DNA of 39,153 bases. It comes from Flavipsychrobacter sp. (GTDB lineage: Bacteria > Bacteroidota > Bacteroidia > Chitinophagales > Chitinophagaceae). Within the stretch, counting starts at the first letter, position 1. Each line of letters begins with the position of its first letter. The notes under the pieces were generated by a model. That model was not told where the DNA came from. It ran no database searches and saw only the letters and a program-made list of their open reading frames with translations. The position numbers were made by a program, and so were the translations under genes. Positions 1-39,153 of this stretch are shown piece by piece. Location: the NCBI GenBank assembly GCA_017849575.1, contig JAFIGV010000021.1:1-39153 (forward strand), written 5' to 3'.

Positions 1-19
1 GCTCTGCGCCAGGCCACCG

Positions 20-48
20 CACGTCCCCTCTCAAGAGGGGAGGTCGTG
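20..48. repeat. GC-rich palindromic hairpin
   Basis: A perfect CCCCTC/GAGGGG stem around a TCAA loop (25-40) is flanked by CACG (20-23) and CGTG (45-48), which extend the fold. The CTCC/GGAG-type composition resembles the palindromic element between rplQ and rpoA at 5187-5304. It could be an arm of the same interspersed element family or the terminator of a gene ending left of the window. No coding frame is supported here. Confidence 0.5.
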
Positions 49-108
49 GAGCCAGGAACTTCGTTCAACAATGTCAAATTGCCGAATTAGCTCATTGGCT
101 AATTATCT

Positions 109-179
109 TCAAATCCTCAAATTTTCAAATCTTCAAATCAATTTTGCCCCATTGGCTAATTGGCTAATTGGCTAATTGG
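109..179. repeat. Two adjacent 8-bp-period tandem repeats
   Basis: Four near-copies of TCAAATCT occupy 109-140, and 3.6 exact copies of ATTGGCTA occupy 151-179. Related ATTGGCTAATTA-like sequence also occurs at 94-104. Both arrays have the same period. AT-rich octamer arrays like these occur between genes in many Bacteroidota genomes, usually with no assigned function. Positions 1-254 hold no convincing gene. Confidence 0.75.
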
Positions 180-221
180 TCAATTACCAAATTGTCGCAG
201 CAGCCAATTGAGATAAAGACT

Positions 222-229
222 TAGATTTG
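222..229 (+). promoter_or_regulatory. Candidate -7 box (TAGATTTG) for the Nramp gene
   Basis: TAGATTTG matches the Bacteroidota -7 consensus TAnnTTTG and lies 25 nt before the ATG at 255. No well-spaced -33 TTG is seen (nearest TTGs at 192-194 and 208-210), so this is a partial match. Confidence 0.4.
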
Positions 230-254
230 TCTAAAAATATTTTTTAACGAGCCA

Positions 255-2135
255 ATGTCTCATCCTGTTTCTGATAAATCACTAGCAGACGTTCACGAAA
301 GCATAGACCCTCAACAATCGAAAAAAAGATGGCGGCGGGTGGCAGCGTTTTTCGGACCTGCTTATCTGGTAAGCGTAGGCTACATGGATCCGGGCAACTG
401 GGCAACGGACCTTGCCGGCGGCAGCCAGTTTGGATACACACTCATTTGGGTACTGCTCATGAGCAACCTGATGGCGCTGCTGCTGCAATCGCTGGCTGCA
501 AGGTTGGGGATAGTGCAGGGGCGCGATCTCGCGCAGTGTAATCGCGAAACCTACCCCCAGTCGGTCAACTTCATTCTTTACCTACTTGCAGAAATCGCCA
601 TCGCCGCCTGCGATCTTGCTGAAGTGTTGGGAATGGCTATTGGCTTAAACCTGCTGCTTGGGATTCCCTTGCTCTGGGGCGTATCGCTCACCCTTTTTGA
701 TACGCTGTTGCTGCTCTATCTGCAACGTCTTGGAATGCGAAAAATGGAAGCCTTCATCATTACGCTCGTCATTATTATAGGCGGATGTTTTCTTGTTGAA
801 ATTTTTCTTGCCAAACCCGACTTTGCGGACGTAGCCAATGGCTTTATTCCACGACTGCCCAACAGTGCTGCCCTATACATCGCCATCGGCATCATTGGCG
901 CTACGGTAATGCCCCATAACCTTTATCTCCATTCGGCGCTGGTGCAGACCCGAAAGATTGACCGCGACGAAAAATCGGTGAGGAAAGCCATAAAACTCAA
1001 TGTGCTCGACAGCACCATTGCGCTGAATGCTGCCTTTTTTGTGAACGCCGCCATCCTCATTCTTGCCGCTGCTGTATTTTACCGCACGGGGAATCATGAA
1101 GTTGCCGCCATGAAGGATGCGCATAAACTGCTGGCACCGCTGCTGGGTAACCAATGGGCGCCGCACTTATTTGCTATTGCACTGATTGCCGCCGGACAAA
1201 GCTCCACCGTTACCGGTACACTTGCCGGACAAATCGTGATGGAAGGATACCTCCGATTGCGTATCAACCCCTGGGCAAGAAGAATACTGACGCGCCTGCT
1301 GGCTATTGTACCGGCTGTATTGGTGATACTAATTATGGGAGAAGAAATGGTGGATGAAATGCTGGTCTTCAGTCAGGTGCTACTGAGCATGCAGCTTGCC
1401 TTTGCCATTATTCCGCTGATACATTTTGTGAGCGACAAAAAGAAGATGGGCACATTTACCATCAACATCGCTACAAAGATTGCCGCATGGGTCATTGCCG
1501 CAATCATCGTGGTGCTTAACCTTAAGTTGGTGTACGAAACTGCACTCACCTGGCTGCAACAGGCAGAGACTTCTGTCATCCGGACGCTGATCATTGCCGG
1601 AGAAACGGGGCTGGTCATTTTGCTGGTCGTCACCATTCTCTACCCGTTGATATTGAAACGGCGCGCCACTCATATCGGTGTGCATAACGACATTCTGTTT
1701 GACGACCTAAAAGGCGCTGGGCAACAGTCTTTTAAAAAAATTGCACTTGCCCTCGACTACAGCAAGGACGATAAGAACGTGATCCGCTATGCCTTTCAAC
1801 TTGGAGATGCCCATACGGAATTTGTAATGATCCATATTGTGGAAAGCGCTTCCGCAAAACTAATAGGCGCCGAAAGTGAAGACTACGAGACCCGGGAAGA
1901 CAGGAAGGCGCTGATGGAATATGTCCGCTTCTTCGAACAGGAAGGTAAAAAAGCTATACCCGCTTTGGGCTACAGAAATCGTACGGTAGAAATAGCGCGG
2001 CTGGTAAAAGAACACGGCGCAGACCTGCTGATCGTGGGCAGTCACGGACATGCGGGGGTAAAAGATTTTGTGCTGGGCGAAACGATCAACCGCGTGCGGC
2101 ATCTGATTGATATTCCCATTTTTATTGCCCGTTAA
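255..2135 (+). CDS. Nramp-family divalent metal transporter with C-terminal universal stress domain
   Basis: The protein (626 aa) is predicted to import Mn2+/Fe2+ with protons across the inner membrane. Residues ~30-470 form the multi-helix Nramp core, with the metal-binding DPGN motif of helix 1 (45-48) and the MPH motif of helix 6 (in MPHNLYLHS), plus the family segment GQSSTVTGTLAGQI. Residues ~493-626 are a universal stress protein (UspA) fold with the nucleotide-binding pattern GxxG-9x-G (GSHGHAGVKDFVLGET); the usual Ser/Thr after the last Gly is Glu here. Classical MntH proteins are about 400-450 aa, so the Usp tail is an added cytoplasmic domain that may sense nucleotide. The ATG at 255 gives the Nramp-like N-terminus. 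The next gene follows after 54 nt on the same strand. Confidence 0.93.
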   Translation: MSHPVSDKSLADVHESIDPQQSKKRWRRVAAFFGPAYLVSVGYMDPGNWATDLAGGSQFGYTLIWVLLMSNLMALLLQSLAARLGIVQGRDLAQCNRETYPQSVNFILYLLAEIAIAACDLAEVLGMAIGLNLLLGIPLLWGVSLTLFDTLLLLYLQRLGMRKMEAFIITLVIIIGGCFLVEIFLAKPDFADVANGFIPRLPNSAALYIAIGIIGATVMPHNLYLHSALVQTRKIDRDEKSVRKAIKLNVLDSTIALNAAFFVNAAILILAAAVFYRTGNHEVAAMKDAHKLLAPLLGNQWAPHLFAIALIAAGQSSTVTGTLAGQIVMEGYLRLRINPWARRILTRLLAIVPAVLVILIMGEEMVDEMLVFSQVLLSMQLAFAIIPLIHFVSDKKKMGTFTINIATKIAAWVIAAIIVVLNLKLVYETALTWLQQAETSVIRTLIIAGETGLVILLVVTILYPLILKRRATHIGVHNDILFDDLKGAGQQSFKKIALALDYSKDDKNVIRYAFQLGDAHTEFVMIHIVESASAKLIGAESEDYETREDRKALMEYVRFFEQEGKKAIPALGYRNRTVEIARLVKEHGADLLIVGSHGHAGVKDFVLGETINRVRHLIDIPIFIAR

Positions 2136-2189
2136 GCTACGCTCAGAAAACCATCGGACATTGTATATTTATTCTTTCCTTACAGCGCA

Positions 2190-3881
2190 ATGAGTAAGCA
2201 AAAAAACAAAATCGCTACCGCGGCAAAACTGGAAATATCCGCACCAGCCGCAAAAGCCTTTTCGATAAAATATCCCCTCCTCTGGTTAATCGCCATTACG
2301 GTGCTGCTCTATATTTCCAGCATGCAGTTTGGCTTTACCGAGTTGGACGATTCCATTTTTATCCGCGATCTGCATCGGTACAACGAAGATTTTACCAACC
2401 TTCTCACCTCGTTTAAGCGCGGTGTTTTTGATGCCACAAAAGACACGTATTATCGCCCGGTTTTCCTCGACTCAATGATTCTCAATTATCATCTGAGCGA
2501 AGAAGACATAGCCGGCTATCGTCTCGTCAATCTATTGCTGCATGTGCTCAGTGTGGTGTTCCTTTTCCGGCTGTTGAAAAAGCTTCGCATCAGCGACATG
2601 AATGCTTTTTTGCTAAGCCTCATTTTTGCTGTACACCCGGTTTTGAGCCAGGCAGTAGTTTGGATACCCGGAAGGAATGATACTTTGATGGCGGTGTTTC
2701 TGCTTCCTTACTTCATGATGGCAATCGATTTTGCCCGCACCCGAAAACCCGCTACGCTCGCAGCTTCTGTGCTCCTGCTGCTCGCTGCAATCTTTACCAA
2801 AGAAACAGCGTTGCTGGCACCTGCCGCCGCCTTTGTTCTGGTTGTTATCATACTACGACATAAGTGGTCGGAGAAACCCATGCTGATCCAATACGGACTA
2901 TGGGCTATGGCAGCGATCATCTATCTCGCAGCCCGGTCTGCCGCTACACTTCAGCACGAAGCGCTGCAACCTTCACAGATGCTCCGCGATTTTGCCGGCA
3001 GAATACCCTTGTTGTTTCAGTACTTCGGGAAGATTCTGCTGCCATTCAACCTTAGTGTCTTTCCAGTGCAGCAGGATACTACGATTATTTTCGGACTGTT
3101 GGCTGTCATCCTCTTTGTTGCCTTAGTTTTCTTTTCGCAAGAAAAAAACAAGCGGCATATTGCAGGAGGCTTGCTTGTATTTCTGATTTTTTTACTGCCG
3201 GTGATGCTGGTACCTAACAAGCTTACAGGACAGGCTTTCGAACACCGGCTCTACCTGCCGATCATTGGCGTGCTGATAGCACTTTCTCAAACGGCATTGT
3301 TTCGCAATAAGCTTTCACCCTTGCAACAATTGTATCTGATCGGAGGAATCTCAGCAGGATTTGCGATCATCAATTACAACCATCAACAAAAGTTCACCGA
3401 TCCGCTTACCTTCTGGCAGTCCGCCGCAGAAAGTTCGCCGCATTCTGCCTATGCTGTAATGATGTATGCAGCAAGAGTGGAGGACAAAAAAGAAGGCTAC
3501 GCCTTGATGCGAAGAGCGTATCAGCTCAATCCTGAAGAAAAATACATCAACTACTACTACGGTGTCATGCTGCAAAATCAAGACTCCGTATTGGAGTCGG
3601 AAAAGCATTTCCTTAAAGAGCAAGAAATCTCCGACTACTATGAATGTGATTTCTACCTGGCACAGATTGATCACAAAAGGCAGAATTTACCCGGAGCAGA
3701 AAAGCATCTGGAACGGTACATTACCCGCGACTCGATGAACGCACCTGCCAACAGCAATCTGCTGCTGCTATATCTTGAAGAAAAAAAGAAACAAAAGGCG
3801 ATACAACACATCAGCAATATGCAGCGAAGAGGATTTACTGTGCCGGCAACGCTTATACAGCAGGCTCAGGCACTGCCTTAG
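2190..3881 (+). CDS. Polytopic GT-C-like membrane protein with C-terminal TPRs (TMTC-like)
   Basis: The protein (563 aa) starts with a short cytoplasmic segment and a first transmembrane helix (~28-46). The luminal-loop acidic pair DD at 53-54 (ELDDS) and YYRP at 87-90 follow, an arrangement typical of GT-C glycosyltransferases of the PMT/TMTC kind. Roughly ten further hydrophobic helices run to about residue 405. The last ~150 residues are soluble and helical with TPR-like segments (for example around RAYQLNPEEKYINYYYGVML). It probably transfers sugars from a lipid-linked donor to periplasmic or exported targets, but donor and acceptor cannot be read from the sequence. It is probably co-transcribed with the Nramp gene, without obvious functional linkage. 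Confidence 0.72.
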   Translation: MSKQKNKIATAAKLEISAPAAKAFSIKYPLLWLIAITVLLYISSMQFGFTELDDSIFIRDLHRYNEDFTNLLTSFKRGVFDATKDTYYRPVFLDSMILNYHLSEEDIAGYRLVNLLLHVLSVVFLFRLLKKLRISDMNAFLLSLIFAVHPVLSQAVVWIPGRNDTLMAVFLLPYFMMAIDFARTRKPATLAASVLLLLAAIFTKETALLAPAAAFVLVVIILRHKWSEKPMLIQYGLWAMAAIIYLAARSAATLQHEALQPSQMLRDFAGRIPLLFQYFGKILLPFNLSVFPVQQDTTIIFGLLAVILFVALVFFSQEKNKRHIAGGLLVFLIFLLPVMLVPNKLTGQAFEHRLYLPIIGVLIALSQTALFRNKLSPLQQLYLIGGISAGFAIINYNHQQKFTDPLTFWQSAAESSPHSAYAVMMYAARVEDKKEGYALMRRAYQLNPEEKYINYYYGVMLQNQDSVLESEKHFLKEQEISDYYECDFYLAQIDHKRQNLPGAEKHLERYITRDSMNAPANSNLLLLYLEEKKKQKAIQHISNMQRRGFTVPATLIQQAQALP

Positions 3882-3969
3882 AAAAATTGACTGCCTTAAT
3901 CTGCCGATAGAATATTATGAAGCGAACTGAAGAATGCTTGTGGTAACATTGCGCTGAAAAAACATCGAC

Positions 3970-4485
3970 ATGTCCCATAAAGAAGCATTGCTAAACGAAG
4001 TAAAAGCAGAAGCTGCCAACACAAGAAAGATCCTCGAACGCGTGCCGGAAGCGCATTTTGCCTTTCAGCCCCATGAAAAATCCATGACGCTACAGCGGCT
4101 GGCAGCACACGTAGCCGAGATACCGCACTGGGCTACCCGTTCCTTAACCACAGACGACTACGATATGCTTGCGAGCTATCATAAACCCAATCAGATACAC
4201 AACCATCAGGAACTTTTGGCGCTTCATGACAAGAACGTACAGGAAGCATTAGATGCCATAAGCGCCGCCGGAGATGATGAGTGGGCAAAAACATGGACGC
4301 TACGCCGGGGTGAGCATGTCATCATTCAGTTGCCGAAAGCGGTGGTTACCCGCACACTATGCTGCAATCATCTTTATCATCACCGCGGACAGCTTAGCGT
4401 GTATCTGCGGCTACTGGATGTACCGGTTCCGGGCATATACGGTCCGTCGGCAGATGATATTGCTGCGATGGCTGCAAAAAATTAA
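3970..4485 (+). CDS. DinB family protein
   Basis: The 171-aa protein has the DinB/YfiT four-helix-bundle pattern: an N-terminal helix followed by FAFQPHEKSMTLQRLAAHVAE with a candidate metal-ligand His47, and a C-terminal NHLYHHRGQLSVYLR segment supplying His134 and His138. These three histidines match the usual metal triad. Family members include thiol-dependent S-transferases (bacillithiol or mycothiol) and many proteins of unknown substrate, so the reaction is not known. It is last in the + strand run and converges on rplQ with a shared hairpin between. Confidence 0.88.
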   Translation: MSHKEALLNEVKAEAANTRKILERVPEAHFAFQPHEKSMTLQRLAAHVAEIPHWATRSLTTDDYDMLASYHKPNQIHNHQELLALHDKNVQEALDAISAAGDDEWAKTWTLRRGEHVIIQLPKAVVTRTLCCNHLYHHRGQLSVYLRLLDVPVPGIYGPSADDIAAMAAKN

Positions 4486-4508
4486 GAAAGGAACATACTG
4501 GAGCATAG

Positions 4509-4538
4509 AAAATGGCTGCCCGATTGAGCAGCCATTTT
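4509..4538. terminator. Bidirectional intrinsic terminator between DinB and rplQ genes
   Basis: An 11-bp perfect stem (4509-4519 with 4528-4538) encloses an 8-nt loop. The stem ends in AAAA/TTTT, giving a U-run on either strand. It lies between the convergent ends of the DinB gene (4485) and rplQ (4563), so it can stop both transcripts. Confidence 0.85.
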
Positions 4539-4562
4539 ACTTATACTTTGGAAAATTAAAGC

Positions 4563-5138
4563 CTATGCAGTTGTATCTTCCGCCGCGTCCTGTGCCGGAG
4601 CTTCAGGAGTTGTCGCTTCTTCAGTAGCAGGAGCTTCAGCGGGCATTTCTGCTTCAGCTACGGGTACTGCTGTTGCTGTGGCATCCACCTGAGCAACTTC
4701 TTCTTTCTTTGCACCACCGCTACGACGGCTACGACGAGTTTTCTTAGCAGCACTGTCCTTGCTGTCTTTGCCATAGATTTCGTTGAAATCCACCAGCTCG
4801 ATCATTGCCATTTCGGCAGCATCGCCCATACGCGGTTGCAGCTTAATGATGCGCGTATAACCACCCGGGCGGTTGGCTACTTTGTCGCCGATAGCACCAA
4901 AGAGTTCTTTGATTGCTTCCTTGTCTTGCAGATAGCTAAACACAACGCGGCGGTTGTGCATACTGTCATTTTTAGAGCGGGTAATCAATGGCTCAACATA
5001 AACACGCAGGCTTTTTGCCTTGGTAAGTGTGGTAACGATGCGCTTGTGCTCAATAAGCTGGCAAGCGAGGTTAGACATGAGCGCTTTTCTGTGGGACGCT
5101 GTACGTCCTAAATTTTTGATTTTGTCTCCGTGACGCAT
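4563..5138 (-). CDS. rplQ: 50S ribosomal protein L17 with Ala/Glu-rich tail
   Basis: L17 sits near the peptide exit tunnel of the large subunit. Residues 1 to ~125 carry the full family signature from [20 protein letters not shown] through [11 protein letters not shown] and [13 protein letters not shown]. The protein is 191 aa, against about 115-130 aa for typical L17. The extra ~65 residues start with a Lys/Arg-rich patch ([15 protein letters not shown]) and continue as a low-complexity Ala/Glu/Thr/Pro tail, probably disordered. It lies directly downstream of rpoA, as in the classical alpha operon, but separated by a palindromic element. Confidence 0.97.
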
Positions 5139-5186
5139 GACGATTGTTGTTTTAAAAATAAGACCTACACCGTGTCAAGGTATGTA

Positions 5187-5304
5187 AGCCTCCCCCGCCC
5201 GCTCCTGAGGAGGGGTGAGGTTTGGTTATACAAATTGATTAAAGAACTTCTATTTTGCCTACCAGCGGTTATTGCTCCTCCCTTTCGGGGAGGTGGGGAG
5301 GGCT
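5187..5304. repeat. 118-bp palindromic element between rpoA and rplQ (MITE-like)
   Basis: The ends are imperfect terminal inverted repeats: 5187-5199 (AGCCTCCCCCGCC) against the complement of 5292-5304 (AGCCCTCCCCACC), 11 of 13 matching. Each arm also folds on itself: CTCC/GGAG near 5201-5211, and CTCCCTTTCGGGGAG near 5278-5292. The AT-rich middle carries no gene. The right end abuts the rpoA stop codon. This looks like a non-autonomous repeat element or bacterial interspersed palindrome. No target-site duplication was established. Confidence 0.6.
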
Positions 5305-5305
5305 A

Positions 5306-6304
5306 CTAATCTTCGCTTCTTTGCAAGCGGCTGATGTCCATACCGAAGTGCAGACCTCTTTCGCCCAAAACCTGCTCTATTTCAGAAAGTGATTTCTGAC
5401 CGAAGTTGCGGAACTTCATCAGTTCTTCCTGAGTATATTGTACCAGCTCGCTCAGTGAGTTGATCTTGGCAGCTTTCAGACAGTTGAAGGCACGTACAGA
5501 AAGTTCAAGATCTTCAAGTGGTGTTTGCAATACCTTTCGCAGTTGCAATGTCTCTTCATCAACGATGGCTTCTTTTTCTTCGCGCTTGGTATCGAGGCTG
5601 ATGTTTTCATCGGTGATGATCATCAGATGCTGGATCAGGATGCGGCTGGCTTCCTTCACCGCTTCTTCCGGATGGATGGTACCATCGGTAGAAACTTCCA
5701 TGATCAGCTTTTCGAAGTCGGTACGCTGCTCAACACGCGTATTCTCAATGCTGTACTTCACATTTTTGATCGGAGTGTAGATAGAGTCAATCGCGATGAT
5801 GCCCATGGGAGCGCCCTCTTTGGGACGGTTGTCTTCCGCAGGTACATAACCACGACCTTTTCCTATAAACAATTCGATCTGGAAGGTAGTTCCAGGCTCC
5901 ATGTTGCAGATCACCAGTTCAGGATTCATCACTTCAAAGTTGGGAAGTGCATCACCGATCATACCGGCAGTGAACGTTTCCTGACCTTTGATGGTCAGCT
6001 CTACACGGTCTGAATGAACATCATGCTCAGCCGCTTTTTTCAAACGAACTTGTTTGAGGTTGAGGATGATCTCTGTAACGTCTTCGAGCACACCTTTGAT
6101 GGTAGCAAATTCATGGTCTGCACCCTGCACTTTGATAGAAGTGATCGCATAACCTTCGAGTGAAGAAAGCAATACGCGACGCAGGGCATTACCAATAGTT
6201 ACACCGTAGCCTGGCTCAAGCGGACGGAATTCAAACTGAGCTTCAAAATCTGTAGCTTTTTGAAGAACGATCTTGTCTGGTTTCTGGAAATTGAGAATTG
6301 CCAT
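5306..6304 (-). CDS. rpoA: DNA-directed RNA polymerase alpha subunit
   Basis: The alpha subunit dimerises to nucleate RNA polymerase assembly. The N-terminal domain shows FEFRPLEPGYGVTIGNALRR and LLSSLEGYAITSIKVQG. The C-terminal domain shows LELSVRAFNCLKAAKI and FGQKSLSEIEQVL, which contact DNA and activators. I chose the ATG at 6304 (MAILNFQKPDK), giving 332 aa, the normal length. The frame stays open for 41 codons upstream to a TTG, but that part is unlike any RpoA and is read as leader. It lies upstream of rplQ; the usual upstream neighbour rpsD is over 6 kb away. Confidence 0.98.
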   Translation of the reverse strand: MAILNFQKPDKIVLQKATDFEAQFEFRPLEPGYGVTIGNALRRVLLSSLEGYAITSIKVQGADHEFATIKGVLEDVTEIILNLKQVRLKKAAEHDVHSDRVELTIKGQETFTAGMIGDALPNFEVMNPELVICNMEPGTTFQIELFIGKGRGYVPAEDNRPKEGAPMGIIAIDSIYTPIKNVKYSIENTRVEQRTDFEKLIMEVSTDGTIHPEEAVKEASRILIQHLMIITDENISLDTKREEKEAIVDEETLQLRKVLQTPLEDLELSVRAFNCLKAAKINSLSELVQYTQEELMKFRNFGQKSLSEIEQVLGERGLHFGMDISRLQRSED

Positions 6305-6453
6305 GTTGAGAAGTTTTTCTGTTTTTTTAAGGTTTTCCCCGGGAAGATTCCCATGTTCCGCATTCGTTGCCCGGCACACTTCAAAGGCTCGGGCTCTCAC
6401 ACCCACCTTCAAATTCTTGCTTCGCAAACGGACTTAGAACTTTTTAAGGACGG

Positions 6454-6461
6454 CAAAGGTA
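6454..6461 (-). promoter_or_regulatory. Candidate -7 box (TACCTTTG) for rpoA-rplQ
   Basis: Read on the minus strand, TACCTTTG matches TAnnTTTG. It sits about 150 nt upstream of the rpoA ATG, implying a long leader. A dedicated promoter fits the separation of rpoA from the rest of the alpha operon. Upstream DNA is purine-rich on the plus strand (GGGGAAAAA repeats) and shows no clear -33 TTG. Confidence 0.5.
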
Positions 6462-6518
6462 AGGGAAAAAGGGGAAAAAGGGGAAAATGAAATAAAATAC
6501 GCCTAAAAGCCCATTAAC

Positions 6519-6857
6519 CTATTTAGCTGACTTCGCTATCATTTGTGATAACCATTTCAACTCCATATCAGAAATGCTAATTTGATCGGACTTATCATAA
6601 ATCGCAGCTAGGTAAACTGTTTCGTCTTTGATCAACACGAATGTTATCACTCTTGCTCCACCTGACTTTCCCCTTCCCTTGCTGGTTATTTGTAGTCGAA
6701 TTTTGTAAAATCCATTTCCCAAAGAAGCGTCCTGTGTGGGCTTTTCTTGTAAAGAAATGACTAATTGGCACAAATCTGATTTTAGCGATGAATACTTTTT
6801 TGCAAGCCTTTTCGCTTCCTTTTCGAATGAGGCAATGGTCTTAACCGTGTATCTCAT
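6519..6857 (-). CDS. RelE/HigB2-like type II toxin
   Basis: The 112-aa basic protein begins with a helix (SFEKEAKRLAKKYSSLKSDL). It continues with the strand pattern of the RelE/ParE fold: GFYKIRLQITSKGRGKSGGARVITF, then DETVYLAAIYDKSD. This layout, with RLQI..GKSGGARVI, is typical of HigB2-type RelE toxins, which usually cut mRNA on the ribosome. The catalytic residues cannot be certified by eye. It overlaps the 3' end of the upstream partner by 17 bp, so the pair is translationally coupled in antitoxin-first order. Confidence 0.8.
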   Translation of the reverse strand: MRYTVKTIASFEKEAKRLAKKYSSLKSDLCQLVISLQEKPTQDASLGNGFYKIRLQITSKGRGKSGGARVITFVLIKDETVYLAAIYDKSDQISISDMELKWLSQMIAKSAK

Positions 6858-7056
6858 TCAAAAAATCCTTTGCTGGTCGCGATTTTATCTTTCCTTTCGA
6901 AGCTAAAATAGCACTATTCATACTTTCAGCTATTTGCCTTATTAGCTGTTGTTTTGCTCCGGACTCATCCTGCACGTTCACGAAGTCGAAATTTTTTAGT
7001 AGTTCCATGAAGAATGGATATTTGTCGTCCTGAATTTGCAACACTACTTGTTTCAT
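6841..7056 (-). CDS. Antitoxin partner of the RelE-like toxin
   Basis: This small 71-aa protein has an N-terminal strand (KQVVLQIQDDKYPFFMELLKNF). A helical, basic C-terminal stretch (MNSAILASKGKIKSRPAKDFLNEIHG) would wrap the toxin. Position, size and the 17-bp overlap with the following RelE-like gene identify it as the antitoxin. No helix-turn-helix is evident, so self-regulation would depend on an N-terminal ribbon-type fold or the complex. It belongs to the accessory block between the two halves of the alpha operon. Confidence 0.72.
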   Translation of the reverse strand: MKQVVLQIQDDKYPFFMELLKNFDFVNVQDESGAKQQLIRQIAESMNSAILASKGKIKSRPAKDFLNEIHG

Positions 7057-7061
7057 GAAAG

Positions 7062-7069
7062 CAAATTTA
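7062..7069 (-). promoter_or_regulatory. Candidate -7 box (TAAATTTG) for the toxin-antitoxin pair
   Basis: The minus-strand TAAATTTG box ends only 5 nt before the antitoxin ATG at 7056. If used, the transcript would begin at or next to the start codon and be leaderless. No clear -33 TTG is seen. Confidence 0.45.
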
Positions 7070-7307
7070 CGGAGTTAGGCAGGAACGGCGTGCAGGAAGG
7101 AAATAAGAGTCGAAAAAGGCACCATCATCCGATTCTTACCTGGCAACCAGATTTAGAATTTTCTATGGGCGGCTGAGAAATGAAAAAATTGGAATGAATG
7201 AAAAGCGAATCAAAACATAAAAATTTGGATTCCCAGTATGGAGCGGTTTGGAATGAGATGATTACCACCCTGCTAATCATTTAGACAAAAAAACTTGTCA
7301 CGAAATT

Positions 7308-7338
7308 TTGGTTTGTTTTATAAACTAATCTACATTTG
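7308..7338 (+). promoter_or_regulatory. Bacteroidota-type promoter (-33 TTG, -7 TACATTTG)
   Basis: TTG at 7308-7310 is followed 20 nt later by TACATTTG (7331-7338). This fits the TTG/TAnnTTTG architecture used by the Bacteroidota primary sigma factor. It lies 16 nt before the ATG at 7355. The rest of 7070-7300 is AT-rich and shows no gene or clear structure. Confidence 0.7.
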
Positions 7339-7354
7339 AGTCAAATTTACAATC

Positions 7355-7960
7355 ATGCAACATAACGCATCAAACTTTTCGGCAGAGGAAAGCCTCAAAC
7401 TGATCAACGAAATGATTGCGCAGGCAAAACAAGATTATCACAACAAGAGCTTTTATTTTCTGCTATGGGGTTGGCTGTTATTTTTTACTGGCATCGGTCA
7501 TTACCTATTATTGCAGTCGGAATTTATGCCTTATGCCAACTGGCTTTGGCTGATACAGGCGGCGATAGGCGGCACGGTAAGTTTTTTTCATGGGTCGAAA
7601 GAAGACAGGAAAAGTGGTGCCGGAAACAGCCATGTGAACAGGACTATTATGAACATCTGGCTAGGGTTTGGTCTCACTTTATTTTTCATCATTTTTAGCG
7701 CCGGGCAAATGCGCATAAACTCAATTCCGTTTATCTTACTTGTCACCGGGATGCCCACATTTCTTTCTGGTCGCATCCTTCGGTTTCCGGCTTTGGTGTG
7801 GGGAGGCATTAGTTTTTGGCTATTCGGTATTGCTGCATTGTATGTGCCCGAACAGTTTACCACACTGCTTTTCAGTGCGGCAATTTTTTGCGGTTATCTT
7901 GTGCCCGGTTTTGCGTTAAGGTCTGACGAAAAAAGAAAAAGCAGTGTTCAAAGAGCTTGA
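7355..7960 (+). CDS. Uncharacterised membrane protein paired with a winged-helix regulator
   Basis: The 201-aa protein has a soluble N-terminal stretch (~1-28) and then about six hydrophobic segments (near 29-48, 58-76, 100-117, 124-138, 146-163, 167-186). It has a charged loop after the second segment (GSKEDRKSGAGNSH) and a basic tail. I recognise no enzyme or transporter motif. Its last 17 bp overlap the downstream regulator gene, so the two are made together. Such membrane protein/wHTH pairs often form a sensing or self-regulating unit, but that is inference. A good promoter precedes it. Confidence 0.8.
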   Translation: MQHNASNFSAEESLKLINEMIAQAKQDYHNKSFYFLLWGWLLFFTGIGHYLLLQSEFMPYANWLWLIQAAIGGTVSFFHGSKEDRKSGAGNSHVNRTIMNIWLGFGLTLFFIIFSAGQMRINSIPFILLVTGMPTFLSGRILRFPALVWGGISFWLFGIAALYVPEQFTTLLFSAAIFCGYLVPGFALRSDEKRKSSVQRA

Positions 7961-8225
7961 TCCGATACTACACAATCAGCTAAGGCTGGCGATTATTTCG
8001 CTGCTCATTTCTGTGGAGAAAGCTGAGTTTCAATACCTGCGGGAGAAAACAAAAGCGACAGCAGGAAATCTTAGCGTACAAGTGCAGAAGCTAAAAGATG
8101 CCGGATACATTCAGGTGGAGAAATCGTTTAGAAATAATTACCCGCTCACAACGTGCAGCATTACGAAAAAGGGCATTGAGTCCTTTGAGCAATATGTGGA
8201 TGCACTAAAGACCTATATCAAATAG
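7944..8225 (+). CDS. Winged-helix DNA-binding regulator (HTH_34/ArsR-like)
   Basis: The 93-aa protein is essentially one winged helix-turn-helix: LHNQLRLAIISLLISVEKAEFQYLREKTKATAGNLSVQVQKLKDAGYIQVEK, a basic wing, then ITKKGIESFEQYVDAL. This matches the small winged-helix family seen beside membrane proteins in Bacteroidota. The start is a GTG at 7944 inside the upstream gene; starting there keeps LDPILHNQLRLAI, the usual N-terminus of the domain. It probably regulates its own operon. No ligand domain is present. Confidence 0.88.
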   Translation: MFKELDPILHNQLRLAIISLLISVEKAEFQYLREKTKATAGNLSVQVQKLKDAGYIQVEKSFRNNYPLTTCSITKKGIESFEQYVDALKTYIK

Positions 8226-8368
8226 CGGCTGCTTGTGAATGTGTCTTGTGAATTTTTTAATGCTAAAAATTGTTTAATTAAAATAGGTCGGGGCAACATG
8301 CTTCATCAGGCGATTTTAAGGACAAAGCAGGAAAGAATTGCTCGGGATTAAACCTCGTCCGACAACTC

Positions 8369-8866
8369 CTATTCGGCGCCCTGCTTTTTAGCACCTGCCT
8401 TTTTGAGTAACTGCATCAGCACTCCGGAGTTTTCCTCCATTTTTTTGATCGCCTCTTCGTAGGGTTCAGCCTCGCCGGTTTGCTCATCTATACAATAGCA
8501 ACCGTCAGACAACTGCTCAAGCTGCCTGCACCGAAGTACAAACCCTTGTCCTGCATAATTGAATTGAAACACAAGTGAACTTCCCTCAAGGTGCATATTG
8601 TTCTTTTCTACAACTGCAGGTTTTAGTTCCGCCTTCCCGCAGCGCCAGGTACTGATGTCTGCCACCATCAGTCCCACCCGCAACGTTCCTTTGCCCAGAA
8701 ATCGGCTCAGATAATACGATTCACTGCACAGCTTCAAAATTATATCGCCGGTTGGTTGTTCACTTAGCTCAAGCACCTTATGAGCGCTATGCCGAAGGGA
8801 AGATCGAAGTTGCTTCCACCTGCGGCGATGCCAGAAGCGCTGCCAGAATGTGAAGGTGTAGATCAT
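8369..8866 (-). CDS. Hypothetical protein, second gene of an uncharacterised pair
   Basis: I do not recognise this 165-aa protein. The N-terminus is strongly basic and aromatic (FTFWQRFWHRRRWKQLRSSLRHS) with no signal peptide. The middle alternates strand-like segments (GDIILKLCSESYYLSRF, SLVFQFNYAGQGFVLRCRQLEQL). The C-terminus is a charged helix ending KKAGAKKQGAE. It starts 20 nt after the preceding gene stops, so the two probably form an operon and may act together. Weak family conservation cannot be judged here. Confidence 0.65.
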   Translation of the reverse strand: MIYTFTFWQRFWHRRRWKQLRSSLRHSAHKVLELSEQPTGDIILKLCSESYYLSRFLGKGTLRVGLMVADISTWRCGKAELKPAVVEKNNMHLEGSSLVFQFNYAGQGFVLRCRQLEQLSDGCYCIDEQTGEAEPYEEAIKKMEENSGVLMQLLKKAGAKKQGAE

Positions 8867-8886
8867 CAGCTCAGTAGATTAAAAGA

Positions 8887-9747
8887 TTACTGCCAGTAAT
8901 GTTCGTCGAAGACTTTTTTAAAGCGCTTTACCACATCAAATTCCGGTAACGCGAGAGTAACGGAGCCGAGTTTCAAATACGTATCAGATGTCCAGCCAAA
9001 CAATGCAAGCGATTTGCCCAATGCTTCAAATTCCCTGAGCCACGGTGCCCAAGCATCAGCGGAAGCTCCATCCGGCAAGGTCTCCAGTGCTCGCTTAGCT
9101 TGTGCCGCGCCTGCAGCATACCCTGTTAACTCCAGCAAACGGGAGAAATACAAATAAAACTTACGCTGTTCCTCATCAAAAATAGGCGGCAGCTCGAACG
9201 ATTCGTACAAGGGTTTGTATTGATTAAGCCAGTTGTGGCAAATGGCGTAGTCGGCAATGGCATCGGGTGCGGAAATGAAAAAATCCTGTGTTGCCTGGGC
9301 GCAACGATTGGAAATTAATAACATTTCGAGTGGCGGCTCAAACCCTGTTGTATCTTCGGACCAAAACTCCCAAGGTATTTCTGTAAACCCCTCGAGCGTA
9401 TGTTCTTTTGTGCAAAAGCAGCCGCAATGTGAAACCTCTGTAAAACCATCCCGTGTGTCTTCGAAAATGAAGCCCACATATTTCTTACTTTTTGAGCCTA
9501 TAAGCATGTAGCCGCTTTTTCCCTTGTTTTCGCACGAAGAGCTTTCGCAAAAACCAGGCAATAATTCGAGCGTTGTGTCTCCCCCCTCCTTTAAGTCCTC
9601 AAAAACCTCACTGAGCCTGTTGACGAGCGTATCCTTTTTGCCACCGCTGCCCGCAGTCTGTTCTTGCCCAAGCACCTCAAGCATTGAAACATTCATCTCG
9701 CGGATGGCTTGCAATAAATAAGATTTTCGGGAGGTAAGAAATTGCAT
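8887..9747 (-). CDS. Hypothetical protein with a cysteine cluster, first gene of the pair
   Basis: This is a 286-aa soluble protein of unknown function. Five cysteines gather in two places: Cys67 and Cys72 (FCESSSCENKG), and Cys108, Cys110 and Cys112 (HCGCFC). This suggests a metal site or a structural disulfide cluster. The rest is acidic with Trp/Phe-rich segments (EIPWEFWSED, ALFGWTSD) and looks alpha-helical after residue 150. There is no signal peptide or membrane helix. The ATG at 9747 is the first in frame; a later Met at residue 18 is an alternative. No known domain was recognised. Confidence 0.65.
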   Translation of the reverse strand: MQFLTSRKSYLLQAIREMNVSMLEVLGQEQTAGSGGKKDTLVNRLSEVFEDLKEGGDTTLELLPGFCESSSCENKGKSGYMLIGSKSKKYVGFIFEDTRDGFTEVSHCGCFCTKEHTLEGFTEIPWEFWSEDTTGFEPPLEMLLISNRCAQATQDFFISAPDAIADYAICHNWLNQYKPLYESFELPPIFDEEQRKFYLYFSRLLELTGYAAGAAQAKRALETLPDGASADAWAPWLREFEALGKSLALFGWTSDTYLKLGSVTLALPEFDVVKRFKKVFDEHYWQ

Positions 9748-9998
9748 GAGTATTTGTTGTATGTTGGAATGAAGGAATAGTTGAAATTTTCAAGGCGGTC
9801 GGTGTTCATGGTTCCGATTTTGGTAATTCCAAAGTTCGTATCGATATTTCGCGTTATGACAAGTGGGGCGGCTTCGGGCAACGTGGCAGAGACCACTACA
9901 GAATTTTTTTTAGTGGCTTGGTTTATTGTTGTGAAAGCAACAGAATCCAGTTTTCGCAATTTCAATAAAACATAGTTGTGAATTACCAGAGGAAGCAA
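9748..9998 (-). pseudogene. Possible gene remnant or unrecognised small gene
   Basis: A minus-strand frame is open from a TTG at 9998 to a stop at 9693, running 55 bp into the next gene. The part inside the spacer reads like real protein: LRKLDSVAFTTINQATKKNS, VVVSATLPEAAPLVITRNID, TNFGITKIGTMNTDRLENF. The FGI..G..NTDR segment recalls C-terminal pieces of larger Bacteroidota proteins. There is no ATG near the start and no signal sequence. It may be the 3' remnant of a larger deleted gene, or noise. The opposite-strand frame (9781-9975) is less protein-like. Confidence 0.3.
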
Positions 9999-10010
9999 AA
10001 TTGAATCTAA

Positions 10011-11003
10011 CTAATCCCCTGTATAGTTTAAAACTGATATCAAATCCACAAACATCTCAAAATAATTGACCTGAATATCTATCTCGCTAACTGCTTTTGC
10101 AATGTTATAGCAAACAAAACCCATGAAAGCGATATTCTTCTTTTCCTCTGCGAGGTTATTCCAAAGATTTCGAAAATAATCAGAACAAACCATAACTTTT
10201 AGCTCATAGCGACGTTCAAGATTGCTTTCTTGAGTGTTGATTTCTGTGATAACGCTATCTAACTCTTGCGTAAACGCTTCAACCTGTATTCTACTGGAAT
10301 TCTCATTTGATAAATCTTCTGAAATGATTCTTACGTCTTGGAAAAACTTATCGCAATTTTGCTTAGTAAACGAAGAAATCTGCGACAGTTTTGGGTCGAA
10401 GTGCCTCATTTTTTCAATTTCGAGACTGTCATTTAAAGCGGCTTCAAACTTTTCTGTTTCAAAATAAACGCCACAACGTGCTATTAATGGGTTGAGATAC
10501 GAAGGGCATATTCTACAAGCAAAAGTGTAAAGATCAATTGCTGAACGGTAATTCTTTAGCTTGAAGTGACAAAAAGCCTGATTGTTCAAAACTCTTGCTT
10601 TTGTCGCATCGTAGTCATAACCGAAATCATTTGACAAGTCAATATTTCTTAATTTATCGAGATGGCAAATAGCCTTGCTGAAAAATTTAATCGCTGTCTG
10701 GAAGTTTTTCTTATAGAGGTAACATTCTCCGGTTGTCTGATTGTTTTCAAAAGTGTCAGAAAGATCTCTGGAGTGCTTAAGGTCAAGCAAAGCTTTATCA
10801 TATTCCTCAAGTATTCGAAAACACAATCCTCGCTTGAAGTAGGGATACCAGTTTTCAGGATAAAGTTCAATCGCTTGCGAGAAATAAAAAATAGCTTGCG
10901 TTAGATTGCCGTTGTCAAATTCTTCGTCACCCTTTATCAAATAAAAAAACGCCTCCTTATTCCATGTCCTACCAAGCCGTTTAGCCAATGTTTCGAAATT
11001 CAT
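10011..11003 (-). CDS. Tetratricopeptide repeat protein
   Basis: The 330-aa protein has at least four TPR-like helix pairs in its first ~220 residues (YLIKGDEEFDNGNLTQAIFY, FKRGLCFRILEEYDKALLDL, NNQAFCHFKLKNYRSAIDLY, and a segment near ARCGVYFETEKFEAALNDS). A helical C-terminus of about 110 residues follows (from FTKQNCDKFFQDVRIISED) and matches nothing I know. There is no signal peptide, so it is probably a cytoplasmic scaffold. The gene is clearly AT-richer than the ribosomal genes nearby, which fits recent acquisition together with the two small genes upstream. Confidence 0.85.
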   Translation of the reverse strand: MNFETLAKRLGRTWNKEAFFYLIKGDEEFDNGNLTQAIFYFSQAIELYPENWYPYFKRGLCFRILEEYDKALLDLKHSRDLSDTFENNQTTGECYLYKKNFQTAIKFFSKAICHLDKLRNIDLSNDFGYDYDATKARVLNNQAFCHFKLKNYRSAIDLYTFACRICPSYLNPLIARCGVYFETEKFEAALNDSLEIEKMRHFDPKLSQISSFTKQNCDKFFQDVRIISEDLSNENSSRIQVEAFTQELDSVITEINTQESNLERRYELKVMVCSDYFRNLWNNLAEEKKNIAFMGFVCYNIAKAVSEIDIQVNYFEMFVDLISVLNYTGD

Positions 11004-11119
11004 TCGATTCCTATTAATAATTACTTTCCTTTGAAATATATTCCATCATGTTCGCCATGTTAGCGGAGCGCATCTCGAACTAAAATTGAACCATTTGTGA
11101 ATTCATTTAAATATTTAAC

Positions 11120-11332
11120 TTAGAAATCCTGGTCAATTTCAAAGCCATGCCTTTTCAAGGCTATTTTCGCACATTCTAAATCCTCAGCAACAATTACAAC
11201 TGTCTCACCATCGAAATAAACCCCTTCGTCATTCAAAGTGCGGTAGTCAAAGTCTTCCGAAGTCCGAGCACTATTAACCTTTTTTAGAAAAACGCATTTT
11301 TTCCCAATGAGCTGAAATAAATAATCTGCCAT
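11120..11332 (-). CDS. Small hypothetical protein (70 aa)
   Basis: The protein is short, soluble and acidic. Its layout (CVFLKKVNSARTSEDFDYRT, GVYFDGETVVIVAEDLECAK, IALKRHGFEIDQDF) alternates strands with a helix. The last part (DLECAKIALKRHGF) resembles small DUF2007-type putative signal-transducing proteins, but the match is too weak to assign. It lies between the TPR gene and a membrane-anchored hypothetical gene on the same strand. Confidence 0.55.
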   Translation of the reverse strand: MADYLFQLIGKKCVFLKKVNSARTSEDFDYRTLNDEGVYFDGETVVIVAEDLECAKIALKRHGFEIDQDF

Positions 11333-11363
11333 CTGCTTATTGACTAAAAAATTCTAAATACAT

Positions 11364-11828
11364 TTATTCGAAACTGTAGAACCTTTGCTTTTCGGCAACG
11401 TTGTCGAGTTGCAAAATTTTACGTTGAATAACTTCTTCCTTAATTGAAATTGATGATGGAAATTTTATTTCATTACTTATTATTTCATCAATTTTTGCTA
11501 TATCTGATTCACGCCAATTCTTCAAATACTCGCCGCCCTCTTCTATATCCCATGTCTCGAGACAAACTTTTCTGTTTCTGTAAGCAAACGAGTACATCTT
11601 ATGACGAAAGTGGAACATTTCGTTTTCGAAACGAGTCATAGCCGCCTTTTCACGTTCTTTATGCCGTTGCCTTTCCTCCGCATATTTTGCCTGTTTACTC
11701 ATTAGGATACATAGTCCAATAAGCGCCAAAGAAACGATGAGAACGGTAGGGTTACCACTTGCGAAAGTCCCACCAATAATCATCAGGACAACCATCACAC
11801 TTATATACCAGTCAAGAAATGTTTTCAT
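11364..11828 (-). CDS. Hypothetical membrane-anchored helical protein
   Basis: The 154-aa protein has two N-terminal hydrophobic helices (about 7-24 and 28-44) in a hairpin. A highly charged coiled-coil-like stretch follows (KYAEERQRHKEREKAAMTRFENEMFHF), then a mixed C-terminus rich in Ile/Glu/Lys. No family is recognised. It is AT-rich and sits in the accessory block upstream of the 70-aa gene, possibly in the same transcript. Confidence 0.6.
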   Translation of the reverse strand: MKTFLDWYISVMVVLMIIGGTFASGNPTVLIVSLALIGLCILMSKQAKYAEERQRHKEREKAAMTRFENEMFHFRHKMYSFAYRNRKVCLETWDIEEGGEYLKNWRESDIAKIDEIISNEIKFPSSISIKEEVIQRKILQLDNVAEKQRFYSFE

Positions 11829-11931
11829 TACAATTTAATCTATTGAACTTGATATTAATTCTTGAGGTTCATGAGATGTTTTAAAGAAACGCATCCCGAA
11901 CACAATATGACACAAATTTACAATCTGATAT

Positions 11932-12561
11932 CTACTCCTCCAACTCCTTCGGGATATTTCCAAAAAGTTCCTCCAGGTTTAGTGCAAATCCATCAAGCAC
12001 TGTGCTTTTCATCAAGTCATCCTCACCCATCAGCTTAGAAGGCATGTACTTTCCATCTACAAGCGTGTACACCAAAAAACTATGATCTTGCGGTGAGACG
12101 ATCCAATATTCGTTTACACCGGATTCTTCATAGACCTCGTACTTATTTTTGAGCTCTTTGCGATTGTTGGAAGGAGAAAGTACTTCAATAACAACGTCGG
12201 GTGCTCCGATGCAACCGCGTTTGTCAAGTTTTGCCGGATCGCAGACCACACAGATGTCGGGTTGTACCACGGTAATCACATCTTCGTCGCGTTTGGACTT
12301 TCGCGGCAGACGAACATCGAAAGGCGCAACAAATGCCTGACATGCCTTATTTCTTAAAAAACTCCACAAATGACCATGGAGATCGGAAACAAGCCGTTGA
12401 TGAATGTGATTGGGCGCAGGACTCATCCTGAATACCTTTCCTTTGATAAGTTCCAACCGTTCTTCGATCGTCCATTTCAGGTAATCGGCATAGCTGTATT
12501 CACCGCCATAAGCAAAATCAGGTTCATTTGTTTGACTGACAGAAGTTTTATCGGCATTCAT
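11932..12561 (-). CDS. Uma2 family (DUF820) endonuclease-fold protein
   Basis: The 209-aa protein matches the Uma2/DUF820 family, which has a PD-(D/E)xK nuclease fold. Features are YSYADYLKWTIEERLELIKGKVFRMSPAPNHIHQ at the N-terminus, QPDICVVCD, then PDVVIEVLSPSNNRKELKNK with the candidate catalytic Asp/Glu/Lys, and YEESGVNEYWIVSPQ. These proteins are abundant in cyanobacteria and environmental Bacteroidota. Their substrate is largely unknown, and links to mobile DNA have been proposed. Here it is alone, convergent with nothing, just downstream of the rpsD terminator on the same strand. Confidence 0.93.
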   Translation of the reverse strand: MNADKTSVSQTNEPDFAYGGEYSYADYLKWTIEERLELIKGKVFRMSPAPNHIHQRLVSDLHGHLWSFLRNKACQAFVAPFDVRLPRKSKRDEDVITVVQPDICVVCDPAKLDKRGCIGAPDVVIEVLSPSNNRKELKNKYEVYEESGVNEYWIVSPQDHSFLVYTLVDGKYMPSKLMGEDDLMKSTVLDGFALNLEELFGNIPKELEE

Positions 12562-12587
12562 ATTTCTAAATTACAATAAAAGCAAAA

Positions 12588-12614
12588 AAACGCCTCCCAA
12601 ACCGGAAGGCGTTT
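12588..12614 (-). terminator. Intrinsic terminator after rpsD
   Basis: An 8-bp stem (12588-12595 with 12607-12614, AAACGCCT/AGGCGTTT) encloses an 11-nt loop and is followed on the minus strand by a U-run (complement of 12584-12590). It lies 20 nt past the rpsD stop, ending the infA-rpsD transcript before the accessory block. Confidence 0.85.
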
Positions 12615-12633
12615 CGAATAAAACTATGTTTGA

Positions 12634-13239
12634 TTACTTAGAGTACAACTCTACAATCAGTTGCTCCTTGATATTTTCAGGAACACTTTCGCGCTCAGGA
12701 TGAGCAATGTAAGTTCCTTTCATATCCTTTTCGCTCCAATCTACCCAGTTGATCTTAGGATTTCTACCACGAACCATGCTGGTTACTGCGGTATTGGCTT
12801 TGCTCTTGGGCTTCAGTTCGATCATATCGCCGGGCTTCAACTGATAAGAAGGTATGTTTACGATCTCACCATTCACCATGACGTGCTTATGCGATACGAG
12901 CTGGCGTGCAGCAGGACGTGTAGGAGCAATACCCATACGATAAACTGTATTGTCCAAACGTGCTTCAAGCAGTTTGATCAGGTTCTCACCGGTTGCACCT
13001 TTCAGACGAGACGCTTCAACATAAGTATTGCGGAATTGCTTTTCCAACACACCATAAGTGTATTTAGCCTTTTGCTTTTCCTTGAGCTGAATGGCGTATT
13101 CCGACTGTGATTTACGCTTCTTGGAGTTTCCGTGCATTCCCGGAGGGTTGCTGTTCTTTCCAAGATTTTTGCCTGAACCCAGGATGGGCTCGCCGAAAAT
13201 TCGGCAGATTCTGTTTTTGGGGCCTGTATAACGTGCCAT
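12634..13239 (-). CDS. rpsD: 30S ribosomal protein S4
   Basis: S4 is a primary 16S rRNA binder that nucleates 30S assembly, and in several bacteria it represses its own operon. The 201-aa protein has the N-terminal family signature MARYTGPKNRICRIFGEPIL. The S4 RNA-binding domain follows (LEARLDNTVYRMGIAPTRPAARQLVSHKHV, then VNGEIVNIPSY). The usual CxxC zinc knuckle is absent (a single Cys at about residue 13), as in zinc-free S4. It is last in the infA-rpmJ-rpsM-rpsK-rpsD cluster, followed by a terminator instead of rpoA. The spacer before it carries strong interleaved inverted repeats. Confidence 0.98.
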   Translation of the reverse strand: MARYTGPKNRICRIFGEPILGSGKNLGKNSNPPGMHGNSKKRKSQSEYAIQLKEKQKAKYTYGVLEKQFRNTYVEASRLKGATGENLIKLLEARLDNTVYRMGIAPTRPAARQLVSHKHVMVNGEIVNIPSYQLKPGDMIELKPKSKANTAVTSMVRGRNPKINWVDWSEKDMKGTYIAHPERESVPENIKEQLIVELYSK

Positions 13240-13248
13240 GAAATAAAA

Positions 13249-13340
13249 TTTGCGATTTTATTTTCTAATAGCTTTTCCGTTTCATCAAAATCGCAAAACC
13301 GGAAGCGAAAAAGCTGTATGATATAGGAATCCGAAACGGA
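13249..13340 (-). promoter_or_regulatory. Candidate S4 autoregulatory leader with pseudoknot topology
   Basis: In RNA order, segment b' (13315-13300) pairs with b (13279-13270): AGCTTTT/AAAAGCT plus CCG/CGG around a 6-nt bulge. Segment a' (13297-13287) pairs with a (13259-13249), 11 perfect base pairs (TTTGCGATTTT/AAAATCGCAAA). The order b'-a'-b-a is interleaved, which is a pseudoknot. The last strand ends 9 nt before the rpsD AUG, so folding would block translation. A third helix, 13333-13340 with 13276-13283 (8 bp), overlaps b and offers an alternative state. S4 represses its own synthesis through structured leaders in E. coli and B. subtilis; regulation here is inferred. Confidence 0.6.
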
Positions 13341-13748
13341 CTAAACGCGGCGCTTTTTGGGAGGACGGCAACCGTTGTGCGGAAGTGGTGTGACATCTTT
13401 GATAGAGGTAACTTCCAGACCTATCTGCGACAGCGCCCGTATAGCACCTTCGCGGCCAGAACCTGGTCCTTTTACAAATACATCCACTTTTTTAAGCCCT
13501 GCATCAATAGCTACTTTTCCGCAATCTTGAGCCGCCATCTGTGCTGCGTAAGGAGTGTTCTTTTTCGAACCACGGAAGCCCATCTTACCGGCAGACGACC
13601 ATGAAATAACCTGACCGCTCTTGTTGGTAAGCGAAATGATGATGTTGTTGAAAGCTGCATTGATGTGGGCGTCTCCATGTGGATCCACCTTCACGATACG
13701 CTTTTTTGCAGCGGATTTGCCGCCTTTACCGGCTTGTGCTTTTGCCAT
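13341..13748 (-). CDS. rpsK: 30S ribosomal protein S11
   Basis: S11 forms part of the 30S platform near the mRNA exit. The 135-aa protein shows the family core [56 protein letters not shown] and the C-terminus [18 protein letters not shown]. Length is normal, with a Lys/Ala-rich start ([20 protein letters not shown]). Its spacers are unusually long and structured for a ribosomal operon: 198 nt upstream to rpsM and 101 nt downstream to rpsD. Confidence 0.98.
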
Positions 13749-13773
13749 TTTTGTTTTAAATAAGGTAGTCTTT

Positions 13774-13849
13774 AAAAAAACTAGTAAAAAGTCGTAAGTA
13801 TTCAGTCTAAAGAAACACTTTAATACAACCGCTTACTTACTTTTTACTA
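13774..13849 (-). promoter_or_regulatory. Attenuator-like hairpin with U-run upstream of rpsK
   Basis: On the minus strand, 13849-13834 pairs with 13800-13782: TAGTAAAAAG/CTTTTTACTA and TAAGTA/TACTTA, 16 bp with a 3-nt bulge (13792-13794). The 33-nt loop contains a further TAAAG/CTTTA hairpin (13808-13822). After one G comes a run of seven U (13780-13774), 25 nt before the rpsK ATG. The form is that of an intrinsic terminator inside the operon, so it may attenuate or process the transcript. Confidence 0.55.
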
Positions 13850-13913
13850 TCGAAGCGCTCCTCCCTGCAACACCCACGCAGATCCGGCAGCGATTCTTAA
13901 TAAGAGGTAAACC

Positions 13914-13938
13914 TTCCGGAAGTATCCCTACTCCGGAA
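13914..13938 (-). other. Hairpin just after rpsM
   Basis: TTCCGG-A-AGTA (13914-13924) pairs with TACT-CCGGAA (13929-13938), 10 bp with one bulged base and a 4-nt loop, 8 nt past the rpsM stop. There is no U-run, so it is more likely an mRNA-stability or processing structure than a terminator. Confidence 0.45.
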
Positions 13939-13946
13939 ATGCCGGC

Positions 13947-14327
13947 TTACTTCTTAGGTGCTTTCTTCTTCCCTGCAACGGTCTTACGCTTACCTTTCCG
14001 GGTACGGCTGTTAGTACGGGTGCGCTGTCCACGCAAAGGAAGACCTTTACGATGACGCAGACCGCGGTAACAAGCAATATCCATCAGGCGCTTAATATTC
14101 ATTTGCACTTCAGAACGGAGCTGACCTTCAACTTTAAACTCGCCGGTGATGATATTACGGATAGCAGTCAGCTCATCATCATTCCACTCTGCAGCTTTCT
14201 TGTCATAATGAATACCCGCTTTGTCGAGAATGTACTGAGCAGTGCTGCGGCCTATACCGTAGATATAGGTGAGCGCAATTTCACCACGTTTGTTTTTTGG
14301 AAGATCAATACCAGCTATACGAGCCAT
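13947..14327 (-). CDS. rpsM: 30S ribosomal protein S13
   Basis: S13 sits in the 30S head and contacts the P-site tRNA and 50S bridge B1. The start is the ATG at 14327 ([21 protein letters not shown]), giving 126 aa, the usual length. A 25-codon open extension upstream is not S13-like. The helix-hairpin-helix ([19 protein letters not shown]) and the basic tail ([20 protein letters not shown]) are typical. It follows rpmJ by 85 nt and is the third gene of the infA cluster. Confidence 0.98.
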
Positions 14328-14412
14328 ATTGTTGATTATAAATTTTAAATGTTGAATATTGAATGGTACGTGCAAAATACCTGACGAAGCTGCACAAACC
14401 ATACAAGGTTGT

Positions 14413-14529
14413 TTAGCCCTGACGTTGCTTGAACCGGGGATTTTTCTTGTTGATCACGTAAAGCTTTCCTTTGCGGCGCACAATCTTGCAATCTGCACTG
14501 CGCTTTTTTATTGCTGCTCTAACCTTCAT
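14413..14529 (-). CDS. rpmJ: 50S ribosomal protein L36
   Basis: This 38-aa protein reads [20 protein letters not shown], then [18 protein letters not shown]. The family motif VRxSxKKxCxxCxxxxRxGxxxxI is recognisable with one zinc Cys kept (DCKIVRR) and the others replaced. This corresponds to the zinc-independent (C-minus) type common in Bacteroidota. It lies 27 nt after infA and before rpsM, the conserved order. Confidence 0.96.
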
Positions 14530-14556
14530 GATAGTTTACTTGCTATTGTTAGTTAA

Positions 14557-14775
14557 TTATTTGTACCTGTAAATAATACGGCCACGGCTCAAATCATAGG
14601 GGCTCATCTCTACGCCAACCTTATCGCCCGGCAGAATACGGATGTAGTTCATACGCATTTTACCAGAGATAGTTGCCAGTATCTCATGCCCGTTTTCGAG
14701 GCGGACACGAAACATCGCATTGGATAGAGCTTCGACGATTACACCATCTTGCTTGATTAAAGACTGTTTAGCCAT
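14557..14775 (-). CDS. infA: Translation initiation factor IF-1
   Basis: IF-1 binds the 30S A site during initiation. The 72-aa protein is a single S1-like OB fold with the family sequence [38 protein letters not shown] and [15 protein letters not shown]. Length and start are standard. It is first in this ribosomal cluster. The usual upstream neighbours secY and map are absent, replaced by gmhB-gmhA, so the cluster starts here with its own promoter. Confidence 0.98.
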
Positions 14776-14789
14776 ATTAAAAAGGACTG

Positions 14790-14797
14790 CAAAGGTA
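14790..14797 (-). promoter_or_regulatory. Candidate -7 box (TACCTTTG) for infA operon
   Basis: The minus-strand TACCTTTG box ends 14 nt before the infA ATG, so the 5' leader would be about ten nt or less. A TTTTTG at about -20 is too close for a standard -33 element. It lies directly after the gmhB terminator hairpin, as expected of an independent promoter. Confidence 0.55.
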
Positions 14798-14815
14798 TCA
14801 GAAATTATTCAAAAA

Positions 14816-14854
14816 TAAAAAGGCAAAAGCCAAAAATATTTTTGAGCTCTTGCC
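14816..14854 (-). terminator. Probable terminator after gmhB
   Basis: On the minus strand, GGCAA (14854-14850) pairs with TTGCC (14826-14822). An inner CAAAA/TTTTG stem lies at 14831-14844, with an internal loop between. A U-run follows (complement of 14816-14821). It lies 40-80 nt past the gmhB stop and just before the infA promoter. Confidence 0.55.
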
Positions 14855-14893
14855 CGGATGAATTTGTGGCGCATCGCAGCCTGTTGTAGCTGC

Positions 14894-15472
14894 CTACCCT
14901 ACCATTTCTGCGGCCTTGAGCGTAGTTGCCCAGGCGTACAGCGACGGATACTGCTCATCCACAAGATCGTGCGGCAGCAACACTGGTTCGTGCTTGGTGG
15001 TAATAAATACAGTATGCATAGCCATGCGCTTGCCAAATTCCATATCGGGCATCGCATTGCCTACCATCACGCTTTTCCTGAAGTCAATCATCGGAAAATC
15101 CTCACGAGCCTGCAGCGCCATACCAGTGTTGGGTTTGCGGTTCCTGTCGTCTTCATGTACAGAGGTAGCGGCATAGGCCTTGTCTATTCTGCCGCCCGCT
15201 GCCTCTACGGCCTGCACCATATTGGCACTGATCTCTTTCAGACTATCGAGCGACATGATACCGCGGCCTACTCCTCGCTGATTGGATACCACAACAATAT
15301 GTCCAAAAACTTCGCTAAGCTGTTTGAGAGCCTCCAACGCTCCTTCGCAAAATTCAAATTCGTTCCAGTCCGTGATATAGGAACCCACATTTTCGACATT
15401 GATCACTCCATCGCGGTCTAAAAACAAAGTCCAGCTTCTGTCTATCGGTGCCTGTATAGTAAAGGTATTCAT
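14894..15472 (-). CDS. HAD-family heptose-bisphosphate phosphatase-like protein (GmhB-like)
   Basis: The 192-aa HAD phosphatase has the nucleophile motif LFLDRDGVIN (Asp19, Asp21), a motif II Ser in VVVSNQRGVGRG, and the RKP segment (112-114) characteristic of the HisB-N/GmhB subfamily. It probably removes the 7-phosphate from D-glycero-manno-heptose 1,7-bisphosphate, as its neighbour is gmhA. Two oddities: the GmhB zinc-loop cysteines are absent (YAATSVHEDDRNRKP has none), and the first Asp of motif IV is Asn139 (VGNAMPD, Asp143 kept). The zinc-free form may be normal in this lineage, but substrate specificity is less certain. Confidence 0.8.
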   Translation of the reverse strand: MNTFTIQAPIDRSWTLFLDRDGVINVENVGSYITDWNEFEFCEGALEALKQLSEVFGHIVVVSNQRGVGRGIMSLDSLKEISANMVQAVEAAGGRIDKAYAATSVHEDDRNRKPNTGMALQAREDFPMIDFRKSVMVGNAMPDMEFGKRMAMHTVFITTKHEPVLLPHDLVDEQYPSLYAWATTLKAAEMVG

Positions 15473-15493
15473 GGGTTGTGCTGTAAAAGATTT

Positions 15494-16060
15494 TTAAAAT
15501 AACTGTTCCTCTGCAAGTTGACAAATGATATGTCCGATCAGAATATGCGTTTCCTGTATTCGTGGTGTATCCGTGCTGGGTACATTGATCAGAACGTTGC
15601 AAAGCTCTTTCATCTGTCCGCCTGTCTTACCCGTAAATCCTACAGTAATCATACCAATTTCGTTGGCCTGCTCCACCGCTTTGATGATGTTTACAGAATT
15701 GCCGGAGGTACTTAGGGCAATGAGCACATCACCTTTTCGGCCCATACCCTTTACGAGCCTGCTATACACTACGTCAAAACTATAGTCGTTGGCCACAGCG
15801 GTAAGATAGGAAGTGTTGACGTGCAGGGCCTCTGAGGGCAGGGGATCGCGGTCGGTATAAAAACGGCCGCTAAACTCGGCGGCGAGGTGCTGCGCATCGG
15901 CTGCGCTGCCACCATTACCACAAAACAACACCTTATGGCCATGCTTAAAGGCCTGAACCACAACTTCGGTTACCGTGGCAATTTTTTCCAGCAGTACTGT
16001 ATCCTCAAGTAGCTGCTGCTTGGTACTGATCGACGCTTCTATGATCTGTCTTATGGTCAT
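15494..16060 (-). CDS. gmhA: Sedoheptulose-7-phosphate isomerase (SIS domain)
   Basis: GmhA converts sedoheptulose 7-phosphate to D-glycero-manno-heptose 7-phosphate, the first step to lipopolysaccharide or S-layer heptose. The 188-aa protein is one SIS domain with the phosphosugar loop LFCGNGGSAADAQHLAAEFS, then GRKGDVLIALSTSGNSVNII. It ends with the family segment IQETHILIGHIICQLAE, with the catalytic Glu and His. Length matches GmhA. It is 21 nt upstream of the GmhB-like gene, giving consecutive pathway steps in one operon. The ATG at 16060 lies very close to a strong hairpin and a -7-like box. Confidence 0.95.
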   Translation of the reverse strand: MTIRQIIEASISTKQQLLEDTVLLEKIATVTEVVVQAFKHGHKVLFCGNGGSAADAQHLAAEFSGRFYTDRDPLPSEALHVNTSYLTAVANDYSFDVVYSRLVKGMGRKGDVLIALSTSGNSVNIIKAVEQANEIGMITVGFTGKTGGQMKELCNVLINVPSTDTPRIQETHILIGHIICQLAEEQLF

Positions 16061-16065
16061 TGCTT

Positions 16066-16073
16066 CAAAAATA
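16066..16073 (-). promoter_or_regulatory. Possible -7 box (TATTTTTG) for gmhA
   Basis: The minus-strand TATTTTTG fits TAnnTTTG and ends 5 nt before the gmhA ATG, the same spacing as at the antitoxin gene. It coincides with the U-run of the queA terminator, so the match may be incidental. Confidence 0.35.
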
Positions 16074-16106
16074 CAACAGCGTGTATATTCAAATACACGC
16101 TGTTGT
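16070..16106 (-). terminator. Terminator after queA
   Basis: A 14-bp perfect stem (16073-16086 with 16093-16106, core CAACAGCGTGTAT) and 6-nt loop is followed on the minus strand by a U-rich tract. It lies 30 nt past the queA stop and immediately upstream of gmhA. Confidence 0.8.
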
Positions 16107-16135
16107 TATCAATAAACGGAATGTGGATATTTTAT

Positions 16136-17185
16136 TCAGACGATCAAAAGCGCATCGCCATAACCGAAGAAACGATATTTTTCTTTGATAGCTGTCTGAT
16201 AGGCTTCCATGGTAAGATCGTATCCCGCGAAGGCACAGGTCATGATCAGCAAGCTGGTCTTGGGCAAATGAAAGTTGGTGATAAGTGAGTTGGCAATCGA
16301 AAAGTCATAGGGCGGATGTATGAACAGGTTGGTCCATCCTTCAGCCGGTTTCAGTAAGCCCTGTGCGGTCACCGAGCTCTCCACAGCGCGCATGGTAGTG
16401 GTGCCAATGGAGCAGATTTGACGTTTCTCTGACTTGGCTTTGTTCACTATGGAAGATGCTACGTCGTCAATCTTGAAATACTCGGCATCCATCTTATGCT
16501 TCGAAAGGTCTTCAACCTCAATAGGTCTAAAGGTTCCTAAACCCGTGTGTAGCGTTACCTCAGCAAACTTTACGCCTACAATTTCAAGGCGTTTGATCAG
16601 TTCGCGGCTAAAGTGCAGCCCGGCGGTAGGGGCGGCTACAGCTCCCTCATACTTGGCATATACGGTTTGATAGCGCTCTTTATCTTCTTCTTCGGGCTTG
16701 CGTTTTATGTACTTGGGCAAGGGAGTCTCGCCGAGGGTTTCCAGCATTTGACGGAAGGCATTATCATCACCATCAAACAGGAATCGGATTGTACGGCCGC
16801 GGGAAGTTGTGTTATCAATTACTTCGGCTACCAGTTCATCATTATCACCAAAATAGAGCTTGTTGCCCACACGTATCTTTCTTGCAGGATCAACGATTAC
16901 ATCCCAAAGGCGATTGGGCTTGTTGAGCTCACGCAGCAGAAATACTTCAATCTTGGCACCGGTCTTCTCTTTTCGTCCATAGAGACGTGCCGGAAAAACC
17001 TTGGTATTGTTGACAATCATTACATCCTTATCGTCAAAAAAGCCAAGTACATCTTTAAAAACTTTGTGTTCAATTTTACCGGTGTCGCGGTGCACCACCA
17101 TCAGGCGGCTTTCTTCCCTCGATTTTGCGGGATGCTGAGCAATAAGATTGAGTGGTAAGTCGAACTTGAATTGCGACAACTTCAT
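16136..17185 (-). CDS. queA: S-adenosylmethionine:tRNA ribosyltransferase-isomerase
   Basis: QueA transfers and isomerises the ribosyl part of SAM onto 7-aminomethyl-7-deazaguanine in tRNA, making epoxyqueuosine. The 349-aa protein shows the family start [60 protein letters not shown], and [28 protein letters not shown]. The end [20 protein letters not shown] and [12 protein letters not shown] is also typical. Length is normal. It stands as a single gene with its own -7 box and terminator. Confidence 0.98.
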
Positions 17186-17210
17186 ATGTGCAGTAAAATT
17201 TAAAAGTGGG

Positions 17211-17218
17211 CAAAGTTA
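17211..17218 (-). promoter_or_regulatory. Candidate -7 box (TAACTTTG) for queA
   Basis: The minus-strand TAACTTTG matches TAnnTTTG and lies 25 nt before the queA ATG. No -33 TTG is correctly spaced. Confidence 0.5.
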
Positions 17219-17313
17219 GCCAAAAATCCCGATGTCTGCGTGGCTATCTGTTTTCTGAGTTTTCACCTTCAGTATCCCCCGGCCATAATGGTGCCGGCCT
17301 TGTTCAATTCTCT

Positions 17314-17321
17314 TACATTTG
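17314..17321 (+). promoter_or_regulatory. Candidate -7 box (TACATTTG) for the M20 dipeptidase gene
   Basis: TACATTTG matches TAnnTTTG and lies 20 nt before the ATG at 17342. A CCGGC/GCCGG hairpin sits just upstream (17279-17299). The nearest TTG (17300-17302) is only 11 nt upstream of the box, too close for -33. Confidence 0.5.
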
Positions 17322-17341
17322 AGCACTAAAAAATTGTACAC

Positions 17342-18715
17342 ATGCAAGTTTGGAACGATTATCTTTCGCAGAACAAGCAACGTTTTCTCGATGAATTACT
17401 TGACCTTCTGAGGATTCCCTCCATTAGTGCCGACAGCCAGTATAAGGCCGATGTGGCCCGTTGTGCTGATGCCGTAAAGGAAAATCTGCTCAAAGCGGGC
17501 TGCGATAAAGCGGAAATTTGTCCTACGGATGGGCACCCCATTGTCTATGCCGAAAAAATGGTGGACCCCACAGCGCCTACGGTTTTGGTGTATGGCCATT
17601 ACGATGTGCAGCCTGCCGACCCGCTCGATCTCTGGCATAGCGGCCCTTTCGAGCCCGTAATTAAAGACGGAAAGATCTATGCCCGCGGAGCCTGTGATGA
17701 TAAAGGGCAAATGTTTATGCATGTGAAAGCTCTGGACGTGATGAATGCAACCGGCACGCTGGCCTGCAATGTAAAATTCATGATCGAGGGTGAAGAAGAG
17801 GTTGGTTCTTCTAACCTGGGAAAATTTTTGGCAGCCAACAAAGAAAAACTCAGTGCCGACATCGTATTGGTTTCCGATACCTCAATGATCAGCATGGAAC
17901 ATCCTTCTATCGAGACGGGTCTGCGCGGACTTGCCTATATGGAGGTGGAGGTTACAGGCCCTAACCGAGACTTACACAGCGGTGTATATGGCGGTGCTGT
18001 ACACAATCCTATCAACGCACTCTGCAAAATGATTGCCTCCTGCCACGATGAGAATAACCACATCACCATCCCCGGCTTTTACGACAAGGTGCAAACGCTT
18101 TCAGAGGGAGAGCGCAAAGCATTGAACGATGCACCCTTCGACATTGAAGAATACAAGAAAGATCTGGATGTAAATGATGTGTGGGGCGAAAAAGGATATA
18201 CTACGCTGGAACGTACCGGCATACGTCCTACGCTGGATGTAAATGGCATCTGGGGCGGATACACAGGTGAAGGCGCCAAAACGGTACTGCCATCCAAAGC
18301 CTACGCAAAGATCTCTATGCGCCTGGTACCCCATCAGAACTCCGACGAAATTGCCGCTATGTTCCAAAAACATTTTGAAGCCATAGCACCTGGTTCTGTG
18401 AAGGTAAAAGTGACGGCACATCACGGTGGGGAACCGGTGGTGACGCCTACCGACAGCATTGCTTACAAAGCTGCTTCCGAAGCTATAAGAACTGCTTTTG
18501 GAAAAGATCCCATCCCTACCCGCGGCGGCGGCTCCATACCGATCATTGCGCTCTTCGAAAACATATTGGGTCTCAAAACGGTACTGATGGGCTTTGGGCT
18601 CGACAATGACAATATTCACTCCCCCAATGAGAAATACGATCTGGCCAATTATTATAAAGGCATCGAAACCATTCCTTATTTCCACAAGTACTTTGCAGAA
18701 ATGTGCAAAATATAA
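17342..18715 (+). CDS. M20 family metallopeptidase (dipeptidase)
   Basis: The 457-aa cytoplasmic di-zinc peptidase has the full M20 ligand set: His86 in VYGHYDVQP, Asp119 in RGACDDKGQ, the Glu151-Glu152 pair in EGEEEVGS, Asp179 in VSDTS and His426 in NDNIHSPNE. The inserted dimerisation domain carries the LHSGVYGG motif seen in CNDP-like dipeptidases. It probably cleaves dipeptides or related amides; exact substrate unknown. There is no signal peptide. It is monocistronic, with a -7 box before and a terminator after. Confidence 0.93.
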   Translation: MQVWNDYLSQNKQRFLDELLDLLRIPSISADSQYKADVARCADAVKENLLKAGCDKAEICPTDGHPIVYAEKMVDPTAPTVLVYGHYDVQPADPLDLWHSGPFEPVIKDGKIYARGACDDKGQMFMHVKALDVMNATGTLACNVKFMIEGEEEVGSSNLGKFLAANKEKLSADIVLVSDTSMISMEHPSIETGLRGLAYMEVEVTGPNRDLHSGVYGGAVHNPINALCKMIASCHDENNHITIPGFYDKVQTLSEGERKALNDAPFDIEEYKKDLDVNDVWGEKGYTTLERTGIRPTLDVNGIWGGYTGEGAKTVLPSKAYAKISMRLVPHQNSDEIAAMFQKHFEAIAPGSVKVKVTAHHGGEPVVTPTDSIAYKAASEAIRTAFGKDPIPTRGGGSIPIIALFENILGLKTVLMGFGLDNDNIHSPNEKYDLANYYKGIETIPYFHKYFAEMCKI

Positions 18716-18738
18716 TAAGACAGATTTCTCTGCATGAG

Positions 18739-18767
18739 CCGGCATCCTTAATGGTGCCGGTTTTTTT
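18739..18767 (+). terminator. Terminator after the M20 gene
   Basis: CCGGCA (18739-18744) pairs with TGCCGG (18755-18760), extended inside by CC/GG past one bulge, and is followed directly by seven T (18761-18767). Confidence 0.88.
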
Positions 18768-18804
18768 GGGGGGAATGCCTGACGAGCCCCTCCAAAGGAT
18801 GCAG

Positions 18805-18835
18805 AAAAAAAGCCGCTCCGAATAGTCGAAGCGGC
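18805..18835 (-). terminator. Terminator after the PorT-like gene
   Basis: GCCGCT (18812-18817) pairs with AGCGGC (18830-18835). On the minus strand it is followed by a run of seven U (18811-18805). It lies 24 nt past the stop at 18859. Confidence 0.8.
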
Positions 18836-18858
18836 CAGATCTGTCTTAGGTTGAATTT

Positions 18859-19596
18859 CTATTTTCCACCAAACATATAACCGAGGGTAACGAAGAAGTT
18901 GTAATTCTTCTGCATAAAGCCGTCGTTAGCGGGTGTGTTCTGCGGATTAGGCAACAAACCGTTGCTTTCTTTGGGCACCGTGTTTTGAAACCCTAACTGG
19001 CTACCCACTTTTACGAAAGCACCCATCGGGAACTGATAACCTACGAATGCCTGTGCACCCCAGTCAAAACCTTTGACCACATCGTCGGCTTCGTTGCCGA
19101 CACTCAGACGCTGTGCTCCTTTGTCTTCTGTCTCGATGACACCGCCACCGTTCTCCTGTACGGCCTCAGTTTTGGTGTACCACTTGTTCTGTGCATTCAC
19201 CATATAGGCCACATAGGGACCGGCGCCGATTAAAAAACGTCCGCTGCCTTCCATTCCTGTCTTGTACACGATGTTTACCGGCAATTCAATATAGTGGAAC
19301 GTGAGCTTATCGTTCTTTTCCACCACTATGGGGCCGTTGTTGTACTCCCAGTCAAATTCGCCGCCCTTCATACTATATCGTAGGGCAGGTGCCACTGAGA
19401 AATGATCGCTCAGACCAATATCGCTAACCAAACCCGCGTGGAAGCCAAACTTCGTCATGTTCTTGTTGGTAGGGCCGGTATAATGATCTGCGAGGTTATT
19501 AATGTTCAAACCGCCTTCTACACCAAGCTTTACCTGTGCCGTCGCGGCAGTTGTTGCCATCATGGCCGCTGCTAATACTACATACACCTTTTTCAT
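18859..19596 (-). CDS. PorT-like outer-membrane beta-barrel protein
   Basis: The 245-aa protein has a cleavable signal peptide (MKKVYVVLAAAMMATTAATA, cut before QVKLG). Amphipathic beta-strands follow, in the layout of the Bacteroidota beta-barrel domain (PF13568-type): KLGVEGGLNINNLAD, FGFHAGLVSDIGLSDHFSVA, HYIELPVNIVYKTG, FLIGAGPYVAYMV, and a final aromatic strand NFFVTLGYMFGGK suited to BAM insertion. Substrate or role is unknown. It is monocistronic with its own terminator. No clear -7 box was found in the spacer 19597-19757. Confidence 0.88.
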   Translation of the reverse strand: MKKVYVVLAAAMMATTAATAQVKLGVEGGLNINNLADHYTGPTNKNMTKFGFHAGLVSDIGLSDHFSVAPALRYSMKGGEFDWEYNNGPIVVEKNDKLTFHYIELPVNIVYKTGMEGSGRFLIGAGPYVAYMVNAQNKWYTKTEAVQENGGGVIETEDKGAQRLSVGNEADDVVKGFDWGAQAFVGYQFPMGAFVKVGSQLGFQNTVPKESNGLLPNPQNTPANDGFMQKNYNFFVTLGYMFGGK

Positions 19597-19757
19597 TGTT
19601 TAATCATCTTTTGGTTCGGGTAGTAGTAAAAAAAGGATGTGCCACTTGGCGGCTTTATTGCTCAAACGATGTCCTTTTAACAATTCTTTTGTAGCGCAGC
19701 TTTTTTCGAGAAATATATAAGCACCTGGGTATGAAAAGCTCAGTTCCGCCACCCGCA

Positions 19758-20984
19758 TCAGGCCGGGGCCATTGCTGTAGCAGCAATAAAGGCGCTACTC
19801 CAGGCATGTTGGAAATTGAATCCCCCGGTAATGCCGTCAACATCGGTCATTTCTCCCGCAAAGTAAAGCCCGGGCACTAGCCGGCTTTCCATGGTAGATG
19901 GGTTGAACTCAGAGCGTTTCACCCCACCGCAGGACACAAATTCTTCCTTGAATGTGGTCTTTCCCCGCACCGGCAGCGCAAAATGCAGCAGAGCATGGAT
20001 CAGCTTGTTTTGAGGCTGGCTTCCTAATTCACCCCAGCGTATGGTCTCTCCGATTCCGCAATAGGATAGCAGATATTCCCAGAGCCTCCGGGGTAGTCCG
20101 AAGGGATTACGCTGAAAAAGTAAGTTCTTGCCTTGTACGCTGCGGATTGTAGCCATGGCGGCTTTTAATTGCTCATCGGTTTTGTCGGGGAGCCAGCTTA
20201 CCAAAGCCTGAAACTGATACCCCATGTCGTGCAATATCCGCGCACCCCATGCCGACGCACGCAGCGCCACCGGGCCGCTGATACCCCAGTGTGTGATCAG
20301 CAAGGGACCTCGTTCGGATATTTTCGTACCCGCAATCTTTACCTGCGCATCCTGTACGGACACGCCCATGAGTTTCGTAAGCGAATGTTCCGGTATATTG
20401 AACGTGAAAAGTGAAGGAACCGAAGGCATAACCTCGTGTCCGGTGGAACGCAAAAAATCGAAATGGCCCGCCGCATTAGACCCGCCACAGGCCAGCAACA
20501 ACTTGTCTGCCCGCGCAGAACTGCCGTCGCGAAAGCTCAAATGAAACACTCCATCGGAATATTCAATATCCGCCAGTGCTTTGTGATATCGAATGCTTAC
20601 CCCTCTTCTTGTCATCTCCTGCTCAAGGCAGTCAATAATAGTTTGAGAAGAATGGGTGGAGGGAAACATACGACCATCGGCTTCGCCCACTAAGGTGACA
20701 CCCCGATCCGCAAACCAGGCAATGGTGTCGGCTGGTCCGAAATGATGCAGCGTTTTCTTGAGTAGCTGTTTACCGCGCGGGTATCTCTCTGCAAAAGCCA
20801 CTCTATCGAAGAGCTGATGGGTGACATTACATCTTCCGCCGCCGGATACCTTTACCTTTTGCAGCGACTTTCCGGTTTTCTCATAAATTGTAACCTTACG
20901 ACCTGCTGCAACCGGAATGTTGGCTGCGGCAAAACAACCGGCTGCACCGGCACCTATGATGGCTATTTCCTCTTGTTCTGGCAT
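19758..20984 (-). CDS. BaiN/HI0933-like NAD(P)/FAD-dependent oxidoreductase
   Basis: The start is the ATG at 20984 (MPEQEEIAIIGAGAAG), giving 408 aa; an in-frame 33-codon extension upstream overlaps the spacer and is not family-like. The Rossmann dinucleotide motif GAGAAG is at 11-16. The segment KVKVSGGGRCNVTH is the HI0933/BaiN signature, and the C-terminal FEEFVSCGGVK-like region and PGLYFAGEMTDVDGITGGFN complete the FAD-binding fold. Members are flavoproteins, mostly of unknown substrate; some reduce bile acids. It lies 22 nt downstream of the thioesterase gene, probably the same transcript. Confidence 0.93.
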   Translation of the reverse strand: MPEQEEIAIIGAGAAGCFAAANIPVAAGRKVTIYEKTGKSLQKVKVSGGGRCNVTHQLFDRVAFAERYPRGKQLLKKTLHHFGPADTIAWFADRGVTLVGEADGRMFPSTHSSQTIIDCLEQEMTRRGVSIRYHKALADIEYSDGVFHLSFRDGSSARADKLLLACGGSNAAGHFDFLRSTGHEVMPSVPSLFTFNIPEHSLTKLMGVSVQDAQVKIAGTKISERGPLLITHWGISGPVALRASAWGARILHDMGYQFQALVSWLPDKTDEQLKAAMATIRSVQGKNLLFQRNPFGLPRRLWEYLLSYCGIGETIRWGELGSQPQNKLIHALLHFALPVRGKTTFKEEFVSCGGVKRSEFNPSTMESRLVPGLYFAGEMTDVDGITGGFNFQHAWSSAFIAATAMAPA

Positions 20985-21006
20985 TTCCCTATACGATTCT
21001 AAAAAA

Positions 21007-21399
21007 CTATTGCAGGCCTGCGAACAAACGATCAAGCTTCTCGCGATTGATAATCTTTTGCTTTTGCTGACCCTCGGCCACAATACGCTGATCTACCCGC
21101 GCCACATAGTCGGTGACCACCTCATTTCCATTGACGCCGGTTAAAGTTGCCGTGAAGACAACCTCCTGACCAATGAGGGCCGGCGACACATGCCTGACGG
21201 TAATGCTCGTTCCGATTCCTTCCTCGTGCGACTCTTTCATGTCCAGTACAAAAAGCCTCCCGCTCCATTCCGCATCGCGTGCCAGGGCAAAGGTCGAGTA
21301 AACGGCATGTACCTCGCCACTTTCAAAACGAGCCGTGTCGGCAGCGGTAACACGGTGCGAAAAAGTTTTTCTTTCGCCAATTTCAAAAGGATGAATCAT
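21007..21399 (-). CDS. FlK-like hotdog-fold acyl-CoA thioesterase
   Basis: The protein is 130 aa from the ATG at 21399; a TTG six codons earlier is less likely. The hotdog fold of the fluoroacetyl-CoA thioesterase family is recognisable, with a candidate catalytic triad Thr36, Glu44 and His70 (STFALARDAEW, VRHVSPALIGQEV). The spacing of 8 and 26 residues is the same as reported for FlK (Thr42, Glu50, His76). Most homologues hydrolyse ordinary acyl-CoA esters; fluoroacetate resistance should not be assumed. It is first in a two-gene unit with the flavoprotein and divergent from the metal operon. Confidence 0.85.
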   Translation of the reverse strand: MIHPFEIGERKTFSHRVTAADTARFESGEVHAVYSTFALARDAEWSGRLFVLDMKESHEEGIGTSITVRHVSPALIGQEVVFTATLTGVNGNEVVTDYVARVDQRIVAEGQQKQKIINREKLDRLFAGLQ

Positions 21400-21458
21400 G
21401 ACGGCAAAATAAAACAAAGCGGAAGACTACTTTAATAAGTCTTTACATCCAAATGCAG

Positions 21459-21466
21459 TAATTTTG
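21459..21466 (+). promoter_or_regulatory. Candidate -7 box (TAATTTTG) for the metal operon
   Basis: TAATTTTG matches TAnnTTTG and ends 9 nt before the ATG at 21476, predicting a very short or absent leader. It lies in the 76-bp divergent spacer with the thioesterase gene. Confidence 0.5.
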
Positions 21467-21475
21467 CCTTTGCGC

Positions 21476-21889
21476 ATGAAAAAATTCCTGGTTGTTCCAA
21501 TATTGGTCATTTATCTGCTGGCAGTCAGCGGATTGATGATTCATTGGCACTACTGTGGCGACAAACTGGAATCCTGGAGTTTATTTTCGGAAAACAACGG
21601 TTGCGACGATGGTGGCTGTGATCAAGAACAGGAAGGCCCGGACGACTGCTGTAAGGACAAGGTTGTACGCTCGCAGGCCGGTCAGGAACAGCATTATTCC
21701 CAGGCCATACTCCTAAAAGCGTTTTCGGTTTTTGATGCACTCATTTCGCCGTTACATGGCTTTGCGCCCACCGTTCGCTTATCAATAGTACCACTTTCCA
21801 CTGCCGAACCCCGAGGTGGTGCGCCACCCGGCCTTTGGCAGGAATTGCCCTTGTACCGTTTGTATGCACGTTTCACTTATTATGGTTAA
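21476..21889 (+). CDS. HYC_CC_PP family protein
   Basis: The 137-aa protein starts at ATG 21476 (MKKFLVVPILVIYLLAVSGL), which gives a hydrophobic export or anchor helix; an upstream in-frame TTG at 21464 would overlap the -7 box. It shows all three name-giving motifs of the HYC_CC_PP family: HYC at 25-27 (HWHYCGDKLESW), CC at 58-59 (DDCCKDK) and PP at 117-118 (GAPPGLWQ). Extra cysteines (Cys43, Cys48) enrich a Cys/Asp segment between. Function is not established; location ahead of HMA and TonB genes suggests periplasmic metal handling. Confidence 0.85.
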   Translation: MKKFLVVPILVIYLLAVSGLMIHWHYCGDKLESWSLFSENNGCDDGGCDQEQEGPDDCCKDKVVRSQAGQEQHYSQAILLKAFSVFDALISPLHGFAPTVRLSIVPLSTAEPRGGAPPGLWQELPLYRLYARFTYYG

Positions 21890-21950
21890 GGAACCTTCGA
21901 AATTTTTTGTCGAAGCAGATTCCCTTTTTCTTCACCCATAATACAATAAA

Positions 21951-22301
21951 ATGAAACGTAACCTTCGTATTTTATTCATACTCCTTTTTAGCTGCATATA
22001 CAGCGCTTCGCATGCACAAAATGCCGTAGTCACAGACTCCATAAAAGTGGATGGCAACTGCGATATGTGCAAGAAAAGAATTGAAGATGCAGCTTATACC
22101 AAAGGCGTAAAACGCGCCGACTGGAATAAGCAGACACACATGCTGGTGGTGGTTTATAAGCCCGCTAAAACCGACATGAAAAAAGTGGCGGCACAGGTGG
22201 CAAAAGCCGGCCACAGTTCCGAAAAAGCAGAAGCAACCCGTGAAGACTATGAACGTCTGCCCGATTGCTGCCATTATAAAACCAATACCTGCGAACACTA
22301 A
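21951..22301 (+). CDS. Secreted heavy-metal-associated (HMA) domain protein
   Basis: The 116-aa protein has a signal peptide (about 1-22, ending SASHAQ). An HMA ferredoxin-like domain follows, with the metal site CDMC (Cys37 and Cys40), as in copper chaperones and P-type ATPase N-termini. The tail DCCHYKTNTCEH adds three Cys and two His, possibly a second metal site. Export places it in the periplasm, where it could shuttle Cu+ or another soft metal. It lies 61 nt after the HYC_CC_PP gene and 12 nt before the TonB receptor gene, so the three are co-transcribed. Confidence 0.92.
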   Translation: MKRNLRILFILLFSCIYSASHAQNAVVTDSIKVDGNCDMCKKRIEDAAYTKGVKRADWNKQTHMLVVVYKPAKTDMKKVAAQVAKAGHSSEKAEATREDYERLPDCCHYKTNTCEH

Positions 22302-22313
22302 ACCACCCGCACA

Positions 22314-24326
22314 ATGAAACAGACTTTTCACCTGCTGGCGGGTAGCATTTTGCTATGCGCGGGCGCCGCCACGGCACAAACAAAAGACAGTACCGATACA
22401 AAAAAGCTTGATGAGGTAATTATCCGTACCCACCAGCAAAGCACTAAAATCAATATGCTGGACCCGATAAGATCAGACAAGATCGGCTCAGCGGAATTAC
22501 TTCGTGCAGCCTGTTGCAACCTGAGCGAAAGTTTCGAAACCACTCCTTCTGTAGATGTAGCCTACACCGATGCCGTCACCGGCTATAAGCAAATCCAAAT
22601 GCTCGGACTCACCGGCCCCTATACTTTGATCACCCGTGAAAACATACCAGACACAAGAGGGCTCGCCGCCATCACCGGTCTCACCTATACACCGGGCACA
22701 TGGATAGAGGGCATGCAGCTAAGCAAAGGCACTGGTAGCGTAGTGAACGGCTATGAAAGCGTGGCCGGCCAGATCAATGTAGAATGGAGAAAACCCTTTG
22801 AGGAAAAAGCCGAAAAGTGGAATCTTAACCTGTACCAGAACACACAGGGCCGGACGGAGGCAAACCTGATCCGTAATGTGCGGATCAACAAAAGCCTTTC
22901 TACCAATGTGTTTCTCCACGCCAAATCCCAATGGTTGAAGACCGACCAGAATCACGATGGCTTCCTTGATCAACCGCTCGACAAACAGATTATCGCCGCC
23001 AACCGCTGGTTCTGGTTTGGTCCCCGCGGCTGGGAAATTCAGGCGGGAGCCAAAGCTATTGCCGTAGAAAATATTGGCGGACAATGGGATTTTGAAAAGG
23101 GCGAGCCACAGGCTACAGGCCATCCCTGGGGTTTTCAACTGAACACGCATCGCTACGAAGGCTGGGCCAAGATCGGACACGTGTTTCATCATCCGGCAAA
23201 AAGCATGGGCCTTCAGCTTTCCTATATACATCATCAGCAAGACGCCGAGTATGGAGCCCGGCGATATGAGGGACTGCAAAACTCGGTGTATGCCAACCTG
23301 ATCTTTCAGTCGTTCTTCGGCACTACAAATCATGTGATCAAAACCGGAGCTAGCCTGTTGCTCGACCACTATGATGAAAGTTTTGCCGGCGCGCGTTATT
23401 CAAGGTCAGAAAATGTTCCCGGTGTGTTTGCCGAATATGCCTGGAATACAAAAAAGTTCAACCTTGTAGCCGGCCTGAGGGGCGACTACAATAGTTTGTT
23501 TGGAGGCTTTGTCACCCCACGACTCCATTTGCGGTATGCGCCCTTAGACCGGACCGTGCTCAGGGCATCGGTGGGCAGGGCCCAGAGAACAGCGAATATT
23601 TTTGCTGAGAACATGGGCTTTATGGCCAGTAACAGAAACTTTGTCATCGGTTCGGGCGATCTTCAGCAAAAAGCTTATGGGCTTGATCCGGAAGTAGCCT
23701 GGAATTTTGGCCTGAGCCTCACCCAGAAATTCCGGCTGGACTACCGCGATGGTGCGCTGAGCGTGGACTATTACTACACCAATTTTCAAAACCAGATCGT
23801 AGTGGATTTTGAACGTCCGGAGGCGGTAAAATTCTACAACCTTTCGGGAAGGTCTTACGCCAGCAGTCTGCAGTTTCAGGCGGACTATGAGCTGGTGCAC
23901 AAGCTCGACCTGCGTTTGGCCTATCGCTGGTACCACGTCTCCACCACTTACGACGGAGTGCTGAAAGAGAGACCGTTGGTAGCCGCGCACCGTGCCTTTG
24001 CCAATATAGGATATGCCACCCGCAACAAATGGAAGCTCGATTATACCGTTCAGTGGATGGGCAGTAAACGGATTCCGGCTACTTATCACAGTTTGGGTAA
24101 CGAAAGCACTTCGCCATCTTTTGTAGTGATGAACCTCCAGGTCACCAAAAGTTTTGACGAACGCTTCGACTGGTATTTGGGGGCAGAAAACCTGACAAAC
24201 TACATGATGCATGAGCCGGTGATCGGCGCTCAGCATCCTTACGAAACGGGGTTTGACGCATCACTGATCTGGGGACCGGTAATGGGCAGAAACGTCTATA
24301 CCGGCATCCGCTGGAAACTCTTTTGA
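22314..24326 (+). CDS. TonB-dependent receptor, probable metal (copper) type
   Basis: The 670-aa protein has a signal peptide (MKQTFHLLAGSILLCAGAAT, cut after AQ). A TonB-box-like KLDEVIIRTH (31-40), a plug domain (to ~165, with IQMLGLTGPYTLITRENIPD) and a C-terminal 22-strand barrel follow, ending in the aromatic strand NVYTGIRWKLF. No carboxypeptidase-like N-terminal extension is present. A Cys pair in the plug (RAACCNLSESF, 67-68) is unusual and could bind soft metals. With the preceding HMA and HYC_CC_PP genes it suggests TonB-driven uptake of copper or another metal complex. It converges with the next gene, leaving only 9 bp between stops. Confidence 0.93.
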   Translation: MKQTFHLLAGSILLCAGAATAQTKDSTDTKKLDEVIIRTHQQSTKINMLDPIRSDKIGSAELLRAACCNLSESFETTPSVDVAYTDAVTGYKQIQMLGLTGPYTLITRENIPDTRGLAAITGLTYTPGTWIEGMQLSKGTGSVVNGYESVAGQINVEWRKPFEEKAEKWNLNLYQNTQGRTEANLIRNVRINKSLSTNVFLHAKSQWLKTDQNHDGFLDQPLDKQIIAANRWFWFGPRGWEIQAGAKAIAVENIGGQWDFEKGEPQATGHPWGFQLNTHRYEGWAKIGHVFHHPAKSMGLQLSYIHHQQDAEYGARRYEGLQNSVYANLIFQSFFGTTNHVIKTGASLLLDHYDESFAGARYSRSENVPGVFAEYAWNTKKFNLVAGLRGDYNSLFGGFVTPRLHLRYAPLDRTVLRASVGRAQRTANIFAENMGFMASNRNFVIGSGDLQQKAYGLDPEVAWNFGLSLTQKFRLDYRDGALSVDYYYTNFQNQIVVDFERPEAVKFYNLSGRSYASSLQFQADYELVHKLDLRLAYRWYHVSTTYDGVLKERPLVAAHRAFANIGYATRNKWKLDYTVQWMGSKRIPATYHSLGNESTSPSFVVMNLQVTKSFDERFDWYLGAENLTNYMMHEPVIGAQHPYETGFDASLIWGPVMGRNVYTGIRWKLF

Positions 24327-24335
24327 TGTGCTAAG

Positions 24336-25604
24336 TCAGGTTTTACGCGGCTTCTTTTTAGCGGCAGGAAACAGAACGTTGTTGAGGATAAGCCTGTATC
24401 CCGGAGAGGAAGGATGCAGCGAAAGGTCTGTGGGCGGATCGCCGATAAGGTGCTGATAATCTTCGGGATCGTGGCCACCGTAAAAAGTCCAGGTACCCTT
24501 GCCATATTCGCCGTGAATGTAGCGGGCTTCGTTTACCGGCTTGTATTCTCCCATCACAAGTACGCTGGTTTTCAGTGTTTCTTTGCGAAAAGCTGTAGTA
24601 AGGCCCATAAATCCCTTGATGGTAGTGGTGTGGTTCTGACAAAGCATGGTGGGCACAGGATCGAACTTGGCGGAGAAGGTAAATAAGGTAAAGTAGTCAG
24701 CCTCCATGGGCACCTTACCGTTACGAAACTGCGTATTGTCAATAGAAGAAAATTCGCCGTCGTATGGATTTCTTGAAACCGTATAATCCTTAAAGGCGAA
24801 CCCCTGGGTGAAATCCAGTTTCTGCTGCGCCGCAGGATCGGCGGGATCGCCATCATAGGGCACATCGCAAATGTCTGTATTTTCAGCGTCCAGCGCTATG
24901 TCGTAACTATCAGTGGCGGAGCACATGGCGAACATGTATCCACCGCCGGCCACAAATTCACGAATCTTCTTTGCCACGGCCAGTTTTAGCTCCGATACTT
25001 TTTTAAATCCATGCTTTGCTGCAAGCCCTTCCTGTGTGCGCACATCTTCCTGATACCAGCTTGTGTTGCGGTACATCAGGAACTTGCTATACTGCCCGGT
25101 AAAATCCTCGTGATGAAGATGGAGCCAGTCGTATTCCGCCAGTTTGTTGTCCAATACCTCGTCATCATACACTTTATCATAGGGTATCTCGGCGTAGGTC
25201 AACACCATGGTTACCGCATCGTCCCAGGGTAGTTTATTGCCTGGCGTATACACCGCAATTTTGGGTGGTTTCTCGAGTTTAATTACATCGCCGTTATAAT
25301 CCGGATCAGCAATCTCCTGCACAATGCCTGCATACTGAGCATCCGTTATCACCTCGTAATCAACGCCGCGCAGTTTGCAGAGACGCTCCACAGCTTCTAC
25401 CTGATCCATAGCAAAGCTGCCCCCTTTATAATTAAGCAGCCAGTCGGCTTCTATACCCATTTTCAAGGCCGCGTAGGTTACCCCATACGCTTTCAGGTGT
25501 GCTCTTTGCTCATCGGCGTTCATGGGGATAAAAATCTTTGCGCCATAACCTGCGATGCTGCCCGAAAAAAGAAAAATGATCAGTAAAAAGGCCGGAATTC
25601 TCAT
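24336..25604 (-). CDS. Secreted protein of the family often labelled asparagine synthetase B
   Basis: Start chosen at the ATG at 25604 (MRIPAFLLIIFLFSGSIAG), giving a signal peptide and 422 aa; ATG 25610 is equally possible. The protein has none of the asparagine synthetase features: there is no N-terminal catalytic Cys2 and no ATP-pyrophosphatase SGGxDS loop. It contains a flavodoxin/amidotransferase-like region (PPKIAVYTPGNKLPWDDAVT, LHLHHEDFTGQY, FVAGGGYMFAMCSATDSYDI) with a Cys in the GYMFAMCS nucleophile-elbow-like position. A GEYGKGTWTFYGGHDPEDY segment recalls ThuA/GATase1-like folds. Function unknown, probably periplasmic. Confidence 0.7.
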   Translation of the reverse strand: MRIPAFLLIIFLFSGSIAGYGAKIFIPMNADEQRAHLKAYGVTYAALKMGIEADWLLNYKGGSFAMDQVEAVERLCKLRGVDYEVITDAQYAGIVQEIADPDYNGDVIKLEKPPKIAVYTPGNKLPWDDAVTMVLTYAEIPYDKVYDDEVLDNKLAEYDWLHLHHEDFTGQYSKFLMYRNTSWYQEDVRTQEGLAAKHGFKKVSELKLAVAKKIREFVAGGGYMFAMCSATDSYDIALDAENTDICDVPYDGDPADPAAQQKLDFTQGFAFKDYTVSRNPYDGEFSSIDNTQFRNGKVPMEADYFTLFTFSAKFDPVPTMLCQNHTTTIKGFMGLTTAFRKETLKTSVLVMGEYKPVNEARYIHGEYGKGTWTFYGGHDPEDYQHLIGDPPTDLSLHPSSPGYRLILNNVLFPAAKKKPRKT

Positions 25605-25683
25605 GTGCATAACTCGTACACCAACTAAGGTACGGCAATAGCCCACTGTATAAAGCAGGTCAGCAGCTTTTTTAACAGTGTGC

Positions 25684-25929
25684 CTACGACATCAGCTTTT
25701 TGCGTGCTTCGTATTTTGTACGGTAATCACCAATGTTAAACGACCAGCGGATCATATGCACGGTCAGTTTCACCAAAGCATTGAGCACAAGCGCTACAAT
25801 CAATGCCGCTCCCAGAGATTTGAGTACGAGGATTAAAAATTCGTCGGCATTACCGTTCGACAAAAAATAGAGCGTTGCTATCGCCCCGGCGACAATAAAA
25901 TAAATCCAGAACGTGACCTTATAGAACAT
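25684..25929 (-). CDS. Small two-helix membrane protein
   Basis: The 81-aa protein has two hydrophobic helices (about 5-23 and 33-55, WIYFIVAGAIATLYFL and LILVLKSLGAALIVALVLNAL) and a basic soluble tail (RTKYEARKKLMS). No family is recognised. It stands 74 nt upstream of the preceding secreted-protein gene on the same strand and may share its transcript. Confidence 0.65.
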   Translation of the reverse strand: MFYKVTFWIYFIVAGAIATLYFLSNGNADEFLILVLKSLGAALIVALVLNALVKLTVHMIRWSFNIGDYRTKYEARKKLMS

Positions 25930-26009
25930 CCATTTGGAATTTGCCTTAAATATATAAAGGTCTGCCTTTTCTAGTTAATATGCCCGGTTAGTTTTCCATT
26001 AGGTTTGTT

Positions 26010-28220
26010 TTACCGAAGCAGCATAAAAGAACCTGACTGACTTTCCTCTTTTTCGGTAAAGCATTTTGCCTGCATCAGATAATAGTAGGTACCGATATCC
26101 TGGGGTTGCTTTTCATAGAATCCGTCCCAGCCTTCGCCGGGTATGAAAGAGTGAAAGACTCGTGTGCCCCACCGGTTGTATATGCTTAATTCATAGTTGC
26201 GCATGTTGCCATAAAGCACGGGGCGCCAAGTATCGTTTCTTCCGTCGCTGTTTGGGGTAAAGGCCGAAGGAAAGGAAAACGTACAGCAACGCTCCACGCT
26301 GTGAAAGGTAATATTAGCCGTATCGCGGCAACCTGTCTGATTGGTGCCAATGGCCACCAGCGTTGTAGGGTTTATAATTCGAGTGTAAGGGGTGCCATCC
26401 GGCTCGAAGGAGATCTGGTCTTCCGGTAGCCATGCGATCTGGTCGGCGCCCGAGGCGCGCAGAAATACCTGTTCGCCGATGCACACAATGCCGGTATCGA
26501 AAAAAATACGGATATCGGGCTTGGGCCGTACGCGTATTTCCACCCTTTGTCTTCCCGACTCACAAACATCATATTGCTGCGACACATACCATACCTGTGG
26601 ATGAAACACCGAGGTGTTCACGAGCGGGGCGTCCGGTAAGGCATTTCCGTTTTCGTCGAACCAATGGGCCACCGCGCCCGGGTAGGTAATAACCTCTATA
26701 GGCTGCGTATCGGCGTTGAAGCAAAAAACACTGTCGGATACGTAGGGCAGCAAGGGAAATGTTCCGCTATCTGCAATGCTGAAGGGATAGGTAAGGGCGC
26801 AACCGAGGTAGGGTGAGGAAAGAGTCAGCACATAATCTCCTGCGCGCAAACTATCTACCCATTGACCGCTGGTGTCTTCGAAGGATCTGATGATATTTCC
26901 GTTTTGCGAAATACTGACCTGTCTGGGAAGTACACCGTCGGCAAATGAAAACTGCATGACCGCCGGATGATAGCAATCGGTAGGCAAGATTAGCTTACGA
27001 TCGGCGCTATAGGGTTCTACAATACGCAGGGTGTACCCAACAGTTTGGGAAACATTAAGCGGACAATGACGATCCGTGAGTGTGAGAAAGAAATTGTAGT
27101 TGCCCGGCGAAAGCGTGGCGGTATTGAACGACACCTGCACCGACACATGCTCCGACCCATTGTCGGCTATAGTCACACCGTTGGAAATACCCCGCACCGT
27201 CACGTCAACGCTGTCTCCATCCGGGTCAGTAACATCAAGGTCGAAAGTAACTAATGGCGTACCCTTGCAAATGTTAAGGATATTGCCTTCGGGCGCCCAA
27301 ATGCCTCCCGATGTCGAGTTGAGTGTGAGCGAAGCTTCCGCGGGCCGGTTCATGCAATCGCCGAGTACAATAAAGCTCATTTCGCGCATGACAGAACCTA
27401 CCGGCTGCCCCCCGCGGTATTCTGTCACCTTATTGACGACAAGGCTTCGCTGCACCGATGAAGGCGTAAAACTCATCTGGCCATTGGTGGAATTGAACAA
27501 AAAAGGACCGCTAACGTCTAAAGGATGTGTTGCCGAATAGCCCGGTAAATAGTTAGCCGGCGACCCGCTGCCATCTAAAGCAGAGGTCAGTTCAAAGTTC
27601 AGAGAATCACCATCAACATCAATCACGCCCTGATTGAACTCCTGAGCATTATTGATACAATAGAAAGGAGTGGGAAGCGTCGTAAACGTAGGCGACGAAT
27701 TATTCAGTGAATTATCTAAAGTAGCCACAAGGTAGAGCAGGCTCGATGCCGAACCCAAAACAATGTTCGTGATGCTGGCGGTTCGTCCTGCCGATGAACT
27801 GCCCGTACTTGAGGTACCTGCAAAGATGAATTTGTACTCATCTTGTCCGGGTAGGGTAACGACGCCGCTGTACACAAACTGCGTGACGCCGGGTATCAGG
27901 CTCGTCAGGCTTTTGCATTGCGTACTATCCTGGTAGGCGGAGCAGACTGGAGTAATTTCTTTCAAAACATTGGGCGAATTATTAAGCTGCAGGCTGATGT
28001 CCTGAAGAAAGACCCCACCCTTTTCTATTCTGATAATCGGTGAAAAACTGTACAGACCGGGGAATGCGCTCCCCTGACAATCGCCATACAAGCCCATCGT
28101 TATCTCATAGTCGTTTCCCGAAAGGTGCTTGTAATAGAGGTCGCCGCCATAGATATGAGACGCGCGAAGACCAAACGGTACGCTGAGTAACAAAAGGATG
28201 ACAGATGTTAGGGTCTTCAT
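26010..28220 (-). CDS. Large surface protein with T9SS type B (CHU_C) sorting domain
   Basis: The start is ATG 28220 (MKTLTSVILLLLSVPFGLRA), giving 736 aa with a signal peptide; a TTG three codons earlier is ignored. The body is beta-rich with Ig/cadherin-like modules (SFTPSSVQRSLVVNKVTEYR, DLDVTDPDGDSVDVTVRGIS). The last ~90 residues are the gliding-motility-associated C-terminal domain: SAFTPNSDGRNDTWRP, YELSIYNRWGTRVFHS, GWDGFYEKQPQDIGTYYYL. That domain directs export by the type IX system and retention at the surface. It probably acts as an adhesin; the ligand is unknown. Confidence 0.92.
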   Translation of the reverse strand: MKTLTSVILLLLSVPFGLRASHIYGGDLYYKHLSGNDYEITMGLYGDCQGSAFPGLYSFSPIIRIEKGGVFLQDISLQLNNSPNVLKEITPVCSAYQDSTQCKSLTSLIPGVTQFVYSGVVTLPGQDEYKFIFAGTSSTGSSSAGRTASITNIVLGSASSLLYLVATLDNSLNNSSPTFTTLPTPFYCINNAQEFNQGVIDVDGDSLNFELTSALDGSGSPANYLPGYSATHPLDVSGPFLFNSTNGQMSFTPSSVQRSLVVNKVTEYRGGQPVGSVMREMSFIVLGDCMNRPAEASLTLNSTSGGIWAPEGNILNICKGTPLVTFDLDVTDPDGDSVDVTVRGISNGVTIADNGSEHVSVQVSFNTATLSPGNYNFFLTLTDRHCPLNVSQTVGYTLRIVEPYSADRKLILPTDCYHPAVMQFSFADGVLPRQVSISQNGNIIRSFEDTSGQWVDSLRAGDYVLTLSSPYLGCALTYPFSIADSGTFPLLPYVSDSVFCFNADTQPIEVITYPGAVAHWFDENGNALPDAPLVNTSVFHPQVWYVSQQYDVCESGRQRVEIRVRPKPDIRIFFDTGIVCIGEQVFLRASGADQIAWLPEDQISFEPDGTPYTRIINPTTLVAIGTNQTGCRDTANITFHSVERCCTFSFPSAFTPNSDGRNDTWRPVLYGNMRNYELSIYNRWGTRVFHSFIPGEGWDGFYEKQPQDIGTYYYLMQAKCFTEKEESQSGSFMLLR

Positions 28221-28408
28221 ACTAAACAATAACGCTTAAGAACACAAAGATGCGACAACTTGCCATACACATGTCATGTAATTGCCACAGCTATAGCCGT
28301 TGAGCAGACGAACCTGCAGTTTACAACGATAAGACAAGGGCCGCGATCACAAAACTGTTAGATGTATGTTAAGCCTCAAATCCACCAAAGTTCTGAGGTT
28401 TTTGCCCT

Positions 28409-28416
28409 TACCTTTG
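28409..28416 (+). promoter_or_regulatory. Candidate -7 box (TACCTTTG) for the lipoprotein gene
   Basis: TACCTTTG matches TAnnTTTG and lies 40 nt before the ATG at 28457. The rest of the divergent spacer 28221-28408 shows no gene and no obvious structure. Confidence 0.5.
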
Positions 28417-28456
28417 CAGCCTTCACCAACCGGCCGGCATTCAGTCACAATAGCTT

Positions 28457-28957
28457 ATGAGCGCAAAGCACGTTTTCATTCTACTATTCATTTGCAGTAT
28501 AGGTCTTCTCGGCTGTCCTTATGAATCGCAGGTTCCCATATCCGCACCCTACCTTTCTATAGATAATAAGATGCTGGGAAGCTGGCAAAGCAAGGACGAG
28601 GTTTATAACTCCTACTATGTGTCCCGGCTTTCGGAAACCGAATACAAAATCATTCAAAAGAATATCAGTAATACATCGGCCTATAAGGGCTATTTCTCAG
28701 AAATCCGAGGAAACATGTTCATGAATCTTTACTCAGATAGTTCACGCACATGGTATCTCTACAAAATAAAAATTGACCCCGATGGCAACCGGTTTACGCT
28801 GTTTCCCTTTGCCGAAAACCTGCCGGAACATTTTGCCAGCACTGAAGGACTGCGCAGCTACGTAGAGAAAAACATGAACTTCCAGAGTTTTTATAATGAA
28901 AAGGATATTTTGGACTTCCAACGCATAGAAGGTAGTAAGCCTACAGCCTCAAACTGA
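28457..28957 (+). CDS. Hypothetical lipoprotein
   Basis: The 166-aa protein has a short signal with a lipobox (IGLLGC, lipidated Cys20), so it is anchored to a membrane. The mature part is beta-rich with a Trp/Tyr-rich start (LSIDNKMLGSWQSKDEVYNS) and repeated YxxY patterns. It resembles small calycin- or Lipocalin-like bacterial lipoproteins in layout, but no family is assigned. It is monocistronic, with a -7 box upstream and strong terminators downstream. Confidence 0.75.
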   Translation: MSAKHVFILLFICSIGLLGCPYESQVPISAPYLSIDNKMLGSWQSKDEVYNSYYVSRLSETEYKIIQKNISNTSAYKGYFSEIRGNMFMNLYSDSSRTWYLYKIKIDPDGNRFTLFPFAENLPEHFASTEGLRSYVEKNMNFQSFYNEKDILDFQRIEGSKPTASN

Positions 28958-28975
28958 ACCCAAAGGCACAAGTAA

Positions 28976-29004
28976 AAAGCAGAGCGGTTTGCTCTGCTTT
29001 TTTT
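28976..29004 (+). terminator. Terminator after the lipoprotein gene
   Basis: A 10-bp perfect stem (28976-28985 with 28991-29000) and 5-nt loop is followed by further T residues, 18 nt past the stop codon. Confidence 0.9.
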
Positions 29005-29062
29005 GTTTTGTTTTGATTGGAATATGGTAGGTAAGATCAGAATTTCTAAAGTGGTAAAGACA

Positions 29063-29092
29063 AAGCGGTAAAGAATTACCGCTTCTTTTTTG
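29063..29092 (+). terminator. Second terminator-like hairpin
   Basis: AAGCGGTAA (29063-29071) pairs perfectly with TTACCGCTT (29076-29084) around an AGAA loop, followed by C and a run of T. It lies 59 nt after the first terminator. It could be a back-up terminator or end a short RNA encoded between the two. The remainder of 29093-29241 is AT-rich with no gene seen. Confidence 0.65.
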
Positions 29093-29241
29093 AAATCGGA
29101 TTTCCTTCTGACTATAAATCCTCTTTCTGACTAAAAACTATGTAAAGAACGGCCCCTTACCCTTTGACGCAACAATATTATATAATTATTCGTGATTACC
29201 AAGCAATTGAAGTTATTTTTTCCTCCCCAAAATCTCCCATG

Positions 29242-29718
29242 TCAGGGTTGAGACATCGTAAAAGTGATCGTAAAGCTGAAATTGGAGGGCGATGCCGTAT
29301 AGCCAACTGGCTTCATCACAAGGTCGTAAACATAGTGACGGTATTGGTTGGCGCTATGCTTTTGCTGAGTAAAAAGCAACTGATCTGTGCCTGTAAGGTA
29401 AATGATGTTTTGACTGGAAACGGCATAACCTGGCGCTGTACTGGAGACAAATTGAAGGCCAAGAATATTGGCTGAGGCCAAAGAGTAAGGAATATTGGCG
29501 TAAGAAACTTTTGCACTCACTGAAGCACTGCTTTTTCTGGATTTCACATCGATCGTCAGTGCATTATTGATTGTCTTGGTTTGCTCGAGATCGTCGGCAG
29601 TCTGTATATCAAAGGACAGAATGGTGTTGGCAGCCACCGTCAGATTGCTGCTGTTGTCCTGCGCCTGCACAACCACCGGCACTGCGAAAAAAATGGCTGC
29701 CACTACTAATTTTCTCAT
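29242..29718 (-). CDS. Small secreted beta-rich protein
   Basis: The start is ATG 29718 (MRKLVVAAIFFAVPVVVQAQ), giving 158 aa with a clear signal peptide; ATG 29733 adds five residues. The mature protein is a Ser/Thr/Asn-rich beta-sandwich-like sequence ending YTASPSNFSFTITFTMSQP. The layout vaguely recalls pilin- or spore-coat-U-like domains of fimbrial secretion systems, but no usher or chaperone genes are nearby, so this is only a suggestion. It lies 60 nt downstream of the antiporter gene and may be in its operon. Confidence 0.75.
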   Translation of the reverse strand: MRKLVVAAIFFAVPVVVQAQDNSSNLTVAANTILSFDIQTADDLEQTKTINNALTIDVKSRKSSASVSAKVSYANIPYSLASANILGLQFVSSTAPGYAVSSQNIIYLTGTDQLLFTQQKHSANQYRHYVYDLVMKPVGYTASPSNFSFTITFTMSQP

Positions 29719-29778
29719 GAACGATACGCGCATAAAACTATTAAGAATAGGCGCTGCAAACAAGCACTCCTTCGGGAG

Positions 29779-30984
29779 TTATATCACTTCCTCGCTACCC
29801 TCGAGATACGTTCGCTTATTGTCTTTAAAAAACAGCAGACCCAGCATCATGAGCACCGAACTTACCACCACAACGAAAAAAAGAATTCCTTCGTTGAAGC
29901 CACCAATGCTATGGCTGGCAGGGATGCTATAAAAAAGCAGGATGGTCACGAGGCCGCGGGGCATCAGAAATAGTTCGGGAAAGAGGTTTGATTTCAGGAT
30001 CATCCGAAGGTAGAAATACCGTACGCACAGCAGAATAAGAATGATCAGAGAACCTATCTTCCACACATCGGGCAAAATGAGCACTTCAAGATTAATGGTG
30101 AGCCCGAACAGGATAAAAAAGAAGGTCCGGATCAGAAAAGATGTTTCGGCGGTGACTGATTTCATCGTTTCCACAAGAGCATAATCGCCCGCTGCACCCA
30201 CCCAATGCCGGAGGCGGCCCCGTATCACCAGCGATGCGTTGTTGATAACGAGCCCGAAAACCATTACGATAAGCAAGGCCGGAAGATGGATCATTTCACC
30301 CAGGGCATAGAGCAGCGACAATACGGCAAAAACAAGAAAGAACTTAATGCGGATCGTGATCTTACTCAGCAGATAGATCAGTAACAAACTTGCAACAACA
30401 GAACCCACGATCGCAAGACCAATGCCCCCTCCGAACCGGAATGCGGAACCCATGCTTGCCCCTTCGTCCGATGCCATATAGTTGAACACCAGAATGCCGA
30501 AGATGTCTGAAAAGGAAGATTCGTAAATAATAAACTCCCGCTTCTCTTCGGGCAGATGGCTGGTACTCGGTATCACAATCGCGCTACTGATAATGCTCAG
30601 GGGCACGGCATAAATAAAAGCATTCGAAAAATCCACGTTGAGCCATTGCATCACCAGAATAGCAATGCCTAAGGCGGAGGCTAAGGAAATGATAAGGCCG
30701 GAGGCAAAGGAGTCGCCGATGAGCTTTAGCTTTTTGCGGCTCAGGTTCAGGTCCATTGCTGCTTCCAGCACAATCATGATCAGCCCTGCAGTACCCAGCA
30801 CTTTCACCAATTTACTGACGTCGGGCTGCGCAACGCCATACCAGGCGGTGGCATACTTTATACCCACGCCAGTGGCGATCAGCAGCAGTACCGAAGGTAT
30901 GCTGGTAGCTTTGCTCACCAGATTAAACAGATAGCTAATGATGACCGTACTGCTCAGCAGCACTAGAATAATGCTTTCGTGCAT
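29779..30984 (-). CDS. Monovalent cation:proton antiporter (CPA family)
   Basis: The 401-aa protein has about 12 transmembrane helices in the NhaP/Kef-like fold. Charged residues in the core helices are SFSDIFGILVFNY, where Asp is expected for ion exchange, and LEAAMDLNLSRKKLKL after the third helix. There is no cytoplasmic RCK/TrkA domain, so it is a bare antiporter. It likely exchanges Na+ or K+ for H+ to control pH or salt. It starts 24 nt after the histidine kinase gene, suggesting control by that two-component system. Confidence 0.9.
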   Translation of the reverse strand: MHESIILVLLSSTVIISYLFNLVSKATSIPSVLLLIATGVGIKYATAWYGVAQPDVSKLVKVLGTAGLIMIVLEAAMDLNLSRKKLKLIGDSFASGLIISLASALGIAILVMQWLNVDFSNAFIYAVPLSIISSAIVIPSTSHLPEEKREFIIYESSFSDIFGILVFNYMASDEGASMGSAFRFGGGIGLAIVGSVVASLLLIYLLSKITIRIKFFLVFAVLSLLYALGEMIHLPALLIVMVFGLVINNASLVIRGRLRHWVGAAGDYALVETMKSVTAETSFLIRTFFFILFGLTINLEVLILPDVWKIGSLIILILLCVRYFYLRMILKSNLFPELFLMPRGLVTILLFYSIPASHSIGGFNEGILFFVVVVSSVLMMLGLLFFKDNKRTYLEGSEEVI

Positions 30985-31008
30985 AGTGCGTCCCTTAGGG
31001 GCAAGCTA

Positions 31009-32373
31009 CTAATTTCTTTGCTTTATGTCTATGCGAAAAGTGGTACCTGCTCCTTTTACAGTTGTTACCGAAATATTGCCGTTGTGGAGTTTGATAATAT
31101 TATTAGCCAGGGGCAAGCCCAGACCGGTGCCTTGTATCGTTGTGTTTACATTGATGCTCCGGTAAAAAGGCTGGAAAATATAAGGCATGTCTGCGTCCTC
31201 AATGCCGGGTCCGTAGTCCTGCACCATTATCCGGATCATATCTTCCACAAAAGTGAGCTTTACAATACAGGCATGATCCGGAGCATACTTGCAGGCATTG
31301 TGAACAATGTTGTGAAAAGCGCAAAACAGAAGGGCTTCGTTTCCATAAACCTTCATATGCTCTTCATCTTCCGGAAATTCTTCAAACACAAGTTTCACCT
31401 TGTAGGAGTTGTTGATCTTTCTCATGTCCGCAGGCAGTTGCATCAGAAGGTCGTCAATACGGAAGGCATGTAGTTCCAGTCCATTCTGCGACCCACTGAT
31501 CTTCGCCAGATCGAGCAGACTTTTCACGAGCACATCCAGCCGGGATACATCTTCATATACAGAATCCACCAGTTGCTCATATGCTTCTTTAGATCTGCTT
31601 TTTTGCTTGGCTACTTCAAGCTGGCTCAAAATAACAGCAAGCGGCGTCGATAGCTCATGCGAGGCATTATCAATAAATCGGCTCTGCGTCTCAAATGAAT
31701 GCTGCAGGCGCTCCAGCAAACCATTGATCGTCTCTGCAAGATGCTCCAGTTCGTCTCTATTCTTACCAACATCAAGGCGCAGGGAAAGATCGCGGGAAGT
31801 GATGTGATTTACCTTGGTGGAAATGCGGCTGATAGATGTGACGAGTTGAAGAGAAAAAAAATAACCCACCACCATCACCAGGGCTACGCTGACAAAAAAC
31901 GAAAGAACAAGAATAAACCGTAATTTTTCCAGCCATGTAATCCGATCATCGTCGAACGCGGCGATCAGCACCACATTTTTTCCCACTTTAAATGCCAATG
32001 CATCTCGCTGTCCGAGGTTAAAATACAACTCTCCTGTGGCCGCCACCTTTCTTATCCGTTCCGGCGAAATATGCACCGGTTCGGCGCCTTCGTCGTTGTT
32101 GGCATACCATGGGTTTCCCAGGCTGTCGTAAAAGCTGATGCTACGCTCCCTTAGCGCTGCAGACGGATACTGTGCCAGTTTACGTAAAAGTTTTACATCT
32201 ACCTTTTCGGTACTCAGCAACTGATAGGTAGCAATGCCACGGGCACGCAGGCGCTCTCTAAACTGCGCTTCACGATCTTGCGCAGAGAGAAAATAAACCG
32301 AAACGCACAGCAACAGAAAAATGGTAGCCACCGTGACGGTATATATCGGTGTAATTTTATAACGTATCTGCAT
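31009..32373 (-). CDS. Sensor histidine kinase
   Basis: The 454-aa protein has two transmembrane helices (about 10-30 and 152-175) flanking a ~120-residue periplasmic sensor. A HAMP domain follows, then the dimerisation/phosphoacceptor helix with His239 in NASHELSTPLAVI (the common HELRTP is HELSTP here). The catalytic domain has the N box HNIVHNACKYA, G1 DYGPG (386-390) and G2 GTGLGL (415-420), all intact. The gene starts 3 nt after its response regulator ends. The sensed signal is unknown; the linked antiporter suggests ionic or pH stress. Confidence 0.96.
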   Translation of the reverse strand: MQIRYKITPIYTVTVATIFLLLCVSVYFLSAQDREAQFRERLRARGIATYQLLSTEKVDVKLLRKLAQYPSAALRERSISFYDSLGNPWYANNDEGAEPVHISPERIRKVAATGELYFNLGQRDALAFKVGKNVVLIAAFDDDRITWLEKLRFILVLSFFVSVALVMVVGYFFSLQLVTSISRISTKVNHITSRDLSLRLDVGKNRDELEHLAETINGLLERLQHSFETQSRFIDNASHELSTPLAVILSQLEVAKQKSRSKEAYEQLVDSVYEDVSRLDVLVKSLLDLAKISGSQNGLELHAFRIDDLLMQLPADMRKINNSYKVKLVFEEFPEDEEHMKVYGNEALLFCAFHNIVHNACKYAPDHACIVKLTFVEDMIRIMVQDYGPGIEDADMPYIFQPFYRSINVNTTIQGTGLGLPLANNIIKLHNGNISVTTVKGAGTTFRIDIKQRN

Positions 32374-32376
32374 AGG

Positions 32377-33069
32377 CTATTCGTCAGCTTTCAGCATATA
32401 GCCCATCCCCGACTTCGTATGAATAAGTTTCGGAGTGAAATCCCGGTCGATTTTTCTACGCAGATAGTTAATGTACACTTCAATGACATTCGTCTGTGGG
32501 TCGAAGTCAATTTCCCACACATTGAGTGCTATCTCCTCTTTCGACACTACTTTGTTTTTATTGCGAAGCAGATACTCCAGCAGCAAAAACTCCTTTGCCG
32601 TCAGCGGGATGTTTTTCCCATCGCGGGTAGCCTCTTTGCTTTCCAGGTTTAGTTCCAGGTTGGAAACGGTGATTTTTTTGTCTTCCTGAAGGGTGTGGGT
32701 CATGTCGGCCCGACGCAGCAATGCATTGATGCGCGCCAAAAGCTCTTTAAACTCAAAAGGCTTCACGAGATAGTCGTCGGCGCCCAGGTCAAAGCCCTTC
32801 AGTTTATGATCGGTCTGATTGAGTGCGGTGATGATGATGATAGGAACATATTTATTCTTGAAACGGAAAAACTTGATAAGGTCGTAACCACTAATAAAGG
32901 GCAGGTTGAGATCAATGATCGCCAGGTCGTACTCCGTAGCATAAAACATATCCTTTCCTTCCTGGCCTGTTGCCGCTATGGCCGCCTCAAAGCCTGCCTC
33001 AAACAGGCCTTGTTGAATAGAACCGGCCAGTTTAGCCTCGTCTTCAATAAGTAAGATTTTTTGACTCAT
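32377..33069 (-). CDS. OmpR-family response regulator
   Basis: The 230-aa protein has a receiver domain with acidic pocket ED (9-10), phospho-acceptor Asp53 (AIIDLNLP), the switch Thr in IIITAL, and Lys in DYLVKPF. The C-terminal winged helix is of OmpR/PhoB type (LTAKEFLLLEYLLRNKNKVV, VEVYINYLRRKIDRD, IHTKSGMGYML). It is first of the three-gene unit with the histidine kinase and antiporter, and probably regulates it. No clear -7 box was found upstream. Confidence 0.97.
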   Translation of the reverse strand: MSQKILLIEDEAKLAGSIQQGLFEAGFEAAIAATGQEGKDMFYATEYDLAIIDLNLPFISGYDLIKFFRFKNKYVPIIIITALNQTDHKLKGFDLGADDYLVKPFEFKELLARINALLRRADMTHTLQEDKKITVSNLELNLESKEATRDGKNIPLTAKEFLLLEYLLRNKNKVVSKEEIALNVWEIDFDPQTNVIEVYINYLRRKIDRDFTPKLIHTKSGMGYMLKADE

Positions 33070-33349
33070 GATGAATGTGATTATTCGGGACTTTAAAACA
33101 GTGAATGCCCTTTCGGTGATGCTATAAAGTTCTTAAAAAAATCATGGGCCAGAGCATCTATTAGAGAAATATTAAGTGACGGTTATAATGCAGTTAGATT
33201 TCCTTTCCGGCTCAGTTTAGAGCCCTCTATCGGGCTAAATTAGAAGTCTTCGAAATGCATCCTTTTTGGCAGAAGGACCATCTACGAATTTAAAATCTCA
33301 CAAAGGGGTCAGCCGAAAACCTATTCAGAGTAGGCAAAAACTTTACAGC
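33070..33349. other. Intergenic region with a small hairpin
   Basis: This 280-bp divergent spacer lies between the response regulator and the giant adhesin gene. It contains one hairpin (AGCCC 33221-33225 with GGGCT 33232-33236, extended by TTTA/TAAA) and no recognisable gene, -7 box or tRNA. Promoters for both flanking genes must lie here. Confidence 0.4.
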
Positions 33350-36300
33350 ATGAAAAAATTCTTTACTGTTTTTTCAGTGGCTGTGTCATTGGCCTTAGTG
33401 CATGCCAATTCCAATGCGCAGACGTACACATTTACGCCTGGCGGAGCATCGGGACGCTTTGGGCCGACACAGTCGCAAATCAACACGGCATACAACGCCA
33501 CCAACCTGTCGGGTCAGGTCATGGTGTCGGGGGGTGTGCAGCAATGGATCATTCCGCAGTCGGGGTGGTACACCATCACGGCGGCCGGCGCGCAGGGCGG
33601 TTCTGCGGGCAGCCACCCTGGCGGTCTTGGAGCCAGTTTGCAAGGCGACTTTTTTCTTGCAGCCGGAGACACGCTCAACATTTTAGTAGGCCAGACCGGC
33701 GAAACCAGCAGTTACAACACCGGCGGCGGTGGCGGTAGCTTTGTATGGATCAGCGGTCAGACCACGGAGCCCCTGATGGCAGCCGGTGGCGGCGGCGGCG
33801 GCGGTTATGGTGCTGATGGTATCGGTGCAGATACGGCAGCATCCGGTACGGCGGGCACCGGCAGCGCGGGTGTACCAGGATCGGGCGGAAACGGTGCTAA
33901 CCCAGGCGGCGGCGGCTGGAAATCGGTAGGTACTGACTTTACCGGCAACAGCGGATGCGGTGTAAAATGTACGGGTAATCTTCCCGGCGTTTCGGTAGGT
34001 GGTGCAACACCGTTTACCACTATTGTGTACCACGGCTGTGCAGGCGCTCCCAATACCGGCGACGGCGGCTTTGGCGGTGCCAGCGGCGGCAACGGAAACT
34101 GTACCTCGTCCTATGGCGGCGGCGGCGGTGGCGGCTACTCAGGCGGTGCCGGTCAAACAGGATCCAGCGCTGGCGGCGGCGGCGGCGGCTCATACAACTC
34201 GGGCAGCAACCAGGTAAATATGCCAGCTATAAACACAGGAGACGGTCAGGTGGTGATCAATTTCGTAGGGGGCAGCACGCCGAACAATGCGGGAGTCACC
34301 AGCCTTCCCAGCCTACTGGGTACCGCTTGTGCAGGCAACATCAATGTGACGGCCAAGGTGGTAAACTTTGGTAATAATACTCTGGACTCGGTATATGTAG
34401 ATTGGTCTGTAAACGGAGTGGCGCAAGGCGGCCAATGGTTTATGTTTAGTCCGGCACTTGATACCGCAGGCAGTCCTAACAATTTTGCAATTGTAAACGT
34501 GGGCAGCTTTATGCTTCCTGCCAACACACCAACTACGGTAAAAGCGTGGACTTCAATGCCTAATGGCACTGCAGATACGCTCAATGCCAACGATACGACA
34601 AGCGCCACGATACAGGCGGCAATGTCCGGAAACTATACGATTAATTCAGCACTGCCAGCGGGCGGCACAAATTATACCAGCTTCACTACACTGGTTGCGG
34701 ACTTTGCGCAAAACGGAATTTGTGGCCCCGTAATGGTTGATGTTACGGGTACTTATAACGAGCAGGTTTCAATTCCTTCAATAACCGGAGCAAGTGCAGC
34801 CAATACGATTACATTCCGCGGCACCGGCAACGGCACCGACACCCTTACCAGTGGCGGCTCCACTTCGAATTATCCCACACTTAATCTGGATGGAGCTGAC
34901 TATATCACCTTTAAAAATATGGTGATTGAGGCTTCGAGCACTACCACCAACTTTGCTGTTCACCTGATGAACAGCGCTGATTACAATACTTTCGACAGTT
35001 GCGTGATCATGGTGAACCTTGGTGCTACAGCGTCCACCACGGCTGCAGTATCTATGAGTGCATCCCTGACCTCATACTCATCCGGAGGGGGAAATGGAAG
35101 TAACAACACCTTCAGCAATTCTACCATTTCCGGCGGGTATTTCGGCCTTGTGTTCTACGGCAACAATGCGGCAGCAAACTTGAACAACAATGTGGTGAAC
35201 TGCCATGTCATGGACTATCATGTTTATGGCTCCTACAACTATCAGCAATCGGGCGGCATCATATCTAACAACGTGTTTGAACGTCCCAACAGAACTTCAC
35301 TAACCACTTTCTATGGAGTGATGCTTTCTACGGGGTGTAACAGTATGCTGGTAGAACAAAACCGTATCACGAATGCCTGCGGAGCTTCTCCCAACGCATC
35401 GTTTACGGCCTACAACCTTTACGTAAGCAGTGTTTCTTCTGCCGGTAACGAAAACCGCGTGATCAACAACGTGATTTATAATACCGGAAACACAGGAAAT
35501 ACCTACGGACTCTACATGCCGAGCGCTACCTATGTGCAGGCTTACCACAACACGGTTTCAATAGACAATCAAGGCGCCACGAGTGGTACGATTTATGGAA
35601 TCTACTCCTCCGGTAACGGCGGTGTGGACATAAAGAACAACAATGTTTACATCACGCAGTCGGGCTCTGGTACAAAGTATGGTATCTACTTCTCAGGCAC
35701 CGGCAAAACCTCGGACTATAACAATATCTATATTGGTTCGACAGCCGGCAACAACAATTTCGGATACTATTCGGGTGCAATAGCCACGCTGGCAGCCTGG
35801 CAGGCCCTGAATGGAAATGCATGGGACCAACACACCCTGGAGGTTAATCCGATTTTCGCAAATCTGCCCGGTGGAGACCTTACGCCAACCAACAGTTTGC
35901 TGGACGACCAGGGTACACCAGTGGGCGTTGCTACAGACATTAACGGTAACGCGCGTAGCCTTTCCACCCCGGATATCGGCGCATTTGAATTTTCAGTACC
36001 GCCTTGTAACGGCACGCCGGTGGCGGGTACGGCAAGCGTTGCAAACAACGTTACCTCATTGTGTAATGGGGGCAACGTCAATCTTACACTGGCGGGCTTC
36101 AGCATTGGAAATGGTATCTCGCTGCAGTGGGAAAAGTCACCAGCAGGTGCCGGTTTCTGGCAAGCGATTCCGGGCGCTACAACATCGGCCTATACCGACA
36201 CACTGAACGGTCCGACCGATTATCATGCTGTAGTAACCTGTGCTAATGGCGGAAGCTTCGATGTTTCAAACACGCTAACGATCAACAGCAATCCATTCTA

Positions 36301-39153
36301 CCTTTGTTATTGCTCTCCAAACACGAATGTTACACTACATGCATCTGGAACAAATTACCTCACGCATGTGGACATTCTTACGACAACACTGAATAGCTCT
36401 ACGACTTCAGTGCCCGGAGATGGCTATACTCTGGTAGACTACACGCAGCCGGGTAACACCGCCTCGCTGATACAGGGACAGACCTATCAACTGGTGACCA
36501 CCACAACGACCACCTCAGCGAACAATGAGCTTTGGATAGACTGGGATCAAAGTGGCACTTTCGACACGACGGAATATATCCCATTTGCTTCCGGTGCTAC
36601 TACCGACACGGCAACCATCGTTGTTCCGCTGACGGCTGTGCCTGGCCTTACAGGACTGCGCATACGTAATGGTTACAGTTCAAGCCCCGTGTATGGACCG
36701 AATGGCGCCTGCGATCTGCAGTCACTTGGCAGGGAAACTGAAGATTATGTGATCACGATCGTTCAGGGAATCCAATGTTCAGGTACACCGTCATTTACGG
36801 GTGACGTATCTGCTAACGACTCTTCCATTTGTAATGGCGGCAATGTGGACCTCACTTTGTCTAACTATCCACTCGACCTGGGTCTTTCGTTCCAATGGGA
36901 GGAAGCACCCGCAGGATCAGGATTGTTTACACCCATTCCCGGCGCTACAGGTTACTTCTACAGTACTCCGGCCCTAAGTGCGAGCACCGACTATCGTGTA
37001 ACGGTGACTTGTACCAATCCCGGCGGTGGATCTAACTTCTCAAATACGCTGACCATTACGGTAAATAACCCACAGCTTACCTCAACCACCGGCGCAACCC
37101 GTTGTGGTACAGGTACAGTGACACTTTCTGCCACACCGAGCCCGGGCGGCATAGTAAACTGGTATGCTGATGCCTTTGGTGGCACGGCACTCGACACCGG
37201 AAACACATTTACCACTCCGGTGCTTGCAGCGACCGACACGTTCTGGGCAGCGGCCAATCTGGGAGGCACTACAGCTACTGTGGGCCGCGATTCGAATATG
37301 ACTCCTGCGGATAATTATAATACTGGATCCACAGGTATCTATTTCGACGCCTACACGGCTTTCACACTCAATTCAGTGGTTGTTTATCCGAATGCTTCTG
37401 CGGCCAACACCGCGGGTTCGATCACGATTGCATTGCAGGACAACACCGGTTCAACCATCCAATCTGCTACGGTAAATGTGATCGGAAATCCGACGCCGGT
37501 AGCACAAACCGTGCAACTGAACTTTGCTATACAACCCGGCACTGGGTATCGTCTGATCTGGATGACACCCGGCACTAATATCAACGGTCTGTATCGCGAA
37601 TACACGGCTTCTCCGTTCAACTTCCCGTACACTGTACCTAACGTTGTAAGCCTGATCAGTTCCTGGAACGGATCATCAACCACATCCTACTACTACTACT
37701 TCTACAAGTGGAATATCTCCACGGGCTGTGAAGGATCGCGCCAGCCTGTAGTGGCCACGGTAACAACACCACCAGCCTATACGGTAGCTGCAACGCCGGA
37801 CACGATCTGCCTGGGTTCTCAAAGCACCATTTCGGTTAGCTCAGCCAACAACTACAGCTATACCTGGACACCAACAGGATCGGGCAGTTCATTCTCAGTT
37901 TCGCCTGCTACCACTACTACCTATTATGTAAGTGGTGTAGATGGTAACAACTGTGCTTTCTATGATTCTGTAACCTTGAACGTTAAATCGGCTCCTGCGA
38001 GCGCTGCTGCTATGGCCACGCCAGATGCGATTTGCCAGGCGGGCAGCACTACGCTGACCATCAATCCGGCACCGATGTACGGCATCGGCGTTCAGTGGGA
38101 AAAAAGCACAGGATCCGGATACGCAACAATACCCGGAGCCACGTCGGCCAGCTATACAGAGCCTGTAAGCAGCAATACTTATTACAGAGCGAATCTGTAT
38201 TGCAACAGCACACTGGTAACAACCACCAGTCCGGATACCGTAACCTACAGCAATCCAACAGTTGCACAAACCTTCCCGGGCTCACGCTGTGGTACGGGAC
38301 CTGTGACGCTGGCGGCTGTGGGAACTAATGGTGCAACAATTAAATGGTATGACGCCATGACCGGTGGTAATTTCCTCGGGGATGGTAATGCCTACACTAC
38401 GCCTTCCATTGCAGCTACTACTACTTACTATGCATCTGCAAATGTGAATGGCGGCAGCTCAGGCGCCTCTCCGATTCAGATTACAGAACTGAATGTAGGT
38501 AATGACGAACTTGAGATACAGAATGTGTCGGGAGTGCCGATTGATGTAACAGGATGGAAAGTAGCCGTAAGTAACAGCTACACTGCTATTACTTCGGTAA
38601 ACGCCAACATCCAGACGCTTAGCGGCATCATGAATCCTGGTGACATTGCCAGTTGGTCAGACAACTCATCTTCCGCAAACTACTGGGGAAGTAATATCCT
38701 TTGGAATCCGGGTTCCTACCCTACGTACACAGGATGGGCAGCCATTTTGGACAACAACAACAATCTGATGGATATTGTATTTATGAACTGGCCTTCAACA
38801 GACATTCAGAATGCAAGCATCACCATCGGGTCTGCAACAGTGAACGTAGGAACACAATGGACCACAGGTGGTGTAGATATCACCACGGTGGCTGCTTCGG
38901 ACGGTATATCCCGTATGGGCACGATGGACCACAATGATTCTACAGACTTTACCATCACTACCTTGTCTGTTGGAACCAGCAACAGTGGCCTTACACTGCC
39001 GCTGCAGGGATTTGGCTGCGAAGGCACCCGCGTACCGGTGACGGCAACCATCAATCCTGCGGCTTCGGGTACGGGTCTGGCAACAGGCGGTACAACGGTA
39101 GGCAATGCACAGGGCACAGGTACCACCGTAAGCTATACGGATGCCTGTAATGA
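33350..39153 (+). CDS. Giant multi-domain secreted adhesin-like protein, 3' end outside window
   Basis: The frame is open from ATG 33350 to the window end (over 1930 codons), so the C-terminus is missing. A signal peptide (MKKFFTVFSVAVSLALVHAN, cut near NAQ) opens it. In order come: a Gly-rich ALK-like domain (~25-290, with long GGGG runs); a CARDB-like segment; a right-handed beta-helix region (~430-880, NNTFSNSTISGGYFGLVF); an Ig-like module (~885-980); a GEVED domain (~988-1139, WIDWDQSGTFD and GRETEDYVI); more Ig-like modules (~1142-1700, repeated CNGGNV..L and CGTGxVTL); and a lamin-tail domain (~1706-1815, IQITELNVGNDELEIQN). This is a typical T9SS cargo layout; a C-terminal sorting domain is expected beyond the end. 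Confidence 0.9.
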   Translation, partial: MKKFFTVFSVAVSLALVHANSNAQTYTFTPGGASGRFGPTQSQINTAYNATNLSGQVMVSGGVQQWIIPQSGWYTITAAGAQGGSAGSHPGGLGASLQGDFFLAAGDTLNILVGQTGETSSYNTGGGGGSFVWISGQTTEPLMAAGGGGGGGYGADGIGADTAASGTAGTGSAGVPGSGGNGANPGGGGWKSVGTDFTGNSGCGVKCTGNLPGVSVGGATPFTTIVYHGCAGAPNTGDGGFGGASGGNGNCTSSYGGGGGGGYSGGAGQTGSSAGGGGGGSYNSGSNQVNMPAINTGDGQVVINFVGGSTPNNAGVTSLPSLLGTACAGNINVTAKVVNFGNNTLDSVYVDWSVNGVAQGGQWFMFSPALDTAGSPNNFAIVNVGSFMLPANTPTTVKAWTSMPNGTADTLNANDTTSATIQAAMSGNYTINSALPAGGTNYTSFTTLVADFAQNGICGPVMVDVTGTYNEQVSIPSITGASAANTITFRGTGNGTDTLTSGGSTSNYPTLNLDGADYITFKNMVIEASSTTTNFAVHLMNSADYNTFDSCVIMVNLGATASTTAAVSMSASLTSYSSGGGNGSNNTFSNSTISGGYFGLVFYGNNAAANLNNNVVNCHVMDYHVYGSYNYQQSGGIISNNVFERPNRTSLTTFYGVMLSTGCNSMLVEQNRITNACGASPNASFTAYNLYVSSVSSAGNENRVINNVIYNTGNTGNTYGLYMPSATYVQAYHNTVSIDNQGATSGTIYGIYSSGNGGVDIKNNNVYITQSGSGTKYGIYFSGTGKTSDYNNIYIGSTAGNNNFGYYSGAIATLAAWQALNGNAWDQHTLEVNPIFANLPGGDLTPTNSLLDDQGTPVGVATDINGNARSLSTPDIGAFEFSVPPCNGTPVAGTASVANNVTSLCNGGNVNLTLAGFSIGNGISLQWEKSPAGAGFWQAIPGATTSAYTDTLNGPTDYHAVVTCANGGSFDVSNTLTINSNPFYLCYCSPNTNVTLHASGTNYLTHVDILTTTLNSSTTSVPGDGYTLVDYTQPGNTASLIQGQTYQLVTTTTTTSANNELWIDWDQSGTFDTTEYIPFASGATTDTATIVVPLTAVPGLTGLRIRNGYSSSPVYGPNGACDLQSLGRETEDYVITIVQGIQCSGTPSFTGDVSANDSSICNGGNVDLTLSNYPLDLGLSFQWEEAPAGSGLFTPIPGATGYFYSTPALSASTDYRVTVTCTNPGGGSNFSNTLTITVNNPQLTSTTGATRCGTGTVTLSATPSPGGIVNWYADAFGGTALDTGNTFTTPVLAATDTFWAAANLGGTTATVGRDSNMTPADNYNTGSTGIYFDAYTAFTLNSVVVYPNASAANTAGSITIALQDNTGSTIQSATVNVIGNPTPVAQTVQLNFAIQPGTGYRLIWMTPGTNINGLYREYTASPFNFPYTVPNVVSLISSWNGSSTTSYYYYFYKWNISTGCEGSRQPVVATVTTPPAYTVAATPDTICLGSQSTISVSSANNYSYTWTPTGSGSSFSVSPATTTTYYVSGVDGNNCAFYDSVTLNVKSAPASAAAMATPDAICQAGSTTLTINPAPMYGIGVQWEKSTGSGYATIPGATSASYTEPVSSNTYYRANLYCNSTLVTTTSPDTVTYSNPTVAQTFPGSRCGTGPVTLAAVGTNGATIKWYDAMTGGNFLGDGNAYTTPSIAATTTYYASANVNGGSSGASPIQITELNVGNDELEIQNVSGVPIDVTGWKVAVSNSYTAITSVNANIQTLSGIMNPGDIASWSDNSSSANYWGSNILWNPGSYPTYTGWAAILDNNNNLMDIVFMNWPSTDIQNASITIGSATVNVGTQWTTGGVDITTVAASDGISRMGTMDHNDSTDFTITTLSVGTSNSGLTLPLQGFGCEGTRVPVTATINPAASGTGLATGGTTVGNAQGTGTTVSYTDACN

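What the first reader, a model, noticed from the sequence alone, without database searches (positions are those of the whole stretch)
13240..13340. Candidate S4 autoregulatory pseudoknot immediately upstream of rpsD
An 11-bp and a 10-bp helix are interleaved (pseudoknot topology), ending 9 nt before the AUG, with a competing 8-bp helix reaching the rpsK stop. S4 is a known autoregulator through pseudoknotted leaders in E. coli and structured leaders in B. subtilis; S4 leader families for some Bacteroidota classes have, to my recollection, been proposed, so this could be a member or a new type.
Basis: partly seen in the sequence, partly recalled or inferred. Interest (0 to 1): 0.75.

Follow-up and report, generated by a model that had tools for sequence, protein, structure and literature searches.

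The report
Pseudoknot leader RNA before rpsD
The messenger RNA just ahead of the gene for ribosomal protein S4 folds into a knotted shape that evolution has kept across one bacterial family, and it probably lets S4 switch off its own production when there is too much of it.

Summary
On the minus strand, between rpsK and rpsD, a 10-bp helix (P1) and an 11-bp helix (P2) interleave and end 9 nt before the rpsD AUG; 0 of 2000 shuffles match it. The pseudoknot is conserved in the window's family (Chitinophagaceae, judged by kin): 180 of 199 distinct leaders beat at least 95 of 100 shuffles. Both helices carry compensatory changes. Under a tree-aware null, five P1 pairs and one P2 pair are significant, although P2 was not in the model used for aligning. 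In the window's own genome the model has one hit, here. Rfam 15 has no S4 family that matches it, while its S4 hairpin models RF03139 and RF03141 do match other Bacteroidota loci. Models of it match none of 80 leaders from other families beyond chance.

Best reading: a new structural class of S4 autoregulatory leader that pairs up the adenine-rich region next to the start codon. S4 binding and repression are inferred, not shown. A constant U-rich loop beside an invariant A-run hints at a triple helix; the test was not significant. The competing 8-bp helix is real but not conserved.

The parts
13306..13315 (-). P1, 5' arm (AGCUUUUUCG)
   Evidence: compensatory changes
13302..13304 (-). P1 extension, 5' side (UUC), beyond a C.A mismatch (13305 with 13280)
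   Evidence: in the window genus these three pairs do not vary
13298..13301 (-). loop L1 as left by the 11-bp P2 of the window; in most relatives L1 is longer and holds a constant U-run
13287..13297 (-). P2, 5' arm (UUUGCGAUUUU)
   Evidence: compensatory changes
13281..13283 (-). P1 extension, 3' side (GAA)
13270..13279 (-). P1, 3' arm (CGGAAAAGCU)
13260..13269 (-). loop L3, A-rich
13249..13259 (-). P2, 3' arm (AAAAUCGCAAA), at -20 to -10 from the AUG; in the model it is the strand hidden from the ribosome
13240..13248 (-). nine bases between P2 and the rpsD AUG
12634..13239 (-). rpsD, ribosomal protein S4, the presumed controlled gene and ligand
   Evidence: Pfam Ribosomal_S4 and S4 domains
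13341..13748 (-). rpsK, ribosomal protein S11, upstream gene
13332..13340 (-). 5' arm of the competing helix, next to the rpsK stop; found in the window, not conserved
13276..13284 (-). 3' arm of the competing helix, overlapping P1

Best explanation
It is a cis-acting mRNA leader that controls translation of rpsD and, by inference, answers to its own product S4. Shown here: the rpsK-rpsD spacer of this family encodes a conserved interleaved (H-type) pseudoknot, held by compensatory changes, placed right at the rpsD start and specific to rpsD in the genome. Inferred: when S4 is in excess it binds and stabilises the pseudoknot; the A-rich 3' arm of P2 stays paired, so that the upstream adenines and the unstructured stretch that Bacteroidota ribosomes rely on are hidden, and rpsD is not translated. 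When 16S rRNA draws S4 off, P2 opens, P1 alone leaves the stretch next to the AUG free, and translation resumes. Whether the 30S subunit is kept away or trapped is open.
For: Interleaved helices beyond chance (0 of 2000 shuffles). Conserved: 180 of 199 distinct family leaders beat at least 95 of 100 shuffles. Compensatory changes in both helices on alignments not fitted to structure, own-tail against swapped-tail test for P2 (117 leaders, 0 of 2000 permutations), tree-aware null. Specific place: one hit of model R1 at E<=1 in the own genome (150 of 1769 candidates scored); 16 of 16 R2 places next to rpsD. P2 ends 0-20 nt, median 13, before the AUG in 193 leaders. Bacteroidia ribosomes depend on upstream adenines (-3, -6, -12, -13) and low structure rather than Shine-Dalgarno pairing (PMC9976891, passages). 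S4 controls itself through unrelated leaders in other bacteria (PMC7247131, section). In the window, where rpsD is split from rpoA, the leader has stayed with rpsD.
Against: No binding or expression data. Six of 199 family leaders, from three genera, lack the pseudoknot, so it is dispensable there. No likeness to the S4 site on 16S rRNA was tested. Two of five summary measures on A5 are not exceptional against shuffles (61 and 22 of 500). On the 50-sequence alignment no single pair reaches E<=0.05 in the tree-aware null. One by one, only 82 of 117 P2 helices beat 95 of 100 shuffled tails.
Confidence: 0.68

Rival explanations
1. A conserved translational element that works without S4: a pseudoknot that recruits or delays the 30S subunit, for example through bS1, or that sets the ratio of rpsK and rpsD translation.
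For: It abuts the start codon. Pseudoknots and AU-rich leaders are reported bS1 targets (PMC10931766, passages).
Against: r-protein leaders before rpsD have arisen several times with S4 as proven or likely ligand. The structure is found at rpsD and, apart from two weak places at E 0.008, at no other listed place.
Confidence: 0.18
2. A leader that binds another protein of the operon, such as S11 or S13, or an RNA processing and stability element between rpsK and rpsD.
For: It sits inside the rpsM-rpsK-rpsD run, and helices are common processing sites (recalled).
Against: It lies downstream of rpsM and rpsK and always ends within 20 nt of the rpsD AUG in the 193 leaders measured; a processing site would not need the interleaved second helix.
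Confidence: 0.11
3. A chance pair of inverted repeats, a DNA repeat element or an intrinsic terminator.
For: The spacer is AU-rich and its nested folding energy is ordinary.
Against: 0 of 2000 shuffles; compensatory changes; a single model hit in the genome; no U-run follows P1.
Confidence: 0.02

Closest known systems
S4-Flavobacteria ribosomal protein leader, Rfam RF03141 (PMC7247131)
   Same: Same phylum, same gene, same spacer before rpsD, probable S4 ligand
   Different: A hairpin with inner bulges and no second interleaved helix in the model; does not match here, and models R1 and R2 do not match the loci that carry it
S4-Bacteroidia ribosomal protein leader, Rfam RF03139 (PMC7247131)
   Same: Same phylum and gene, probable S4 ligand
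   Different: A short hairpin followed by a constant AUCGCGGCUG tail; no match here
E. coli alpha operon leader, Rfam RF00140 Alpha_RBS
   Same: S4-controlled, pseudoknotted, at a start codon (pseudoknot recalled; S4 control from PMC10931766 passages)
   Different: It precedes rpsM, not rpsD; no match at this spacer. Weak matches below cut-off in relatives lie about 1 kb upstream
Bacillus subtilis rpsD leader
   Same: S4 represses its own rpsD translation from a leader right before rpsD
   Different: Reported not to form a pseudoknot (PMC10931766, passages); rpsD stands alone there
Mycobacterial rpsO (S15) pseudoknot leader
   Same: A pseudoknot upstream of the start region, proposed to block ribosome binding when its r-protein binds (PMC10931766, passages)
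   Different: Other protein, other lineage, no sequence relation looked for
Telomerase RNA pseudoknot
   Same: Two-stem pseudoknot; a U-rich first loop parallel to an A-run of the second stem (strand geometry recalled; triplex in PMC4689454 passages)
   Different: Triples are only a suggestion here; unrelated in origin and function

Membership tests
Ribosomal protein leaders in general | Lies consistently upstream of an r-protein gene | tested here: met
   R2: 16 of 16 places next to rpsD; R1: 17 of 21 next to rpsD, 2 in genomes whose rpsD position was not listed to me, 2 elsewhere at E 0.008 (coordinates)
Ribosomal protein leaders in general | Secondary structure supported by covariation | tested here: met
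Ribosomal protein leaders in general | Binds an r-protein of its operon and represses it | not testable with these tools
   needs binding and reporter assays
S4-Flavobacteria (RF03141) | Match to the covariance model | tested here: not met
   no match in the window, in 20 family loci or 12 more; the model does match L161, L166 and L174
S4-Bacteroidia (RF03139) | Match to the covariance model | tested here: not met
   same scans; the model does match L162 and L168
Alpha_RBS (RF00140) | Match to the covariance model at this spacer | tested here: not met
   no match at the spacer
H-type pseudoknot | Two helices interleaved, both kept by compensatory change | tested here: met
Triple-helix pseudoknot of the telomerase type | Constant U-rich L1 beside a constant A-run in stem 2 | tested here: met
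   three L1 columns and five A columns at 100% of 96 rows (alignment A5); in the window genus the U-run is largely paired in a longer P2 instead
Triple-helix pseudoknot of the telomerase type | Three-way covariation, U.A-U to C.G-C | tested here: inconclusive
   C after the U-run in 10 of 31 leaders with G after the A-run, 8 of 162 without; 8 independent pairs on supported branches: about 4 same way, 0 opposite, 4 no difference, p 0.125

The most novel reading that the evidence does not exclude
A new class of S4 autoregulatory leader, confined to the window's family apart from a smaller look-alike in one sister family, in which repression is exerted by a telomerase-like U.A-U triple-helix pseudoknot. 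Its A-strand would be the very adenine tract that Bacteroidota ribosomes use in place of a Shine-Dalgarno sequence.
Probability: 0.28. Interest if true: 0.75.

Novelty: new variant of a known kind. Interest (0 to 1): 0.6.

Why it matters
S4 is controlled by structurally unrelated leaders in different bacterial groups. This would add a well-supported pseudoknot class in a large Bacteroidota family for which Rfam 15 shows none, beside two unrelated hairpin classes in the same phylum: three solutions for one protein. It offers a direct test of how a leader can switch translation in bacteria that do not rely on Shine-Dalgarno pairing, because the paired strand is the upstream adenine tract itself. 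If the triple helix holds, an r-protein leader would work through a triplex at the start site; I know of no such case (recalled, not searched for exhaustively).

Tried and rejected
Known families: Rfam scans of the window and of 32 related loci gave no S4 leader. Reach beyond the family: R1 and R2 without filters on 80 rpsD leaders of other families gave 0 and 1 match (E 0.71, taken as chance). Ten more order-level spacers were only looked at by eye. For three of the 60 class-level loci my script did not recognise the start, and they are missing from the helix listing, though not from the model scans (L177, L181, L182).

Competing helix: real in the window, rejected as a conserved switch. An outer helix, UUCAUUU with AAAUGAA, encloses the pseudoknot in part of the second clade (34 of 142 leaders tested at p<=0.05); the arms seen hardly vary, so it stays unsupported. 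A first search for rpoA with a motif recalled from memory found 0 of 110; the motif was wrong, and a search with the window's own RpoA replaced it. Alpha_RBS: its matches below cut-off lie about 1 kb upstream of rpsD, not here.

Alignment limits: in A3 the P2 5' arms of some subclades are out of register by a column, so P2 was not counted on it by the pair counter; the swap test and the R2-fitted alignment A5 were used. P1 counts on A5 lean towards the model, which was fitted to P1. For the R2 test on loci not used in building it I gave 54 of the 60 loci: two without the pseudoknot (L286, L294) and four of the other clade (L331, L334, L335, L336) were left out beforehand. My notebook says 19 of 21 R1 places lie next to rpsD; rechecking against listed coordinates bears out 17.

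Full report
WHAT IS THERE. The finding lies on the minus strand in the spacer between rpsK (13341-13748, S11) and rpsD (12634-13239, S4); Pfam confirms both genes. Read 5' to 3', the spacer holds P1 5' AGCUUUUUCG, a loop, P2 5' UUUGCGAUUUU, P1 3' CGGAAAAGCU, an A-rich loop and P2 3' AAAAUCGCAAA, then nine bases to the AUG. The best interleaved gapless pair scores 48.6, which 0 of 2000 dinucleotide shuffles reach (in a first run of 1000 one shuffle ties it up to rounding). Nested folding is unremarkable (z -0.60). Evaluated as lone helices, P1 with its extension is worth -11.6 kcal/mol, P2 -9.0 and the competing helix -8.1.

WHO HAS IT. The titles include Taibaiella, Flavipsychrobacter, Niastella, Arachidicoccus, Parafilimonas and Segetibacter; a few metagenome bins bear other names, such as Bacteroides and Azovibrio, which I take for mislabelled. 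That the window belongs to Chitinophagaceae is judged from these kin. Without duplicates there are 199 leaders. For an interleaved helix pair ending within 26 nt of the AUG, 180 of 199 beat at least 95 of 100 shuffles. Of the 19 others, 14 show the motif by eye, with a mismatch or bulge that the strict scorer rejects, and 5 do not; one that passes (L270) does not show it either. That makes 193 of 199, of which 179 rest on the script and 14 on eye. The six without it come from genera g15, g30 and g44. A tree of rpsD from 190 of the 199 has a branch with full support between 59 rows, with the window, and 131 rows. Both sides have the pseudoknot, so it is probably ancestral in the family.

COVARIATION. 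On MAFFT alignments not fitted to a structure: in the window's genus (7 sequences) 95.8% of cells pair, against at most 60.7% with partners slid by 1-3 columns, and 5 pairs change on both sides, 3 in P1 and 2 in P2. In 50 sequences of the window's clade it is 87.6% against at most 47.1%. In 65 sequences of the other clade, P1 only, it is 86.3% against at most 60.8%, with 137 cells changed on both sides against 36.4 in shuffles. P2 was tested without aligning its arms: over 117 leaders each loop pairs better with its own tail (mean 19.1) than with tails of other leaders (16.3), and 0 of 2000 permutations reach the observed mean; taken singly, 82 of 117 beat at least 95 of 100 shuffled tails. 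P2 occurs in many matched versions, such as CGAUUUU/AAAAUCG, CGGUUUU/AAAACCG, CGAUCUUU/AAAGAUCG, AAGCUUUUU/AAAAAGCUU, CAGUUUUUU/AAAAAACUG, CCGCUUU/AAAGCGG and CGGCUUUU/AAAAGCCG.

A STRICTER CONTROL. A script of mine replays substitutions along a tree, in the manner of R-scape. On the 65-sequence alignment the three significant column pairs are all P1 pairs. On the 50-sequence alignment none reaches E<=0.05, but ranks 1, 2, 3, 5, 7, 8 and 9 are P1 pairs. On 96 matches aligned to the P1-only model R2, six pairs are significant: five are in P1, which that alignment favours, and the sixth (35,71) is a P2 pair, of which the model knew nothing. There P1 plus P2 pair in 85.1% of cells against at most 54.4% when slid, with 318 double-change cells against 102.7 in shuffles; two of the five measures, the numbers of double-change pairs and of pair types, are reached by 61 and 22 of 500 shuffles.

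SPECIFICITY. Model R1 (window's clade) has one hit at E<=1 in the window's own genome, at this spacer (E 1.7e-12; 150 of 1769 candidates were scored). Among 79 family genomes R1 matches in 20, at 21 places with E<=0.01: 17 are next to rpsD by the coordinates, two are in genomes whose rpsD position was not listed to me (G250, G244), and two lie elsewhere at E 0.008. The 59 genomes without an R1 match include many of the other clade, for which R1 was not built. R2 in 149 genomes of the order matches in 16, each next to rpsD and each in the window's family; two listed family genomes do not match, the window's own and G020, and 113 genomes without a match were not listed. Of 54 leaders not used to build R2, 52 match it; three of these repeat leaders already held.

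OUTSIDE THE FAMILY. In 20 order-level and 60 class-level loci the spacer is often under 60 nt, and R1 and R2 find nothing there beyond one match at E 0.71. The known Bacteroidota S4 leaders occur in some: RF03141 in L161, L166, L174 and RF03139 in L162, L168, out of 20 loci scanned. They do not match ours: not in the window, 20 family loci or 12 more. The paper that proposed them describes both as hairpins without meaningful similarity to each other, to earlier S4 leaders or to the rRNA (PMC7247131; abstract and sections 5, 7, 9, 10 read). Searches for a report of this structure listed none by title or abstract start; of the listed papers I read those sections and passages of PMC10931766 and PMC9976891.

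HOW IT PROBABLY WORKS. Shown: the structure and its fixed place. P2 ends 0-20 nt, median 13, before the AUG in 193 leaders; in the window its 3' arm spans -20 to -10. From papers: Bacteroidia do not generally use Shine-Dalgarno pairing and rely on adenines at -3, -6, -12, -13 and on low structure (PMC9976891, passages). S4 is the confirmed ligand of unrelated leaders in Gammaproteobacteria and Firmicutes. Inferred: S4 stabilises the pseudoknot, P2 hides the adenine tract, initiation stops. This could be by blocked loading, as suggested for mycobacterial S15 pseudoknots, or by entrapment, as reported for S15 in E. coli (PMC10931766, passages). In 106 of 109 relatives with at least 700 nt downstream, rpoA follows rpsD (20-246 nt in 105, 668 in one). 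In the window rpoA is at 5306-6304, and three relatives (L002, L005, L037) have no rpoA within 2.5 kb. There the leader has stayed with rpsD, which fits S4 as the controlled product.

A POSSIBLE TRIPLE HELIX. In the second clade the first loop is U-rich and unpaired in the P1/P2 fold, yet three of its uridine columns are constant in 96 rows, as are five A columns of the P2 3' strand. A loop of this kind beside such a strand is the arrangement of the telomerase pseudoknot, which a triplex stabilises (PMC4689454, passages; the strand geometry is recalled). Where the A-run is followed by G, the loop U-run is followed by C in 10 of 31 leaders, against 8 of 162 otherwise. In the window's clade all six leaders with G have C, and four without G also have it. 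That is the pattern expected if U.A-U becomes C.G-C. But on the tree there are 8 independent comparisons on supported branches: about 4 go the same way, none the other way, about 4 show no difference (p 0.125). Twenty-one leaders with G have A instead of C. In the window's genus the U-run is largely paired in a longer P2. I keep this as a lead.

VERDICT. A real, conserved pseudoknot leader of rpsD, and a new structural variant of the known kind 'S4 autoregulatory leader'. The structure is well supported by sequence comparison; S4 binding and repression are inferred.

Noticed in passing
window 6305-12633: rpsD and rpoA are about 6.3 kb apart, with a Uma2-type gene (11932-12561) and other genes between, whereas rpoA follows rpsD within 668 nt in 106 of 109 relatives; L002, L005 and L037 are split too.
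   Followed up: partly
window 12584-12614: An inverted repeat (AAACGCCT ... AGGCGTTT) with a U-run on the minus strand just after rpsD looks like an intrinsic terminator, so rpsD may end its transcript here (read; no terminator scan was run).
   Followed up: no
L118 and L125, last 55 bases before rpsD: Two genomes of another family of the same order have a smaller interleaved pair before rpsD, with P1 differing by compensatory changes around the same bulged U. Only these two genomes of that family are held; R1 and R2 do not match them.
   Followed up: partly
L042 1429-1510, L003 1443-1542, L011 1472-1556 and five other loci: Matches to Alpha_RBS (RF00140) below its cut-off (21.7-28.2 bits, cut-off 38) in 8 of 12 loci, about 1 kb upstream of rpsD, probably at the rpsM start; they may only reflect likeness of the rpsM coding start.
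   Followed up: no
L052, L065, L204, L214, L218 and others: A possible outer helix (UUCAUUU before P1 with AAAUGAA after P2) in part of the second clade would bring the fold nearer the AUG; 34 of 142 leaders tested at p<=0.05.
   Followed up: partly
A1 columns 17-20 with 42-45: In the window's clade P1 is continued by a tandem G.A step (GA/GA in 31 of 50 rows) and two pairs, U-A and C-G, that are constant in 50 of 50 rows; a candidate protein contact.
   Followed up: no
L192, L294, L270 (genus g15); L098, L286 (g30); L221 (g44): Family members without the pseudoknot; how they control rpsD was not looked into.
   Followed up: no
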